From assembly GCA_903912525.1 (NCBI GenBank), contig CAIWHK010000032.1:310001-374000 (forward strand): a stretch of DNA of 64,000 bases. Direction: 5' to 3'. Positions within the stretch are counted from its first letter, which is position 1. Every line of letters starts with the position of its first letter. A model generated the notes under the pieces. That model made no database searches. It was given only the letters and a program-made list of their open reading frames with translations, and was not told where the DNA came from. Of this stretch, positions 1-64,000 are shown in pieces. The DNA is from an uncultured bacterium (GTDB taxonomy: Bacteria > Krumholzibacteriota > Krumholzibacteriia > LZORAL124-64-63). The position numbers were made by a program, and so were the translations under genes.

Positions 1-22
1 TCGCCGTGCGCGGCAGGAGCCC

Positions 23-1360
23 ATGTCAGGCCACCTGACTCCCCTCCTCCAGGCCCTTGTGGGCGCTTCCGCAGCCCTGTGCGCGGTAGCGCTGGTCCTG
101 TTGGTGCGCGCCCGCCAGGCCGGTCGCAGGACGGCGTTGCGGCTGCAGCGGCGCGACACTGAGATCGCGAAACTGCGACACCAGCTCCAGGACGCGCGGC
201 GGCTCGAGGCCGTCGGCATCCTCGCCGGCGGCATCGTCAACAACCTGAACAACCTCCTGGCCGCGATGCTCGGCAGCGCGCGCCTGACAACGCACGAGGC
301 AGGCCTGCCCGCCCCGGCGCGCCAGGAGCTGGACCGGCTTCTGAAGGCCGGCCAACAGGCCACCGACCTCGTACGCGAGCTGGCCGACTTCTACCGCGAC
401 GCCGACCAGGCGCGACGCCCCCAGGACCTGCTGCCGGTCGTGCGGGATACCGTGAAACTGCTGCAGGACATCGTGCCCTCGTCGACCGAGGTCCGCGCCG
501 AACTGAGCCCCTGCAGCCCGGTGCTCGCGACGCGCGCCGGCGTGCAGCAGGCGATCATGACGCTGGGCAGCGGGGCCGTTCGCAGCCTCGGCTCTTCGGG
601 CGGGCGCGTGACGATTCGGCTGGCTGAGCAGCGCATCGACGGCCCGATGGCGGCGCACCCGTCCGTACTGGCCCCCGGCGCCTACGCCTGCCTCAGCGTC
701 GAGAGTGTCCCCACCGAACGCCACGCGCGGACCGGCAGCCCAAGCGGCACACCGGCAGACGGCGACCTGGCCGCCCTGTGCGGCATGGTGGGCGACCAGG
801 GCGGCGTGACGATCGACGACAGCGGCGAGGTCGAGTCGTGTGCGATCTGGTTCCCCCTGGTCGCGTGGCGCGTCACAGCCGGCACCGGGACATCGATCAC
901 GACGATCAAGCCCGCTCCGGCGACGGTTGCCGAACCCGAACCGCTGGAACTGGAGCAGCCCGTCGGCGGGCCGCCCCGCGCCACGATCCTCCTGGTCGAC
1001 GACGAGGAGATGGTCGCGCAGGTCCTGGCCCGCGGCCTGCGCCGACTGGGTTACCGCGTGGTCATCCACCTGGACAGCCGCAGCGCCCTGGCCGACTTCT
1101 CGCAGACGCCGGGCCTGTTCGACATCGTCATCACCGACCAGATCATGCCGCAGATGTCGGGCGTGCGCCTGGCCCAGCGGATCCACGATGTGCGCCCGGA
1201 CATCCCGGTGGCGCTGTGCACCGGATTCCGCGACAGTTTCAACGAGCAGCAGGCCCGCGATGCCGGCGTGGCGGATTTCATCCTCAAGCCCACAAGCCAT
1301 CGCGCCCTGGCCGCGGTCGTCGACCGCCTGGTCCTCAAGCGCATGGAAGGCCGCGGCTGA
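23..1360 (+). CDS. Hybrid sensor-kinase-like protein with degenerate kinase core and intact receiver domain
   Basis: Predicted inner-membrane regulator of 445 aa. A hydrophobic segment at about residues 8-30 is followed by a short coiled stretch, a dimerisation/phosphoacceptor-like region (about 58-125), a remnant ATPase-like region (about 150-280), a Pro-rich linker and a C-terminal receiver (about 319-440). The receiver looks functional: acidic pair D326/D327, phosphoacceptor D372 in ITDQIMPQMSG, T400 and K422. The kinase half does not. Related kinases read GGIAHDFNNLL, but this one reads GGIVNNLNNLL, so the phosphorylated His is Asn73. The N-box region (QQAIMTLGSGAV) lacks both usual Asn residues and the G1 Asp is not visible. 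It is therefore probably phosphorylated by another kinase or acts as a scaffold. The ATG at 23 has an AGGAG-type ribosome site. The target is unknown. Confidence 0.8.
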   Translation: MSGHLTPLLQALVGASAALCAVALVLLVRARQAGRRTALRLQRRDTEIAKLRHQLQDARRLEAVGILAGGIVNNLNNLLAAMLGSARLTTHEAGLPAPARQELDRLLKAGQQATDLVRELADFYRDADQARRPQDLLPVVRDTVKLLQDIVPSSTEVRAELSPCSPVLATRAGVQQAIMTLGSGAVRSLGSSGGRVTIRLAEQRIDGPMAAHPSVLAPGAYACLSVESVPTERHARTGSPSGTPADGDLAALCGMVGDQGGVTIDDSGEVESCAIWFPLVAWRVTAGTGTSITTIKPAPATVAEPEPLELEQPVGGPPRATILLVDDEEMVAQVLARGLRRLGYRVVIHLDSRSALADFSQTPGLFDIVITDQIMPQMSGVRLAQRIHDVRPDIPVALCTGFRDSFNEQQARDAGVADFILKPTSHRALAAVVDRLVLKRMEGRG

Positions 1361-1385
1361 TCCGCCTTTCCCGCCCCGATTCCGG

Positions 1386-1415
1386 CTGACTCCGATCCGG
1401 TCGATCTGCTATCTT
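1386..1415 (+). promoter_or_regulatory. Candidate sigma70-type promoter for the acyl-CoA carboxylase operon
   Basis: CTGACT (1386-1391), an 18-nt spacer and TATCTT (1410-1415) match the -35/-10 consensus at four of six positions each. The site lies about 70 nt upstream of the carboxyltransferase start. It was found by eye only. Confidence 0.35.
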
Positions 1416-1483
1416 CACCGCCGCCCTGAGCAGACCCCGGCCCCGTTGCGGGCCCCGGCAAGAAACCGCCAGAAGGAACCCTC

Positions 1484-3040
<1,557 letters not shown>

Positions 3041-3049
3041 GAGATTTGC

Positions 3050-4582
<1,533 letters not shown>

Positions 4583-4619
4583 AACCGGCCACCGCCCGAC
4601 CCGGCGAAAGGAACCGACC

Positions 4620-5153
4620 GTGCTGACCCGCAGGAACTACGTGGTGGACGTGGATGGACAGCGGCACACCGCCGAGGTGGCCCGCAGCGGCGACCGGACC
4701 GAACTGCGCATTGACGGCGGCGCGGCCGCCCCGGCGTCGGCCCTGCCCGTCCTGGGCGGCCGGGCGGTGTGCGTGACCGTCGGGGGGCGGCGGCGGGTGG
4801 TGCACCTCTCCCGGGCCGACACCAGGGGTGGGCTGCGGGCGACCCTCGACGGCCGCCCCGTCACGCTGTCGGTGATGGACGAGCTCCGCGCGCAGGCCCT
4901 GCAGGCCCAGGGCGGCGGCGCCGGCAGCGGCACGCTGGTCGCCGACATCCCCGGCCTGGTCATCGACATCCGGGTCCAGCCCGGCCAGGCGGTGCAGCAG
5001 GGCGAGCCGGTCATCGTGGTCGAGGCCATGAAGATGCAGAACGAACTGACGTCCGGGGTGTCCGGGACCGTGCAGAAGGTTGCCGTCGCGGTGGGCCAGT
5101 CGGTCAACCCCGGCGACGTCCTGGTCGTCATCGAACCCGCCCCTGCCGACTGA
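4620..5153 (+). CDS. Biotin carboxyl carrier protein of acyl-CoA carboxylase
   Basis: 177-aa carrier that shuttles carboxybiotin between the two preceding enzymes. The C-terminal biotinyl/lipoyl domain (about 105-175) carries the biotinylation motif EAMKMQNE with target Lys138. The N-terminal 100 residues look like the linker region seen in stand-alone carriers of propionyl-CoA/oxaloacetate-type carboxylases and lack clear motifs. A GTG start at 4620 follows a GAAAGGAA ribosome site. It is the third gene of the carboxylase operon, 37 nt after the biotin carboxylase. Confidence 0.88.
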   Translation: MLTRRNYVVDVDGQRHTAEVARSGDRTELRIDGGAAAPASALPVLGGRAVCVTVGGRRRVVHLSRADTRGGLRATLDGRPVTLSVMDELRAQALQAQGGGAGSGTLVADIPGLVIDIRVQPGQAVQQGEPVIVVEAMKMQNELTSGVSGTVQKVAVAVGQSVNPGDVLVVIEPAPAD

Positions 5154-5158
5154 CCCCC

Positions 5159-5195
5159 TGTAACCTGCGGGGCCGGCGTGCGTCTTAGGCCCCGC
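5159..5195 (+). promoter_or_regulatory. Putative ECF-sigma autoregulatory promoter with overlapping inverted repeat
   Basis: TGTAACC (5159-5165) and CGTCTTA (5181-5187), 15 nt apart, resemble the AAC / CGTC elements used by many ECF sigma factors. They lie just before an ECF sigma gene, so self-activation is likely. The -10 element ends only 9 nt before ATG 5197, so the transcript would be leaderless or nearly so, and no Shine-Dalgarno is visible. An 8-bp perfect inverted repeat (5167-5174 with 5188-5195) surrounds the -10. It could be an operator, or an attenuating hairpin for transcripts arriving from the carboxylase operon. Confidence 0.5.
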
Positions 5196-5196
5196 C

Positions 5197-5742
5197 ATGA
5201 CCAACGAAACCTTCCATGAGCTGCTCGCCACCCACAGGGACCGGGTCTTCACCCAGGCCCTGTTCAGCCTGCGCGAGCGCCGGGACGCCGAGGACGTGAC
5301 CCAGGAGGCCTTCCTGCGCCTGTGGCGCCAGGGCGACCACCTGCCGGCCGACCGCGTCGCACCCTGGCTGGCCCATGTCACCCGCAATCTCTGCATCGAC
5401 CAGACCCGGCGGCGCTCCGCCGCGCGCCGGCACCTGGGCGTGGCCGATGCGGACGCCGTGGACGGGCTCGTGGCCGCTGCGGGCGGGCCGGACGACCCGT
5501 TTGCCGGATTGGACCTGGACGACCGCCAGCGGCGCCTCCTGGACGCCCTGCAGACACTGCCGGCAGAGACCCGGACCGTGATGCTGATGCACTACGGCGA
5601 CGGGACGAAGCTGGCCGATATCGCCGACGCCATGGGCAAGTCCCTGGCGGCGGTCAAGGTGCAGGTGCACCGGGCGCGGCAGCGGCTGCGGCTGGTGCTC
5701 GGGACCGCCGACGGCGTGTCCGAGCAGAGAGGATCGGCATGA
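5197..5742 (+). CDS. RNA polymerase ECF sigma factor (SigE/RpoE-like)
   Basis: 181-aa sigma factor with only the sigma2 and sigma4 regions. Region 2 (about 10-70) includes DAEDVTQEAFLRLWRQ and the APWLAHVTRNLCIDQTRRR stretch. Region 4 (about 110-165) includes LPAETRTVMLMHY and a helix-turn-helix LADIADAMGKSLAAVKVQVHRAR. It directs RNA polymerase to a stress or envelope regulon. Its stop overlaps the start of the anti-sigma gene (ATGA), the usual sign of a cognate pair. An ECF-like promoter lies directly upstream, suggesting positive autoregulation. ATG 5197 has no recognisable ribosome site, consistent with near-leaderless initiation. Confidence 0.92.
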   Translation: MTNETFHELLATHRDRVFTQALFSLRERRDAEDVTQEAFLRLWRQGDHLPADRVAPWLAHVTRNLCIDQTRRRSAARRHLGVADADAVDGLVAAAGGPDDPFAGLDLDDRQRRLLDALQTLPAETRTVMLMHYGDGTKLADIADAMGKSLAAVKVQVHRARQRLRLVLGTADGVSEQRGSA

Positions 5743-6272
5743 AGTACGACTGTGACGCCTGCGGCCCCGAGCTGGGCGCCTACCTGCTGGGCGAGTCGAG
5801 CGACGAAACCCGGCGCGAGGTCGATGCCCACCTGGCTGCCTGCACCGCGTGCCGCGACGAACTGGAACGCGAGCGGGCGCTGCGGACCGCCCTGGGCGAC
5901 CTGCCGACCGCGACCTGTCCGGGCGCCGTCACCGCACGGATCCTGGCGGTCGTGGACGCCGAGTACGCCGCCACACGGCGACGCAATCGGCGCCTGCGCG
6001 GCGTCGGCCTGGCGGGCGGCCTGCTCGCGGCCACGCTGGCGGCCGTGCTGTTCCTGCGGCCGGGCGCGGCCCTGCGGGGGGCGTCCGCCGAGCACTACAC
6101 ACCCGAGCAGGTCGCCACGGCGCGGCACGAGCTCATCCAGACCCTGACCCTGACCGCCCGCGTCCTGGACCAGGCCGGGCGAAGCACGCTTGTCGACGTG
6201 TTCAACGACCAGTTGCCTTCCGCGGTGGAAGGCTCGCTGCGGCCGCTGGACGATCCCACCCGAGGAGGCTGA
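5739..6272 (+). CDS. Membrane-anchored zinc-finger anti-sigma factor
   Basis: 177-aa partner of the preceding sigma factor. The N-terminal cytoplasmic domain contains the ZAS-type zinc motif HLAACTACRDEL (His-x3-Cys-x2-Cys) and further upstream Cys residues (CDACGPELG). A basic stretch (RRRNRRLR) is followed by one transmembrane helix at about residues 87-108. The remaining ~65 residues are periplasmic, with no known domain recognised. The start is fixed by the 4-nt ATGA overlap with the sigma gene. It probably sequesters the sigma factor at the membrane until a signal triggers release. Proteolysis by the site-2 protease encoded at 54223-55635 is possible but not shown. Confidence 0.88.
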   Translation: MKYDCDACGPELGAYLLGESSDETRREVDAHLAACTACRDELERERALRTALGDLPTATCPGAVTARILAVVDAEYAATRRRNRRLRGVGLAGGLLAATLAAVLFLRPGAALRGASAEHYTPEQVATARHELIQTLTLTARVLDQAGRSTLVDVFNDQLPSAVEGSLRPLDDPTRGG

Positions 6273-6274
6273 CC

Positions 6275-6910
6275 ATGAACCCGCGAATGATCAAGAACCG
6301 CCTGGCCCTGGCCGTTGCCCTGACGCTGACCGCCGCGCTGGCAGCGCCGGCGCTGGCCGTGCCGCCCGCGCCCGAGAGCCTGCGCTCGATGCCGGGCTAC
6401 ATGGACCTCGACTGGGTGCACATCCCCGACGGCGCCGCGGAGATCCAGGACGTCGTGCTGGACCCCGTGCTGGCCGGCCTGGCCGCCAAGGGCGTCAGCG
6501 AGGACGACGAAGCGATGACCAAGGCCCTGTCGATGGTCAAGTCGGTCCGCGTGAAGGCCTTCGAGCTGGCCGAGGGCCAGGACGCCTCCATCGTCGCGAA
6601 GGACGTCAAGCAGCTGCAGGAGCGCCTCGACAAGGGCGGCTGGACGCAGTTGATCAAGTCGGTCAGCGGCGAGGAGACCGTCATCGTCAGCACGATGTAC
6701 AACAAGGGCGGCGAGATGGTCGGCCTGGTAGTGCTCAACTACGAGAACGGCAAGAGCGCGGCGTTCGTGAACGTGGTCGGCAACCTCGACCTGGCGACGC
6801 TGATGAAGCTGGCCGGCGAGATGCACGGCGACCAGCTGAAGGGCATGATGTCGAACATGCACGGCGAAGGCGCCGCCGACGCGCCGGCCAAGGGCGAACG
6901 CACCGAGTAG
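6275..6910 (+). CDS. Secreted DUF4252-family protein
   Basis: 211-aa exported protein. Residues 1-29 form a clean signal peptide (basic start, ALAVALTLTAALAAPALA, cleavage after an ALA). The mature part shows the DUF4252 pattern: a KSVRVKAFEL strand, a helix ending in KQLQERLDKGGWTQLIK, a VIVSTMYNKGGEMVGLVVLN segment, and FVNVVGNLDLATLMKLAGEM. The function of the family is unknown. In other bacteria it is often encoded beside ECF sigma/anti-sigma pairs, as here, where it starts 2 nt after the anti-sigma stop with a GAGGAGG site. It is thus probably a target or sensor component of this sigma system in the periplasm or outer membrane. Confidence 0.8.
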   Translation: MNPRMIKNRLALAVALTLTAALAAPALAVPPAPESLRSMPGYMDLDWVHIPDGAAEIQDVVLDPVLAGLAAKGVSEDDEAMTKALSMVKSVRVKAFELAEGQDASIVAKDVKQLQERLDKGGWTQLIKSVSGEETVIVSTMYNKGGEMVGLVVLNYENGKSAAFVNVVGNLDLATLMKLAGEMHGDQLKGMMSNMHGEGAADAPAKGERTE

Positions 6911-6934
6911 GACCGTACCGGGCGACGGAACGAC

Positions 6935-6972
6935 GAAGGCGCGCCTGCCGCGAGGGAGGCGCGCCTTCTTTT
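6935..6972 (+). terminator. Intrinsic terminator of the sigma-factor operon
   Basis: A 12-bp perfect stem (6935-6946 with 6957-6968) with a 10-nt loop is followed by TTTT. It lies 24 nt after the DUF4252 stop and before the convergent aminopeptidase gene. Confidence 0.85.
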
Positions 6973-6992
6973 CATCCCGCAGCGCTCCTGCG

Positions 6993-8108
6993 TCAGGCCA
7001 GGTTCTCGGGGTTGAGCCCCTCGAGTTCGGGCACGACGAACCGCCCGTCCTTGCGAATCAACCGGTCGTCGAACCGGATCTCGCCCCCGCCCCACTCGGG
7101 CGACTGCATCATGATGATGTCCCAGTGCAGCGCCGACTTGTTGCCGTTGTCGGACTTGGCGTAGGCGTTGCCCGGCGTCAGGTGGAAGCTGCCGCTGATC
7201 TTCTCGTCGAAGAGCGTGTCGAGCATCGGCTTGGTGATGTGCGGGTTGACGCCGAGGGCGAACTCGCCGAAGTAGCGCGCGCCCTCATCGATATTGAGCG
7301 CCTGTTCGAGCTTCGACTGGTCGCCGTCGCAGGTGGCCTCGACGATGCGCCCGTCCTTCACCACGAAACGGATGTTCGACAGCACGACGCCGCCCTGGCG
7401 CGTCTTCGTGTTGTAGGTGATCACGCCGTTCATCGAGTCGCGCACCGGCGCGGTGTAGACCTCGCCGTCGGGGATATTGCGGCCGCCGTCGCACTTGACG
7501 GCGGGCAGGCCCTTGATCGAGAACCCGATGTCGGTGCCCGGGCCGGTGATGTGCACGCGGTCGGTGGCCTCGAGCAGCGCGTGCAGCGGATCCATCGCCC
7601 GGCTCATGCGCGCGTAGTCCAGCGTGCAGACCTTGTAGTAGAACTCGGCGAAGTCCTCGGTGGAGCGCTCGGCCGCCTGTGCCATCGACGGGTTGGGATA
7701 GCGCAGCACGCACCACTTCTTGTTCAGGCGCACCGGGATGTGCACCTGGCCCCAGTAGGCCTGGTCGTGCCAGGTCTGGCGCTCGGCGTCGACATCGGCC
7801 AGGTCGAAGGGGTTGCTGCTGCCGCGCACGCCGATGTAGGCGTCGACCGCCTCCATGATCGGGCGGTGGAAGGCGCCCCAGGCCTTGAACTGGTCTTCGC
7901 CCGCGTTGCGGATGAAGCCGCGGCTGAGCGTCTCGTCGTTGAAGTACCAGAACGGCACGCCGCCGTGCACGGTCGCCACGCGTACCAGTTCCTGACCCAA
8001 CTCGAGGGCCTCGAGGCCCTTGATCTCGATGTAGATCTTCTCGCCCGGCTGCAGTTTCACGCTGTAGGTGATCAACTGCTCGGCCAGTTTCGTGTTGCGC
8101 GGGTCCAT
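6993..8108 (-). CDS. M29-family metallo-aminopeptidase
   Basis: 371-aa cytoplasmic peptidase of the AmpS/aminopeptidase T (M29) type, which removes N-terminal residues using two metal ions. Visible family signatures include HITGPGTDIGFSIKG, the metal-ligand region GEVYTAPV, GEFALGVNPH and the C-terminal SALHWDIIM with the conserved His and Asp. Length matches the family. ATG 8108 follows a GGGAGGA ribosome site. It is a single gene, convergent with the sigma operon and divergent from the epimerase. The role is presumably peptide turnover. Confidence 0.88.
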   Translation of the reverse strand: MDPRNTKLAEQLITYSVKLQPGEKIYIEIKGLEALELGQELVRVATVHGGVPFWYFNDETLSRGFIRNAGEDQFKAWGAFHRPIMEAVDAYIGVRGSSNPFDLADVDAERQTWHDQAYWGQVHIPVRLNKKWCVLRYPNPSMAQAAERSTEDFAEFYYKVCTLDYARMSRAMDPLHALLEATDRVHITGPGTDIGFSIKGLPAVKCDGGRNIPDGEVYTAPVRDSMNGVITYNTKTRQGGVVLSNIRFVVKDGRIVEATCDGDQSKLEQALNIDEGARYFGEFALGVNPHITKPMLDTLFDEKISGSFHLTPGNAYAKSDNGNKSALHWDIIMMQSPEWGGGEIRFDDRLIRKDGRFVVPELEGLNPENLA

Positions 8109-8233
8109 GCTATCCTCCCGGGGTTGGTCGTGCCATCATAGCCGAGGCGGGGCGCCGGCCCCAGCGCAATCACGTTCAGGAACGCGGCCGGGCGGACGCG
8201 ACAGGCGCCCCCGGGCCGGCGAAAGGCGAACGG

Positions 8234-8710
8234 ATGTCATTCGATCCTGCAAGCGCGCTGTCGGGATTGTCGGCCGGGACCGCCGGCCACCTCGACCATA
8301 TCGGTATCGCCGTGGCCGACCTCGAGCAGGGGCTGGCCCTGTATCGCGACCTGCTGGGGCTGGAACTGGAGCGCATCGAGGAGGTCCCGCAGGAGAATGT
8401 CCGGGTCGCCTTCCTGAAACTGGACCGGCAGGGTGGCCCGGGGCACCTGGAACTGCTGGCCCCCATGTCGGACCAGGGCGCGATCGCGGCCTTCATCGCC
8501 AAGCGGGGACCGGGACTTCACCATGTGGCCATCGCCGCGACGGACGTGGCGGCCGTGCTCGAGCGCTGCCGGGCCGAGGGCCTGCAGTTGCTGGACGAGG
8601 TGCCGCGGCCGGGCGCCGGAGGCAAGCTGATCGCCTTCGTGCACCCGCGCGCGACCGGCGGCGTCCTGCTGGAGATCTGCGGACCGGCGCCGGCGGGAAA
8701 CCCGGCCTAG
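8234..8710 (+). CDS. mce: Methylmalonyl-CoA epimerase
   Basis: 158-aa VOC-superfamily enzyme interconverting the R and S forms of methylmalonyl-CoA. Two beta-alpha-beta modules are visible, with metal ligands expected at His22 (HLDHIGIAV), Glu73 (HLELL), His96/97 (GLHHVAIA) and Glu147 (GGVLLEICGP). This would connect the propionyl-CoA carboxylase at 1484-5153 to methylmalonyl-CoA mutase, which is not in this window. An AAAGG site lies before ATG 8234. Its stop codon overlaps that of the convergent downstream gene in a CTAG tetranucleotide. Confidence 0.88.
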   Translation: MSFDPASALSGLSAGTAGHLDHIGIAVADLEQGLALYRDLLGLELERIEEVPQENVRVAFLKLDRQGGPGHLELLAPMSDQGAIAAFIAKRGPGLHHVAIAATDVAAVLERCRAEGLQLLDEVPRPGAGGKLIAFVHPRATGGVLLEICGPAPAGNPA

Positions 8711-9405
8711 CGGCCCTTGAACACCCCGACGTCGCGCCAGGAGACCTTGCCCGTCACCGGGGTCATGTCGGGCTCGCCTTCCGGATTGACCCAGGCCGGC
8801 ACGTAGCCCGCGCCGAACATGCAATCGAGCTGGTTGGCGGCGTCGGCGCCGACATAGAGCGCCTGGGTGCCCGATTCCGGGCAGCCGGGCTGCGTCGCGC
8901 ACGAGCGCAGGTCGGTCCCGTCGAGTCCGATACGGACGTTCGCGGGCCGCCCCTGGAACAGGACCTTCCAGTGCACCAGCTTCACGAAGCCGGGGCCGCA
9001 GCGCAGGCCCGGGTGGAACCCGACCGCGACATTGCCGGAAACGGACCCGATGCTGAGCGCCCGGGGATCGAAGAAATCCTGCCCGATGATGCTCGCCTCG
9101 GCCCCGGTGATCTTCAGCTTCAGTTCCGCGCCGCCCAGGCGCAGGAAAGCGTCGCCGTTGCGGGACACGGGGTCCAGGTCGGACAGCCAGGCAGTCACGT
9201 CGATGATCGTCACCCCGCCCTGCGGCTCGCCCGTCACCAGATGCTCGACGATGGTGTCACCCTCGACGAACGAGAAGCGGATGAGCCCGTTCTCGCCGCA
9301 CCACGTCGAGGCCGCCGCCGGCCGGCCCGCGCCGAGCACCGCCAGCGCCACGAGCGCCGTGAGCGCCCCGGCCCCCAATTTCTTCATTGCTCCCCGCATC
9401 GTCAT
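8707..9405 (-). CDS. Secreted protein of unknown function
   Basis: Not recognised. 232 aa with an N-terminal signal peptide (MKKLGAGALTALVALAVL, then a cleavage-like AAAS). The mature part is beta-rich by appearance and contains several Cys residues (STWCGENGL, GLRCGPGF, RSCATQPGCPES, LDCMFGAGY) that could pair in the periplasm. It is the last gene of a long minus-strand operon, 30 nt after an ABC-2 permease, and may be linked to that exporter's cargo or to the envelope. Three closely spaced ATGs (9405, 9399, 9390) are possible starts. The AAAGG site fits the one at 9399 best. Confidence 0.7.
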   Translation of the reverse strand: MTMRGAMKKLGAGALTALVALAVLGAGRPAAASTWCGENGLIRFSFVEGDTIVEHLVTGEPQGGVTIIDVTAWLSDLDPVSRNGDAFLRLGGAELKLKITGAEASIIGQDFFDPRALSIGSVSGNVAVGFHPGLRCGPGFVKLVHWKVLFQGRPANVRIGLDGTDLRSCATQPGCPESGTQALYVGADAANQLDCMFGAGYVPAWVNPEGEPDMTPVTGKVSWRDVGVFKGR

Positions 9406-9435
9406 CGCCTTTCCGCCCGCGCGCGCTGCGCCGGC

Positions 9436-10299
9436 TCAACTGCCCGTGCTGACGTAGTTGCGGACGCCGCGTCGCCACAGCAGCGCCGCGCCCCCGAAGA
9501 CCAGGACGCCCACCAGCGGCGTCAGCAATGCCACCTTGCCGAACTTCTCGCCGCCCACGAACCAGGCCGCCGGGTAGAAGGCCACCCACGCGAAGGGCAG
9601 CACGAACGTCAGGAAGAACCTGACCGGCAGGCTGTAGATCGTGATCGGGTACCGGCTGAACCGGATCAGGTTATAGACCGGCGGGGCCAGCCCCATCTTG
9701 TCCTCGAACCAGAAACTGACCGTCGTGATGCCCAGGAACACGCCCAGGTAGACCAGGGCGGCGCCGGGCGCCAGGAACAGCAGCGCCAAGAGGTCCGTAA
9801 CCCCGAAGTGCGCTCCGAGTTTCACCCCGGCGCCGGCCATGATGGCCAGGCCCAGGGCGATCTCGCTGAGCCCCGAGACGTTGAACGACTCGAAGATGAC
9901 CTGCGCCAGGCTGCCGACCGGCCGCAGCAGCACCCGGTCGAAGCGGCCGCCGATCAGGTATTCGTCCGCGAAGCCGTACAGGTTGACGCTGATCAGGTTG
10001 AACAGCCCCAGCGGCACCAGGGAGAACCCGTAGATGAACAGCACCTGCGGATACGTCCAGCCGTCCAGGGCGCGCACCTTGCTGAACATGACGCTGAGCA
10101 CGGCCAGCTGGATGATCAGGCTGAACAGCACAGCCAGCGTGTCGATGATGAAGTCGACGCGGTAGGCCAGGCGCATCTTGAGGAACTGCACGAAGTAGGC
10201 GCCGAAGATGCGGGCCTGCCATGCCAGGCGCGCCCCGCGCGACCGGTCGTCGCGGAAGGCGAAGCGGGTGGCGTCATCCGCGCGGGTCACCTCCTCCAC
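9436..10299 (-). CDS. ABC-2 type exporter permease (second permease)
   Basis: 287-aa inner-membrane protein with six or so hydrophobic segments, resembling the ABC-2 family permeases that accompany a COG4586-type ATPase and a second permease. Features include the amphipathic start FVQFLKMRLAYRVDF, the conserved-looking GGRFDRVLLRPVG cytoplasmic segment and the PITIYSLPVRFFLTF region. The GTG at 10299 is chosen because an AGGGAGG site precedes it and the upstream permease stop ends 1 nt before, implying coupling. A longer frame exists but would overlap the previous gene. It probably forms a heterodimer with the preceding permease. Cargo is unknown. Confidence 0.82.
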   Translation of the reverse strand: MEEVTRADDATRFAFRDDRSRGARLAWQARIFGAYFVQFLKMRLAYRVDFIIDTLAVLFSLIIQLAVLSVMFSKVRALDGWTYPQVLFIYGFSLVPLGLFNLISVNLYGFADEYLIGGRFDRVLLRPVGSLAQVIFESFNVSGLSEIALGLAIMAGAGVKLGAHFGVTDLLALLFLAPGAALVYLGVFLGITTVSFWFEDKMGLAPPVYNLIRFSRYPITIYSLPVRFFLTFVLPFAWVAFYPAAWFVGGEKFGKVALLTPLVGVLVFGGAALLWRRGVRNYVSTGS

Positions 10300-10300
10300 C

Positions 10301-11161
10301 TCAGCCTCCCTGCACTGTGACGCGTCGCGTCGAGTAGCGCCAGACCAGTCGCGCAGCAATCGTCAGTCCCACAGCCCAGGCCACCTGCAGCAGGATGCCT
10401 TCGACCAGCGCCGGGCCGGTCCGTTTGCCCAGGTAGATCATCACCGGCACATAGCTGATGCACTGGAAGGGCAGCCAGTTCACCGCCGACTGGAACCAGA
10501 GCGGAAAGAACGTGAACGGGACGATGACGCCGGTCAGGAAGTCCATGCCCACCATTTGCGCGCGCAACACGCCCTGGATGTTCTTCATCGCGAAGGCCAG
10601 GCAGCCCACCAGGAAGCTGAGCTGGCTGTAGATGACCAGCGAGAGCGCGAAGCTGACCAGCGTCCACAGCAAGGCCGCGGCGCCCGCCGGCGCGCCGACG
10701 TGGAACACCGGCACCACCACCAGCATGATCGGGATCGTGAACATGATCAGGCGGAAGCCCGCCTCGCCCACGGCCTCGGCCATCATCACCGACTGCAGGT
10801 GGAAGGGCTTGATCAGGTGCATCGCGATCTCGCCCTCGGTCACCATGCGGGCGAGGTCGCGCGAGATGTTGTTGAAGTACAGGCTGCGGCCGATCCAGCT
10901 GATGGCCACGTAGGTGATCATCTCGCGGACCGTCAGGCCGCCGACGGTGGCGCCGAGGCCCTCCGCGGCGCGGCCCGCGTACAGCGCCAGGTACAGGTAG
11001 TAGTGGCCGGCGACGAAGATCGTATAGCTGACGACGCCCGTGTAGTAGCGCAGGCGGTAGGCCAGGAACTTCAGGAAGGCCAGCCGGATGAAGTGGCCGT
11101 ACAGGCCCAGGGAGGCGACCGGCGAGCGGCGCCACGGGGCCAGGCGGGCGGTGGCCGTCAT
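10301..11161 (-). CDS. ABC-2 type exporter permease (first permease)
   Basis: 286-aa inner-membrane permease paired with the neighbouring ATPase and permease. It starts with a short cytoplasmic arm, then about six membrane spans. The segment SRDLARMVTEGEIAMHLIKPFHLQ matches the conserved loop of this permease group (GxxxxxLxxP type). ATG 11161 has a GAAGGG site and lies 8 nt after the ATPase stop. A longer upstream frame is rejected because it would overlap the ATPase heavily. The ATPase-permease-permease order is typical of exporters annotated as ABC-2 transporters of unknown substrate. Confidence 0.82.
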   Translation of the reverse strand: MTATARLAPWRRSPVASLGLYGHFIRLAFLKFLAYRLRYYTGVVSYTIFVAGHYYLYLALYAGRAAEGLGATVGGLTVREMITYVAISWIGRSLYFNNISRDLARMVTEGEIAMHLIKPFHLQSVMMAEAVGEAGFRLIMFTIPIMLVVVPVFHVGAPAGAAALLWTLVSFALSLVIYSQLSFLVGCLAFAMKNIQGVLRAQMVGMDFLTGVIVPFTFFPLWFQSAVNWLPFQCISYVPVMIYLGKRTGPALVEGILLQVAWAVGLTIAARLVWRYSTRRVTVQGG

Positions 11162-11169
11162 CCCTTCGG

Positions 11170-12201
11170 TCACTTCGCGGCCTCCGCATCGGCATTGCCC
11201 GCGGCGGCCTGGCGGTAGATCTCGCGCACCACTTCCTCGATGGGCTGCTCGGCCAGGTGCAGGTCCTGCACCGGGCGGTCGTTGACCACCAGGCGGATGA
11301 CGTCGGCGGCGCGCACCTCGGCCCGGTTGAAGCGGGCGACGTGGCGCAGGCCGTTCTCGTCGTCCCAGTGGACGGGCAGGCCGGCCGTGACGGCGGCCAG
11401 GTCGGCGCTGGCGGCGGGGTCGCGCAGGTCGACCGACAAGCGGACGCTCTGCCCCACGCGGCGGCGCAGCTCGGCCAGTTCGCCGTCGAAGTGCACGCGG
11501 CCCTGGTCGATGATGATCACGCGGCGGCACAGCTGCTCGATGTCGCCGAGGTCGTGCGTGGTCAGGATGACGGTGACGCCCTCGCGCTCCTGCACGCCGC
11601 GCAGGAAGCCCCGGATGTTCTCCTTGGCCACCACGTCGAGGCCGATGGTGGGCTCGTCCAGGAACAGCACGCGCGGCTGGTGCAGCAGCGCTGCGGCCAG
11701 GTCGCAGCGCATGCGCTGCCCCAGCGAAAGCTTGCGCACCGGCTGGCTGAGCAGCTTGCCGATGTCGAGCAGCTCGTCCAGCAGCTTCATCTGCCGGTCG
11801 TAGGTGGCGTCGTCCACCTCATAGATCTTCTTCAGCAGCCGGAACGACTCGACGACCGCGAGGTCCCACCACAGCTGCGTGCGCTGGCCGAAGACGACGC
11901 CGATGTGGCGCGTGTACTGCTGGCGTTGCCGCCACGGCACCATGCCGCCGACCGTGATCTCGCCCGCGGACGGGGTCAGGATGCCGGTCAGCATCTTGAT
12001 CGTGGTCGACTTGCCGGCCCCGTTGGCGCCGATGTAGCCGACCATCTCGCCGGGCGCGATGTCGAACGACACGCGGTCGACGGCGCGCAGGTCGCGGCGG
12101 CGCGGGCTGACGAGGTCGCGCAGGCCGCCGCGCACGCCCTCGCGCCGGTCGGTCAGCCGGTAGTCCTTGCACAGGTCATGGACGTGGATCAGGGGTTCCA
12201 T
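11170..12201 (-). CDS. ABC-2 exporter ATP-binding protein
   Basis: 343-aa cytoplasmic ATPase powering the two permeases encoded next. Walker A GANGAGKST (58-66), Q-loop Gln106, signature LSLGQ (158-162), Walker B VLFLDEP (178-184) and H-loop His216 are all intact. A C-terminal regulatory extension of about 100 residues follows the nucleotide-binding domain. The VVFGQRTQLWWDL segment and overall length fit the COG4586-type (NatA-like) group. ATG 12201 shares a base with the xseB stop (TGATG), so translation is coupled to the exonuclease VII small subunit. Confidence 0.9.
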   Translation of the reverse strand: MEPLIHVHDLCKDYRLTDRREGVRGGLRDLVSPRRRDLRAVDRVSFDIAPGEMVGYIGANGAGKSTTIKMLTGILTPSAGEITVGGMVPWRQRQQYTRHIGVVFGQRTQLWWDLAVVESFRLLKKIYEVDDATYDRQMKLLDELLDIGKLLSQPVRKLSLGQRMRCDLAAALLHQPRVLFLDEPTIGLDVVAKENIRGFLRGVQEREGVTVILTTHDLGDIEQLCRRVIIIDQGRVHFDGELAELRRRVGQSVRLSVDLRDPAASADLAAVTAGLPVHWDDENGLRHVARFNRAEVRAADVIRLVVNDRPVQDLHLAEQPIEEVVREIYRQAAAGNADAEAAK

Positions 12202-12506
12202 CAGGCCTCATCGTCTTCGTCGGCGCCCTCATCATCGTCCGCATCCGCATCATCAACGGCACCGTCGGGCGCCGGCGGCGCCGCCAGGCCGGCCACCAGG
12301 TCGCGCACCTCGCGGTCGGTCTTCTCCAGCTTCTCGCGGCAGACCTGGATCAGTTCGACCGCGCGCGCCACCTCGGTGCCGAGGCGGTCGATGTCAACGG
12401 TGTCCTGCTCGAGGCCGGCGAGGATCTCCTCGACCTCGGACACGGCCTCACCGAAAGAGAGGCTCCTGGCCGGGGTTCGCTTCGGGCTTGGCTTTCTTTC
12501 CGCCAC
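12201..12506 (-). CDS. xseB: Exodeoxyribonuclease VII small subunit
   Basis: 101-aa subunit with the characteristic LSFGEAVSEVEEILAGLE helix and DIDRLGTEVARAVELIQVCREKL helix. Several small subunits bind one large subunit to form the single-strand-specific exonuclease. The GTG start at 12506 has an AGGAG site, and the start lies inside the end of xseA (59-nt overlap in another frame). Unusually, the C-terminus is a long acidic tail of Asp/Glu/Ala (about residues 83-101), absent from typical XseB of about 80 residues. Confidence 0.88.
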   Translation of the reverse strand: MAERKPSPKRTPARSLSFGEAVSEVEEILAGLEQDTVDIDRLGTEVARAVELIQVCREKLEKTDREVRDLVAGLAAPPAPDGAVDDADADDDEGADEDDEA

Positions 12507-14031
12507 CTTGGGCTCCTTTGCCGGTCGGGCCGCCGGACGCGGCGTCCGGCGGCGGGTTGTCGCCTGTCGCGGTCACGCGGCTGGCCACCACGCCGTCGCT
12601 GAAGCGCGTCAGCAGCGTGGTGCCGGCCGGCGCCGCGGCGGCGCTGGTCAGGATGCGGCCGTCGGCCGCGGTCGTCATCGTGTATCCGCGAGCCAGCAGT
12701 CGCGCCGGATCGAGCAGGCGCGCCTGCGTCGCCAATGCGTACAGGCGCCGTTCGCGGTCGGCCAGCAACCGGACGGACTCGCGTTCGAGGCGCGCCGACT
12801 GCGCGCCCTGTCCCTGCCTTGCCAGCTGCAGGCGCGCGGCGACACCCCCCGCAAGGCGGGCCGGGACAGTCGCCAGATGGTCGCGCCGGCGGGCCACGGC
12901 CGTGACCGTCGCCGAGGCGAGGCGTGCCCGGCGGTCGGCCAGTAGGGCATTGCCGGCGGACAGCCGGCCGGCGACCGCCCCCTGCAGGCGAGCCGCGTCC
13001 TGCCGAACCTGCGCGCGTCCCTCACGCAGCGCGCCGTTGACCACGCGCTCGAGCCGGCCGGTGTCGGCCAGGCGCGCGTGCGCGTCGTCGAGCAGTTCCC
13101 GCGCCAGCCGGGCGACGCCCTGGGCGGCGCGATGCACACGGGCAGCCGCATCGTCCACGCAGACGACCAGGAATTCCGCGGCGGCCGTCGGCGTCTTGCA
13201 CGACTGGTGCGCCACCTCGTCGGCGATCGAGCGGTCGATGTCGTGGCCGATCGCCGTGAGCACCGGCACCGGGCAGTTGGCGATCGCCACCGCGAGGTTC
13301 TGCTGATCGAACCAGCTGAGGTCGGCGCGCGAGCCGCCGCCGCGCGTGATGACGATGACGTCCACGGCCTCGGCCTGCAGGTGGCGCAGCGCGGCGGTGA
13401 CTTCGGCCTCGAGTTGTTCGCCCTGCATGCGCGCACCGCGGGAAATCACCTGGAACGCCCACGGGCTGGCCTGGAGCCCGGTTAGGAAATCCTGTTCGGC
13501 GGCGCTGCCGCGCGCCGTGATGAGCCCGATGCGCAACGGCAATTCGGGCCACGGTACGCGGCGGTTCGCTTCGAGCAGGTCGTGCTCGGACAGGAAGGCC
13601 AGGGTCTGCCGGCGGCGCGCTTCGAGCCGTCCGAGCGAGAACGTCGGGTCGACGCCGACGATCTTCAGCGTGAGCTTGCCGAACTTCGGATAGAAGTCGA
13701 CCCGGCACTCGAGGCAGACCTCGAGCTGGTTGGCCAGCTGCAGGTCGCGGTCGGTGCCGTCCAGGAAGCGGCCCAGGCCGAACTTCTGGCGATCCCAGCC
13801 CATGAGGGACACGGAAACCGCATACTCGGCGGCGCCGCTGCGCCCGGTCTCGTGCAGTTCGAAGTAGACATGCTGGCGCGTGGCTGCGTCGAACGGCAGG
13901 CGCTGTACCTCGCCGCGCACCCACACGGTGCGCGGGAACGCGGCCTGCAGCTCTTCGCTGATCCTCTCGTTCAACTGGCGCACCGTCAGCACTTGACGAT
14001 TGCCGCTGATGGCACCGGTTTCTTCGCTCAC
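12448..14031 (-). CDS. xseA: Exodeoxyribonuclease VII large subunit
   Basis: 527-aa catalytic subunit that degrades single-stranded DNA from both ends. An N-terminal OB-fold (about 13-110, with VWVRGEVQRL and HVYFEL) is followed by the catalytic domain with GLITARGSAAEQDF, the conserved IVITRGGGSRADLSWFD and TAIGHDIDRSIADEVAH motifs. A long coiled-coil C-terminal half ends in an ARGYTMT region and a basic/Gly tail. GTG 14031 overlaps the MATE stop (GTGA). It sits in the dense operon pepA-MATE-xseA-xseB-ABC exporter. Confidence 0.93.
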   Translation of the reverse strand: MSEETGAISGNRQVLTVRQLNERISEELQAAFPRTVWVRGEVQRLPFDAATRQHVYFELHETGRSGAAEYAVSVSLMGWDRQKFGLGRFLDGTDRDLQLANQLEVCLECRVDFYPKFGKLTLKIVGVDPTFSLGRLEARRRQTLAFLSEHDLLEANRRVPWPELPLRIGLITARGSAAEQDFLTGLQASPWAFQVISRGARMQGEQLEAEVTAALRHLQAEAVDVIVITRGGGSRADLSWFDQQNLAVAIANCPVPVLTAIGHDIDRSIADEVAHQSCKTPTAAAEFLVVCVDDAAARVHRAAQGVARLARELLDDAHARLADTGRLERVVNGALREGRAQVRQDAARLQGAVAGRLSAGNALLADRRARLASATVTAVARRRDHLATVPARLAGGVAARLQLARQGQGAQSARLERESVRLLADRERRLYALATQARLLDPARLLARGYTMTTAADGRILTSAAAAPAGTTLLTRFSDGVVASRVTATGDNPPPDAASGGPTGKGAQGGGKKAKPEANPGQEPLFR

Positions 14032-15419
14032 GACCTCACCTCATGGTGCCAATGGGCCGGCAGGAACAGCGCCAGCATGCCCGCCGCATACAACGTGAAC
14101 CAGGTGACCAGCGCCCAGACCGCGCCCAGCAGCCCGCCGCCCATGACGATGCCGAACAGCCAGGCCAACGGCGGCATCAGGGCGAAGCCGGCCACCACAT
14201 CGACAACCATGACCGCGCGCGTGCGGCCGGCGCCGCGCAGGGCCCCGGCCAGCGCCAGGCCGATCGCGTCGACAGCCTGCGCCAGGCCGACCAGGCGCAC
14301 GGCCGGTACGCCGTCACGGATCAGCGCCGGGTCGGCCATGAACGCGCGCAGCAGCTGCTCCGGGAAGACAAGGAAGACGAGGCCGAAAGCGCCCATGACC
14401 AGCGCGGCAAGCCCCGCGCCGCCCCAGGCTGCGCGCCGCGCGCCACGGATATCGCCCGCACCGAGCGCCTGCCCGACGGCCGTCTGCACGGCCGCCCCCA
14501 ACCCGATCCCGGGCATGAAACTGACCGAGGCCAGCCGCAGGAGCACCGCGCCGACCGCCAGGGTCGCCGTCGAGATCCCGCCCAGAATAACGTAAAACGC
14601 CGTCAGGGCCAGTACCATGCCCAGCGACTGCACGGCGGCCGGCCAGGCCATCGCCAGGAAGGGGCGCACGAGCTCGCGGTGGAAGTTGCCGCGCGCCAGC
14701 AGGCGAAAACGACGCCGGTTGCCTCCCGCCAGGAAGACCACCAGCAGCGGCACCAGCGCCAGAGCGCCGCTGATCGAACTGGCCAGCGCGGAGCCGCCCA
14801 CCCCCATCGCCGGGAAGCCGGCATGGCCGTAGATGAGCAGCCAGTTCAGCGGCACGTTGACGAGGTTCATGCCGATGCCGGTGATCATGCCGATGCGGGT
14901 CCAGCCGATGCCGTCGCCCATCGCCTTGAACTGGAAGTAGACCAGGAGCGGGAGCAGCCCGAGGAAGCGCCAGTAGAGCCACTGGGCGCCGAGGCGGGCG
15001 ACTTCCGGGTCGCGGGTGACAACCCGCATCAGCAGGCCGGGGTGCGCGAGACCGAACCAGGTGGCCAGTCCCCCGAAGAGCAGGACCACCGACAGCGCCG
15101 TCGCCAGGACGGGCCCCACCTCGCCGTGCCGGCCGGCGCCGACGCGCCGGGCCGTGAAGGTCTGGCAGGCGACGTCGACGGCCTTCAGGCTCATCGCCAG
15201 CGCGGCGAAGAGCAGGGACGACAGGCCGACCGCGGCCAGCGCCGGCCCGCCGAGGCGCCCGACCATCAAGGTGTCGACGACGCCCATGAGGGTCTGCGAG
15301 AGTTGGCCGAGCACCAGCGGCACCGCCAGCGCCGACAGCGTCGCCGCCAGGCGACGGCGCGACATGGCGCCGTAGGCCACGGCGCCCCCGGGGACAGGAA
15401 CACTCGCTTCAGTCGACAA
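14028..15419 (-). CDS. MATE-family multidrug/metabolite efflux transporter
   Basis: Up to 463 aa, about twelve membrane helices, DinF/NorM-type MATE exporter driven by a cation gradient. Family features include LSQTLMGVVDTLMVGRLGGPALAAVG in helix 1-2 (positions about 40-65) and the second-half repeat around FMPGIGLGAAVQTAVGQALGAG. Start choice is uncertain. The longest frame begins with TTG 15419, overlapping pepA by 11 nt and lacking a clear ribosome site. An internal GTG (15380) preceded by a G-rich run, or ATG 15365, would still leave the first helix intact. The substrate is unknown. Confidence 0.88.
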   Translation of the reverse strand: MSTEASVPVPGGAVAYGAMSRRRLAATLSALAVPLVLGQLSQTLMGVVDTLMVGRLGGPALAAVGLSSLLFAALAMSLKAVDVACQTFTARRVGAGRHGEVGPVLATALSVVLLFGGLATWFGLAHPGLLMRVVTRDPEVARLGAQWLYWRFLGLLPLLVYFQFKAMGDGIGWTRIGMITGIGMNLVNVPLNWLLIYGHAGFPAMGVGGSALASSISGALALVPLLVVFLAGGNRRRFRLLARGNFHRELVRPFLAMAWPAAVQSLGMVLALTAFYVILGGISTATLAVGAVLLRLASVSFMPGIGLGAAVQTAVGQALGAGDIRGARRAAWGGAGLAALVMGAFGLVFLVFPEQLLRAFMADPALIRDGVPAVRLVGLAQAVDAIGLALAGALRGAGRTRAVMVVDVVAGFALMPPLAWLFGIVMGGGLLGAVWALVTWFTLYAAGMLALFLPAHWHHEVRS

Positions 15420-16962
15420 GGATCTGCAGCGCGCGCGCGATCAGGCGCGCGCCGAAGCCGGTCGCCCCACGCGGGCAGGTGGCCGTCGGCTTCGCGGTCC
15501 ACGCCGTGCCGGCGATGTCCAGGTGCGCCCAGGACGTTTCGTCGGCGACGAAGTGCGACAGGAATGCGGCGGCCGTCAGCGCGCCGCCGTCGCGGCCGTC
15601 GCCGAGATTTTTCAGGTCGCTCCAGGCGCCGGTCATCTCGTCGCGGTGCTCCTGCACCAGCGGCAGCTGCCAGACTCGCTCGAAAGTCTCGCCGCCGGCC
15701 TGGCCAAGGACGTCGATCAATTCGGCGCTGTTGCCCAGCAGGCCCGCGAAGTGGCTGCCGAGCGCGACGACGCAGGCGCCGGTCAGCGTGGCCGCGTCGA
15801 TGATGTGGTCGGGCTCGCCGCGCGCGGCGTACCACAGGGCGTCTGCCAGGATGAGACGGCCCTCGGCGTCGGTGTTGAGGATCTCGACGGTCTTGCCGTT
15901 GGCCATCGTGATGATGTCGGACGGGCGCGCAGCGCGACCGCCGGGCATGTTCTCGGCCGTCGGGATGATCACCGTCAGGTCGATGGGCAGCCTGAGGCGG
16001 GCTGCCGTGACGGCGGCGCCGAGCACCGCCGCGGCGCCGGCCATGTCGGTCTTCATCAGTTCCATGCCGGCAGCGGGTTTGAGCGAAATGCCGCCGCTGT
16101 CGAACGTGACGCCCTTGCCCACCAGGGCCACCTTGGGCAGCGGACGACGGTGCCGGCCGGGCAGGCGCCAGCGCAGTTCGATCAACTGGGGCGGGTTGGC
16201 GCTGCCCTGTCCCACGCACAGCAGGCCGCCCATGCGCAACTGGCGCAGGCGGGCGGGCCCCAGCACGCGGCAGGACAGGCCTTCGCGCCGCGCCGCGGCG
16301 CGGGCGTGGCGGGCCAGGGCCACGGGAGTCAGCAGGTTCGGCGGCAGGTTCACCAGCTCGCGCGCGAGCAGGCAGCCGGCCGAGAACGCGGCCGCCTCGG
16401 CGAGGCCCTCGCGCAATGCAGCATGCCGGCGACGCGCGGCCACCAGCGACACGCGGGCGCCGGCGCCGGCCGCCGCGGCCTTGCGCCCCGACTTGAGCGT
16501 GCCCACGGGCGACAACGCCATCTCCATGCCCTCGGCCCAGCAGCGGGCCATGGCGGTGTCGTCGAACGGCAGCGTGCCGGCGGCGGGCAGCAGCAGGTGC
16601 ACGCGCCCAGCCTTCATCTCGACCGTCCGGCTGGCGACGCGGCCGGCGGCGCGACGCAGCGTCTCGAGTCCTACTTTGTCTGCACCGCCGAGCCCGACCA
16701 GGAGCGCCCAACCCCCGTCCTGGCGGAACACCGGCAACATCGCCTCGGCGCGCGCCGAGAAGCCCGAAGCGGCGAGGCCCTCGACAGGATCCGCCCGGCG
16801 AACCTTCCCTCGCCGCGGGGCCCCGGCGGCCAGCCCGCCTGCGTCGCGCAGCGCCGCCACCACGGGCGCGAAATCGGCCTCGTCCCCGACCTGGAAAACG
16901 GGCACGACCACGAGGTCGGTCATCGCGATGCGGGCATTCGGTTCGGCGACGGCAAAGCGCAT
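15409..16962 (-). CDS. pepA: Leucyl aminopeptidase (M17, cytosol aminopeptidase)
   Basis: 517-aa two-metal aminopeptidase acting on peptides in the cytoplasm. The C-terminal catalytic domain shows KGVTFDSGGISLKP and KTDMAGAAAVLGA with metal ligands, and the family signature NTDAEGRLILADAL. The N-terminal ~170 residues are the less conserved regulatory domain. ATG 16962 is chosen over a longer frame because of the GAGGAGCC ribosome site and the family start pattern. It is the first gene of the long minus-strand operon running to 8707. Confidence 0.93.
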   Translation of the reverse strand: MRFAVAEPNARIAMTDLVVVPVFQVGDEADFAPVVAALRDAGGLAAGAPRRGKVRRADPVEGLAASGFSARAEAMLPVFRQDGGWALLVGLGGADKVGLETLRRAAGRVASRTVEMKAGRVHLLLPAAGTLPFDDTAMARCWAEGMEMALSPVGTLKSGRKAAAAGAGARVSLVAARRRHAALREGLAEAAAFSAGCLLARELVNLPPNLLTPVALARHARAAARREGLSCRVLGPARLRQLRMGGLLCVGQGSANPPQLIELRWRLPGRHRRPLPKVALVGKGVTFDSGGISLKPAAGMELMKTDMAGAAAVLGAAVTAARLRLPIDLTVIIPTAENMPGGRAARPSDIITMANGKTVEILNTDAEGRLILADALWYAARGEPDHIIDAATLTGACVVALGSHFAGLLGNSAELIDVLGQAGGETFERVWQLPLVQEHRDEMTGAWSDLKNLGDGRDGGALTAAAFLSHFVADETSWAHLDIAGTAWTAKPTATCPRGATGFGARLIARALQILVD

Positions 16963-17030
16963 GAAAGGCTCCTCGGATGGCGAGAGGGCTGCGGCATCGG
17001 GACGGGGCGGACCGCCCCCGTGACTCCCGG

Positions 17031-17060
17031 ATCGTAACACGACCCTCGCGGGACTGCCAA
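17031..17060 (-). promoter_or_regulatory. Candidate promoter for the pepA-MATE-xseAB-ABC operon
   Basis: On the minus strand, TTGGCA (17055-17060), an 18-nt spacer and TACGAT (17031-17036) match the consensus at five and four positions. The site is about 70 nt upstream of the pepA start. Confidence 0.45.
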
Positions 17061-17087
17061 CCGCGCGCCGCGACACGGGTTTGCGCC

Positions 17088-17116
17088 TTGAGCCGAGGGC
17101 CGGTCGGCGCTAGACT
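17088..17116 (+). promoter_or_regulatory. Candidate promoter for the Yip1-like/DUF2752 pair
   Basis: TTGAGC (17088-17093), a 17-nt spacer and TAGACT (17111-17116) match the consensus at four positions each. It implies a leader of roughly 155 nt before GTG 17280. Confidence 0.4.
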
Positions 17117-17279
17117 GATGGTCACGCCGCCCCCGAGTCCCCCGTTCGACCGCGATCGGGCTTGCGCCCACATGCAACGCAGACGGGCTCCGGCGCGTAC
17201 CAACCCGGATTGGCATCACAGGTCGGAATGGCAACACAGGCGCCGCCCCGCGCGGCCTGACGGAGCGAAGGGGACCAAC

Positions 17280-18017
17280 GTGGAACCGCGCGAACCGGGC
17301 GATCCCAGAGGACAGGACCAGGGCCAGGGCCCCTACGGCGGCACCGGCGGCCTCGGCGGCGACTACCACGGCGGTTTCGCCGCGGGCGGGGCGGCCGGCG
17401 GTCACGAGGGGCTGACCCTGTGCGCCTGGGAGCGCCGTGCCGAGTTCGGGCTGCTGAACGCGCTCTACCTGACCACGCGCGACGTGCTGACCGGCCCGCA
17501 GAAGTTCTTCCGGAAGATGCCCACTCACGGCGGACTCGTGCAGCCGCTCATCTACGCCGTGATCCTGGGCGTGATCGCCTCGTTCATGGCCTGGTTGTGG
17601 TCGCTGGCCGGCAGTTCGCTGCAGACCCTGGCCGGCGCCGCGGTGGGCCCGCTGTTCAGCGGGCCCGTGTGGACCTTCGTGTCGCTGCTGACCAGCCCGC
17701 TGACCGTGGCGGTGTTCGTGTTCGCCCACGCGGCGCTGATGCACCTGACGCTGATGCTGCTGGGCGGCAACCAGCTCGGCTTCGAGGCCACCTTCCGCGT
17801 CGCGGCCTACGGTCAGGCGGCCGCCGTGCTGGGGCTGCTGCCCTTCTGCGGCGGCATGCTCGCCATCATCCTCGAGCTGGCCATCAACGTGATGGGCCTG
17901 TACAGCATCCACGGGACCGACCCCTGGCGGGCGGCGATCGCGGTGCTGGCGCCGGCCATGCTCTGCGCCGCGTCGATGGGCGCCGTCATCATGCTCACGC
18001 TGCTGGGCGCCCACTGA
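17280..18017 (+). CDS. Yip1-domain integral membrane protein
   Basis: 245 aa. A Gly-rich, disordered N-terminal segment (about residues 5-40) precedes a four- to five-helix membrane domain with the look of bacterial Yip1 proteins: a FFRKMPTHGGLVQPLIYAVILGV entry segment and the motif FRVAAYGQAAAVLGLLPFCGG. The biochemical role of bacterial Yip1 proteins is not established. The GTG start at 17280 is chosen for its AAGGGGA site. A longer frame begins inside the control region and looks unlike the family. The stop overlaps the DUF2752 start (TGATG), so the two membrane proteins are probably made together. Confidence 0.75.
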   Translation: MEPREPGDPRGQDQGQGPYGGTGGLGGDYHGGFAAGGAAGGHEGLTLCAWERRAEFGLLNALYLTTRDVLTGPQKFFRKMPTHGGLVQPLIYAVILGVIASFMAWLWSLAGSSLQTLAGAAVGPLFSGPVWTFVSLLTSPLTVAVFVFAHAALMHLTLMLLGGNQLGFEATFRVAAYGQAAAVLGLLPFCGGMLAIILELAINVMGLYSIHGTDPWRAAIAVLAPAMLCAASMGAVIMLTLLGAH

Positions 18018-18433
18018 TGCCGCGCGTGCACCTGGTCGCGGAACGTTCGCCGTTCCCCCGCCTGCTGGCGTTTCCCCTGCTGATAATGGTGGCGATGTTC
18101 GTGACGCTGGCGCGCGTCAACGCCGACCTGCTCATGCGCAGTGCCCACTGCGCCCTGCGTGAAGGGCTGAAGATCCCCTGCCCCACGTGCGGCGGCACAC
18201 TGGCGGCGATCCGGCTGGCGGAGGGCAAGCCGCTCGAGGCGCTGGCCGCCAACCCGCTGCTGACGGTCGCCGCGTTCGCCGGCGGATTGTGGTGCCTGCA
18301 CGCGGTGGCGGCTACGTTCTTGCCGCGATGGCGGCGGGCGCTGTCGGTCGACCGCGGGGCGGCACTGGTCATCCGCTGGTCGGTCGTCGCGTTGCTGCTG
18401 CTCAACTGGTTCTACGAACTGAAGCTCCGCTGA
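18017..18433 (+). CDS. DUF2752-family small membrane protein
   Basis: 138 aa with three hydrophobic helices. The family hallmark is the Cys pair in HCALREGLKIPCPTCGGTLAA (start of helix 2), followed by a conserved-looking EALAANPLLTVAAF stretch. The CPTCG motif could bind metal or be redox active. No function is known for the family. ATG 18017 overlaps the upstream Yip1-like stop. The gene ends 11 nt before the convergent acyl-CoA dehydrogenase stop. Confidence 0.78.
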   Translation: MPRVHLVAERSPFPRLLAFPLLIMVAMFVTLARVNADLLMRSAHCALREGLKIPCPTCGGTLAAIRLAEGKPLEALAANPLLTVAAFAGGLWCLHAVAATFLPRWRRALSVDRGAALVIRWSVVALLLLNWFYELKLR

Positions 18434-18444
18434 AACGACGCGGC

Positions 18445-19587
18445 CTACTGTCCCGCCAGCAGCTTGCGCGCAATGACCAGCCGCTGGATCTCGCTGGCGC
18501 CCTCGTAGATGCGTGTCACGCGGACATCGCGGTAGTAGCGCTCGACGTCGTATTCCTTGCAAAAGCCGTAGCCGCCGTGGATCTGCACCGCGGCGTCGGC
18601 AGCGTGCCCCGCCGCCTCGCTGGCCATCAGCTTGGCCATGGCGGCCTCACGCGTGTGCGGGCGGCCCTGGTCCTTGAGCCACGCGGCGTGGTACGCCAGC
18701 AGTCGCGCCGCCTCCAGTTCGGTGCCCATGTCGGCGATCTTGTGCGCGATGACCGGCTGCGAAGCCAGCGACTGGCCGAACTGCTCGCGGATCTTGGCGT
18801 AGGCGATGGCCGCGTCCAGGCAGGCCTGGCCGATGCCGAGCGCCTGGAAGGCGATGCCGATGCGCCCGCCGTCGAGCGCCGTCAGCGCCACGCGCAGGCC
18901 GGTGCCCTCTTCACCGAGCCGGTGACCGATCGGCACGCGAACCTCGTCCAGGGCGATGACCGCCGTGTCGGAAGCGCGCAGGCCCATCTTGTCCTCCTTC
19001 TTGGCGACCGACAGCCCCGGAGTGCCGCGTTCGACCAGGAAGGCGTGCGTGCCCTTATTGCCGTGCGTACCCGGCTCGCGCGCGACGATCACGTAGAAAG
19101 CCGCGCGGGCGCCGTTGGTGACGAACGACTTGCTGCCGTTCAGCACGTAGTGGTCACCGTCGCGACGCGCCGTGGCGGCCAGCGACGACGCGTCCGAGCC
19201 GGCGCCCGGTTCGGTGACGCAGAAGGCCGCGATCTCGCCGGCGGCCATGCGCGGCAGGAAACGGTTCTTCACATCTTCGGAGCCGAACAGGGCCACCGGG
19301 TACGAGCCGACGCTGTTGTGCACGGTGAGCATCACGCTGACGCCGGCGCTGGCCTTGGACAGTTCCTCGATGACGACGCCGTAGGTGATCGTATCGACGC
19401 CCAGGCCGCCGTACGCTTCCGGGAAGGTCAGACCGAAGAAGCCGGCCTCGCGCAGCGCCGAGATGAGCGTGTCGGGCATGTCGCCCTTGACGTCCATCTC
19501 GTGCGCGATGGGTGCGATCTGCTGCTTCGCGAAGTCCCGCACCATGTCGCGGAACATCGTCTGGTTCTCGTTCAGTTCGAAGTCCAT
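18445..19587 (-). CDS. Acyl-CoA dehydrogenase (first of three paralogues)
   Basis: 380-aa flavoenzyme catalysing alpha,beta-dehydrogenation of an acyl-CoA. The three-domain ACAD pattern is clear: N-terminal helices, middle beta domain with CVTEPGAGSDASS and FVTNGARAAFYVIVAR, and a C-terminal helical domain with REQFGQSLASQPVIAHKIADM. The expected catalytic Glu of short/branched-chain ACADs sits in [18 protein letters not shown] near the C-terminus. Chain-length preference cannot be read from sequence. A GGGAGC site precedes ATG 19587. It lies downstream of the M14 peptidase gene (107-nt gap). Confidence 0.9.
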   Translation of the reverse strand: MDFELNENQTMFRDMVRDFAKQQIAPIAHEMDVKGDMPDTLISALREAGFFGLTFPEAYGGLGVDTITYGVVIEELSKASAGVSVMLTVHNSVGSYPVALFGSEDVKNRFLPRMAAGEIAAFCVTEPGAGSDASSLAATARRDGDHYVLNGSKSFVTNGARAAFYVIVAREPGTHGNKGTHAFLVERGTPGLSVAKKEDKMGLRASDTAVIALDEVRVPIGHRLGEEGTGLRVALTALDGGRIGIAFQALGIGQACLDAAIAYAKIREQFGQSLASQPVIAHKIADMGTELEAARLLAYHAAWLKDQGRPHTREAAMAKLMASEAAGHAADAAVQIHGGYGFCKEYDVERYYRDVRVTRIYEGASEIQRLVIARKLLAGQ

Positions 19588-19694
19588 CGCTCGCTCCCGT
19601 GCTGTCGTGTCCCGCGCGGCACCCGGCCGGCCCGGCCCGCAACCTGCAATGATAGCCCTTCACCCGCTGTCGCCAAGGAGCCGGCCCCACCCGC

Positions 19695-22691
19695 CTACCA
19701 GGGGGTCGACCAGCGGGTGCCCAGTCCCGGCCCCAGCAGGATCGCATTGACCAGCAGGCGCTCCGATTCAGTCGTCCAGCGCCGGAACGCCGGCGCCCCG
19801 TTGAACAGGATGACCTGGCCGCGGCCGACCGGCTCATGCGTGGCGTAGGCCGTCCGGGCCAGCCGCGCCGCGGCTTCGGGCCACAGCAGGCCGCCCAGAT
19901 GCATCCGGTCGATGTCCGGGAAACGAGCGGACACGCTGGCCGGCGACCGGGCCACCAGGGCGTCATCCGCGCCGAACCAGACCGTGATCTCGGGATCGAG
20001 GCCGAAGCCGAGCCAGTCCTCAGGGTCGATCTCCGCGCGCAACAATGCGCCCTGCGGCATGAAACGGCGCAATCGCTCGTCGGCGCGGGCGCGGTCGGCA
20101 GCCTCGGGCCCCTTGCGCCCCGCCGGCAAGGCGTCCTGCAGCCAATCGTCGAGCCGGCGCGGGGCGCCGCCCAGCGGCAGGCCCTGGGGTGTCCCCAGCG
20201 CGAACGGACGGGCCCCCGGTCCCAGCAGCGGTGCCACATCGTACGGCGAGTTGCGCAGTGCTGTCGGGTCGGCGCCGGGCGTGGCGCCTTTGCCGGACTC
20301 GCCCTTGGCCGCGGCTACGGGCTGCAGCCCGGTGGCGACCGTCCGGCCGGCCTGCTCCGCCATCGCCGCGGGAATCGACCACACGGGCGTCGGGTAGGTC
20401 GCGAGCGCCTGCGCGCGGAAACGCGCGCCGGTCAGCTCGAGTGTCGAGTCAGCCAGCAGGCGCGCACCGCCGTCGTAGCCGATGGCAGTGCCGCCCGCCT
20501 CGATCCAGGCCCGCAACCGGGCCAGGCCGTCCTTGCCCAGAACCTGGCGGTACAGGCCCGTCCCGCCGGAAACGGGCGGGAAGACCAGCACGTTGTAGCG
20601 CGAGAGGTCCGTCCGCGCGAAGCGACCCACGTCGAGGCTGCTGAACCGCAGGCCCAGGTCCTGGTCCAGCAGGTGCCAGACATGACCATAGTCGTCAGCC
20701 GAGACGGGCATGCCCGCGAGCAGGCCCACACGCGGCGCGACCAGAACGTCGAACTCGGCGCCGCCGAGATCCGGACCCGCATCGACACGCGACGTGCCGA
20801 CGGCGAACATCGGCGCGCGGGCCGACAGGCCGGCGAGCACGGCGTCGAGATCGGTCAGGTTGCCCTCGCGGCGAACGACCAGCGCGCCGGCGCTGAAAGT
20901 CCTGCCGCCGATCGTGAACGGCTTGTGCGCCACGCGCACAGTGACGCCCTTCTGCAGCAGCTCGGCCAGCGCGCGACCGCCTTCATCCGGGTCGTTGTCG
21001 ACGATGAGCGAGGTCCACTGGCCGGCGGGAACCGCGGGCGCGTTCGCGACCGGCGCCGGCGACCAGGCGCGCCAGTCGCCGCGCGGCACCACTTCCAGCC
21101 ATGCCGCCGGCACGCCGCGCATCAGCGGCAAAGACCACGCGGTGGTGTCGTAGAGGCGGCTGCCTTTCTCCTTCTCGAGGTACTCGCGCTCGTCGCGGAA
21201 GAAGGTGTCATTCATCGGCACGTGCGGGTTCAGTTCGGCGCGCGCCAGCAGGCCCGACGGCTGGTCCAGCCGCACGAGCACCGTGCCGGGCGGCAGGTCG
21301 CGCACCGCACGGCGGCCCGTGCGGGCGTCGGTGACGGCGCCGGTCGTCGCGCGGTCGCCGGCCAGGACCTGCACCTCGATCCCCTGCGCCGCCAGCACGC
21401 CCGCCAGGTCGGGCAGCCGCCCGGGATGGCGCGCGTCCGGCAACAGGACCCACGCGCGGCAGTCGCCCTTGCCGCCGAGCGCCACGGCCTCGGCGCGCGC
21501 GGCCCGCTGGTCGGCAAGGATCTCGACCTTGCGCGATCGCAACGATTCCAGGTTGGCCACCGACGAGATCACCTGGTGCTCGATCGCCTGCGCGAAGGTG
21601 CGCTCGGTGCCGTCGTGTTTGCGCACCGTGGTGCCGCTGGTGCGCGACATTTCGTAGAGGATGCCGATGCCGCCGTGGTACGAAGCCCACGACGAGCCGT
21701 AGCCGGGGAAGAACTCCTCGTTCCACTCGCCCGAGAAATAGGGGTAACCACGCGTGTCCAGCGCATGCGCCTGCTCGTCGGAGAACGTGCGCTCCCACTT
21801 GCGCACCGTCAACGGACGCAGCGGGTTGAACGGATGCCGGGCCGGCGGAAAGAGGTAGCTGTCGTCCGCGCTCATCTCGTGGCTGTCGACCATCAACTGC
21901 GGCAACCAGTCGGCAACCTGCCGCGCGCGTGCGCTCTCGGGCTGGCGCATCGTCAGCCAGTCGCGGTTCAGGTCGAACAGGTAGTGGTTGCCGCGGCCCC
22001 AGGGCCAGACTGCCGCGTGTGAGAGGTCGTCCTGGTCGGGGTTGGCGACCTGGTGCGCGAACGAAGTGATCTGCGCGAGATAGCGCGCGCGGCCGTCGGG
22101 GTTCTCGAACGGTTCGATGAGGATGACGAGGTCGCGGCGCAGCGCCTGCGCGCGCTCGTCGGTCCCGGCCACCAGCCACCAGGCCAGCGCGCAGGCCGCG
22201 TCCGTGCTGCTCAGTTCGTCCCCGTGGATGCCGTAGGCCAGCATCGCGACAGCCTTCGTCGCGGCGGCCGAACCGGCAACAGCAGGCGCCAGCCGGGGAT
22301 CGAGTTGTGCGACGTGCGCGCGCCGGAAGACCTCGAGGTCGGCGATGGTCGCGGGATCCGAGATCGCCAGCAGGACCAGCGGGCGACCTTCGAACGTGTG
22401 GCCGAACTCCAGCAGCGTGGCGCAGGGCGAAGCGTCGTCCAGCGCGCGGAACCACTCCAGCGCCTCCTCGGGGCGCAACGGCCGCTCGGCGGGCTCGGCG
22501 CCCGTCACCGCGCGCAGGGTCGGCACGGCGGGATCAAGTTCCGCGCCCGGGATCATCGTCGCCACGGAAATCGCGTCCAGCCCCAGGTTCAGGGGCGCGG
22601 GGACAGGCGCCGGCGGGCCTGCCGACGCGGTCGACGCGCACAGTGTGATCCAGGCCAGGAGCGTCAGCAGAGTTCCGGCGCCATGTCGCAT
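19695..22691 (-). CDS. Secreted M14-family zinc carboxypeptidase
   Basis: 998-aa exported peptidase. Residues 1-24 are a signal peptide. The M14 catalytic domain (about 75-400) keeps zinc ligands His156 and Glu159 (YGIHGDELSS), His271 (MVDSHEMSADD), the substrate-binding FENPDGRARY and LNRDW segments, and a candidate catalytic Glu347 (GIGILYEMSR). About 600 further residues contain a class-I-amidotransferase-like or beta-rich region of unclear role, as in large M14 proteins of environmental bacteria. The start at 22691 is favoured over an upstream frame because of the signal peptide and a GGGGAA site. It probably digests extracellular protein. Confidence 0.87.
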   Translation of the reverse strand: MRHGAGTLLTLLAWITLCASTASAGPPAPVPAPLNLGLDAISVATMIPGAELDPAVPTLRAVTGAEPAERPLRPEEALEWFRALDDASPCATLLEFGHTFEGRPLVLLAISDPATIADLEVFRRAHVAQLDPRLAPAVAGSAAATKAVAMLAYGIHGDELSSTDAACALAWWLVAGTDERAQALRRDLVILIEPFENPDGRARYLAQITSFAHQVANPDQDDLSHAAVWPWGRGNHYLFDLNRDWLTMRQPESARARQVADWLPQLMVDSHEMSADDSYLFPPARHPFNPLRPLTVRKWERTFSDEQAHALDTRGYPYFSGEWNEEFFPGYGSSWASYHGGIGILYEMSRTSGTTVRKHDGTERTFAQAIEHQVISSVANLESLRSRKVEILADQRAARAEAVALGGKGDCRAWVLLPDARHPGRLPDLAGVLAAQGIEVQVLAGDRATTGAVTDARTGRRAVRDLPPGTVLVRLDQPSGLLARAELNPHVPMNDTFFRDEREYLEKEKGSRLYDTTAWSLPLMRGVPAAWLEVVPRGDWRAWSPAPVANAPAVPAGQWTSLIVDNDPDEGGRALAELLQKGVTVRVAHKPFTIGGRTFSAGALVVRREGNLTDLDAVLAGLSARAPMFAVGTSRVDAGPDLGGAEFDVLVAPRVGLLAGMPVSADDYGHVWHLLDQDLGLRFSSLDVGRFARTDLSRYNVLVFPPVSGGTGLYRQVLGKDGLARLRAWIEAGGTAIGYDGGARLLADSTLELTGARFRAQALATYPTPVWSIPAAMAEQAGRTVATGLQPVAAAKGESGKGATPGADPTALRNSPYDVAPLLGPGARPFALGTPQGLPLGGAPRRLDDWLQDALPAGRKGPEAADRARADERLRRFMPQGALLRAEIDPEDWLGFGLDPEITVWFGADDALVARSPASVSARFPDIDRMHLGGLLWPEAAARLARTAYATHEPVGRGQVILFNGAPAFRRWTTESERLLVNAILLGPGLGTRWSTPW

Positions 22692-22762
22692 GGGATTCCC
22701 CGTTCGCTGGGACCCGAAGTTGTGCGGCCCCGGGAGGAACCGCGGGCAAGGACCAGAAGCCG

Positions 22763-22808
22763 GAACGGCGCCTGCCTCGGGCACGCGGCCCGGGGCAAGG
22801 CGCCGTTC
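22763..22808 (-). terminator. Stem-loop downstream of the beta-oxidation operon
   Basis: An 11-bp perfect outer stem (22763-22773 with 22798-22808) extends inward to about 20 bp with one G-T pair. It begins 26 nt after the acyl-CoA dehydrogenase stop. No long U-tract follows, so it may terminate weakly or protect the 3' end. Confidence 0.6.
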
Positions 22809-22833
22809 GGTGACGGGCGCCGAGGCACCCGCC

Positions 22834-23976
<1,143 letters not shown>

Positions 23977-24030
23977 GTCAGGCTCCTGTCCGTCCGGCCA
24001 TCGCCGGGGGTGTGCCGGCGCGGGCCCGGC

Positions 24031-24879
24031 CTACTTCTGCTCGTATTCGTAGAAGCCGCGACCGCTCTTGCGGCCGAGATAGCCCGCCTCGACCATGCGC
24101 CGCAGCAGCGGGCAGGGCCGGTACTTGCTGTCGCCGAAGCCGTCGTGGAGCACGTTCATGATGTCCAGGCAGATGTCCAGGCCGATGAAGTCGGCCAGGG
24201 CCAGCGGGCCCATCGGGTGGGCCATGCCCAGCTTCATGACGCTGTCGATGGCGTCGCGCTCGGCCACGCCCTCCATCAGGCAGTAGACGGCCTCGTTGAT
24301 CATGGGCATCAGCACGCGGTTGCTGATGAAGCCCGGGTAGTCCTGCACCGTGACGGGGACCTTGCCCAGGTCCTTCGAAATCTGCGTCACGCAGGCGAGC
24401 GTCTCGGGGCTGGTGGCCTGGCCGCAGATGACCTCGACCAGCTTCATCACCGGCACCGGGTTCATGAAGTGCATGCCGATGACCCGGTCGGCCCGCTTCG
24501 TCGTGGCGGCGATCTTCGTCACCGAGATGCTCGACGTGTTGGAAGCGAGGATGGTCTCGGGTCCGCAGGCGGCGTCCAGCGTCGAGAAGATCTCCTTCTT
24601 GACGGGGAAGCTCTCGAACACGGCCTCGACGACCAGGGCGCTGCCCTTCGCTGCGGCGAGGTCGGTGGCCGTCGACAACCTGGCCAAGGTGGCCTTCATG
24701 TCGGCCTCGGTGAGCGTCTCCTTCTTCACCTGGCGCGCGAGGTTGCCCTCGATGGTCTTGAGCGCCTTGGCGGTGTACTCGGCCTTGACGTCGATGAGCG
24801 TGACGTCGTGGCCGTTCTGCGCGAACACGTGGGCGATGCCGTTGCCCATGGTGCCGCCGCCGATGACCGACATCTTCAT
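24031..24879 (-). CDS. hbd: 3-hydroxybutyryl-CoA dehydrogenase
   Basis: 282-aa NAD(P)-dependent enzyme oxidising 3-hydroxyacyl-CoA to 3-ketoacyl-CoA. An N-terminal Rossmann fold begins VIGGGTMGNGIAHVFAQNG. The catalytic region includes GMHFMNPVPVMKLVEVI (His-Glu relay) and the C-terminal domain starts GFISNRVLMPMINEAVY. Length matches stand-alone Hbd/PaaH enzymes, so it is not the fused FadB type. An AAAGGA site precedes ATG 24879. It lies 21 nt downstream of the thiolase stop in the same operon. Confidence 0.93.
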   Translation of the reverse strand: MKMSVIGGGTMGNGIAHVFAQNGHDVTLIDVKAEYTAKALKTIEGNLARQVKKETLTEADMKATLARLSTATDLAAAKGSALVVEAVFESFPVKKEIFSTLDAACGPETILASNTSSISVTKIAATTKRADRVIGMHFMNPVPVMKLVEVICGQATSPETLACVTQISKDLGKVPVTVQDYPGFISNRVLMPMINEAVYCLMEGVAERDAIDSVMKLGMAHPMGPLALADFIGLDICLDIMNVLHDGFGDSKYRPCPLLRRMVEAGYLGRKSGRGFYEYEQK

Positions 24880-24900
24880 GTTCGTTTCCTTTCGGGCCGG

Positions 24901-26088
24901 TTACGGAAGGGTGATCGCGAGCGAGACCGCGTCGCCGCCGCCCAGGCACAGGCTGGCCAGGCCGCGGTTGATTTTCCGGTCCTCCATCGCGTGGAGCAGG
25001 GTGACCAGGATGCGCGCGCCCGAGCAGCCGATCGGGTGGCCGAGGCTGACGCCGCCGCCGTGGATGTTGACCTTCGCCGGGTCGACCTCGAGCTGGCGGA
25101 TGACGCCCAGGCTCTGCGCCGCGAAGGCCTCGTTGAACTCGAACAGGCCGTAGTCGCCCAGCTTGCTGGCCGTCTTCTTGATGAGGTTCTTCACGCTGGT
25201 GACCGGGGCCATCATCACTTCGTGCGGCTGCACGGCGCCGGTGGCGGCGCCCTCGATGACCGCGCGCACCTTCAGGCCGTGCTTCTTGGCGAAGGACTCG
25301 CTGCAGATGAGCAGCGCCGCGCCACCGTCGTTGATGGTCGACGAATTGCCCGCAGTCACGGTGCCGCCGTCACGCTTGAAGGCGGGCTTCAGCTTCGCCA
25401 GAGACTCGGCGGTGACGTCGGCGCGCGGGCCCTCGTCCTGCGTCACGACGATGGGGTCGCCCTTGCGCTGCGGGATGCTCAGCGGCGCGACTTCCTTCGC
25501 GAACTTGCCGGCCGCCCACGCCGCCACGGCGCGGCGGTGGCTCTCGGCCGCGAACGCATCCTGGTCCTCGCGGCTGACCTTGTAGGTGTCGACGACCCAC
25601 TCGGCCGTCATGCCCATGTGGAAGTTGTTGTAGATGTCCCACAGGCCGTCGTGCACCAGGAGGTCGGTGACCGTGCCGTCGCCCAGGCGCAGGCCGTCGC
25701 GCGCGTTCAGCAGCGCGTACGGGATGCGGCTCATGTTCTCGAAGCCGCCGGCGATGACGCAGTCCTGGTCGCCGGCGCGAATGGCCTGGTCGGCCAGCGC
25801 GACGGCCTTCAGGCCCGAACCGCACACCTTGTTGATGGTCATGGCGCTGACCGTGTAGGGAACGCCGCCGAAGATGGCGGCCTGGCGGGCCGGGTTCTGC
25901 TGCAGGCCGGCCTGGCAGACGTTGCCCATGATGACCTCGCCGATCGTGGCGGGATCGAGGCCCGTGCGCTCGAGCACGGCCTTGACGCAGTGGGCGCCCA
26001 GCTCGGGGGCGCGGACGCCCGCCAGCGCGCCCTGGAACTTGCCGATGGGCGTGCGGACCGCTTCACAGATGACCGATCGCTTGCTCAT
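24901..26088 (-). CDS. Acetyl-CoA C-acyltransferase (thiolase)
   Basis: 395-aa thiolase that cleaves 3-ketoacyl-CoA to acetyl-CoA, or condenses acetyl-CoA in reverse. Active-site Cys lies in INKVCGSGLKAVALA, the His in FNEAFAAQ/GHPIGCSGAR and the second Cys in LASLCLGGGDAVSL. ATG 26088 is preferred because of its GGGAG site and the family start (SVICEAVRTPIGKFQGAL). A longer upstream frame has no support. Biosynthetic (AtoB/PhaA) and degradative (FadA) roles cannot be separated by sequence alone. The flanking dehydrogenases favour degradation. Confidence 0.92.
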   Translation of the reverse strand: MSKRSVICEAVRTPIGKFQGALAGVRAPELGAHCVKAVLERTGLDPATIGEVIMGNVCQAGLQQNPARQAAIFGGVPYTVSAMTINKVCGSGLKAVALADQAIRAGDQDCVIAGGFENMSRIPYALLNARDGLRLGDGTVTDLLVHDGLWDIYNNFHMGMTAEWVVDTYKVSREDQDAFAAESHRRAVAAWAAGKFAKEVAPLSIPQRKGDPIVVTQDEGPRADVTAESLAKLKPAFKRDGGTVTAGNSSTINDGGAALLICSESFAKKHGLKVRAVIEGAATGAVQPHEVMMAPVTSVKNLIKKTASKLGDYGLFEFNEAFAAQSLGVIRQLEVDPAKVNIHGGGVSLGHPIGCSGARILVTLLHAMEDRKINRGLASLCLGGGDAVSLAITLP

Positions 26089-26173
26089 GTCCTGGCTCCC
26101 TTGTCCTGCATTCATGTCGCTTGCGGGCGTCCGGGGCGCCGGACATTCCGACGCCCGCGTGGATGTGGCCGAA

Positions 26174-27313
26174 TCAGAGGCCCAGCGCGTAACGGCCGAT
26201 GACCAGCCGCTGGATCTCGCTGGTGCCCTCGCCGATCGTGCACAGCTTGGCGTCGCGGTACATGCGCTCGACGGGATACTCGGTGGTGTAGCCGTAGCCG
26301 CCGAGGCACTGGATGGCCCGGTCGGTGACGAACATGGCCGTCTCGCTGGTGTGCAGCTTGGCCATGGCCGACATGTGTGCATATTCCTGGCCCGAGTCCT
26401 TGAGGCGGCAGGCCTCGTAGGTCAGCAGGCGCGCGGCCGCGATCTGCGTCGCCATGTCGGCGAGCATGAACTGGACGGCCTGGAACTCGGCGATGGGCTT
26501 GCCGAACTGCTCGCGCTGCTTCGTGTAGTCGCGCGCGACCGCGAACGCCCCTTCGGCCAGGCCGAGCGCCAGCGCCGCAATGGAAATACGCCCGCCGTCG
26601 AGCGTCTTCATGAAGTACTTGAACCCCTCGCCCTCCTGGCCCAGCAGGTTGGCGTGCGGCACGCGGACGTCGACCAGCGTCAGGGGCGCCGTGTCGGAGG
26701 CGCGCATCCCGAGCTTGTCCTCTTTCTTCTCGACCGTGAAGCCGGGTGTGCCCGTCTCGACGATGAAGGCGCTGATGCCCCGGCTGCCGGTCGCCGCGGG
26801 ATCGGTCTTGGCCGTGATGATCAGGGCCCCCGCGTAGTGGGAGTTCGTGATCCACATCTTTGAACCGTTGAGGACCCAGTGGTCGCCGTCGCGCACCGCC
26901 GTCGTGCGCGTGCCGCCGGCGTCGCTGCCGGCGCCCGCCTCGGTCAGGCCGAAGCTGAGCAGGGAGGTGCCGGCCGCCGCGGGCGGCAGGTACTTGCGTT
27001 TCTGTTCCTCGGTCCCGAAGGTCGCGATGGGCCAGCAACCGAGGCTGTTGTGGGCGGCGACGGTCAGGCCGTGGCTGCCGCAGGCGCGCGAAAGTTCCTC
27101 GACCACCAAAGCGTAGGACGTGATGTCGGCCCCCACGCCGCCGTACTCTTCGGGCACGACCAGGCCGAGAAACCCGAGTTCTCCCATCTCGCGTACGGTT
27201 GCTTCGGGGAAGGTGCCGTCACGGTCGATCGCGTGCGCGATCGGGGCGACTTTCGCGGTCGCGAAATCGCGCGCCATCTGGCGGATCATGCTCTGGTTCT
27301 CGTTCAGCTGCAT
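26174..27313 (-). CDS. Acyl-CoA dehydrogenase (third of three paralogues)
   Basis: 379-aa acyl-CoA dehydrogenase with [55 protein letters not shown] and a catalytic-Glu segment reading [18 protein letters not shown]. The usual Tyr before Glu in this segment is Gly here (IGEGTS rather than IYEGTS), a difference also known from some isovaleryl- or 2-methyl-acyl-CoA dehydrogenases, so the substrate may differ from that of its two paralogues. An AGGAG site precedes ATG 27313. It is the promoter-proximal gene of the operon ACAD-thiolase-hbd-ACAD. Confidence 0.9.
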
Positions 27314-27500
27314 CGCGTCTCCTGGGACAGGGTGCGCGCCCGGGATGCGGGCGCGCCGGTGGGCTGGAACGGGCCTTTCGGCAGCATAACGTCTGCCCGC
27401 GGGACGCGAAAGGGAAAACGGCGGCAAACACGGCGCTCGGCCCCGTTTGCGCCCTTTGCGCGGCGTTCGCGGGTTCTCCGGGCGGGCCGGCCGGAAAGGC

Positions 27501-27530
27501 GACGGCCCGGGAATCCTTTCCCGGGCCGTC
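27501..27530 (-). terminator. Stem-loop downstream of the lamin-tail-domain gene
   Basis: A perfect 12-bp stem (27501-27512 with 27519-27530) with a 6-nt loop starts 32 nt after the minus-strand stop at 27562. Only a short pyrimidine stretch follows. It occupies the 248-nt gap before the beta-oxidation operon, in which no gene is seen. Confidence 0.6.
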
Positions 27531-27561
27531 GGGCGACCACTGGACCGCCGGAAAGGGGGGA

Positions 27562-28269
27562 TCAGCGGTAGGTCGCCTTGAGGGTGCCGAAGGAGGCCGA
27601 CTCGGTGGGGACGTTGCCCCCGCACTGGTTCGGGGCGGTCGGGCTGGGCGCGCAGCCGGTGCCCACCGGCACCAGCGCCCCGGTGTACGGGAACATGGCG
27701 TCGAACAGCTGCCAGGAGGTGCGCAGCCAGTCGAAGCCGCTCGAGCGGTCGTCGTCCGCCTCGTGGTCGGAGATGGCCACGGCGAAGACCAGCTCGTACT
27801 GGACCGGGCTGGTGCCCGGGATGGACCGCACCAGCTGCACCACGTCGCCGGTGTTGTTCAGCGCGAAGCCCGTCGTGGACAGCCCGTTGGCCGCCTGCCA
27901 GGCCACGGAGTCCGAACCGAACCAGATGGCGTGCTCGTCGGGGTCGATGGTGCCGGACAGCTGCAGGTCGGGCGTGTCGCCGGAACCATCCCGCAGGAAG
28001 TAGGTGCCGAGGTCCAGCGGCATCGTGCTGACGTTGCGCAGCTCGATCCACTCGTCGCCCTTGGCGTCCACGACGCCGTCCTTGTTCCAGTCCGACGCAG
28101 GGTCGGCCAGGACCTCGTTGATGATGATCCAGGGGTCGATGTCGCCGGGCACCGTGAACCCGGGCCCGTCCTGCCCGCCCGCCTGGGTCGGCAGCGCCCA
28201 GGCCAGCAGGGCCAGGACCACGGCCGCCAGCACCCAGCCGGCAGCGGTTTGTCGTACGCCAATCGTCAT
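27562..28269 (-). CDS. Secreted lamin-tail-domain (LTD) protein
   Basis: 235-aa exported protein. Residues 1-32 form a signal peptide ([20 protein letters not shown], then TQA). The mature part holds a lamin-tail immunoglobulin-like domain at about 45-150: [39 protein letters not shown] and a [15 protein letters not shown] strand. The [12 protein letters not shown] stretch could bind calcium. In bacteria LTD modules occur in surface and nuclease-associated proteins, but here no enzyme domain is fused. A GGAGAG site lies before ATG 28269. It is divergent from the Gfo/Idh gene. Confidence 0.82.
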
Positions 28270-28314
28270 GGTAGGCTCTCCATCCACGGGAGGATGTTCC
28301 AGGGAGGGTGCGCT

Positions 28315-28359
28315 TGCCACGCCCGGGGGTTCGCCATCGGGCGCCCCCGCGCGTGGCCA
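28315..28359. repeat. Imperfect inverted repeat in a divergent promoter region
   Basis: GCCACGCC-GGGGG-CGCC on the left pairs imperfectly with GGCG-CCCCC-GCGTGGCC on the right. It lies between the divergently transcribed LTD gene (start 28269) and the Gfo/Idh gene (start 28388) and could be an operator or a leader hairpin. Confidence 0.3.
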
Positions 28360-28387
28360 GCCCGGCAGCCAGAAGCGAGCCACGACC

Positions 28388-29356
28388 ATGACGTTCAGGA
28401 TCGGGATCATCGGCGCCGGCGCCCACGGCGAGCGGTATGTGCGGCACGGGCTCGCGGACGTGCCCGGATTGACGGTGACGGCCCTGTGCCGACGTGACCG
28501 GGCCGCCGGCGAGGTGCTGGCCGCGAAGTACGGCGTCCGTTACCTGCCGGAGGCGGCGCAGCTCATCGCGGAACCCACGGTTGACGGGGTGGTCGTGTGC
28601 ACGCCACCCGCGTCGCACGCCGCCCTGGCCCGCACCGTCCTGGACGCCGGCAAGCCGCTGCTTTTGGAAAAGCCGATGACCGGCACGCTGGCCGAGGCTT
28701 CGCTGCTCGCCGAGCGCGACGCCACCGCCGCCCATCCCCTGTTCCTGGGCCAGTCGCTGAGGTGGAACCCGGTCATTGCCCGGGCGCGCGAGTTGTGGCC
28801 GCTGCTCGGGCGCGTCCATCTGGTGCGGCTGGCGCAGCGCCTGGCCCCGACCGCGCTGGAGTGGCAGCGCGACCGCGGGCAGACGGTCGGCGGCTCGGTG
28901 CTGCTGACGGGCGTCCACCTGTTCGACCTGGTGCGGCACCTGACCGGGCGCGAGTTCACGGAGATCGACTCGCAGCAGGAGCAGGTGCTCAACCCGGTGG
29001 TCGAGGACTTCTTCCTGGCGCGCGGGCGGCTGGACGACGGCTGCCGGGTGTCGCTCGAGGTGAGCAAGTTCACGCAGTCGCGCGCGGCGTGGCTCGAGGC
29101 GGTCGGCGAGGACGGCCAGCTGTGGGCCGACTACCTGGAGGGCGGGCTGGTGCTGCGGCGCGGGAAGACTGAGGAGCGCTTCGACGTACCGGCCACGGCG
29201 CCGACGCTGCCGCTGGTGCTGCGCGACTGGCTGGCCTGCGTGCGCAGCGGTGCGAATCCGGCAGTCGGAGCGCGCGACGGGCTGGCGACGCTGCAGGTCG
29301 TCGACGCCTGCTACCGCTCGTCGACCACAGGGAAATCGGTGACGATCGCCGGCTGA
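28388..29356 (+). CDS. Gfo/Idh/MocA-family NAD(P)-dependent oxidoreductase
   Basis: 322-aa oxidoreductase, probably acting on a sugar or cyclitol. The Rossmann N-terminus reads [18 protein letters not shown], the family EKP motif is present ([14 protein letters not shown]) with its catalytic Lys, and the C-terminal alpha/beta domain includes [19 protein letters not shown] with candidate catalytic His. It has no pathway neighbours, so the substrate is unknown. The last 46 nt overlap the 3' end of the convergent TcdA-like gene. The ribosome site before ATG 28388 is weak. Confidence 0.87.
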
Positions 29357-30159
29357 GCTGCGACGTCAGCGGCGGCGCGCGCCACCGCGTCCTGCACGAC
29401 GAGCCCCGAGAGCATCATCCCGAAGATCGCCGTCATGTGCACCGCCGTGCCGTTGATCAGGCGCTTCTCGGAGCACCAGTCGCGGTGCTCGCCCTCGTCT
29501 TCGGGGACGAACTTCGGGCAGTAGCAGGTGTGCGTGCCGCAGGCGATGCTCGTCGACTCGACCGGCTCGCGGTTCTCGGGCGACCACACGACCTGGAACG
29601 TGCCCTGGAAGCCGGACTCGCGCAGGCGCCGGCGGATCCAGCGGGCGAGCGGGCAGCCGGTCGACTCCCAGATGGAGGTGATGCGGACCTGCGTGGGGTC
29701 GAGCTTGGCGGCCGCCCCCATCGCCGAGAACAGGGTGCAGCCGGCGGCGTGGGCGGCCCGGATCAGGGCCACCTTGCAGGTGATCGAGTCGATGCAGTCG
29801 AGCACGTAGGTGTACTGGCCGACGTCGAACTCGTCCACGGTGGCCGGCTCGCAGGCGCGCATGACCGTCGTCACCTCGCAGCGCGGGTTCAGTAACTGCA
29901 GGCGGGCGGCCAGTTCTTCGACCTTGGGCTTACCTACATTCTTCGTCGTCGCCTGCAACTGCCTGTTAACATTCGTGATGCAGATGACGTCATTGTCGAC
30001 CAGCGTGATCCTGCCCACGCCCGAGCGGACCAGCGCCTCGGCCGCCCACGACCCCACCCCGCCGATGCCGAACACGCCGACGCTGGCGGCCCCGAGGCGG
30101 TCGAGCGCCGGGGTCCCGGTCAGCAGTTGCAGGCGCTGGAAGAGCGGATTGACGGCCAT
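29311..30159 (-). CDS. tcdA: ThiF/E1-like protein, probable tRNA threonylcarbamoyladenosine dehydratase (TcdA-like)
   Basis: 282-aa ATP-dependent adenylating enzyme. In the TcdA family it cyclises t6A37 of tRNA to ct6A. The nucleotide-binding [19 protein letters not shown] and [20 protein letters not shown] segments match TcdA closely, as do [15 protein letters not shown] and the [12 protein letters not shown] region. It differs from E. coli TcdA by an inserted Cys-rich loop near residues 210-240 ([11 protein letters not shown] ... DWCSEK) that could hold a metal. A GAAGGTG site precedes ATG 30159. The 3' end overlaps the oppositely oriented Gfo/Idh gene. Confidence 0.8.
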
Positions 30160-30267
30160 GGGTCACCTTCGGTGGCTCGGACGGGGAAGTTGGCGGGTCA
30201 TGATGGTGCGCCGGCGCATGGTAGCGCAAGTGCCGGCCGCGGGCCAGCGGGACCGACCTTGAACGAC

Positions 30268-30295
30268 GCGTCCCGGGAGGTCACCCCCGGGACGC
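30268..30295 (-). terminator. Stem-loop downstream of the M1 aminopeptidase gene
   Basis: A perfect 10-bp stem (30268-30277 with 30286-30295) with an 8-nt loop starts 41 nt after the peptidase stop at 30336. No U-tract follows. It lies between this gene and tcdA. Confidence 0.5.
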
Positions 30296-30335
30296 ATCGT
30301 GCCACCTGTTGCGCTGCCGACCGGCGGCCCGCACG

Positions 30336-32108
30336 TCAGCTGCTGAGGATCCGCTCGATCCCGCCGCGCGCGATGGGATGGTACCCGCCGCCGGACTTCG
30401 CAAACGTCGCCTTCGCCAGCGCCGTCGTCGCCGCGTTCTTGTGCAAAGCGGTGTAGAGAGGCTTGAGGTACTTCATGCGGCCGACCTCGCCGAGGAACCT
30501 CGCCGTGCGGTCACGCGTGGGTGCGTAGCCGCTGTTGGCGGCGATGGCCAGCCAGTTGCAGAGGATTTCACAATTGCCGTGCTGCGTAAGCTGGAAGTTG
30601 TCGTCCAGCCACTGGCAATCAGCCTCCGACAGCTGACGCGGCAGCGCCTGCAGGAAGATCTGCCAGTCCTCGGGCGTCCACTTCTTCGCCACCGCGACGT
30701 CGGGCCGCTGGCCGCCGGCCCAGCCCGCGGCCAGGCCCTTGAGCATGGCCAGGTGCGCGGACGTGAACGTCGGCGCGTTGGCCGGCACGCCGGGCTTGCG
30801 GATCCAGTCCTGCGCCTTCACCTGCGCGGCGACGCCGGGCAGTTCCGCGTCGAGGAACGCCTCGAACTGCTCGGTCGTGATCGAGGTGAACGAGAAGTGC
30901 TTGATGTACTTCTTGATGAAGACGTCGAACTTCTCGCGCCCCACCGTCTCTTCGAGCAGCGCCACGAAGAGGAAGCCCTTCTCGTACGGCACCAGCGAGT
31001 AGAAGTCGTCCGGGTCCTTGCCGCGGCCGTCGGTCTTCAGGCAGGTGAACGGCGAGTCGGGGCCGAACGACGCGAGCGCCTCGTCCAGGCCGTTGCGACC
31101 GATCGCCGCGCCGAGGGCCTGCGCCTCCTTGCCGTACAGCTTCTCGTGGATGCGGCGCTCGGCCCACACCGTGAAGCCCTCGTTCAGCCAGAAGTCGTCG
31201 ATGGTCGCGTTGGTCACCAGGTTGCCGGTCCAGCTGTGGGCCAGCTCGTGCGCCAGCACGTTGACCAGCGAGCGGTCGCCCGCCAGCAGCGTCGGCGTCA
31301 GGAACGTCAGGCGCGGGTTTTCCATGCCGCCGTAGGGGAAGCTCGACGGCATCACCAGGAAGTCGAAGCGGTCCCACAGGTAGGGGCCGAACACTTCCTC
31401 GGCCGCCAGCAGCATGCTGTCCACCTCGGCGAATTCCCACGCCGAGCGGTCGAGCGTCTCGGGCTCGGTGTACACGCGCGAGCGCGGGCCCAGGTCGCGC
31501 GAGGTGATGTTGCCCACCGCGAACGCGAACAGGTACGGCGGGATCGACTGCGGCATCTCGAACGTGAAGGCGCGCGTGCCGGCAGCCTTGCCCGGCCCCT
31601 GGCTGCCCGGCGCCGCGGCCATGACCACCGTCAGGGCCTCGGGCACCGTCATCGTCGCCTTGAACGTGAAGCGGGCCAGCGGCGAGTCCTGGCAGGGCAG
31701 CACGCTGCGCGCGTGGATCGCCTGGCACTGGCTGAACAGGTACGGGTGCTTGCCGCCGTCGGTCTGCGCGGGCTCGAGCCACTGCAGCGCGCTGGCCTCG
31801 GGGCTCGTCGCGTAGGTGACGATGACGGCGGTGGTGCCGGCCGGCAGCATCAGCCGCAGGCGCGCGCCCAGCACGGCGTCGACGTCCGCAAGCTCGAACG
31901 GCACCGGGGCGCCGTCGGGCGTGGCCGCGCCGGTGATCGTCAGCGTGCGCGTGTCCAGGTCGAGCGGGCCGCTCGCCGGGGCGGCCAGCTTCAGGCAGGC
32001 AGAGCCCACCAGGCGGCGGGTCGCGAAGTCGACGTTCACGTCCAGGTCGACGTGCGTGACGCGGCCCTGGTCAAGATCGGTATAGGAATGGGGATCGCGG
32101 CAGCTCAC
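30336..32108 (-). CDS. M1-family aminopeptidase, leukotriene-A4-hydrolase-like
   Basis: 590-aa zinc aminopeptidase. The exopeptidase motif YGGMENP and the zinc site HELAHSWTGN...WLNEGFTVW (HExxH, then Glu after 18 residues) are intact. A C-terminal helical domain (about 420-590) matches the LTA4H/cold-active aminopeptidase subgroup. No signal peptide is seen, so it is probably cytoplasmic. The GTG at 32108 is chosen: a GGAGG site stands 8 nt upstream, the resulting length fits the subgroup, and the longer frame starts with Arg/Pro-rich sequence unlike the family. A second, secreted M1 enzyme is encoded nearby on the opposite strand. Confidence 0.9.
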   Translation of the reverse strand: MSCRDPHSYTDLDQGRVTHVDLDVNVDFATRRLVGSACLKLAAPASGPLDLDTRTLTITGAATPDGAPVPFELADVDAVLGARLRLMLPAGTTAVIVTYATSPEASALQWLEPAQTDGGKHPYLFSQCQAIHARSVLPCQDSPLARFTFKATMTVPEALTVVMAAAPGSQGPGKAAGTRAFTFEMPQSIPPYLFAFAVGNITSRDLGPRSRVYTEPETLDRSAWEFAEVDSMLLAAEEVFGPYLWDRFDFLVMPSSFPYGGMENPRLTFLTPTLLAGDRSLVNVLAHELAHSWTGNLVTNATIDDFWLNEGFTVWAERRIHEKLYGKEAQALGAAIGRNGLDEALASFGPDSPFTCLKTDGRGKDPDDFYSLVPYEKGFLFVALLEETVGREKFDVFIKKYIKHFSFTSITTEQFEAFLDAELPGVAAQVKAQDWIRKPGVPANAPTFTSAHLAMLKGLAAGWAGGQRPDVAVAKKWTPEDWQIFLQALPRQLSEADCQWLDDNFQLTQHGNCEILCNWLAIAANSGYAPTRDRTARFLGEVGRMKYLKPLYTALHKNAATTALAKATFAKSGGGYHPIARGGIERILSS

Positions 32109-32261
32109 GGGCGGCACCTCCGGCCAAGCGGTTCCGAGCGGGTCCCAGATGACGGGCTCAACCGGACCATTGTCGCCCGGCGCGGCCCGCGCCGCAAGGG
32201 GCAGCGGGGCCCGGTCTGGCCGGAAAACGGCCCGGTGGGAACTTCGGGGGCGGACCGGTGC

Positions 32262-32290
32262 TTGGCGACCGGGGCATCCAATGGTATGGT
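32262..32290 (+). promoter_or_regulatory. Candidate promoter for the DUF2007/M1 peptidase pair
   Basis: TTGGCG (32262-32267), a 17-nt spacer and TATGGT (32285-32290) match the consensus at four positions each, about 65 nt before ATG 32355. Confidence 0.4.
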
Positions 32291-32354
32291 GATCCATTCA
32301 GGGCCCCCGAAAGGCCCCGCCCCGGGGCACCGGCAGCCGGAAAGGACGGACGTG

Positions 32355-32663
32355 ATGCGCGACGGCATGATCTGCGTGGAGACCTACGGGTCCGAGCTCG
32401 AGGCCGAGATGGCCCTTGGCCAGCTGCAGGCGATGGGCATCACCGCCGTCATGGGGCGGGACGATTCCGGCGGGATGTACCCCCAGCTCGACCAGGTCGT
32501 GGGCATCAGCGTGCTGGTCTACCAGGAGGATGCGGCCCAGGCTCGCGCCATCCTGACCGGTACGGGCGGCGACGGCTCGGGCGCCTGGACCTGCCCGGCC
32601 TGCGGCGAGGAAGGCGAACCCGGTTATGACGCCTGCTGGAAATGCGGGCGTGAGCGCATGTAA
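32355..32663 (+). CDS. DUF2007-type protein with C-terminal zinc ribbon
   Basis: 102 aa. The N-terminal ~65 residues follow the DUF2007 (PII-like ferredoxin fold) pattern: VETYGSELEAEMALGQLQAMGI, a central VGISVLVYQEDAAQARAIL. The C-terminus is a four-Cys zinc ribbon, CPACGEEGEPGYDACWKCG. The function is unknown; proteins of this kind are proposed signalling or adaptor proteins. AAAGGA precedes ATG 32355; an in-frame GTG lies 3 nt upstream. Its 3' end overlaps the start of the downstream secreted M1 peptidase gene by 14 nt. Confidence 0.75.
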   Translation: MRDGMICVETYGSELEAEMALGQLQAMGITAVMGRDDSGGMYPQLDQVVGISVLVYQEDAAQARAILTGTGGDGSGAWTCPACGEEGEPGYDACWKCGRERM

Positions 32664-34725
32664 CGGCCTGCGCCGGCGGGCCCGCGGCCAACTGGCAGAA
32701 GTCCGACTGGCCGCGCTCGCCATCGCCCTGTGCCTGCTGCCGGAAGGCGCCGCCCGTGCGGCGCCTTTCGTGCCTGCCCCCTGCAAGCGGTTCGAATCCC
32801 TGGTCACGGACCTCGCGCCCAAGGCCGAGCCCACGCCGCCGCGCAGCGACGACCGCGGCCTGGACATCCTCAGCTACGACCTCGACCTGGTGATGGACCC
32901 CGCCCCCGGCCCCGCGGCCGGGGTGGTGGCGCTGACCGGGCGGGTGGACATCGGCCTGCGCGCGGTGCGCGGCGGCGTCACCACGCTGGCGCTGGACCTG
33001 GTGTCGCAGCTGACCTGCGATGCGGCCACGCGCGCGGGGCAATCGCTGCCGTTCACACAGTCGGGCGAGGAACTGCTGGTAACGCTGCCGGCGCCGCTGT
33101 CGACCGCCGCCCCCGAGACCGTCACCATCACCTGGCACGGCCGCCCGCCCCGGCATGGCAACCTCTACGTGGGGATGATGTACCGCCGCGACGACAACGG
33201 TACCCCGGCCGACCCTTCCGACGACACGCCGTTCATGTTCACCGTGAGCGAGCCCTGGTCGGCCCATGCCTGGTGGCCGTGCAAGGACCATCCCGCCGAC
33301 AAAGCGCTGGTGTCGCTGGCGGCGACGGTGCCCGCGGACCTGACGGTGATCGGCAACGGGTCACTGGAATCGGTGGCGGACGCCGCGCCGGGCTGGAAGC
33401 GCTTCCTGTGGCGCGAACGGTATCCCCTGCCGACGTACCTGGTGTCGGTCGCCGCCTCGCGCTACGAGTCGTGGCGCGAGGACTGCCGCCCGGCCGCGGC
33501 CGCGCCGGTGCCGCTGGATTACCACGTCATCGCCCGCGACCGCGCGCGGGCGGCATTCGATTTCGGCAACTCGTGCGCGATGATGGACGTGCTCACCGGG
33601 CTGTTGGGCCCCTACCCGTTCGCGGGCGAGAAATACGCGCAGGTCGAGGTGGTGTGGGGCGGCGCGATGGAGCACACGACCGCGACGTCCATCGGCCAGT
33701 ACATGTTCACGGGCGACCGCCGCTACGAGCAGGTGGTCGTGCACGAGATGGCCCACCAGTGGTTCGGCGACAGCCTGACGCCCGTGCGCTGGTCCGACAT
33801 CTGGCTGAACGAGGGCTTCGCCACCTACGCCGAGGCGCTGTGGCTGGAGGCCTCGCAGGGGCCGGCCGCGCGCGAGGCGTTCATGCGGCAGATCGGCCCG
33901 GCCCGGCACACCGACCTGTTCACCGGCGACGGCACGCTGCTGGACCCGTCCCCCATCCTGCCCAACACCCTGGTCTACGACAAGGGCGCGTGGGTGCTGC
34001 ACATGATGCGCGGGGTGATCGGCGACGAGGCGTTCTTCCGGTTCCTGCGCGCGTGGACCGGGGACCCGGCGCGCGTGCAGGGCTCGGTCGGGGTCGAGGA
34101 CATGATCCGCGTGGCGGAAGCGGCAGCCGGGCGCGACCTGGGCCGGTTCTTCGACGGGTGGCTGGGCTCGGACGCGGCGCCGACGCTGAGCCTGGAATCC
34201 CGGACCGGCCGGCAAGGCCCGCGCGCGACCGCGGCGGCGACCCTGCGCCAGCTCCAGGACAGGACGTTGACGGTACCGGTGCCCCTGCTGCTGCACCTGG
34301 TGGACGGCAGGAAGGTGCCGGTCACGGCGCTCTTGGAGGGGCGCGAGCAAACGTTTCGCTGGACCCCGGACGCCGCGGTGGACTCGGTGACGGTGGACCC
34401 CGACCGGGCGCTGCTGGCGCGCTGGATGCCCACCCCGCCCCCGGCGCTGGTGGTGACGGGGCCGGCTCCGAACCCGGTTCCGGGCGATGGGGCATGGTTC
34501 GCGTTGTTACTGAAGGAAACCTTAGAAGTGGCTGTCGATGTATATGATGTCCGCGGCCAACTGCTCGACTCTACGGACCTCGGCCTAGTGCCGGCCGCCG
34601 AGACCGGGCAGGCCGGTGTCGCCTGGCGCTGGGAACCCGCGGGTGCGGTTCCGGCCGGCGTCTACTGGCTGGCATTCCGGTCCGGGGACACGAGCGTCGT
34701 TCGGCAGGCGGTATTCATCCCCTAG
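32650..34725 (+). CDS. Secreted M1-family aminopeptidase with C-terminal sorting-type domain
   Basis: 691-aa exported zinc peptidase. The signal peptide spans about residues 1-38 (RRRAR, then LAALAIALCLLPEGAARA). The catalytic part has WGGAMEHTTAT (GAMEH in place of GAMEN, as in many Bacteroidetes-like M1 enzymes) and HEMAHQWFGD...WLNEGFATYAE with all zinc ligands. Residues from about 605 form a FlgD-like/T9SS-type C-terminal domain (APNPVPGDGA, VDVYDVRGQLL, GVYWLAFRSGD), suggesting surface delivery or anchoring. The start is uncertain: GTG 32650 fits the signal peptide best, while ATG 32626 would add 8 residues. The stop is 27 nt from the convergent photolyase gene. Confidence 0.87.
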   Translation: MSACNGLRRRARGQLAEVRLAALAIALCLLPEGAARAAPFVPAPCKRFESLVTDLAPKAEPTPPRSDDRGLDILSYDLDLVMDPAPGPAAGVVALTGRVDIGLRAVRGGVTTLALDLVSQLTCDAATRAGQSLPFTQSGEELLVTLPAPLSTAAPETVTITWHGRPPRHGNLYVGMMYRRDDNGTPADPSDDTPFMFTVSEPWSAHAWWPCKDHPADKALVSLAATVPADLTVIGNGSLESVADAAPGWKRFLWRERYPLPTYLVSVAASRYESWREDCRPAAAAPVPLDYHVIARDRARAAFDFGNSCAMMDVLTGLLGPYPFAGEKYAQVEVVWGGAMEHTTATSIGQYMFTGDRRYEQVVVHEMAHQWFGDSLTPVRWSDIWLNEGFATYAEALWLEASQGPAAREAFMRQIGPARHTDLFTGDGTLLDPSPILPNTLVYDKGAWVLHMMRGVIGDEAFFRFLRAWTGDPARVQGSVGVEDMIRVAEAAAGRDLGRFFDGWLGSDAAPTLSLESRTGRQGPRATAAATLRQLQDRTLTVPVPLLLHLVDGRKVPVTALLEGREQTFRWTPDAAVDSVTVDPDRALLARWMPTPPPALVVTGPAPNPVPGDGAWFALLLKETLEVAVDVYDVRGQLLDSTDLGLVPAAETGQAGVAWRWEPAGAVPAGVYWLAFRSGDTSVVRQAVFIP

Positions 34726-34752
34726 GGCCGCCGGGACCGCCGACGGTTCACG

Positions 34753-36174
34753 TCAGGCGCCGCGACGCGACTCCGCGTACACCGCCAGCGCCCGCTGCCG
34801 CGAAGCGGCCAGGTCGACCACCGGCCGCGGGTACGTTTCCCCCAGTTCGACCCCGGCTGAACGCAGCACCGCTGCCGGCGCCTCCCAGGGAGCGAAGAGC
34901 CAGCGGTCGGGAAGCTGCGCCAACTCGGGGACGAACCGGCGGGTGTAGGCGCCGTCGGGGTCGAACTTCTTTCCCTGCAGGACGGGGTTGAAGACGCGGA
35001 AATACGGCGCGGCATCGGCGCCGCAGCCCGCCACCCACTGCCACGAGGCGCTGTTGGCAGCCAGGTCGGCATCGACCAGGCAATCGCGGAACCACGCCTC
35101 GCCGTGCCGCCAGTGCAGCAGCAGGTTCTTGACCAGGAACGAGCCCGTCACCATGCGCACGCGGTTGTGCATCCAGCCCGTCTGCCACAGTTCGCGCATG
35201 CCCGCATCGACGAACGGGACGCCGGTCCGGCCCCGCTGCCAGGCCTGCAGCAGCCGGAGGTCGTCCTGCCAGGCGAAGGCAGCGTACGACGGCTGCAGGT
35301 TCGCCACAGGCAGGTCCGGGTGGTGAAAGAGCAGGGCATAGGCGAACTCGCGCCAGGCCAGTTCACTCAGGAAATGGTCCAGGTCCGGGCCCTCGCCCGC
35401 GGCGCGGGCGCCGTACCACAACTGGTTGGGCGACAGTTCGCCGAAGTGCAGCGCCGGCGACAGGCGCGACGTGAAGGGGCGCGCCGGGAAGTCGCGGCCT
35501 TCGCGGTAGCCGCGCAGGCCGCCGGCCAGGAACGCGGCCATCCGGCGGGCCGCCGCGTCCTCGCCGATCTCCCAGTGCGGCTCCAGCTGCCGGTCCCAGC
35601 GCACGCGCGGCAGCAGCTTGAGCGCGGCCAGGGGCAGCGCTCCTGCGGGCGGGTCGGCAAGGGACAGGCGCGGAGGGGCCGGCAGCGGCAGGCGCGGCGC
35701 GCCGGCGTTGAGGCATCCCTTGCGGAAAAAGGGCGTGAAGACCTGGTACGGGTTGCCGGCGGCGTTGCGCACCTCCCACGGCTCCCACAGCAGTGAACCG
35801 TTGCTGCTGACGGCCCCCACTCCCAGCGCCGCCAACGTCTCCTTCAGCTTCGTGTCGCGAGCGATGCGCCACGGCTCGTAGCAGCGGTTCCAGTGCACGG
35901 CCGCGGCGCCCGCCTGCGTCGCCAGCGCGGGGATCAGTTCCAGCGCATCACCACGCAGGAGAACCAGGCGACCCTGCAACGACCGGTCCAGCGCGGCCAG
36001 GCTGTGGTGCAGCCACCAGCGCGAGGCGCCGCCCGGGCGCAAATCGCTGGCATTCACGTCGTCGAGGACGAATACCGGCAGCACGCGGCCGGCCGCCGCG
36101 GCGCCGTGCAGCGCCGGGTTGTCGGCCAGTCGCAGGTCCTGGCGGAACCAGTGGATGATCAGCGGTTCGTTCAA
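34753..36174 (-). CDS. phrB: Deoxyribodipyrimidine photolyase (class I, cryptochrome/photolyase family)
   Basis: 473-aa light-driven DNA repair flavoprotein that splits UV-induced cyclobutane dimers. The N-terminal antenna domain begins IIHWFRQDLRLADNPAL. The C-terminal FAD domain has FTSRLSPALHFGELSPNQLW, ELAWREFAYALLFHHP, GMRELWQTGWMHNRVRM and ANSASWQWVAGCGADAAPYF, including the Trp positions of the electron-transfer chain. The frame opens with a TTG (36174) and no Met occurs early, so TTG is the probable start; its ribosome site is weak. A 14-bp tandem repeat lies directly upstream. Confidence 0.93.
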   Translation of the reverse strand: MNEPLIIHWFRQDLRLADNPALHGAAAAGRVLPVFVLDDVNASDLRPGGASRWWLHHSLAALDRSLQGRLVLLRGDALELIPALATQAGAAAVHWNRCYEPWRIARDTKLKETLAALGVGAVSSNGSLLWEPWEVRNAAGNPYQVFTPFFRKGCLNAGAPRLPLPAPPRLSLADPPAGALPLAALKLLPRVRWDRQLEPHWEIGEDAAARRMAAFLAGGLRGYREGRDFPARPFTSRLSPALHFGELSPNQLWYGARAAGEGPDLDHFLSELAWREFAYALLFHHPDLPVANLQPSYAAFAWQDDLRLLQAWQRGRTGVPFVDAGMRELWQTGWMHNRVRMVTGSFLVKNLLLHWRHGEAWFRDCLVDADLAANSASWQWVAGCGADAAPYFRVFNPVLQGKKFDPDGAYTRRFVPELAQLPDRWLFAPWEAPAAVLRSAGVELGETYPRPVVDLAASRQRALAVYAESRRGA

Positions 36175-36201
36175 CGGAGGATCCGACCTTGCGTCCGGGT
36201 G

Positions 36202-36267
36202 CCGATTGTCTTGTGCCGATTGTCTTGTGCCAATTTTCTTGTGCCGGTGGTCTTGTGCCGGTCTCGG
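36202..36267. repeat. Four tandem copies of a 14-bp repeat upstream of the photolyase gene
   Basis: Units at 36202-36215, 36216-36229, 36230-36243 and 36244-36257 read CCGATTGTCTTGTG (copies 1 and 2 identical, 3 and 4 diverged), with the start of a fifth after 36258. They begin 28 nt upstream of the photolyase TTG start, inside its leader or promoter. The unit is less GC-rich than its surroundings. Confidence 0.9.
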
Positions 36268-36331
36268 CCGCCCGACAGGTTACTCCGAATCCGGGCGCGC
36301 GGCGATCCCCGGAACGGCCTGCCCCGACGGA

Positions 36332-36363
36332 ACCGGCCGCACCCTTGGCAGGGTGCGGCCGGT
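36332..36363 (-). terminator. Stem-loop downstream of the large secreted protein gene
   Basis: A perfect 13-bp stem (36332-36344 with 36351-36363) with a 6-nt loop starts 29 nt after the stop at 36392. A bulged extension adds about 4 bp. No U-tract follows. Confidence 0.6.
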
Positions 36364-36391
36364 CCGTCGGCATGGCGTCACAGCCTTGCGG

Positions 36392-39300
36392 CTATTTGAC
36401 CAACGTCAGCTTCGTCACGTCGCCTCCGTCCGGCGCCGTCAGCCGCGCGTAGTACACGCCGCTGGCAAGCTTCCGGCCGCGGTCATCGACGCCCGCCCAG
36501 ACCATGGTATGACGCCCCACGGTCATCTCGCCGTCGGCCAACGTCGCCACGGCGCGGCCCAGCGCATCGTGGATCACGACGCGCACGTGCCCGGCGCGGG
36601 CCAGGTCAAGTGCGATCGTGGTCTGCGGGTTGAACGGGTTCGGGTACGCGCCGGCCAGGCGGCTCTGCCTGGGCACGTCACCCGGGTCGACAGCCGTCAC
36701 GCCGTCGGCGAAGCCCAGCTTGAATGCGGCTGCGCCGGCGCCCAGGTCCTGGCGATGGACCACCAGGCAGTAGTACGCCGCCGTGGCCACCGTGAACGAG
36801 ACCTGCTCGCCCTGTCCGGCCGTGCCCGAGGCCCCGAGGGCCGTCGCGTTTGTCGGGCCCTGGTACACCGTGCCCGCGCGATGCACCGCCAGGTCCAGGT
36901 TGGCCGACGACTGGTTGATCAGGCTGATCGCGTAGGTGCCCGGGGCCAGGTAGACCTCGAACAGCGTCACCAGGCCCCCGCTGGGCACCTGGTACGGACC
37001 CATGTAGCCGTACGGGGCGCCCAGGTAGGTCGACGCTGCGACGTGGGCCTTGTACGAACCGCTGCCGCTGCTGCCGAGGACGCCGACATCGTAGTCCGCG
37101 AACGCGGTGTTGTTGTAGTCGACCAGCACGTAGTCGCACACCGACCCGGCCAGGTACGAACCGACGAGGCTGCCCCCGAAGCCGTTCTTGGCGCCGGTGC
37201 TCGCCGTGTGCAGGCGGATGTCGTAGTCGGCCGCCGCCGGCGGCAGGACCGCCAGGGCCTTCCACCAACCGCCGCCGGTGCCGACCAGGCGCAGGCCGTC
37301 GCAGTTGTACCAGCGCGCCTCGCCGGTGGTCACTTCGTTCCAGCCGCCGGTACGCGACGGCGGGGTCGCGCGCACGGCGGTGGCGCCCGGCGCCAGGCGC
37401 GCGGGTTTCCAGATCCACTGCTCGCCGCGGACGTTGTTGGTCTCGCTGGTCTCCTCGACCGCATCGTGGCCGTCAACGCGCAGGGCCAGCGTGTGACGGC
37501 CGCCGCTGAGCGGGTAGCCCCACGACCAGTTGTACGCGCCCATCCATCCCGAAGGCGCATTCGTCCATGAGAGCCAGGTCACATCCGCGCCGTCGCGCTG
37601 GATGTACGCCGGCACCGCCGACGCCACCGGCCCGTAGTTCTGGGCACCCAGGTTGAAGTACGTCACGTTCGGCGCGCTGCCGAGCGTGTCGGGCACCGCG
37701 CAGGTCGTGGCCGTACCGTCGGCCAGCGATCGCGGCGTCAGGGCTGCGTACCAGCCCGCGGGTGCGTACGGCGCCAGGTCGGGCGGCGTCGTCGACACTT
37801 CGATCGTCACGTTCATCGCCGCTGAACCGCTCGTGGGATCGCGATAGACGGCGATGCCGTACCATCCGGTCGTCGCGAGGGTTGCCGCCACGCGCGCCCG
37901 ACCGCTGGCATCGGTCTGCGCGCTGCCGACGATGCTGCCGGCGGTAACGCCGCTCGTCAACGTGCCGGTCGTGTAGGTCGCATTCAGCAGCACCACCTTC
38001 AGCGGGCCGGCGGCGGGGTCACAGGCGACCGTCACGCTTACCGGGCCGACCGAGGCGACCGGCACGCTGAACTCGCGCAGCAGGATCGGCACGCCAGTGC
38101 CCATGGCCACGGTCACCGAGTCGCCGAAGGCCATGCCCGAGCTCTGCGCATGGAAGGCGTGGTAGGCGACCGCTTCGGTGGTCGAGCCGAGCACGCCCAC
38201 GTCGAAGTTCGCCGACCCGTCGACGTTGCGGTTCGCGAGCACGACGTCCAACCGGCCGGCCACCTGCGCGGTGTAGCCGATGTTGGCGCCGAAGCCGTCC
38301 GTGGAGCCGGCCGAGGCGACGTGCAGGCGCGCGTCCACGTTCTTCGTGTTGTCATCCGCCCACAGGGCCATGGCGTGCCACCAGCCGCCGGCTGTGGGCA
38401 TGCGCAGGCCGTCGCAGTTGTACCAGAGCGTTCCCGAGGCCTCGGACCAGCCGCCGGTCGACAACGGAGTGCTGCGCGTGAACGTGGCGTTCGCAGCCAC
38501 CGGCAGCGGCGTCCAGACATACTGGGCGCCGGCGTTGTTGTTCGCCTCGTCCGTCTCGGCGATCAGGTCGGTGGCGTCGTGCACGAACGTGAATGTATGG
38601 CGCCCGTAGGGGACGATCACCGGGCCCCAGTTGTTGGCGCGGTAATAGCCGCCCGCGCCGATCGCGCTCCAGTACACCGAGTTCGCGGTGGCGCCGTCGA
38701 CGTGCAACTGGCCGTAGAAGCCGCTGCTCGTGGTGACTTCGCCCTGGTTCAGGCCGAACATGTTCCAGTAGGTGGAGCCGCCGCCGGTCAGCGTCGGCGA
38801 GAGGGTGCACGCGCTCGGGGTCGCGTCGTTGGTTGCACGCGGCACCACCGTGGCATCCCAGCCCGCAGCCAGGTACGGCGCCAGGTCGGCAGGTTCCGGC
38901 GCGCGGACGATGAAGGGCCCGAACGACCCGTAGCCGGCGGCCCAGTTCCCGGCGCGGTCCACCGCCCGGATGTTGAACCAGTACGTGCCGGGCACCAGCG
39001 CGGTGGACGTCCATGTCGTCACGTTGCCGATGTCCTGGACCGGTGTCGGAATGCCGGCCGCTCCGGTGCTGATGAACAGGCCGTAGCCCGCGATGCCCGA
39101 GTAGTTGTCCGTCGCCGCCGTCCAGGTGAAGGTCGGCGTGTTGTCCGGCGAACTGACGTTGATGACGTGGCTGGGCGACGCCAGGTTCGTGACGGTGCCC
39201 GGCACGGCGGTGTCGAGGGTGTAGCCGCAGTTGGCCGCCGTCGCCCAGAACGCCGACTTGTACGACGGGTAGCGGACCGCGAACTCGTTCAGGAAGTTCT

Positions 39301-40747
39301 GCGACCCGGTCGGGTTGTCCAGGGCGTTGATCGCGTAGGCCGTGGCGACGCCCATGTTCAGCTCGTCGGTGAACGTGCCGTAGACGCCGTGGCTGTCCTG
39401 AGCGCCGTCGGAGATGTCCTGCAGGAGCGCGGCGATGAAGCCCTCGGTCAGCAGCGGGTCGCCGTACGTCCCGCCCCAGCAGTCGGCGAGCGCCTCCGCG
39501 CTGGTCGCAGCCAGGGGCGTCACTCCGTAGTAGCCGGGCATCCAGTTGCCGACGGCCCAGCTGTGGAACTGCGCCCAGCCCTCGAGCCAGGCGATGGACT
39601 GCGACTCGCTGCACCAGAAGCAATGCCCGCAGTCACCGCCGTCGCACACCCCGTTGCAGTAGTCGAACGGTTCCCACGAGGCGATCTCATGGTCGAACCA
39701 GTGGCCGTACTCGTGCCACAGGCACCCGTCGTTCCAGTTGAAGTCGGTGCGGATCTGGATGCGACCACCGGGGCTGCAGTTCGGCCACGCGGCCGACGGC
39801 CACTCGACGCGGCACTTCGAGACGTCGTAGCCCAGGTTGTTGTCGCACACCCAGGCGCGGGTGGCGTTCGTGAACTGGAACACCGCCGGGTGCAGTTCAT
39901 CGGCGGCCGGCTCGAAGGTGCCGAAGTCCAGGTCCGTCCCCGCGTAGTTCGATTGGACGCCGGTAGCCCACGCGTAGTTGCCGCCGCTGGTGGGCTCATA
40001 GGTGTCCACGCGCCCGTTCGTCAACTCGATGCGCACGTAGATGTCCGGATCGTCGAAGAGGTCGACGAGCAGCGTCTCGACCGACAGGCTGAAGTAGCCG
40101 TCGAAGTTGGTGCTGCCGGTGCCCATGAGCTGGTCGACGATGCCGTCCTCGTCCCACACCTGCACCAGCGCCGAGTGGGCGGGCAGCCACAGGCCGCCCT
40201 CGCGCGGCGCGCCGAAGCGGCCGCGCACCGTGACCAGGCGCTTGGCGTCGGACGGCGGCACGGTCACCGGGTTCGCCAGCGCGCTATCCTGCAGTTTCGG
40301 GTCCGGGTTGCCCGGGGGCACCTGGCCGTCCGGCACCCGCCGCACGGCGCCGCCCTCGGTCATGTTGCGCACGTTGCGCGCGGAAAGGTCGATCGGGAAC
40401 TTGATCTCGCCGCCCTTGAACCGGCAGGAGAACATCAACCGCTGGTCCGGGTCCAGGGCCAGCGCGCTGAACTCGACCGTCAACCGGTCGCCGGCCTTGA
40501 CCGTGCCGGCGGCGGGCGCCGCCTTCATCACCGGCACCCAGCCATCGCCGGCCACGGCGAAGTCGGACAGCATGCCGGGCTCTCCACACGTGATTTCCAG
40601 GCGGCCTGCGTACGTGTCGCCGCTGCCCAGCGCGACGAACGGCGAGACCAGGCGGACCGTGATGTCCGCGCCGATGTCGGCCATCGCCGGCACCGCCAGC
40701 GCCAGGAGCGCCGCCAACACCGGCAGTATGAGGATGCGTCGGTTCAT
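36392..40747 (-). CDS. Large secreted protein with HEYGH metalloprotease-like site, duplicated modules and C-terminal sorting domain
   Basis: 1451 aa; family not recognised. Order: signal peptide (1-23, VLAALLALAVPAMA); a beta-rich N-terminal part; an HExxH zinc-protease signature HEYGH at 345-349 with a candidate third ligand Glu389 in WLEGWAQF (39713 and about 39580 on the DNA); a Cys-rich insert between them (CNGVCDGGDCGHCFWC, about 364-379); a fibronectin-like segment (about 515-615); two similar ~360-residue modules, each opening DLAPY and containing RHT, ETNN/EANN and WYNCDGLR (about 620-982 and 989-1347, CARDB-like start); and a YPNPFNP-containing FlgD/T9SS-type sorting domain (1367-1451). 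ATG 40747 is chosen for its AGGAGG site; GTG 40756 is an alternative. It is probably a surface or extracellular protease. The enzymatic role is inferred from the motif only. Confidence 0.8.
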   Translation of the reverse strand: MNRRILILPVLAALLALAVPAMADIGADITVRLVSPFVALGSGDTYAGRLEITCGEPGMLSDFAVAGDGWVPVMKAAPAAGTVKAGDRLTVEFSALALDPDQRLMFSCRFKGGEIKFPIDLSARNVRNMTEGGAVRRVPDGQVPPGNPDPKLQDSALANPVTVPPSDAKRLVTVRGRFGAPREGGLWLPAHSALVQVWDEDGIVDQLMGTGSTNFDGYFSLSVETLLVDLFDDPDIYVRIELTNGRVDTYEPTSGGNYAWATGVQSNYAGTDLDFGTFEPAADELHPAVFQFTNATRAWVCDNNLGYDVSKCRVEWPSAAWPNCSPGGRIQIRTDFNWNDGCLWHEYGHWFDHEIASWEPFDYCNGVCDGGDCGHCFWCSESQSIAWLEGWAQFHSWAVGNWMPGYYGVTPLAATSAEALADCWGGTYGDPLLTEGFIAALLQDISDGAQDSHGVYGTFTDELNMGVATAYAINALDNPTGSQNFLNEFAVRYPSYKSAFWATAANCGYTLDTAVPGTVTNLASPSHVINVSSPDNTPTFTWTAATDNYSGIAGYGLFISTGAAGIPTPVQDIGNVTTWTSTALVPGTYWFNIRAVDRAGNWAAGYGSFGPFIVRAPEPADLAPYLAAGWDATVVPRATNDATPSACTLSPTLTGGGSTYWNMFGLNQGEVTTSSGFYGQLHVDGATANSVYWSAIGAGGYYRANNWGPVIVPYGRHTFTFVHDATDLIAETDEANNNAGAQYVWTPLPVAANATFTRSTPLSTGGWSEASGTLWYNCDGLRMPTAGGWWHAMALWADDNTKNVDARLHVASAGSTDGFGANIGYTAQVAGRLDVVLANRNVDGSANFDVGVLGSTTEAVAYHAFHAQSSGMAFGDSVTVAMGTGVPILLREFSVPVASVGPVSVTVACDPAAGPLKVVLLNATYTTGTLTSGVTAGSIVGSAQTDASGRARVAATLATTGWYGIAVYRDPTSGSAAMNVTIEVSTTPPDLAPYAPAGWYAALTPRSLADGTATTCAVPDTLGSAPNVTYFNLGAQNYGPVASAVPAYIQRDGADVTWLSWTNAPSGWMGAYNWSWGYPLSGGRHTLALRVDGHDAVEETSETNNVRGEQWIWKPARLAPGATAVRATPPSRTGGWNEVTTGEARWYNCDGLRLVGTGGGWWKALAVLPPAAADYDIRLHTASTGAKNGFGGSLVGSYLAGSVCDYVLVDYNNTAFADYDVGVLGSSGSGSYKAHVAASTYLGAPYGYMGPYQVPSGGLVTLFEVYLAPGTYAISLINQSSANLDLAVHRAGTVYQGPTNATALGASGTAGQGEQVSFTVATAAYYCLVVHRQDLGAGAAAFKLGFADGVTAVDPGDVPRQSRLAGAYPNPFNPQTTIALDLARAGHVRVVIHDALGRAVATLADGEMTVGRHTMVWAGVDDRGRKLASGVYYARLTAPDGGDVTKLTLVK

Positions 40748-40759
40748 GGTCGCCACCTC

Positions 40760-41287
40760 CTAGCGTTCGTTGGCGGGCACGGGACGCGGCGTCGTCGGCG
40801 GCACGGGCGCCGGCGGATTGGTGATCAGGTTCATGTCGGCGTTGATCTGCGCCGCAAGCGCGTCGTTGCCGGCGCGCCGCGCGTGATCGGCCTGGATGCC
40901 GAGGATCGTCAACTCGGTCGCCTGCTTCAGCCCGGCGATCTGCGCCATGATCGCCTGCTGCGAGGTCTCGTCCGCTGCCTGCGCGGCCCGCTCGGCCAAC
41001 GCGGCCACGGCGGCGTCACCGGCCGCCAGCGCGGCCTCGATCTCGACCATCATCGGCGAGAGGGCGCGCGCCGGAGGCGTCGGGACCACGGCTGCCGTCG
41101 GCACGATCTCGACGCCGGCCTGGATCTCGGCCTGGTTGATCTCGAGGTCGGGCATCGCGGGCGGAGAGGCGACGACGGGCGGATCCACCGGAGTCTGGGC
41201 CGACGGCTCGTCGGCCAGGGTCGGCAAGGCCAGAAGAGCCAGGACGGCGCCGGCGATCATGATGCGGGCGGTGCGACGGTTGGACAT
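40760..41287 (-). CDS. Small secreted Ala-rich protein of unknown function
   Basis: Not recognised. 175 aa with a signal peptide (RIMIAGAVLALLALPTLA, cleavage near residue 24). A Pro/Val-rich stretch is followed by an Ala/Gln-rich helical region (about 80-155, heptad-like EIEAALAAGDAAVAALAERA) and a Pro-rich C-terminus (PPAPVPPTTPRPVPANER). An AGGGGGA site precedes ATG 41287. It stops 12 nt before the start of the large HEYGH protein, so the two are co-transcribed and may interact, for example as inhibitor, chaperone or anchor. That link is inference from position only. Confidence 0.7.
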   Translation of the reverse strand: MSNRRTARIMIAGAVLALLALPTLADEPSAQTPVDPPVVASPPAMPDLEINQAEIQAGVEIVPTAAVVPTPPARALSPMMVEIEAALAAGDAAVAALAERAAQAADETSQQAIMAQIAGLKQATELTILGIQADHARRAGNDALAAQINADMNLITNPPAPVPPTTPRPVPANER

Positions 41288-41300
41288 GGCCTTCCCCCTG

Positions 41301-41330
41301 GGAATACGGACACACTTGGAATACGGACAC
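41301..41330. repeat. 13-bp direct repeat in the leader of the secreted-protein operon
   Basis: GGAATACGGACAC occurs at 41301-41313 and 41318-41330 (period 17), each followed by a nearby TTGG. It lies between the predicted promoter and the start at 41287. Confidence 0.8.
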
Positions 41331-41354
41331 TTGGCGAGCGGGGCTGTGGCGACG

Positions 41355-41382
41355 ATTTTGATCGCTGATATGCATTTGTCAA
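41355..41382 (-). promoter_or_regulatory. Candidate promoter for the secreted HEYGH-protein operon
   Basis: On the minus strand a perfect TTGACA (41377-41382) is followed by a 16-nt spacer and CAAAAT (41355-41360, four of six). It gives a leader of about 60 nt before ATG 41287. The region is distinctly AT-richer than its surroundings. Confidence 0.5.
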
Positions 41383-41403
41383 CGGGACAGATTCGCCGAC
41401 GCA

Positions 41404-41433
41404 TTAACGTGTTGCATGACAATTGGATATACG
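41404..41433 (+). promoter_or_regulatory. Candidate promoter for the metal-uptake locus
   Basis: TTAACG (41404-41409), an 18-nt spacer and TATACG (41428-41433) match the consensus at four positions each. A small palindrome (TTGCATGACAA, about 41412-41422) lies in the spacer and could bind a regulator. No convincing Zur or Fur box was identified. Confidence 0.35.
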
Positions 41434-41501
41434 GTTCGCCATCGTCCCTGAACAAGTCGTGGCAGCCGCGGCGCCGCCTCGTCTCCCGGTCGCCCTTGCC
41501 G

Positions 41502-41849
41502 ATGCCGGCCATTGCACGTACCGTGGCTCGCATGTGCCGCGACCTGGACACCGCCCGGCCTTTCGCCGGGACCCGGAATACCGCCCTGGCCCTGCTGGCC
41601 GCGGCGGCGCTCCTGCTGTCCCCACTCGCCGCGGACATCCACCACCATGGGTCGGACAGCCGGGCCGGCGACGACACCGGCTGCAGCGCCTGCCTCTGGC
41701 AGTCGCAGCACGTGGCCGCCCTGGTCACGGCGCCAGCGCCCGCGCTCGCAACGGTCGCCTTGCTGGCGGCCCCTGTCGCCCGGCTTCGCCACCCCCATGC
41801 CGAACTGCCGCGCCCGGCAGCCCGCGCCCCGCCCGCTCTCCACGCCTGA
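41502..41849 (+). CDS. Small exported His/Cys protein, probably metal-related (DUF2946-like)
   Basis: 115 aa if started at ATG 41502 (105 aa from ATG 41532; neither has a clear ribosome site). A single hydrophobic signal/anchor helix (TALALLAAAALLLSPLAA) is followed by DIHHHGSDSRAGDDTGCSACLWQSQH, a His triad plus CxxC arrangement able to bind metal. A second hydrophobic stretch and a Pro/Ala-rich tail with further His residues follow. Similar short proteins occur beside metal transport genes. Here it is the first gene before a beta-barrel protein and a ZnuA/ZnuB pair. The exact family assignment is uncertain. Confidence 0.6.
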   Translation: MPAIARTVARMCRDLDTARPFAGTRNTALALLAAAALLLSPLAADIHHHGSDSRAGDDTGCSACLWQSQHVAALVTAPAPALATVALLAAPVARLRHPHAELPRPAARAPPALHA

Positions 41850-41975
41850 CGCATTCCTGACACGATGCGAGATGCGACCCGGGACGCCCCCGGGAAGCTG
41901 GTATCGTCGCCTGCCCGCGCGCCGCCCGTTTCCGGGCGCCCCGCCGACCGGCGACCGACGTGGAGGTCCCACCAT

Positions 41976-43133
41976 ATGCCCATGCACGCCCTGCGGCGCC
42001 TGCCGGTCCTCGTGGCCGGAGTGGCCGCTATCTTCTGTTGCCTGCCGACAGGCGCCCGCGCCGGCGCCGGCAACCCGAACCTGTCGATCATCGCCCAGCC
42101 CCGCCTGACGGTGAGCAGCAATCCGGATGACCCGGCCCGCGATCGCCCCGTCTGGGACATCGGCGAGACCGAGATCATGCTCGACGACTACCTGAACCCG
42201 TACGTTCGCGGCAGCGTCGTCTTCGCCTATGCCGAGGACGAAGGCCTGGGCCTCGAGGAAGGCTATGTCGACGTGGTTCGCGGCCTGCCCGGCACCCTGA
42301 ACCTGCGCGTCGGCAAGTGGCGCTCCGCGTTCGGCAAGCTGAACCCGCAGCACCCGCACACGCAGCCGTTCGCCGAGCGCTTCGCGGTGCTCAGCGCCTT
42401 CCTGCCCGGCGACGAGTCGCTGAACGAGACCGGGCTGCAGGCCTCGGTGCGGCTGCCCGCGCCCGGCGACATCGCCCTCACCGCGTCGGCGGACTGGATG
42501 CAGGGCGATTCGTTCCGGCGGGATCGCGCGTCGTCCGGCCTGGAGTCCGACCCTCTCGACATCGTCGGCGGCATTGGCGATCGCGTCGATGAACCGCGTC
42601 CCGCCGTGCTCGGGCGCCTCAGCGCGTTCGCGCCGCTCGGGGAACGCTCGGGGCTCGAACTGGGGATGTCGGCCACCGAGGGCACCAACAACGTCGCCGC
42701 CGGCACGCGTACGCGCGTCGTCGGGTTCGACGCGAAGGCCAAGCTGTGGCGGAGCGAGCGGTCATACATCGTGCTGCAGGCCGAGGCGCTCAAGCTGACC
42801 CGCGAGGATGCCGGTTGGGACGGCGCCGCGTATACGAACGACGAAGTGGCGCCGTGGGGCTGGTACGCTTTCGCCGACTGGAACCTGGATCCACGCTGGA
42901 ACCTGGGCGCCTCGTACGAACGCTGGCAGCAGGATGCGGCCGACCCCGGCTGGAACCGCGCCACCGGCCTGTTCGCCGGCTTCGCCCTGATGGAGGAGAC
43001 CACGGCGCTGCGGATGGATTGGCGCCACGAACAGGCCGCGGCGCTGCCGGGCGAAGACGATCCGTCGGCCATCGACACGGTGACGCTGCGCGTCATCTGG
43101 TCGATGGGACCCCACAAGGCACACCAGTTCTAG
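41976..43133 (+). CDS. Outer-membrane beta-barrel protein of a metal-uptake locus
   Basis: 385-aa exported protein. The signal peptide (about 1-30) ends in TGARAGAG. The rest alternates in the way of a porin-type barrel, with NLRVGKWRSAFGKLNPQHPH, GLELGMSATEG, SYIVLQAEALKLTRE, WGWYAFADWNLDPRWNLGASYERW and a C-terminal Phe after a final strand (TLRVIWSMGP...HQF), the usual signal for BAM insertion. No TonB box or plug was recognised. It lies 10 nt upstream of the metal-binding protein gene, so it probably passes metal or a chelate through the outer membrane. A GGAGGT site stands 8 nt before ATG 41976. Confidence 0.78.
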   Translation: MPMHALRRLPVLVAGVAAIFCCLPTGARAGAGNPNLSIIAQPRLTVSSNPDDPARDRPVWDIGETEIMLDDYLNPYVRGSVVFAYAEDEGLGLEEGYVDVVRGLPGTLNLRVGKWRSAFGKLNPQHPHTQPFAERFAVLSAFLPGDESLNETGLQASVRLPAPGDIALTASADWMQGDSFRRDRASSGLESDPLDIVGGIGDRVDEPRPAVLGRLSAFAPLGERSGLELGMSATEGTNNVAAGTRTRVVGFDAKAKLWRSERSYIVLQAEALKLTREDAGWDGAAYTNDEVAPWGWYAFADWNLDPRWNLGASYERWQQDAADPGWNRATGLFAGFALMEETTALRMDWRHEQAAALPGEDDPSAIDTVTLRVIWSMGPHKAHQF

Positions 43134-43142
43134 GAGGACGAC

Positions 43143-43988
43143 ATGAGGAACCTGCTGCGACACCGGTTGCGCCGGCTGGGCGCGACCTCGGCCATCGTCG
43201 GCCTGCTGCTGGCCTTGTCCGGGAACACGACGGCCACCGCGGGCGAGAGCCGCCTGCGCGTGATCGCCTCCACCACCGACCTCGGCTCGATCGCGGCCGC
43301 GGTCGGCGGCGACCGCGTCGAGGTCGCGACCATCGCCCGGCCGGGCTCGGACGTGCACCGCGTCGAGGTCCTGCCCTCGTACATGGTGCGCGTGGCACGC
43401 GCCGATGTGTACCTGAAGGTGGGACTGGCGCTCGACGCCTGGGCCGACCAGATCATCGACGGTTCACGCAACACGAAGATCACGGTGGTCGACTGTTCAC
43501 GGCCCATCACGCCGCTGGACAGGCCGGCCGGCCGCGTCGACGGCCGCGCGGGCGACGTGCATCCGGACGGCAATCCCCACTACTGGCTGGACCCGCGCAA
43601 CGGCGCGTTGGTGGCGCAGGAGATCGCCAGCGCCCTCGGGAAGCGGGACCCGGCGCACGCCGCGGAATTCACGACGCGCGCCGAGGCCTTCGGCGCCGAG
43701 TGCCGCGCCCGCCATCAGGCAGTTGCGACAAGGCTGGCGGCCCTGCCGGTGCGCGAGATCCTGACCTACCACTCGTCGTGGGTCTACCTTGTCGCTGCGA
43801 CGGGACTGACGGTGGGCGCGACGGTGGAACCGGTGCCAGGCATCCCCCCGACCGGCGCGCACCTGCAGAAACTGGTCGACCTGGTCAAGGCGCGCGGCAT
43901 CCGCGTGCTGCTGCAGGAACCGTACTTCCCGGACGATGCCGCCGCCTTCCTGGCGCGCCAGACAGGGTTGCGAACCGTGAAGGTGTAA
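43143..43988 (+). CDS. znuA: Metal (Zn/Mn) ABC transporter substrate-binding protein, shortened by an in-frame stop
   Basis: Periplasmic cluster A-I (ZnuA/TroA-like) binding protein, 281 aa as read. Signal peptide about 1-33; mature start RLRVIASTTDLGSIAAAVGGDRVEV. Candidate metal ligands are His72 (SDVHRVEV), His140/His146 (DVHPDGNPHYWLDP), His210 (TYHSSWVYL) and Glu259 or the nearby Asp residues (LLQEPYFPDD). The reading frame stops at TAA 43986-43988, right after RTVKV. The same frame continues for 25 codons to TGA 44066 with SCDDATAGSYLAHFDAVAGA, which is the normal C-terminal helix of this family. A single CAA-to-TAA change would explain this. The protein may be truncated yet functional, read through, or a recent pseudogene. 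Confidence 0.85.
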   Translation: MRNLLRHRLRRLGATSAIVGLLLALSGNTTATAGESRLRVIASTTDLGSIAAAVGGDRVEVATIARPGSDVHRVEVLPSYMVRVARADVYLKVGLALDAWADQIIDGSRNTKITVVDCSRPITPLDRPAGRVDGRAGDVHPDGNPHYWLDPRNGALVAQEIASALGKRDPAHAAEFTTRAEAFGAECRARHQAVATRLAALPVREILTYHSSWVYLVAATGLTVGATVEPVPGIPPTGAHLQKLVDLVKARGIRVLLQEPYFPDDAAAFLARQTGLRTVKV

Positions 43989-44066
43989 CCGTCGTGCGAC
44001 GATGCGACGGCCGGCAGCTACCTGGCGCACTTCGACGCCGTGGCGGGCGCGATCGCCGCGCCCTGA
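43989..44066 (+). other. Orphaned C-terminal coding segment of znuA beyond the in-frame stop
   Basis: Twenty-five sense codons and TGA 44064-44066 in frame with znuA. The encoded SYLAHFDAVAGAIAAP matches the final helix expected in ZnuA-like proteins, so the TAA at 43986 interrupts what was recently a 307-codon gene. Confidence 0.75.
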
Positions 44067-44075
44067 CCCGATAGC

Positions 44076-44136
44076 CGGTGGTGGCGGTGTCGCGCATGGA
44101 GCGCCGGCCCCGCCACCGCCACGCCCCTACCGAAAG
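44076..44136 (+). repeat. Inverted repeat between znuA and znuB
   Basis: GGTGGTGGCGG (about 44080-44090) pairs at ten of eleven positions with CCGCCACCGCC (about 44110-44120), forming a possible stem-loop in the 79-nt gap. It might modulate expression of the permease relative to the binding protein. Confidence 0.45.
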
Positions 44137-44145
44137 CGGGGTCCC

Positions 44146-44994
44146 ATGGACGCCCTCGGCATGCCCTTCTTCCGCACGGCGCTCATCGCCTGCTTCCTGC
44201 TGGCCGGCATCCACGCCTACCTCGGCTTCCATGTCGTGCGGCGCGGGGTCATCTTCGTCGACCTGGCGCTGGCCCAGATGGCGGCGCTCGGCGTGGCGCT
44301 CGCCATCGTCCTGGGACGCCACGACGAAGGCCTGTTCACGTACGCGTTGGCCCTGGGCATGACGTTCGTGGGCGCGGCCTGCTTCGCCTGGCTGCGCAGC
44401 CAGGAACGGCGCCATGTGCCGCTCGAGGCGTTCATCGGCATCGTCTTCGCCACGGCGCAGGCCGCAGTGTTCCTGGTGCTCGAGAAGACGCCGGCCGGCC
44501 CCGAGCACCTGAAGGAAACGCTGGTCGGCACCCTGTTCACCATCGACCCGCGCCATGTCGCCAAGACCGCCGTGCTGTATGCCGTGATCGGCGTGGCGCA
44601 CTGGCTGCTGCGAAAGCCGTTCTTCGAGATCACGAGCGATGCGGAGGCGGCGCGAAGGCGCGGCCGTCGCCTGTTCTGGTGGGACTTCCTGTTCTACGCG
44701 ATCTTCGGCTTCGTGGTGACATCGTCGGTGCAGATCGCCGGCGTGCTGCTGGTCTTCGGCCTGCTGGTGATCCCCGCCGTGGCCGGGCTGATGGCCTCGT
44801 CACGCACGGGCGTGGCGCTCGCGGTGGGCTGGACGTTCGCGTTCGTCGGCTGCATCGCGGGGCTGGTCGGGTCGGTCAGGTGGGACCTGCCGGCGGCGCC
44901 GAGCGTACTGGTGGCGCTCAGCGGGCTGCTGGTCGTGACGGGTGTCGTATTGCCGTTGGCCAAAGGGCGCGGCCCCGGGAACGCCCCGAAGTGA
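44146..44994 (+). CDS. znuB: Metal (Zn/Mn) ABC transporter permease
   Basis: 282-aa inner-membrane permease of the ABC-3 family with about eight hydrophobic helices. Typical features are HVVRRGVIFVDLALAQMAALG near the N-terminus, FIGIVFATAQAAVFLVLEKTP, and the C-terminal FGFVVTSSVQIAGVLLVFGLLVIPAVAGL segment conserved in ZnuB/TroC proteins. It would form a homodimeric channel for metal delivered by the ZnuA-like protein. No ATPase gene lies nearby, so one must be supplied elsewhere. ATG 44146 has only a weak GCGGGG site. It is convergent with the helicase gene. Confidence 0.9.
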   Translation: MDALGMPFFRTALIACFLLAGIHAYLGFHVVRRGVIFVDLALAQMAALGVALAIVLGRHDEGLFTYALALGMTFVGAACFAWLRSQERRHVPLEAFIGIVFATAQAAVFLVLEKTPAGPEHLKETLVGTLFTIDPRHVAKTAVLYAVIGVAHWLLRKPFFEITSDAEAARRRGRRLFWWDFLFYAIFGFVVTSSVQIAGVLLVFGLLVIPAVAGLMASSRTGVALAVGWTFAFVGCIAGLVGSVRWDLPAAPSVLVALSGLLVVTGVVLPLAKGRGPGNAPK

Positions 44995-45049
44995 CGACGA
45001 CTTGCGCCGGCGCAGGTCGCGGACACAGCCGGCCCGGCCGCACCGGGCG

Positions 45050-47461
<2,412 letters not shown>

Positions 47462-47486
47462 GATGCTGTTTCTCCAACGGTCCGGG

Positions 47487-50400
47487 TCAGTACTCGAAGC
47501 GGTATTTCAGGTCGAGATTGTAGGTGGCATCGCCCTGGTTCTCGTCGATGCGGCGGCGCAGCTCCGACTGCAGCAGCAGGTGCTGGTTGATCTGGTACTC
47601 GAGCAGCACGTCGCGGTCATCCTGCCGGACGCCCTGCGCATACTTGAGGTAGAGATCCTGGCCGATGTACTTGCCGACGCCGATCAACGGGTCGAAGCCC
47701 ATGGCGCCGGTCGTGTCGTTGGCGCGCTGGATCTGGTCGATGTCGAAGGTGTCGAAGACCTGCAGTTCCTGGGCGATCTCACGCTCGATCAGGTTCAGGC
47801 CCGCGGCGATCGAACTGGCGGCCAGCCGCGACGTGTCGCCGCCGGGCTGTCCCTGGCTCTCGGGATCGAGGCCCAGCAGCATGCGCTGGATAGCCTCGCG
47901 CGAGTAGCCGCGCTCGCTGGTGAACTCCACCTCGGGCTGCGCCAGGGTGCCGGACACGTGGACGCCCAGCGTCTCGATGCGCGTGGTACCCGTCGTGGCG
48001 TTGCGCAGGCGATGCCGCGTCTGGGCGTCGATGTCGAGCCGCGGGTCGAAGCCCAGCTCGCGGCTGAAGTCCAGGCGGCCCCGCTGCACCTCGAACGCGT
48101 TGTTGAACACGATCAGGCTGCCGCGGTTCACGTCGAGCGACCCGCGCATGTGCAGGCCTTCCTCGGTGCGGATCAGGTCGAGGTCGCCGCCGAGATCCAT
48201 TTCCATCTCGCGGTTGACGATGTGCCCCACCCGCGGCGCCGCGTGCAGGCGCAGGTCGGCCAGCCAGTCGGGGGACACCGTCGCCATGCGGGGGTCGACC
48301 GCACCCGGTGTCTCGGCGAAGTTGCCGGTGTACCGGGCCCGGATGACTTCAAGGTCGCCGCTGAAGCGCGGCACCAGCAGCGAATCGGGTCCTACCTTGA
48401 CGCCGGTGATGTGTCCGTTCCTGCCCGAAGCCAGCGCGCGCAGGTCGGGGATCGAGGCCACGAGGAAGCGGTCGAGATCGAGCCGGATGTCGAACGTCTT
48501 CATCGTCAGGCCGTTGAAGGTCAGGGTGCCGTCGCCGCTCAGGGTTCCCGACAGCCCTTCCCGCCCGGTGATGTTCGTCAGCCGGACGATGTCCCCGTCA
48601 AATGTCGCATCGACGTTGGCATCGCTGTAGACTTCCTCGAGGTGCTTGATGACGAAGCCGGCCCCGCGCACCTTCGCCGACCCCTGGTACAGCGGGTGGG
48701 CCAGCGGCCCCGCGACGCGGACATGCCCCTCGCCCGTGCCGCTGCAGGCGGCGAACGCATTGGTGCCGGCGACGAGTCCCGACAGGTCGCTGCCGGGTGG
48801 AATGTCCACTTCCAGCAGGAACGGGCCGTCCATCGGCGACGTCGGTTCGCTCAGGAAGTCGAGCAGGATAGGCACTTCCAACCGACCGGTCATCGTCAGT
48901 TTGCCCTGCCGGCCCTGCAGGTCGCCCAGCACCATCTGATGCCGGTCGGCGTGGATCGTGCCGGCCAGTTCGTCGAGGTGCAGCCACTGCAGGCTGAACG
49001 GCGCGCTGGTCAGCGTGCCGTCAACCTGCGGATCGTTCGTCGTGCCGGTCACCCGCACCTTGCCTCCGAAACGCCCGTACAGCCGCTTGAGCGACGGCAG
49101 CTTGAACTGATCCATGAAGGCCCAGTCGCTGTCGGGGATCTCGAGGTTCACGTCCAGCGCGGCGCCCGTCCAGTAGTCCTTCAGCTTGGCACCCGGGTTC
49201 GAGACGGTGCCCGAAGCCAACAGCTGCCCGTACTGCGTGCGCAGGTCCAGCCCCTGGATCTCTACGGCGCCCTGCGAGTAGACCGCCGACACATGCATCG
49301 AGTCGACCATGGCGATATCGAACGGGGCCTCGACGAGGTCGGCCGTCATCGTGACCTGCGGGGCGTCGGGCTCGCCACCGAGCACAACATCGGCGGTCAG
49401 GCGACCGGTCAGCGGCTCGCGCACCTTGACGAACGGGTTGAGCAGTCCCAGGTCGAATCGGCGCAACTGCAAGGCGCCCGCCACCAGATGACGCCGATCA
49501 AAGACGCCGCCGCCCGAGACGGCGCCCTGGTCCGAGGACAGCGACAAATCGCGCAGCGACAGGTAACCTTCGCCCACCCCGATGCCAAGGGGACGGTCCA
49601 GGGCCCATCGCGTGCCTTCCATGTCGACACGGAACTCATCGACGACATAGCGGGCGACCGTGTCGGAGAAGGCCACCTTGAATCGCAGCAAACCTGTCGT
49701 GTCGCCGTGCGTGCACAGGAACGAGTCGAGGCTCGCCCCAGCCTGGTCGACCGAACCCGCGGCCCTGAAGACGCCCAGCGGCACGCCCCCCATGCGAAGG
49801 CTGTCGCCCGCGGCCGCCGCCGTGATGCGCGGCAGGCCGAGGACATCCTCGATCACCAGGTCGGCCACGGCGAAGCCCACCTTCGCCGGCCCCAGTTCCA
49901 GGGCGAGAGCACTGACGCGCCCGTGGACGCCCAGTTGATCGAGCGGTCCCGCCAGCGTGGCCTGGCCGCCCGCCCGTCCCTTCAGCTTCGGCCACCCCCA
50001 GCCCTCCGGCAGCGTGCCGAGGTCATCGGACGTGAAACTGAGGTTGCCCTGGAAGACGTGCAAGCTGTCCGCAGCGCCCGTCAGTTCGGCCCGCAGGTCG
50101 CGGTGCCGCAGGTCCACGCGGTTGAACAGGACGCCCTTCGGCGTGGCTTCGACATCGATGTCGCATGACTCGTAGGGCATGAGTTCGACGTGGCCGTCCT
50201 GCATCAGGCCGGTCACGCGGGTCCACATCGGCTTGTCGGTGTGCTCGATGCGCAGGCGTCCGTAGCCGCTGGTCTGCGGAAGGTCTTCCTCGCCGGGCAC
50301 CAGGCCGTTCGCCAGGTTCACTCCCGTGGCGTCGCCTTCCAGGACGAAGGTCACGGCTTCCGGCGTGGAAGTGTCGAAGTGGCCGCGGCCGCTGAACGTG

Positions 50401-51362
50401 GCGCCGTTCACGTCGCCGGCCAGGTCCTCCAGCCAGACGTCGCGCTTGCCGACGACGGCGCGGCAGGACATGGCCGTGATGTCGTAGCCCTCGAGGACGC
50501 CGGTGAACACGCCCTGATAGACCAGGGTGTCGGCGTTGGCCCGCAGCGTCGCATCGACATCACCCTGGGCCTTGAAGCCAAGGCGCAGGCGCACCAGATG
50601 CTCGATCTCCGCCACGTTGACGCCGCGGGCGCCGACGGCCAGGTCCATGGTCTTGTCCCAGCCGCGCTTGCCGTCGACGGTGACCCGGTGGCCGTTCAGC
50701 AGGCCGCGCACCCCGCGCACCTGTGCCCCGTGCTCGTCCAGCGTCAGGTCGCCCACCAGGCTGTCCAGGCGGCTGGCGTGGGTCTGCCAGTCGATCGCGC
50801 AGTTGTTCATGACGGCGTGGGTGACGGGCCCCGTCTGCACCGGCCCGCGCCAGGACAGGTACGGAATGCGTTCGAGCGTGCGGCCCCCGGCATCGTCGAT
50901 CTCGAGGTAACCGAGCGTAATGACCAGGTCGTCGATGGTGATCGCCGGCAGCTTCGGCATCGTGGGCGTGGCCGCCGGCTTCCTGACGGCGCCGGAGTCC
51001 GCGGTCGTCCGCACCAGGACCTGCGGCCGGCGCAGGACGACGCGGCGCAGGCGCGGCGCCTTCGTGTTCACTTCCCTGGTCCGGTAGTCCACCTCGACGG
51101 TATCGGCCGTAACCACGACCTGGCCGCCTCCCTTGCCGGGCATGGTCAACGACACGCCGTAGAGGTCGAGTCCGTCGAGGCCCCAGACGCGGAAATCGCG
51201 GACGCGCAGCGCGCCGTCGTCCAGTCGCAGCAGGTGGCGGCTGACCAGGCCCGACAGGTATGGCGCCGTCGCCCGCGGATGCGTGCCCAGATACGCAACA
51301 ACGGCCAGGAAGACCGCCCAGGCGGTCAGGACCGGTATGCGTGCCTTGTGGCGCCAGCGCAT
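47487..51362 (-). CDS. tamB: TamB-like translocation/assembly protein (DUF490 C-terminus)
   Basis: 1291-aa envelope protein anchored by an N-terminal transmembrane helix (about 8-26) and otherwise a long repetitive beta-groove, as in TamB/YhdP/AsmA-like proteins that carry lipids or assist barrel assembly across the periplasm. The conserved C-terminal domain is seen at about 1080-1291: RGSLIVFNNAFEVQRGRLDF, LDIDAQTRHRL, HVSGTLAQPEVEFTSERGYS and REAIQRMLLGLD, ending in a barrel-like YNLDLKYRFEY. ATG 51362 overlaps the stop of the Omp85 gene (TGATG), the usual tamA-tamB coupling. Confidence 0.9.
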   Translation of the reverse strand: MRWRHKARIPVLTAWAVFLAVVAYLGTHPRATAPYLSGLVSRHLLRLDDGALRVRDFRVWGLDGLDLYGVSLTMPGKGGGQVVVTADTVEVDYRTREVNTKAPRLRRVVLRRPQVLVRTTADSGAVRKPAATPTMPKLPAITIDDLVITLGYLEIDDAGGRTLERIPYLSWRGPVQTGPVTHAVMNNCAIDWQTHASRLDSLVGDLTLDEHGAQVRGVRGLLNGHRVTVDGKRGWDKTMDLAVGARGVNVAEIEHLVRLRLGFKAQGDVDATLRANADTLVYQGVFTGVLEGYDITAMSCRAVVGKRDVWLEDLAGDVNGATFSGRGHFDTSTPEAVTFVLEGDATGVNLANGLVPGEEDLPQTSGYGRLRIEHTDKPMWTRVTGLMQDGHVELMPYESCDIDVEATPKGVLFNRVDLRHRDLRAELTGAADSLHVFQGNLSFTSDDLGTLPEGWGWPKLKGRAGGQATLAGPLDQLGVHGRVSALALELGPAKVGFAVADLVIEDVLGLPRITAAAAGDSLRMGGVPLGVFRAAGSVDQAGASLDSFLCTHGDTTGLLRFKVAFSDTVARYVVDEFRVDMEGTRWALDRPLGIGVGEGYLSLRDLSLSSDQGAVSGGGVFDRRHLVAGALQLRRFDLGLLNPFVKVREPLTGRLTADVVLGGEPDAPQVTMTADLVEAPFDIAMVDSMHVSAVYSQGAVEIQGLDLRTQYGQLLASGTVSNPGAKLKDYWTGAALDVNLEIPDSDWAFMDQFKLPSLKRLYGRFGGKVRVTGTTNDPQVDGTLTSAPFSLQWLHLDELAGTIHADRHQMVLGDLQGRQGKLTMTGRLEVPILLDFLSEPTSPMDGPFLLEVDIPPGSDLSGLVAGTNAFAACSGTGEGHVRVAGPLAHPLYQGSAKVRGAGFVIKHLEEVYSDANVDATFDGDIVRLTNITGREGLSGTLSGDGTLTFNGLTMKTFDIRLDLDRFLVASIPDLRALASGRNGHITGVKVGPDSLLVPRFSGDLEVIRARYTGNFAETPGAVDPRMATVSPDWLADLRLHAAPRVGHIVNREMEMDLGGDLDLIRTEEGLHMRGSLDVNRGSLIVFNNAFEVQRGRLDFSRELGFDPRLDIDAQTRHRLRNATTGTTRIETLGVHVSGTLAQPEVEFTSERGYSREAIQRMLLGLDPESQGQPGGDTSRLAASSIAAGLNLIEREIAQELQVFDTFDIDQIQRANDTTGAMGFDPLIGVGKYIGQDLYLKYAQGVRQDDRDVLLEYQINQHLLLQSELRRRIDENQGDATYNLDLKYRFEY

Positions 51363-53521
51363 CAGAACGGGTACCCCACGGAAAAATGCCAGACCGACGC
51401 CGGGTCCTTGTAGTCCCGCGTGTCACTCAGGTAACGCACCCGCTTCAGCGGGAATCCGACGTCGATCCGCACCGGCCCGAACGGGGTGTCAAAACGCACG
51501 CCCGTGCCGAGACTGTAGCGGTAGTCCCAGTCCTTGGTCGAGCCGGGGTCGGTCGGAAAGCCCGGATCCGAACGCAGCCGGAATCCCTGCAGGTGCAGAT
51601 CGCGCAGTTCGGCCCAGACGTTGCCGCCCTCCAGGAACGCGACCGTGGCCAGCCCCCACTTCCGCAACACAGGCAGCGGCACGCGCCACTCGAGGTTCGT
51701 CAGCAGCAGGTAGTTGCCGCCGCGGGCCGGGTTGTCGGGCAGGAGCACGTCGGCGGTGTAGTTGAGAAGGTCCTGCTCGTCCTTGTTGCTGACCTGCGGG
51801 CCGAGCGAGTTGTTGGCATAACCGCGCACCGTGGAAGCGCCGCCCGCAAAGAAGCGGTCGTCGTAGGGAACCCCGTCCGGGCCCTGGTCCACCGACGAGC
51901 CGTAGGTGCGGGTGCCGCCGGCCTTGACGCGCAGGGCCAGGGTGCCCACCGGCATTCGGCGGTAGTCGTGCCACGCCGCGGTCCACTTGAAGAAATGGTA
52001 GTCGCCGCCCAGGAGGCCGCCGGCCAGCTGCGCGGTCAGCACCGTGTAAGGGCCCGCGGTCGGATGGAACACGTCGTTGCGGTGGTCGAAGTACATGGCC
52101 CAGTTCAGCGACCGCACGCGGCTGACCGACGGGTTGAGCTCGGCGAACCGCACCTGCCAATCCCCGGGCGCCTGCGGATGGATCTCCGGCTCGGTGACCT
52201 TGTAGCCCAGGAACACGTTGTTGGTCACATAGCGGTCACTGCGCCAGAACGTACCGACGTTGGCGCCCCAGCCGACCATGTTCAGGCCGGACTCGCCGCG
52301 GGTCTCGCGCGAGAGGAACAGCGTCGTGTCCAGGCTGTACCGGCCGTCGCGCAGGCGAGGGTTCACGTAGTTGATCTCGCCGCGGTAGTTGATCTGACCC
52401 TCGCTGAAACGGATCGGGCTGCCGACCACATCTTCGACGTTCCAGGAACCGCGGGCGCGCACCTGCAGTCGCCGCCCCTTGCCGCCAAGGTTGTTGTGCC
52501 CCCAGGCCGCCAGCACGCGGATGCGCTCGAGGCTGCCGACCCCGATGCCCAACTCGTAGTAGGCGGGACGGCGCTCGATGACGCGCACGGCGAGGTCGGC
52601 CACGCCGGCGGTCGTATCCTTGTTCACGGCGGCGATGTTGACATCGCGGTAGAGGCTGGTGCCCAGCAGGTTCCGGCGCGTGTCCTCGACGCGCCCCCAG
52701 CGCAGCGGGTCGCCAGGGGCGATTTCCAGCTCGCGGCGTACCAGGCGGTCGAGCGTCAGGTCGTTGCCCGTCACGGCGATCTCGCCCGTGCGGTACGACT
52801 TGCCCAGATCCACGCTGTAGTTCAGGTCCGCCGTGTAACCCGTCCCGCCCGCCAGGGGAACGACCGTCAGCTCCGGCGTCACCTTCGCGTCGAGGTAGGT
52901 CTCGTTGCGCAGCTGCTCGCGCAGCGAGTACAGGTCGTTGCCGAAGGCATTGCGATCGGCCGGGGACGGGCTGCCCTCGTGCACCGAGACCGCAGCGCGC
53001 AGGTTCGACTCGGGCACCGGCTCGTTGCCCGTGAAGGTCAGGCTGCGCAGGTAGGTGCGGTCGCCCTCGATGACGGTGATGTGCAGCAGGTCGCCCCCGC
53101 CCGCCGCGACGGTGATGGAATCGACGCGGGTGACGACTTGGTGGAACCCGCGGTTCCGGTAGTAGTTCTTCAGCAGCCGTACCTGTGTCTCGACCAGGTG
53201 GGGCTGGTAGCGCGCCGAACGCAACGGGCGCGTCCAGCTGCCCTCCTGCAGGCGCATGATGCGCTTGAGCTCGGCGGATGTGAACGTGACGTTTCCGGAC
53301 AGCTCGACGCCAGCCAACCGGTGCGACTCGAGGCCGAAGTCGAGTTCGTCGTCAGCGCGTGCCTCACGAACCAGTGGCGCCGTCGGCGGCGCCAGGCAGG
53401 CGACGGCCAGCAGGACCGCCAGCGTCCACCGCGGCCGGAAAGCACAGGCGACGGCGCGCACACGCGTGCCCGCCCGGCCCTGTTCCGGCTGTTTCGTGGT
53501 CTGGACCGCGCCTGCATCCAC
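51362..53521 (-). CDS. tamA: TamA/BamA-like Omp85 outer-membrane protein
   Basis: 719 aa. After an N-terminal signal region (RWTLAVLLAVACLAPPTAP, to about 55) there are three POTRA-like domains (about 65-155, 156-240, 241-320), each starting with a VELSGN/LTFTGN/IAVTGN strand. A 16-strand-type barrel follows, with the Omp85 motif FFAGGASTVRGYANN (VRGY) and a C-terminal Phe (FSVGYPF). Three POTRAs and the overlap with tamB favour TamA over BamA. GTG 53521 is selected for a GGACGGAG site 7 nt upstream; a longer frame would run into the divergent gene. It inserts or moves substrates at the outer membrane with TamB. Confidence 0.88.
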   Translation of the reverse strand: MDAGAVQTTKQPEQGRAGTRVRAVACAFRPRWTLAVLLAVACLAPPTAPLVREARADDELDFGLESHRLAGVELSGNVTFTSAELKRIMRLQEGSWTRPLRSARYQPHLVETQVRLLKNYYRNRGFHQVVTRVDSITVAAGGGDLLHITVIEGDRTYLRSLTFTGNEPVPESNLRAAVSVHEGSPSPADRNAFGNDLYSLREQLRNETYLDAKVTPELTVVPLAGGTGYTADLNYSVDLGKSYRTGEIAVTGNDLTLDRLVRRELEIAPGDPLRWGRVEDTRRNLLGTSLYRDVNIAAVNKDTTAGVADLAVRVIERRPAYYELGIGVGSLERIRVLAAWGHNNLGGKGRRLQVRARGSWNVEDVVGSPIRFSEGQINYRGEINYVNPRLRDGRYSLDTTLFLSRETRGESGLNMVGWGANVGTFWRSDRYVTNNVFLGYKVTEPEIHPQAPGDWQVRFAELNPSVSRVRSLNWAMYFDHRNDVFHPTAGPYTVLTAQLAGGLLGGDYHFFKWTAAWHDYRRMPVGTLALRVKAGGTRTYGSSVDQGPDGVPYDDRFFAGGASTVRGYANNSLGPQVSNKDEQDLLNYTADVLLPDNPARGGNYLLLTNLEWRVPLPVLRKWGLATVAFLEGGNVWAELRDLHLQGFRLRSDPGFPTDPGSTKDWDYRYSLGTGVRFDTPFGPVRIDVGFPLKRVRYLSDTRDYKDPASVWHFSVGYPF

Positions 53522-53660
53522 CGTGTCGCTCCGTCCGGAGGCCCGCCCGGAAATTCCGTGACAAGCGGGCGCCCCGATGTTATCCCCGACCACGCTCACT
53601 GCGTGGTTCCCGTTCCCGTCCCCCAGTCGCCCGCTGCCGGCGGCGCCGGAGGCGTTGCGC

Positions 53661-54146
53661 ATGTCGTCGCTACCGAATCCCGGATCCCGCCGGCGGTCCC
53701 GCACCGCCGCGGTCCTTGCCGCTGCCCTGGCCTGCGTCGCTTTCGGGACCCTGCCCGGTCCGGCCGGCTGCTCGCGGCAGCCCCGCCCCCTGGCCCTGGG
53801 TGAACTCGACGGGCAGGAGCGCACCTACGTGACCCGGGTCATCGTCCTCGAACGCGTGAAGGCGGCGATGCTGGTCGATGGTCGCCGCGGCGCCACCCTC
53901 GGCGACTCGCTGCTCGTTGCCTGGGGCGACAGCGCCCGCGAGCGCACCGCTGACATGGCGCCCGCCGAACCAACCCGGGCTGTGCGTGTCCACGACCTGC
54001 TGCTGCGACTGCTCGCGGCCGAGCAGGATTCGCTGCTGCGGCACGGCGGGCTGCGCCCGCTCGATGCCCCCCTGCCCGCGCCTGCCGACAGCGTCCCGGG
54101 CACCGGCTTCCCGGCCGCGTCGCGCGTGCGCGCCGACGGGGAGTGA
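53661..54146 (+). CDS. Small exported protein of unknown function, possible lipoprotein
   Basis: Not recognised. 161 aa. A basic N-terminus (GSRRRSRTAAVLAAALACVAFG) and a Cys at a weak lipobox (GPAGC, about residue 37) suggest export and perhaps lipidation. The mature part is Arg/Asp/Leu-rich and mainly helical (VHDLLLRLLAAEQDSLLRH), ending in a Pro/Ala-rich tail. A GGAGG site stands 8 nt before ATG 53661. It is divergent from the tamA-like gene (139-nt gap), so an envelope role is plausible but unproven. Confidence 0.6.
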   Translation: MSSLPNPGSRRRSRTAAVLAAALACVAFGTLPGPAGCSRQPRPLALGELDGQERTYVTRVIVLERVKAAMLVDGRRGATLGDSLLVAWGDSARERTADMAPAEPTRAVRVHDLLLRLLAAEQDSLLRHGGLRPLDAPLPAPADSVPGTGFPAASRVRADGE

Positions 54147-54183
54147 ACAACCGGAGGGCGCCGGAGCGAAAGCGGACTGACGA

Positions 54184-54203
54184 CGGCGGGCCGGGGCCCG
54201 CCG
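54184..54203 (-). terminator. Stem-loop at the end of the pyrH-rseP operon
   Basis: An 8-bp perfect GC stem (54184-54191 with 54196-54203) with a 4-nt loop lies 20 nt after the rseP stop. No U-tract is present. Confidence 0.4.
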
Positions 54204-54222
54204 ATCGTGCCGCAGCGACATC

Positions 54223-55635
54223 CTAGTGTCCCGTCACCTTCCACACGTCGAGCACGACGACGAACGTCATGAACAGCAGCAGGATGATCAGGCCCATCTG
54301 CGTCGCGATGGCCTGCAAGCGCTCGGGCACCGGCTTCCCGCCGCGCACCACCTCGAGCAGCAGGAACAGCACGTGGCCCCCGTCGAGCACCGGGATGGGC
54401 ATCAGGTTCAGCAGGAACAGGTTGATCGAGAAGAACGCCACGAAGTACATCAGGTGCGAGAAGCTCCAGCGCAGCATCTCGCCCGCCGCCTGCCCGATGC
54501 GCAGCGGTCCGCCAACGGCGTCGAGCCCCAGCCTGCGCTTCACGAAGTCGCCCAGCACCCCGACCGTCACCTTGATCGTATCGGCCGTGCGTTGCCACCC
54601 CAGGTCCATCGCCTCGCCGAGACCGACTTTCTCATAGGAGAAGAACGGCTCCAGAAAGATGCGGCCCTTGTTCTGGCCGGGCGAGACCTCGGTCATCGAC
54701 GGCGTAACCTCGCCGCGCAACTGGCGACCGGCGCGTTCCCACACGATCGACGTCGCCGCGGAAGGACGTTCGTTGATGATCGTCGCGATCTGGCTGAACG
54801 CCGTCACCGGCTTGCCGTCCACCGAGACGATCAGGTCGCCGGCCTTCAGGCCCAGCTTGTCGGCAGGCCCACCCTTCTGCACGAGCCCGACCGTCGTGTT
54901 CCACGGCTCCAGGCCAACGGTCCACGCCTTCTGCGCCTCATCGAATACCGGCTGCACACTCAAGTCGATGTTGGCACCGTCGCGCGCCACCGTCACCGTC
55001 ACCGCCGGCGTCGTCGTCGACTGGCGGCTGGCTACCGGCACGAACGCATCCTCGATGGCACCCCAGTCCGCGACCGCCTTGCCGTCGATGGACACGATGC
55101 GGTCGCCGACAAGCAGGCCGGCCGTCGCCGCCGGCGTCGCTTCGTGCACGACGCCGATGCGCGTGAACGGGATGTTCTGCAGCCCGTTGCCGAGCACAAG
55201 CCCGGTGTAGAGCACGAACGAGAGCACCAGGTTGAACAACGGCCCGGCGATGAAGACCAGCAGCCGCTGCCAGGCCGGCTTGTTGTAGAAGTGGCGCTCG
55301 GGCGGGATGTGATCGTCCTGTCCCGCGGCCTCGGCGTTGCCGGCGTCGGTGCCGAGCGGGTATTTGCGCTCCTGCCACGTGCCGGTGTCCTGGATCTCCT
55401 CCATCAGTCCTTCGCCGGCCATCTTGACGTAGCCGCCGAACGGGATGGCCGAAAGCGCATACTCGGTCTCACCCCAGCGCTTGCGCAGGAACTTGGGGCC
55501 GATGCCGATGGAGAACGTCTTGACGTAGACGCCGAACATCTTGCAGAAGAGAAAATGGCCGAGTTCGTGGACGATCACTACGAGTCCCAAGGTGACCAGG
55601 AACGCGAAGATCGTGATCGGAAGGTTGCTGTTCAA
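54223..55635 (-). CDS. rseP: Site-2 intramembrane metalloprotease RseP
   Basis: 470-aa inner-membrane protease that cuts within the membrane, classically releasing sigma factors by cleaving anti-sigma proteins. Zinc site HELGH at residues 23-27 in the first helix; the C-terminal LMPIPVLDGGHVLF (LDG motif) supplies the third ligand. Two PDZ-type domains lie between (GVVHEATPAATAGLLVGDRIVS and VQKGGPADKLGLKAGDLIVS). The start is TTG 55635 with a GAGGT site. The membrane anti-sigma factor at 5739-6272 is a conceivable substrate. It is last in the operon after ispC, a very common arrangement with cdsA and dxr. Confidence 0.94.
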   Translation of the reverse strand: MNSNLPITIFAFLVTLGLVVIVHELGHFLFCKMFGVYVKTFSIGIGPKFLRKRWGETEYALSAIPFGGYVKMAGEGLMEEIQDTGTWQERKYPLGTDAGNAEAAGQDDHIPPERHFYNKPAWQRLLVFIAGPLFNLVLSFVLYTGLVLGNGLQNIPFTRIGVVHEATPAATAGLLVGDRIVSIDGKAVADWGAIEDAFVPVASRQSTTTPAVTVTVARDGANIDLSVQPVFDEAQKAWTVGLEPWNTTVGLVQKGGPADKLGLKAGDLIVSVDGKPVTAFSQIATIINERPSAATSIVWERAGRQLRGEVTPSMTEVSPGQNKGRIFLEPFFSYEKVGLGEAMDLGWQRTADTIKVTVGVLGDFVKRRLGLDAVGGPLRIGQAAGEMLRWSFSHLMYFVAFFSINLFLLNLMPIPVLDGGHVLFLLLEVVRGGKPVPERLQAIATQMGLIILLLFMTFVVVLDVWKVTGH

Positions 55636-55645
55636 TCAATCGACC

Positions 55646-56917
55646 TCAATGGCCGGCAGCGGCTCGGGCGTCCACCTGGACGGCCGCCTCCGTGCGGGCC
55701 CGGGCATCGGCGTCCAGCGCGGCGGGCAGGTCCTCGACCGGTCCGCGCGGCAGGCGCGCCAGGGTATCGGCGATCACGCCGGGGACGTCAACATAACGCA
55801 AACGCCCCGCAAGCAACGCCGCCACAGCTATCTCGTTGGCGGCGTTAAGGATAACCGGGGCAGTGCCCCCGGCCAAGCCCGCCTCGCGGGCCAGCCGCAG
55901 GCAGGGGAAACGGTCCAGGTCCGGGGCCTCGAAGACCAGAGGACCCATCCGGAGCAAGTCTAGCCTCCCGGTGGCCAGCGGCCAATGGATTTCCCCGGCA
56001 ATCGCGTACTGCAACGGCATCCGCATGTCCGGGGTTCCCAACTGGGCCAGCAACGCCCCATCGACGAACTCGACCAGCGAGTGCACGATCGAGCCCGGGT
56101 GCACCGCGACGTCGATGCGGTCGTACGGCAACCCGAACAGGTAATGGGCCTCGATCACCTCGAGCCCCTTGTTCATCAACGTGGCCGAGTCGACGGTGAT
56201 CTTCGGCCCCATGCGCCAGGTCGGGTGCGCCAGGACCTGCTCGAGCGTGACCGTCGCCAATTCAGGAGCGGGCGTCGTGCGGAACGGACCACCGGACGCG
56301 GTCACCACGAGGCGGGCAACTTCGCGCGGGTCGCGCCCGGACAGGCACTGGGCGATGGCCGCGTGCTCCGAATCGACAGGCAGCACTTCCGCGCCGCCGG
56401 CGGCCACCGCGCGCGCCACCAGTTCACCGCCGACAACCAGCGACTCCTTGTTCGCGAGCGCGATGCGCAGGCCGCGGGCCGCGCCCGCAAGCGTCGGCGC
56501 GAGGCCAGCGGCGCCGACCAGCGCGTTGACAAGACACGACGGCGACTCCGACTGCGTCACCGCCTCGATCAATCCGGCCTCGCCCCCACTCAGCAGGCGG
56601 TCGCGCCAGCCGGGAATGCGGGCAGCCTGTTCGCGCGCATTCGCGTCCGTCACGGCGATCAGTACGCGCGGCGCGTCGGGCTGCGCGGCTTCGAGTTCGG
56701 CAAGAGCCGCCGCCAACTCATCCACGCGGCTGCGGCAACTGACGGCCGCCAGTTGCAACCGTCCCGGGTTGCGCTTGACCAGGTCCAGCGTCTGCAGGCC
56801 GATCGAGCCGGTGGCCCCGAGCAACACCAGGCGCAGCGGATCGCCGAGCGACAGGCGCGGCCGAAGGTACGGATAGAGTGCGCCGTGCGGGCGCGCGGGC
56901 TCGGGAGCGGACGGCAT
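55646..56917 (-). CDS. ispC: 1-deoxy-D-xylulose-5-phosphate reductoisomerase
   Basis: 423-aa second enzyme of the MEP isoprenoid pathway, converting DXP to MEP with NADPH. Seen are the NADPH-binding LLGATGSIGLQTLDLVK, ANKESLVVGG, the metal-binding PVDSEHAAIAQCL, TASGGPFR, the catalytic-loop HPTWRMGPKITVDSATLMNKGLEVIEA (in parts) and the C-terminal NAANEIAVAALL. About 28 extra residues precede the Rossmann fold, but ATG 56917 has a good AAGGAGG site. The product feeds undecaprenyl phosphate synthesis together with uppS in the same operon. Confidence 0.95.
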   Translation of the reverse strand: MPSAPEPARPHGALYPYLRPRLSLGDPLRLVLLGATGSIGLQTLDLVKRNPGRLQLAAVSCRSRVDELAAALAELEAAQPDAPRVLIAVTDANAREQAARIPGWRDRLLSGGEAGLIEAVTQSESPSCLVNALVGAAGLAPTLAGAARGLRIALANKESLVVGGELVARAVAAGGAEVLPVDSEHAAIAQCLSGRDPREVARLVVTASGGPFRTTPAPELATVTLEQVLAHPTWRMGPKITVDSATLMNKGLEVIEAHYLFGLPYDRIDVAVHPGSIVHSLVEFVDGALLAQLGTPDMRMPLQYAIAGEIHWPLATGRLDLLRMGPLVFEAPDLDRFPCLRLAREAGLAGGTAPVILNAANEIAVAALLAGRLRYVDVPGVIADTLARLPRGPVEDLPAALDADARARTEAAVQVDARAAAGH

Positions 56918-56949
56918 CCGGTCGGCCTCCTTCCGTGACGGGCGACGGC

Positions 56950-57849
56950 TCAGAAGATGAAGAGCCGGAAGTAGTAGTAGAGCACCGGCGCAGTAAAGAG
57001 CAGCGAATCGAACCTGTCGAGGATGCCGCCATGCCCGGGCAGCAGCGGCGCCGTGTCCTTGATCCCGACATCACGCTTGATCATCGACTCCACCAGGTCG
57101 CCGAGCTGGGCCGCGATGCCCGCCACCACGCCCAGGATGGTGCCCGCCAGCGGCGTGACGAACGGCACCAGCGTGCGCGTGCACAGCCAGCCGACCAGCG
57201 CCGCGGCGACCATTCCGCCCACGGCGCCCTCGACGGTCTTCTTCGGGCTGATGCGCGGCGCCAACGGGCGCTTGCCGAACGCGACGCCGCACAGGTAGGC
57301 GCCGGTGTCGGTCGCCCAGACCAGGGCCGCCAGCAGGAAGACCAGCCGCGCGCCCAGCGCCTCGTCAAGCCCGAGCGACGCCGGCAGCTGCCGCAGCAGG
57401 ACCAGGTGACTGCCGAACCAGCCGAGGTACAGGATGCCGAAGACCGTGACCGCGATGTGGGCCAGCGACTGCGACATCTCGCGTCGCAACAGTTCGCGCA
57501 CCATGATCGCCATGAGGCTGCCGGTCATGATCAGCGGCACGGCCACGCCCTGCCGCCACGCGTACCAGGTCAGCGCCACGCTGCACGAGTAGGCCAGCAC
57601 CGAGAACGGCCGGTAGCCCTTGGCGCGCAGCAGAGCCAGCAGCTCGCGCAGGCCAAGCACGACGATCAGGTCGACCAGGAGCAGGAAGAAGACGCCACCG
57701 CGCAGCGTGATCGTGTACAGGCAGGGCACGCCGGCAAGAATGACGGCCACGCGCGGCAGCAGGCCGGCGTTCAGGAAGCGACGCACCGCGTGCGGACGGG
57801 GCAATGCGCCCGGGGCGCCGGGGCCGCCAGGCCCGGTGGCAGCCTTCAC
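56950..57849 (-). CDS. cdsA: Phosphatidate cytidylyltransferase
   Basis: 299-aa inner-membrane enzyme making CDP-diacylglycerol from phosphatidate and CTP for phospholipid synthesis. About seven to eight hydrophobic helices are visible. The family signature near the C-terminus is clear: SPKKTVEGAVGGMVAA and AQLGDLVESMIKRDVGIKD, then LPGHGGILDRFDSLLFTAP. GTG 57849 overlaps the uppS stop (GTGA) and has an AAGGT site. A longer in-frame extension upstream is antisense-like sequence within uppS and is rejected. Confidence 0.93.
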   Translation of the reverse strand: MKAATGPGGPGAPGALPRPHAVRRFLNAGLLPRVAVILAGVPCLYTITLRGGVFFLLLVDLIVVLGLRELLALLRAKGYRPFSVLAYSCSVALTWYAWRQGVAVPLIMTGSLMAIMVRELLRREMSQSLAHIAVTVFGILYLGWFGSHLVLLRQLPASLGLDEALGARLVFLLAALVWATDTGAYLCGVAFGKRPLAPRISPKKTVEGAVGGMVAAALVGWLCTRTLVPFVTPLAGTILGVVAGIAAQLGDLVESMIKRDVGIKDTAPLLPGHGGILDRFDSLLFTAPVLYYYFRLFIF

Positions 57850-58706
57850 GGCCGCACCTTCAGCCGGCGAAGCCAGTTGTCGGGGTCGAGCGCGGGCGCA
57901 CCCTCGGCGGGGCCGTCGATCGGGCCCTGTCCGGGCAGCGCGCCGAAGCGACGTTCGCGCCCCTGGTAGTCGGCCACCGCGAGCATCAGGTCGCGGCCGC
58001 CGAAATCCGGCCACAGCAACGGCGAGATGAGGATCTCGGCATAGGCGCCCTGCCAGAGCAGGAAGTTGCTCAGGCGCGCCTCGCCGCTCGTGCGAATGAT
58101 GAAGTCCGGGTCGGGCAGGCCGGCCGTGTACAGGCCGCGCGCGAAGTCGTCTTCGGTGGCATGCGCGGGGTCGACCTCGCCCGCGACGATCCGGGCCGAC
58201 AGCCGCACGGCCGCCTGCAGGATCTCCTGCCGCCCGCCGTAGGCCAGCGCCAGGTTGAGCACCAGGCCGGTGTTGCCCGACAGCGACGCGACGGCGTCGG
58301 CCAGCGCGGCCTGCGCGCGGCCGGGCAGCCGGTCGATGGCGCCGGACGTCACCAGCCGTACATTGCGTCGGTGCAGTTCGTCGCGCTCGGCGCCGAGGGT
58401 CTCTTGCAGAAAATGCCAGAGCGCCTTCACCTCGGCCTCGGGCCGGTTGAAGTTCTCCTGGCTGAAGGTGTAGAGCGTCAGGACCTCGACACCCATGCGC
58501 CCGCAGGCATCGACGCAACGTCGCACCGCATGCCGCCCCGCGCGATGGCCGGCCACGCGCGGCAGGCAGCGACGGCGGGCCCAGCGGCCGTTGCCGTCCA
58601 TGATCATCGCGATATGACGAGGCACGCACCCGCGCGAGCGCACCGCTTCAAGCAGCGCGTCTTCGTCAAGGCGCATGAGCGCCTCCATGCCGGGAGCGTC
58701 AGGCAC
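57846..58706 (-). CDS. uppS: Undecaprenyl diphosphate synthase (cis-prenyltransferase)
   Basis: 286-aa cytoplasmic enzyme extending farnesyl diphosphate with cis-isoprene units to make the C55 carrier for peptidoglycan. The catalytic Asp37 lies in HIAMIMDGNGRWA. Other conserved parts are TLYTFSQENFNRP, ALAYGGRQEI, DFIIRTSGEARLSNFLLWQ and the Glu of AYAEI. The frame opens at GTG 58706; internal ATGs (58688, 58676) would shorten the non-conserved N-terminus by up to ten residues. It lies 3 nt after the frr stop. Confidence 0.94.
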   Translation of the reverse strand: MPDAPGMEALMRLDEDALLEAVRSRGCVPRHIAMIMDGNGRWARRRCLPRVAGHRAGRHAVRRCVDACGRMGVEVLTLYTFSQENFNRPEAEVKALWHFLQETLGAERDELHRRNVRLVTSGAIDRLPGRAQAALADAVASLSGNTGLVLNLALAYGGRQEILQAAVRLSARIVAGEVDPAHATEDDFARGLYTAGLPDPDFIIRTSGEARLSNFLLWQGAYAEILISPLLWPDFGGRDLMLAVADYQGRERRFGALPGQGPIDGPAEGAPALDPDNWLRRLKVRP

Positions 58707-58709
58707 CGG

Positions 58710-59267
58710 TCACAGCTCCATGATCTCTTTCGTCTTGGCCTCGGTCACCGCGTCGATCGTGGCGCAGTACTTGTCGGTCAGCTTCTGGATCTCGTCGCGA
58801 TCCTTGTGCGCCTCGTCCTCGGTGATGTCGCTGTCCTTCAGTTCCTTCTTCAGCGTGTCGTTGGCCTCCTGGCGGGCGCGTCGCACGGCGATCTTGCCTT
58901 CCTCGCCGCAGTCGCGCGCCTGCTTGGCCAGCTCCTTGCGCCGGTCGCCGGTCAGCTCGGGCACCTGCAGGCGGATCATCATGCCGTCGCTCGACGGGTT
59001 CAGGCCCAGGTTGCTGGCCTGGATGGCGCGCTCGATCGCATTGATGGCCGCGCGGTCGAACGGCTTGACCGCGATCAGCCGCGGCTCCGGCGTGGCGATG
59101 GTCGCCAGCTGGATCAGCGGCGTCAACGCCCCGTAGTATTCGACCTTCACGCCATCGAGGATGGACGGCGACGCCTTGCCGGTGCGGATGCGGTGCAACC
59201 GTTGCTTGACGCCATCGACCGCTTCATCCATGGCCATTTCCGCGGTTTCCTTCACTTCGGCGCTCAT
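58710..59267 (-). CDS. frr: Ribosome recycling factor
   Basis: 185-aa factor that, with EF-G, splits ribosomes after termination. The usual two-domain pattern is present, with LHRIRTGKASPSILDGVKVEYYG, TIATPEPRLIAVKPFD, IERAIQASNLGLNPSSDG and the C-terminal ELAKQARDCGEEGKIAVRRAR and KLTDKYCATIDAVTEAKTKEI helices. The start is set by the ATGA overlap with pyrH, the classic pyrH-frr coupling. Confidence 0.96.
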   Translation of the reverse strand: MSAEVKETAEMAMDEAVDGVKQRLHRIRTGKASPSILDGVKVEYYGALTPLIQLATIATPEPRLIAVKPFDRAAINAIERAIQASNLGLNPSSDGMMIRLQVPELTGDRRKELAKQARDCGEEGKIAVRRARQEANDTLKKELKDSDITEDEAHKDRDEIQKLTDKYCATIDAVTEAKTKEIMEL

Positions 59268-59980
59268 GACACAGACTCCTTGCGGATCCAGGTCCCCTGC
59301 TGCCGACCCTCGATGACCGCCACCAGGCTGGCCGGGTCGGTGATGTCGAACACGAACATGGGCAGGCCCTGCTCGGCGCAGAGCGTCACCGCCGTCAGGT
59401 CCATGACCTGCAGGCGGCGGGCGACAACCTCGTCGTAGGAGAGGCTGTCGAACCGGACAGCGTCGGCGTGCTTGTGCGGGTCCTTGTCGTACACACCGTC
59501 GACCTGCGTGCCCTTGAGCAGCGCGTCGGCGCTGATCTCCAGGGCGCGCAGCGCGGCCGCCGAGTCGGTGGTGAAGTACGGGTTGCCGGTGCCGCCGGCG
59601 AAGATCAGGACCTGTCCACGCTGCAGCAGCGAGATGGCCTCGTCGCGCGCGAAGGATTTCGTCAGCGGCCGCACCTCGCGCGGGCTGAGGATCTGGCTCT
59701 GCAGCCCCTCGCCACGCAGGTAGTCGCGGATGATGGCGGCGTTCATGATGGTCGCCAGCATGCCGACGTTGTCGGCGGTCACGCGATCGACGATCTCGAG
59801 GTTGGCCGAGCGGGCGCGGAACAGGTTGCCGGCCCCGACCACGATGCCGACCTGGACATCGAGCTGGGACACCTGGGCGATGGCCTGGGCCAGGGCGCTG
59901 AGCTTGGCGTGGCTGTACTGCTCGCCGTCTCCCATGAGGGATTCGCCGCTGAGCTTGAGCAAAACGCGGGTGAATTTCAC
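59264..59980 (-). CDS. pyrH: UMP kinase
   Basis: 238-aa hexameric kinase that phosphorylates UMP for pyrimidine nucleotide synthesis. Seen are LLKLSGESLMG, GIVVGAGNLFRA, VDRVTADNVGMLATIMNA, IFAGGTGNPYFTTDSAAALRA (in parts) and VYDKDPHKHADAVRFDSLSY. GTG 59980 is chosen over a longer frame because of the AAAGGT site and family start. It is the first gene of a pyrH-frr-uppS-cdsA-ispC-rseP operon, separated from tsf by a strong terminator. No clear promoter was found in the 70-nt gap. Confidence 0.94.
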   Translation of the reverse strand: MKFTRVLLKLSGESLMGDGEQYSHAKLSALAQAIAQVSQLDVQVGIVVGAGNLFRARSANLEIVDRVTADNVGMLATIMNAAIIRDYLRGEGLQSQILSPREVRPLTKSFARDEAISLLQRGQVLIFAGGTGNPYFTTDSAAALRALEISADALLKGTQVDGVYDKDPHKHADAVRFDSLSYDEVVARRLQVMDLTAVTLCAEQGLPMFVFDITDPASLVAVIEGRQQGTWIRKESVS

Positions 59981-60053
59981 CGGTGGACACCTTTCTGCAG
60001 ATCGGTCTCCGGGTGCGGTGGCGCGGACCGGGAATCCGGTGAACCCGCCACCT

Positions 60054-60086
60054 AAAAAAAGAAGCCCGGGCAACGGGGCCCGGGCT
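60054..60086 (-). terminator. Intrinsic terminator between tsf and pyrH
   Basis: On the minus strand a 9-bp perfect GC stem (60078-60086 with 60063-60071) with a 6-nt loop is followed by a run of seven T (60054-60060). It starts 15 nt after the tsf stop and is the strongest terminator in the window. Confidence 0.92.
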
Positions 60087-60100
60087 CCAGGGGCGACGGG

Positions 60101-60694
60101 CTAACCGCCGATTTCAAAGCGCGCGAAGCGCTTGATCTGCATATTCTCGCCGAGGGCCCCGATGATCGACTTCAGGTACTCCTCGATCGTCATCTCAGGG
60201 TCCTTGACGTACTTCTGTTCCATCAGGGCTACGTCACTGTAGTACTTGTCCACCTTGCCGACAACAATCTTCTCGATCATCGCCTCAGGCTTGCCCTGCT
60301 CCCGCATCTGGGCGGCGTAGATCTCTTTTTCCTTCTCGACCAGGGCGCCGTCGACATCGTCCCGACTCACGGCCAGGGGGCGCGCCGCGGCGATGTGCAT
60401 CGCCACGTTGTGCACGAACTCCTGGAAGGCGTCGGTCCGGGCCACGAAGTCGGTCTCGCAGGCCACCTCGAGCAGCACGCCGACCTTTCCGCCCATGTGG
60501 ATGTAGCTGCCGACGATGCCCTGGCTGGTCGCCCGGCCTTCCTTCTTGGCAGCCGAGGCGATGCCCTTCTTGCGAAGGTACTCGCCGGCCTTGTCCATGT
60601 CGCCTTCGCACTCGGACAGGGCCTTCTTGCAGTCCATCATGCCGCAGCCGGTGGCCTCGCGGAGTTCCTTGACCATCTTGGCGCTGATTTCCAT
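60101..60694 (-). CDS. tsf: Translation elongation factor Ts
   Basis: 197-aa nucleotide exchange factor for EF-Tu. It has the N-terminal UBA-like domain (AKMVKELREATGCGMMDCKKAL), the core GKVGVLLEVACETDFVAR and the C-terminal QKYVKDPEMTIEEYL and IKRFARFEIG segments. It is of the short type (about 200 residues, like Thermus), lacking the second core repeat of E. coli EF-Ts. It follows rpsB by 30 nt, the standard rpsB-tsf pair, and ends at a strong terminator. Confidence 0.95.
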   Translation of the reverse strand: MEISAKMVKELREATGCGMMDCKKALSECEGDMDKAGEYLRKKGIASAAKKEGRATSQGIVGSYIHMGGKVGVLLEVACETDFVARTDAFQEFVHNVAMHIAAARPLAVSRDDVDGALVEKEKEIYAAQMREQGKPEAMIEKIVVGKVDKYYSDVALMEQKYVKDPEMTIEEYLKSIIGALGENMQIKRFARFEIGG

Positions 60695-60724
60695 GGCTTC
60701 TCCAGTCCTTCCGGGGCCGCGCCC

Positions 60725-61555
60725 TTAGTTGGCGTCAGCCGATGTTTCACCCGCGGCGGCCTCGGGCCGGTGCGGCGTGTCGATGCGCAGGGCCTCGGCG
60801 TCGAGCGTGGCGCTGGCAACGTTGTCCTTGGTGGCGGCGGCCATGTTGACCGCGCGGTCACGGCCCTCGGCGCTCATGCGGCGGCCCTCCTCGATCGACT
60901 CCGCCACGGTGCGCGTGAACAGGAGGATCGAGCGGATGGCGTCGTCGTTGCCCGGGATCGGGTAGCGCACGAGCGTGGGATCGCAGTTGGTGTCGACGAT
61001 GCCGATGACCGGGATGCCCAGCTTGTTGGCCTCGCGCACGGCGGTCTCTTCCTCGGCCGTATCGACCACGAAGACCGCGTCCGGCAGCTTCTTCATCTTG
61101 CGGATGCCGCCGAGGTTCGTGTTCAGCTTCTCGTACTGCCGGCTGAGCTCGAGCTGTTCCTTCTTTGAGAAGTTCTCGATGCGGCCGTCGCCCATCATCG
61201 CCTCGATCTCGTCGAGCTTGCGCACGCTCTTGGAAATGGTCTGCCAGTTGGTCAGCATGCCGCCGAGCCAGCGCTCGGTCACGTACGGCATGTCCACGCG
61301 GTCGGCCATGTCCTTGATGGCGATCTTGGCCTGCTTCTTCGTGCCGACGAACAGGACGGTGCCGCCCTTGGCGCCGACCGTGCGCAGGAAGTCCTGGGCC
61401 TGATTGAGGGCGCGCAGGGTGCGCTGGAGATCGATGATGTAGATACCGCCCCGGGCGATGAAGATGTACGGCTTCATCTTGGGGTTCCACTTGCGGGTCT
61501 GGTGCCCGAAGTGGACGCCTGCCTCGAGCAGGTCCCTCAGTCCGACGTTGGCCAT
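60725..61555 (-). CDS. rpsB: 30S ribosomal protein S2
   Basis: 276-aa small-subunit protein. Conserved stretches include LLEAGVHFGHQTRKWNPKMKPYIF, GTKKQAKIAIKDMADR, YVTERWLGGMLTNWQTI, LPDAVFVVDTAEEETAVREANKLGIPVIGIVDTNCDP (in parts) and PGNDDAIRSI. ATG 61555 with a GGGAGG site is preferred over a longer frame. A C-terminal extension of about 45 residues (Ala/Thr/Glu-rich) exceeds the usual end of S2. Confidence 0.96.
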   Translation of the reverse strand: MANVGLRDLLEAGVHFGHQTRKWNPKMKPYIFIARGGIYIIDLQRTLRALNQAQDFLRTVGAKGGTVLFVGTKKQAKIAIKDMADRVDMPYVTERWLGGMLTNWQTISKSVRKLDEIEAMMGDGRIENFSKKEQLELSRQYEKLNTNLGGIRKMKKLPDAVFVVDTAEEETAVREANKLGIPVIGIVDTNCDPTLVRYPIPGNDDAIRSILLFTRTVAESIEEGRRMSAEGRDRAVNMAAATKDNVASATLDAEALRIDTPHRPEAAAGETSADAN

Positions 61556-61759
61556 GATTGCCTCCCGAACATACTGGGTTAAGCGTCCCCGGCTTTCATC
61601 GGTACGGGGCAAGCACCAGGGACGAATCCCACGATGCCACCGGCCCCGTTCCTCCGGCCGGGTGTGTGATGCGATCCGGCGGTCCGCACAGGGCGGCCGC
61701 CGGATCGTTTGTTCCAGCGCAGTGTCGCGGCCTGCCCCCGAAAGGACAGATGATCGCGA
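61556..61759 (-). promoter_or_regulatory. Leader region between rpsI and rpsB with a stem-loop
   Basis: A 204-nt gap without a gene. A perfect 10-bp inverted repeat (61673-61682 with 61697-61706, 14-nt loop) lies about 54 nt after the rpsI stop. It could be a partial terminator or an rpsB leader structure for S2 autoregulation. No convincing separate promoter was found. Confidence 0.4.
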
Positions 61760-62146
61760 CTAGCGCTTGGAGAACTGGAAGCGCTTGCGGGCGCCCGGCT
61801 GGCCGTACTTCTTGCGCTCGACCATGCGGGAGTCGCGCGTCAGGTAGCCACCGCGACGCATCGGCGAGCGGTAGTCCTCGTTGGCCACGACCAGCGCACG
61901 GGCCAGGCCGTGGCGCAGCGCGCCGGCCTGACCGCTGATGCCGCCGCCCTTGACGGTGCACCAGACGTCGAAGTCGTTCTGCAGGCCGAGGGTCACCAGC
62001 GGGCGCAGGGCCTGCTCGCGGACGGCCTCGCCGAAGTACTCTTCCACGGCGCGATCATTGACGCGGACCTTGCCGGAACCCTGCGTCAGCCACACCCGGG
62101 CCACGGCGGTCTTGCGGCGGCCGGTGGCGTAATACCTTTCTTCCAA
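61760..62146 (-). CDS. rpsI: 30S ribosomal protein S9
   Basis: 128-aa small-subunit protein whose C-terminal tail (KKYGQPGARKRFQFSKR) reaches the P-site tRNA. The N-terminus YYATGRRKTAVARVWL and the GGGISGQAGALRHGLARAL segment are diagnostic. The start is TTG 62146, with a strong AAGGAG site 6 nt upstream and no Met nearby, an unusual initiation codon for a ribosomal protein. It follows rplM with a 64-nt gap. Confidence 0.96.
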   Translation of the reverse strand: MEERYYATGRRKTAVARVWLTQGSGKVRVNDRAVEEYFGEAVREQALRPLVTLGLQNDFDVWCTVKGGGISGQAGALRHGLARALVVANEDYRSPMRRGGYLTRDSRMVERKKYGQPGARKRFQFSKR

Positions 62147-62210
62147 CGTGCGCTCCTTGGTCTGGACAATACGGCTGGGGCTCCCCGCCGCGGTTGCACT
62201 CTAACGAGTC

Positions 62211-62642
62211 CTACAGGGTCACGATCTTCGGCTGCTGCGCCGTGTGCGGATGCGTCTCGCCCGCATAGACGCGCAGGTTCGTCAGCTGCGCCCGGCCCAG
62301 CTTGGTCTTCGGCAGCATGCCCTTGACGGCACGCATGATGACCTCTTCGGGCCGTCCGGCGGCGACGAGCTTGCTGACCGGCGTGAAACGCTGGCCGCTG
62401 GGATAGCCCGTGTGATGGATATAGAACTTCTTTTCCGCCTTGAGCCCCGTGAGCTTCACCTTGGAAGCGTTCAGGACGATGACGTTGTCCCCCATGTCGA
62501 GGCTGGGGGTGAAGGTGGGCTTGTGCTTGCCACGCAGGAAGGTCGCGACCTGCGTCGACAGACGGCCCAGGGGCACGTCCTTGGCGTCGACCACGAGCCA
62601 ATCCTTGGCGATTTCGCCCTGCTTCAGGATGTAGGTCTTCAC
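62211..62642 (-). CDS. rplM: 50S ribosomal protein L13
   Basis: 143-aa large-subunit protein. Conserved parts are WLVVDAKDVPLGRLSTQVA, LRGKHKPTFTPSLDMGD, VIVLNASKVKLTG, YPSGQRFTPVSKLVAAGRPEEVIMRAVKGMLPK (in parts) and LRVYAGETHPHTAQQP. GTG 62642 has a TGAGGAG site. It is the first gene of the rplM-rpsI operon, with a long leader that carries three 19-bp tandem repeats. Confidence 0.96.
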   Translation of the reverse strand: MKTYILKQGEIAKDWLVVDAKDVPLGRLSTQVATFLRGKHKPTFTPSLDMGDNVIVLNASKVKLTGLKAEKKFYIHHTGYPSGQRFTPVSKLVAAGRPEEVIMRAVKGMLPKTKLGRAQLTNLRVYAGETHPHTAQQPKIVTL

Positions 62643-62658
62643 GAGGCTAACTCCTCAG

Positions 62659-62715
62659 CTGGTCCTCTGCGGGGACGCTGGTCCTCTGCGGGGACCCTGA
62701 TCCTCTGCGGGGACT
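62659..62715. repeat. Three tandem copies of a 19-bp repeat in the rplM leader
   Basis: Units 62659-62677, 62678-62696 and 62697-62715 read CTGGTCCTCTGCGGGGACN with one internal change in copy 3. On the mRNA strand each copy contains AGAGGA, a Shine-Dalgarno-like hexamer. The block ends 17 nt upstream of the rplM GTG and just before its real ribosome site. Confidence 0.92.
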
Positions 62716-62907
62716 CTGTGGACCGGTGCGCGCACGGGTCCCACCCAGGGAAACACCCACCAAGCGCGGCTCGACGCTTCTGCGTCAACCGTGCTGGCGG
62801 ACCGCATAAACTGATGCCAAGCAAGCAGATAGGCGCCTGCCGGGTATGTCCCCGGAGCACCATCCGGACCGAAATCGACAGGGGAATCCGGTCGTTGCAG
62901 GCCCGCT

Positions 62908-62936
62908 AAGTTAGCACCTTGCAAGGGGGCTGTCAA
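62908..62936 (-). promoter_or_regulatory. Strong candidate promoter of the rplM-rpsI(-rpsB-tsf) operon
   Basis: On the minus strand a perfect TTGACA (62931-62936), a 17-nt spacer and TAACTT (62908-62913) preceded by TG one base upstream (extended -10). A GC-rich discriminator follows, as in stringently controlled ribosomal promoters. It lies about 270 nt upstream of rplM. Confidence 0.65.
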
Positions 62937-63005
62937 GGTAGGGCGTCCGGATGCGGCCCAGCCCGCCCCCGCCGGGCCGAAGGGCCGTCGCGCGCCCACC
63001 CGGCC

Positions 63006-64000
<995 letters not shown>

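Follow-up and report, generated by a model that had tools for sequence, protein, structure and literature searches.

A probably new family of type IX-exported, gluzincin-like proteases with a small helical partner in Krumholzibacteriota

Introduction

What is the function of a secreted protein of 1451 residues that carries an HEYGH motif, and why is it encoded directly behind a small exported protein? The gene pair lies in a stretch of 64,000 nucleotides from an uncultured Krumholzibacteriota bacterium (contig CAIWHK010000032.1, positions 310,001 to 374,000), which is called the window in the following. An initial annotation, made from the letters of the DNA, had proposed a surface protease together with its inhibitor, chaperone or stalk. 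The explanation that we consider likely as a whole is that the window pair is one copy of a two-gene unit expanded in this lineage, comprising a probably new family of gluzincin-type proteases predicted to be exported by type IX secretion and a conserved small partner of their anchoring half. It builds on the conserved residues, the domain layout, the pairing of the genes and a fold model of high confidence. The reading of the large protein as a protease, drawn from sequence and model, is very likely, and for the small protein a role as escort or stalk is mildly favoured.

Results and Discussion

Gene pair and domain layout

Both open reading frames of the initial annotation were confirmed in position and length (Table 1). 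Only 12 nt separate the stop codon of the small gene from the ATG of the large gene, and this TAG stop abuts the ribosome-binding site of the large gene (GGAGGTGG). A zinc uptake pair is encoded about 1.9 kb upstream of the small gene on the plus strand, consisting of a ZnuA-type zinc-binding protein (43143-43988) and an ABC-3 permease (44002-44994).

Table 1. Features of the gene pair, in window coordinates
Feature	Residues	Position	Strand	Basis
Small exported partner gene, 175 aa		40760..41287	(-)	ORF; homologues upstream of relatives
Signal peptide of small protein	about 1-25	within 40760..41287	(-)	
Three-helix region of small protein	78-156	40820..41056	(-)	AlphaFold pLDDT about 98; conserved core
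Large secreted protein gene, protein P0001, 1451 aa		36392..40747	(-)	ORF; ATG 40747, stop 36392
Putative signal peptide, ending ...AMA before D	1-23	40679..40747	(-)	sequence, by eye
N-terminal domain	24-171	40235..40678	(-)	sequence comparison
Transthyretin-like beta domain	about 172-278	39914..40234	(-)	profile 5ek8, TTR-52, Foldseek
Gluzincin-like catalytic domain	about 279-513	39209..39913	(-)	AlphaFold model; LasB match
HEYGH, predicted two His zinc ligands and catalytic Glu346	345-349	39701..39715	(-)	conservation
Cys-rich loop CNGVCDGGDCGHCFWC	Cys 364, 368, 373, 376, 379; His375	39611..39658	(-)	insertion relative to M36-like proteins
Predicted third zinc ligand	Glu389	39581..39583	(-)	conserved in 62 of 64
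Sixth conserved cysteine	Cys423	39479..39481	(-)	lost together with loop cysteines
TEG motif	Glu435	39443..39445	(-)	kept in all members covering the position
Ig/Fn3-like linker domain	514-615	38903..39208	(-)	weak Big_13 match, E=0.28
Module 1, opens with CARDB domain	616-985	37793..38902	(-)	Pfam; self-comparison
Module 2, opens with CARDB domain	986-1348	36704..37792	(-)	Pfam; self-comparison
Type IX (type A) sorting domain, YPNPFNP, FlgD_ig-like	1367-1451	36395..36649	(-)	TIGR04183, FlgD_ig

The start of the N-terminal domain (ADIG/ADVGPP...) recurs in most homologues, including most of those from Phycisphaerae. Behind it, a profile built from 45 homologues matched the N-terminus of the lipoxygenase 5ek8 (E=1.6e-7) and TTR-52 (0.3) in the PDB, and 24 of the 45 members also matched TTR-52 weakly when searched individually. 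Since both profile matches are limited to the beta-domain part, the N-terminal third of the searched region appears to be a transthyretin-like sandwich. The two similar stretches of about 360 residues seen earlier in the C-terminal half are indeed homologous (370 and 363 residues, 33% identity, E=1e-39), and CARDB was found by Pfam with E=3.7e-11.

Predicted type IX export

The motif YPNPFNP, previously taken as the mark of a sorting domain, begins at residue 1368, and the type A sorting domain model TIGR04183 of NCBIfam reaches 24.5 bits against a cut-off of 23. FlgD_ig was detected by Pfam (E=9.8e-10), and PF18962 alone scores below its cut-off. The genome encodes SprA (488 bits), PorU (465 bits) and PorV (183 bits), all above cut-off, with the best PorU and PorV matches adjoining each other. 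With these three components present, type IX export of the large protein is well supported at the level of sequence. The protein thus shares the TIGR04183 domain and the SprA, PorU and PorV background with type IX cargo carrying a type A sorting domain, but it differs from usual cargo by its twin CARDB modules and by a small helical partner gene that looks obligate. We found no description in the literature of a twin-CARDB type IX cargo paired with a small helical protein. An M1-family aminopeptidase is encoded in the window, too (32626-34725, plus strand), and its C-terminal domain resembles by eye the FlgD/type IX tail.

Predicted active site and cysteine loop

Conservation was counted in 64 sequences covering the site, with gapped rows left out position by position. 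His345 and Glu346 are each kept in 62 of the 64 and His349 in all of them, and the same holds for Glu435 in the 64 members covering it. Glu389, which lies in WLEGWAQF (residues 387-394), is likewise kept in 62; the two members with Ala in its place are the ones that also lack His345 and Glu346. The catalytic residues are kept so widely that the conserved features cannot be put down to chance. The initial annotation, which placed HEYGH and Glu389 correctly, had let the protease role depend in part on this conservation. The distance between the second His and Glu389 has a median of 41 residues among family members, the shortest being 29 and 33.

Six cysteines within about 20 residues had been noted in the same region. 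In fact, there are five within 16 residues (364-379); a sixth conserved cysteine does exist, but at position 423. Cys343 directly in front of HEYGH is not conserved among the homologues.

Two members appear to be natural pseudoenzymes. In L030 (4022-8143) and L043 (1007-5149), which are sisters in the tree (support 100/100), HEYGH reads ALYGH or FLYGH: His345 is changed to Ala or Phe, Glu346 to Leu, Glu389 to Ala and His375 to Ser. All six cysteines, the domain architecture and the small gene are retained in both. This common loss suggests that His345, Glu346, Glu389 and His375 form one functional unit, from which the cysteines are separate. Judged from the sequences, the six cysteines therefore look like structural residues and His375 looks like a part of the active site. 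Furthermore, L150 has lost precisely Cys364 and Cys373, and the distant members L103 and L148, which lack the loop, lack Cys423 as well. Such losses fit what would be expected if the cysteines form disulphides.

Fold and relation to known peptidases

The AlphaFold model of residues 172-513, calculated with 38 relatives, has a mean pLDDT of 91.8 and a pTM of 0.91. Helix 340-355 contains HEYGH and helix 383-407 contains Glu389, which places the HExxH motif and Glu389 on consecutive helices behind the transthyretin-like domain. In the Foldseek comparison with the PDB, the M4 pseudolysin LasB was the best near-full-length match (E=1e-4, probability 1.0, but TM-score 0.36) and the only zincin among the top matches, the others aligning to the transthyretin-like part. 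This match points to a gluzincin-type zincin with an extra loop. The structural check of the proposed zinc site is in line with ligands on two successive helices and yielded a LasB match, though with a TM-score of only 0.36. The gluzincin-like reading of the domain, with Glu389 as third ligand, agrees with conservation, model and the correlated loss in the two pseudoenzymes.

LasB likewise has a beta part first and then a helical part, in which a Glu lies downstream of HExxH, but it is only 11% identical to the window domain, and a comparison of profiles was uninformative with regard to an M4 relationship (probability 0.3%). The secreted M36 (fungalysin-type, PF02128) proteins of the same genomes also have HEYGH and then a Glu helix (A..EG..D). 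Aligned as profiles, the window family and the M36-like proteins from these genomes pair HEYGH with HEYGH and AWxEG with AISEG, over a short stretch and with a probability of 38%. In this alignment the Cys-rich loop is an insertion between the two helices; M36 proteins lack it and have a shorter spacing between HExxH and Glu. No Pfam peptidase family matched the large protein in a single-sequence search, nor did an NCBIfam peptidase family or any PDB sequence, and neither the window protein nor the 45 members matched PF02128 (M36) or PF02868/PF01447 (M4). The earlier statement that the protein matches no protease family thus holds against Pfam, NCBIfam and PDB sequences, and the family appears to be undescribed. 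A literature search found no paper on metalloproteases or type IX secretion in Krumholzibacteriota. The FP0506 elastase of Flavobacterium psychrophilum is comparable in being a surface gluzincin-like protease of no known family from a lineage that has type IX secretion (PMC6414381). It differs in being a type IX-independent lipoprotein of 296 aa with HExxH/ExxA at short spacing (PMC6414381).

The small protein and the twin modules

Where the upstream DNA is intact, nearly all Krumholzibacteriota members are directly preceded by a homologue of the small gene, so the conservation that had been asked about for this gene is given. The gap to the large gene is mostly about 11-19 nt in a survey whose minus-strand values are one too high, and in six loci stop and start overlap. 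The family has in common a signal peptide and a helical core, and many members share a (V)PD..xNQAEI motif. The conserved core comprises Q132, A136, L97 and K121, of which Q132 and A136 are invariant. NCBIfam detected no sorting domain on the small protein. The model did not match any solved fold: the best hit, an encapsulated ferritin (E=0.73), reflects a common helical hairpin, and DUF1824 of Pfam (E=0.23) is noise. Distant homologues stand alone in L128 (4946-5368; G000:C12:19966-20349), L141, L142, L143 and L147, with no twin-module gene directly behind them.

A cross-tabulation of the loci showed with which half of the large protein the small gene is associated. Protease, twin modules and small gene occur together in 41 loci, whereas none of the 15 loci with a protease and no twin modules has the small gene; conversely, six loci have the small gene and twin modules without a protease. 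Three further small-gene cases are contigs cut before the twin modules. Nine rows with protease and twin modules were scored as lacking the small gene, but they include cut contigs and one locus in which the small gene was seen; absence is clear for L044, L064 and L065. Nor was the small gene detected beside at least three proteins that have twin modules but no protease (L159, L160 and one in L161). The small gene also accompanies two more twin-module proteins without the HEYGH protease. Of these, L156 (106-3846; G002:C52) carries a reprolysin-like metzincin at its N-terminus (PF13583, E=8.3e-18) and the small gene upstream. The 12 Phycisphaerae copies have neither twin modules nor small gene and fit a single transfer event. 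The cross-tabulation, the metzincin case and the pseudoenzymes together indicate that the small gene does not follow the protease domain but goes with the twin-module chassis, whatever its payload. This disfavours an inhibitor; the small protein probably helps in export or assembly of the C-terminal half.

By eye, L157 (G035:C694) is also a twin-module protein in which a reprolysin-like metzincin replaces the HEYGH domain. Another twin-module group (L158, L159, L161) has an N-terminal domain of about 150 aa (INGSSTASNCGEAGNWIDLTFTT...), and no small gene was detected there.

Alternative explanations

For the large protein, three other readings have to be considered. It might belong to a known MEROPS family (M36, M4 or M9) from which it has diverged beyond the reach of current models, as the LasB fold match and the combination of HEYGH with an EGxxD-type Glu helix as in M36 could suggest. 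We consider this doubtful, because the window protein has no significant match to a Pfam or NCBIfam peptidase model, the best peptidase match in 45 members is a single M43 hit (E=0.027), and the M36 relatives are encoded in the same genome as proteins of their own. It is improbable that the protein is a zincin-fold adhesin or binding protein with a relic catalytic motif. The CARDB modules are large and look adhesive, and two members have lost the site while keeping the rest of the architecture; but the window copy and 61 other homologues retain all four catalytic positions, and the loss is all-or-none and restricted to a single small clade, the pattern that selection on the site in the other members would produce. 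The CxHCxxC spacing and the nearly invariant His would also suit a second, structural zinc bound by the loop in place of disulphides. This is unlikely given that the protein is exported, that every cysteine is retained where His375 has disappeared along with the catalytic residues, and that one member has lost just Cys364 and Cys373, like a disulphide pair.

As in other operons that encode a secreted protease together with its inhibitor, the small protein could act on the protease domain in the periplasm, either inhibiting it or helping it to fold. The strict order with the small gene first, about 12 nt away or overlapping, would suit such a role, and so would the missing sorting domain. Against it, the small gene stands beside twin-module proteins whose protease is absent, dead or of a different class, and protease copies that have no twin modules lack it, which makes this possibility quite unlikely.

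Proposed mode of action

We infer the metal, the activity, the substrate, the disulphides and the role of the small protein as follows. A transthyretin-like domain would be followed by a gluzincin-type zinc metallopeptidase with His345, His349 and Glu389 as ligands and Glu346 as base, which may cut an extracellular protein or peptide. Disulphides of the six conserved cysteines would brace the loop beside the active site, and His375 on this loop may join the site as a ligand, in transition-state stabilisation or in contact with the substrate. The twin CARDB modules would serve as a shared chassis able to carry several payloads, among them the protease. From the same message, the small helical protein would be made first; it would remain periplasmic or surface-located and escort, hold or complete the twin-module half without inhibiting the protease.

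A wider reading, to which we give somewhat less than even credence, is a plug-in surface display in which a type IX twin-CARDB chassis carries a Cys-looped gluzincin, a metzincin, a dead enzyme or no payload and depends, for its export or its assembly at the surface, on a small helical escort of its own. If true, the system would add a new class of accessory to type IX secretion. The locus points to a dedicated, cargo-specific small partner of type IX-exported proteins, an idea that is directly testable because paralogues with and without the protease exist. Moreover, it probably represents a new zinc-peptidase family with an unusual disulphide-type loop, for which the pseudoenzymes are a natural experiment pointing to an extra active-site His, and it may offer a handle on how an uncultured phylum breaks down extracellular protein. 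For two Krumholzibacteria MAGs from marine bone, gelatin hydrolysis was predicted in a 2021 study (PMC7883544). That prediction is compatible with the protease reading and is no test of it.

Distribution of the family

The genome contains seven copies, and in the catalytic region the other six share 35-41% identity with the window copy. They are probably seven related exported surface proteases, predicted from sequence to be zinc-dependent, each directly behind a small exported helical protein. Matches were found in 28 of the 80 genomes of the phylum set, and close orthologues (59-82% identity) in five genomes. No relative of the window protein was detected in viral contigs. Named records of relatives belong to Candidatus Krumholzibacteriota, Phycisphaerae and, in one record, Gemmatimonadaceae.

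In a tree of 63 catalytic domains, whose root is set by midpoint only, all 12 Phycisphaerae/Planctomycetota rows form one clade (98/93) nested among Krumholzibacteriota. Such a single nested clade fits one transfer, so these copies were counted as one datum and not as independent evidence. Some Phycisphaerae copies have a weak dockerin-like C-terminus, below the Pfam cut-off, replacing the type IX tail (protein positions 1428-1477 in L088, 1449-1502 in L098 and 1383-1432 in L092).

Follow-up and report, generated by a model that had tools for sequence, protein, structure and literature searches.

The gene for a ZnuA-like substrate-binding protein in the DNA analyzed here (the window, the whole stretch of 64,000 nucleotides) ends early at an in-frame TAA. 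We consider it probable that this is a nonsense allele, truncated only recently, of a gene in an accessory cassette for metal uptake. On the plus strand, ATG 43143 opens a frame that TAA 43986-43988 closes after 281 amino acids; past the TAA, 25 in-frame sense codons encoding PSCDDATAGSYLAHFDAVAGAIAAP precede a TGA at 44064-44066. The tails of two intact same-genus homologs, PSCDDVAAGSYLAHFDAVVGAIAAP in L031 and PSCDGVTPDSYLAHFDAVVAAIAAP in L032, align to this post-stop stretch gap-free, which marks it as more than a chance open frame. A frameshift in place of the stop is ruled out, since the intact homologs cross the site without a gap. The original prediction had placed an in-frame TAA 25 codons ahead of the gene's natural end, as is present in the sequence, and its suggestion that the allele is recent and either null or attenuated is also the best reading of the evidence below, in which homologs read on past the site and the tail is still constrained. 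The features concerned are the following.

41532..41849, plus strand: small upstream open reading frame with HHH and CxxC motifs; weak likeness to DUF2946 (E 0.025, below the curated cut-off), and only a possible member of the cassette
41865..43133, plus strand: first gene of the cassette, for a putative outer-membrane protein of 386-422 amino acids, depending on the start chosen; no Pfam family at E 0.001, the outer-membrane assignment being based on the look of the sequence
43143..43988, plus strand: truncated gene for a cluster A-I (ZnuA-like) metal substrate-binding protein of 281 amino acids, ending at TAA; 79% identity to the homolog in genome G001
43986..43988, plus strand: premature TAA; serine codon TCG at the same place in both intact same-genus homologs
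43989..44066, plus strand: former 3' end of the binding-protein gene, now beyond the stop, with 25 codons plus TGA; PSC motif and predicted C-terminal helix
44146..44994, plus strand: intact ABC-3 family metal permease (PF00950, E 3e-33)

Relatives do not share the short end. A search of 58 genomes, the window's own included, gave matches at E ≤ 0.001 in 51, many of them distant paralogs, and a scan of a species-level genome collection yielded 58 loci (L031-L088). Three of these loci are cut by contig ends; the other 55 extend to the stop column, and every one of them continues for at least 21 residues past it, in a set that includes rows down to 33% identity and one locus (L047) with a masked tail. 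The comparison of relatives at this codon thus agrees with the earlier view that the stop is premature, with 0 of 55 homologs ending there and the short form not the norm. At the stop column the homologs carry Ala (18), Pro (15), Ser (12), Thr (9) or Asp (1), and never Gln. Four same-genus genomes were compared, the window's own among them, and two of these, G001 and G002, hold intact orthologs at 79% identity, in which the codon pair is ATG-TCG, vs GTG-TAA in the window. Going from TCG to TAA takes two substitutions and no homolog has glutamine, so that the proposed origin by a single change from CAA to TAA is unsupported. No second intact copy was found elsewhere in the window's genome, which returned only a 30% identical paralog and a 36-base DNA match, and no copies were found in plasmids (distant blastn) or in viral contigs.

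A further in-frame stop was seen in G002, where a second contig carries the 5' part of the gene (93.9% identical to the main G002 copy over 938 bases) and ends inside it. This copy has a TAG at an invariant Glu codon (L074:5036), 252 bases from the contig end, and is either a strain variant or an artefact.

The codons beyond the window's stop retain signs of coding constraint. Tail dN/dS comes to 0.08 with G001 and 0.24 with G002 as partner, rough values that rest on about 20 synonymous sites. Of the window-specific tail changes, none falls at a first, two at a second and six at a third codon position; a hand calculation gives p ~0.02 for at least six of eight changes at third positions if the tail were unconstrained. 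For the part before the stop, dN/dS between the window and G001 is ~0.24 (0.17 for the mature part). Against G001 and G002 the mature gene gives 0.15-0.19, close to what these comparisons yield for the permease (0.12-0.14) and UvrD (0.14-0.16), and this indicates that general decay has not yet begun. Amino-acid changes specific to the window before the stop number 20, vs 13 for G001 and 17 for G002, a slight excess from which no clear relaxation can be read. Decay of the whole operon was also considered and showed no sign, the permease and outer-membrane genes being open and constrained; over all compared pairs, dN/dS of the outer-membrane gene, permease and UvrD is 0.12-0.19. Collectively, the constraint on the tail implies that the stop is either a late event on the window's branch, an unfixed variant or an error.

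The last of these options leads to the main rival of a nonsense allele, unlikely in our judgement though the strongest of the alternatives, namely that miscalled bases or a variant from a minority strain entered the assembly and that the gene is intact in most cells. Tail constraint accords equally well with an error in the consensus and with such a minority variant, and a conserved tail without general decay fits both. Moreover, most relatives are titled as MAGs or as bins of uncultured isolates, and the window's genome, with its 72 contigs and completeness estimates, looks alike; its sister genome G002 has the similar TAG noted above, close to a contig end, where artefacts are likely. The TAA, however, is separated by ~30 kb of sequence from the closer end of contig C32, which is 384,031 bases long, and the genome is clean (97.75% complete, 0.24% contamination); a codon that differs from relatives at two bases also exceeds one random miscall. 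When window positions 41519-64000 were compared with the homologous G001 contig C169, using 24 composition-filtered open reading frames of at least 150 codons, 19 of the 24 matched the window and TAA 43986 was the sole within-gene stop among them; five further stops in the comparison fell in an antisense frame (one), in extensions overlapping the preceding gene (three) or directly before a TTG start (one).

The protein belongs, as the original prediction held, to the ZnuA family (Pfam PF01297, E 2.9e-52, 178.2 bits against a curated cut-off of 29), and with the match covering profile positions 1-234 of 263, the profile end is unmatched. The AztC profile NF040870 scores 115.2 bits, below the NCBIfam cut-off of 350, and by its profile score the window protein is related to AztC but is not AztC. 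Its predicted structure has two lobes and a long linking helix (170-199), with Foldseek matches to AztC (5w57, E 2.5e-18), ZnuA (1pq4), YfeA and FpvC, the latter two named from structure titles. The AlphaFold2 model of the G001 homolog (mean pLDDT 94.9) has its last strand at 273-276, followed by a loop and a helix at 288-301, and the model of the truncated window protein (mean pLDDT 92.6, a confidence that is no test of stability) ends at strand 277-280, the last strand. The loss of the final helix of the C-terminal lobe, also part of the original prediction, accords with the G001 homolog model, but the helix is not lost alone, as the PSC motif goes with it.

Three histidines (His72, His146 and His210), which from knowledge of the family and from passages on AdcA we take to be metal ligands, are invariant in 33 aligned sequences; Glu259 is nearly invariant, and all four residues are retained in the short product. 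In a profile alignment with structures already solved, the Cys of the lost PSC motif falls on Glu280 of pneumococcal AdcAII, which is part of the metal site. Entry 7lm7, titled as an E280Q variant, has Q at the aligned place where the otherwise matching 3cx3, presumably AdcAII, has E. In the same alignment the MntA row (5hx7) has a gap, the MntA Asp is not placed on the PSC Cys, and the ZnuA rows stop at this point. Among 32 aligned homologs (alignment A1), the AdcAII Glu280 column holds Cys in 27 (residue 281 in L031) and Val in five, and the tail Ser and the tail Tyr are each kept in 30. In the related AdcA, zinc is held by three His and Glu279, according to passages of PMC7858048. This role of Glu279, together with the alignment of the PSC Cys to AdcAII Glu280, indicates that the position of the fourth ligand was likely in the lost tail, a view against which the gapped MntA row and the ZnuA rows that stop here count. 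A Cys at the place of Glu280 suggests a candidate metal site of three His plus Cys, a combination absent from the ligand sets named in the accessible passages of PMC7731109. Of the Glu or Asp (in some proteins water) that serves as fourth ligand after the last strand, the window protein has no counterpart, the aligned position lying in the lost tail. Group II members may use water as the fourth ligand, as passages of the same source describe (PMC7731109), and a missing fourth ligand alone does not therefore bar membership of cluster A-I.

The residues that survive in the short product also bear on a second alternative, that the protein works in its short form, can do without the last helix and the PSC motif, and tolerates ending at the stop. 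We regard this as improbable: the stop falls directly after the last predicted strand, the invariant histidines and Glu259 are kept, the truncated model is confident and five of the 32 aligned homologs have Val rather than Cys at the AdcAII-ligand column, yet none of the 55 homologs ends at this position, the tail Ser and Tyr are almost always kept and the tail is still constrained. Programmed readthrough or a reassigned TAA, either of which would yield the full-length protein and the former of which the original prediction had entertained, deserves hardly any credence, because even with a constrained tail in the same frame the TAA is a normal stop here, closing another conserved window gene without extra codons (61738-60728, minus strand), none of the 42 tRNAs typed by ARAGORN among 43 matches (one, at the start of contig C29, being untyped) has a stop-reading anticodon, and 0 of 55 relatives have a stop at this site. 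An alternative genetic code or suppressor tRNA was rejected as unsupported by this tRNA set and by the normally TAA-ended gene.

If the allele is a nonsense allele, as we favor, a stop after the last predicted strand would cost the protein its last helix along with the residue that lines up with the AdcAII metal ligand, the 281-residue product would fold poorly or bind metal weakly, and a weak or unfolded binding protein would leave the importer off or much weakened. Loss of the helix and of the ligand-position residue points to such loss of function; against it stand the three His and Glu259 that remain and the confident truncated model, and against the nonsense-allele reading itself counts that TCG and TAA are two substitutions apart rather than one.

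The cell may bear the loss, with a paralogous transporter set elsewhere in its genome and a same-genus draft, G003, seemingly without the cassette. The paralogous set, on contig C69, brings together a second binding protein (30% identical), an ATPase, recognized by motifs and matches without a family scan, and a permease, and all four genus members have matches to these three proteins. The match to the paralogous permease in G002 (G002:C572:6741-7559, L103) contains one in-frame TGA. In Paracoccus, AztC and ZnuA are 25% identical and do not share permeases, according to passages of PMC7731109, and by this analogy the C69 paralog probably could not feed the cassette permease; it could bring in metal by its own route. 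In G003 the outer-membrane gene is unmatched, the binding protein and permease are matched only at paralog level, and a paralogous ATPase-bearing metal transporter is present. This genome appears to lack the cassette, an absence that may be a gap given its draft state (93% complete, 180 contigs).

A permease lies downstream of the binding-protein gene in 55 of the 58 loci. With the C69 ATPase as single query, 47 of these 55 showed no ATPase-like match in the 1.5 kb around the cassette. The outer-membrane gene is present in 45 of the 47, and in 31 of them the sequence extends for 1.5 kb or more on both sides. Eight loci do have an ATPase-like match nearby: five titled as Melioribacter or Bacteroidetes, where it sits between binding protein and permease and the permeases are ~22-25% identical to that of the window, and three others (L060, L067 and L068), in L067 on the opposite strand. 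Permease matches at E ≤ 1e-40 occur in 37 of 80 genomes of the class and, by record titles, the cassette without a nearby ATPase-like match (window 41865-44994, L031-L088) is spread over several phyla. Stretches similar to the small open reading frame at 41532-41849 were also seen upstream in L031 and L074. The cassette may borrow an ATPase. More tentatively, and with considerable doubt, we propose that the truncated protein belongs to a distinct optional cassette of a putative outer-membrane protein, a three-His plus Cys binding protein and an ABC-3 permease, which itself lacks an ATPase and has to rely on one encoded elsewhere, perhaps that of the paralogous ZnuABC-type set, and that the window's genome is losing this cassette. 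A literature search on truncated ZnuA, ATPase-free metal transporters and stop errors in MAGs turned up neither a title nor an abstract that deals with this case.

Taken by itself, the stop is most likely an ordinary loss of recent date in a single genome, and it carries a caution, in that an automated pipeline would probably annotate this place as a normal metal-binding protein of 281 residues. A cassette found across several phyla, with no neighboring ATPase and with Cys for the expected Glu or Asp, raises the questions of ATPase sharing and of the metal carried, and is a more testable matter than the stop.

Compared with cluster A-I proteins (ZnuA, AdcAII, AztC and TroA), the window protein is alike in its Pfam ZnuA family, its fold and its three invariant histidines, whereas it ends 25 codons early and in most of its intact relatives Cys takes the place of AdcAII Glu280. 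Nonsense pseudogenes of bacterial transporter binding proteins offer the other comparison: the window gene resembles them in its single in-frame stop, its otherwise intact frame and its recent constraint, but its stop is late, and with only 25 codons lost, partial function is possible.
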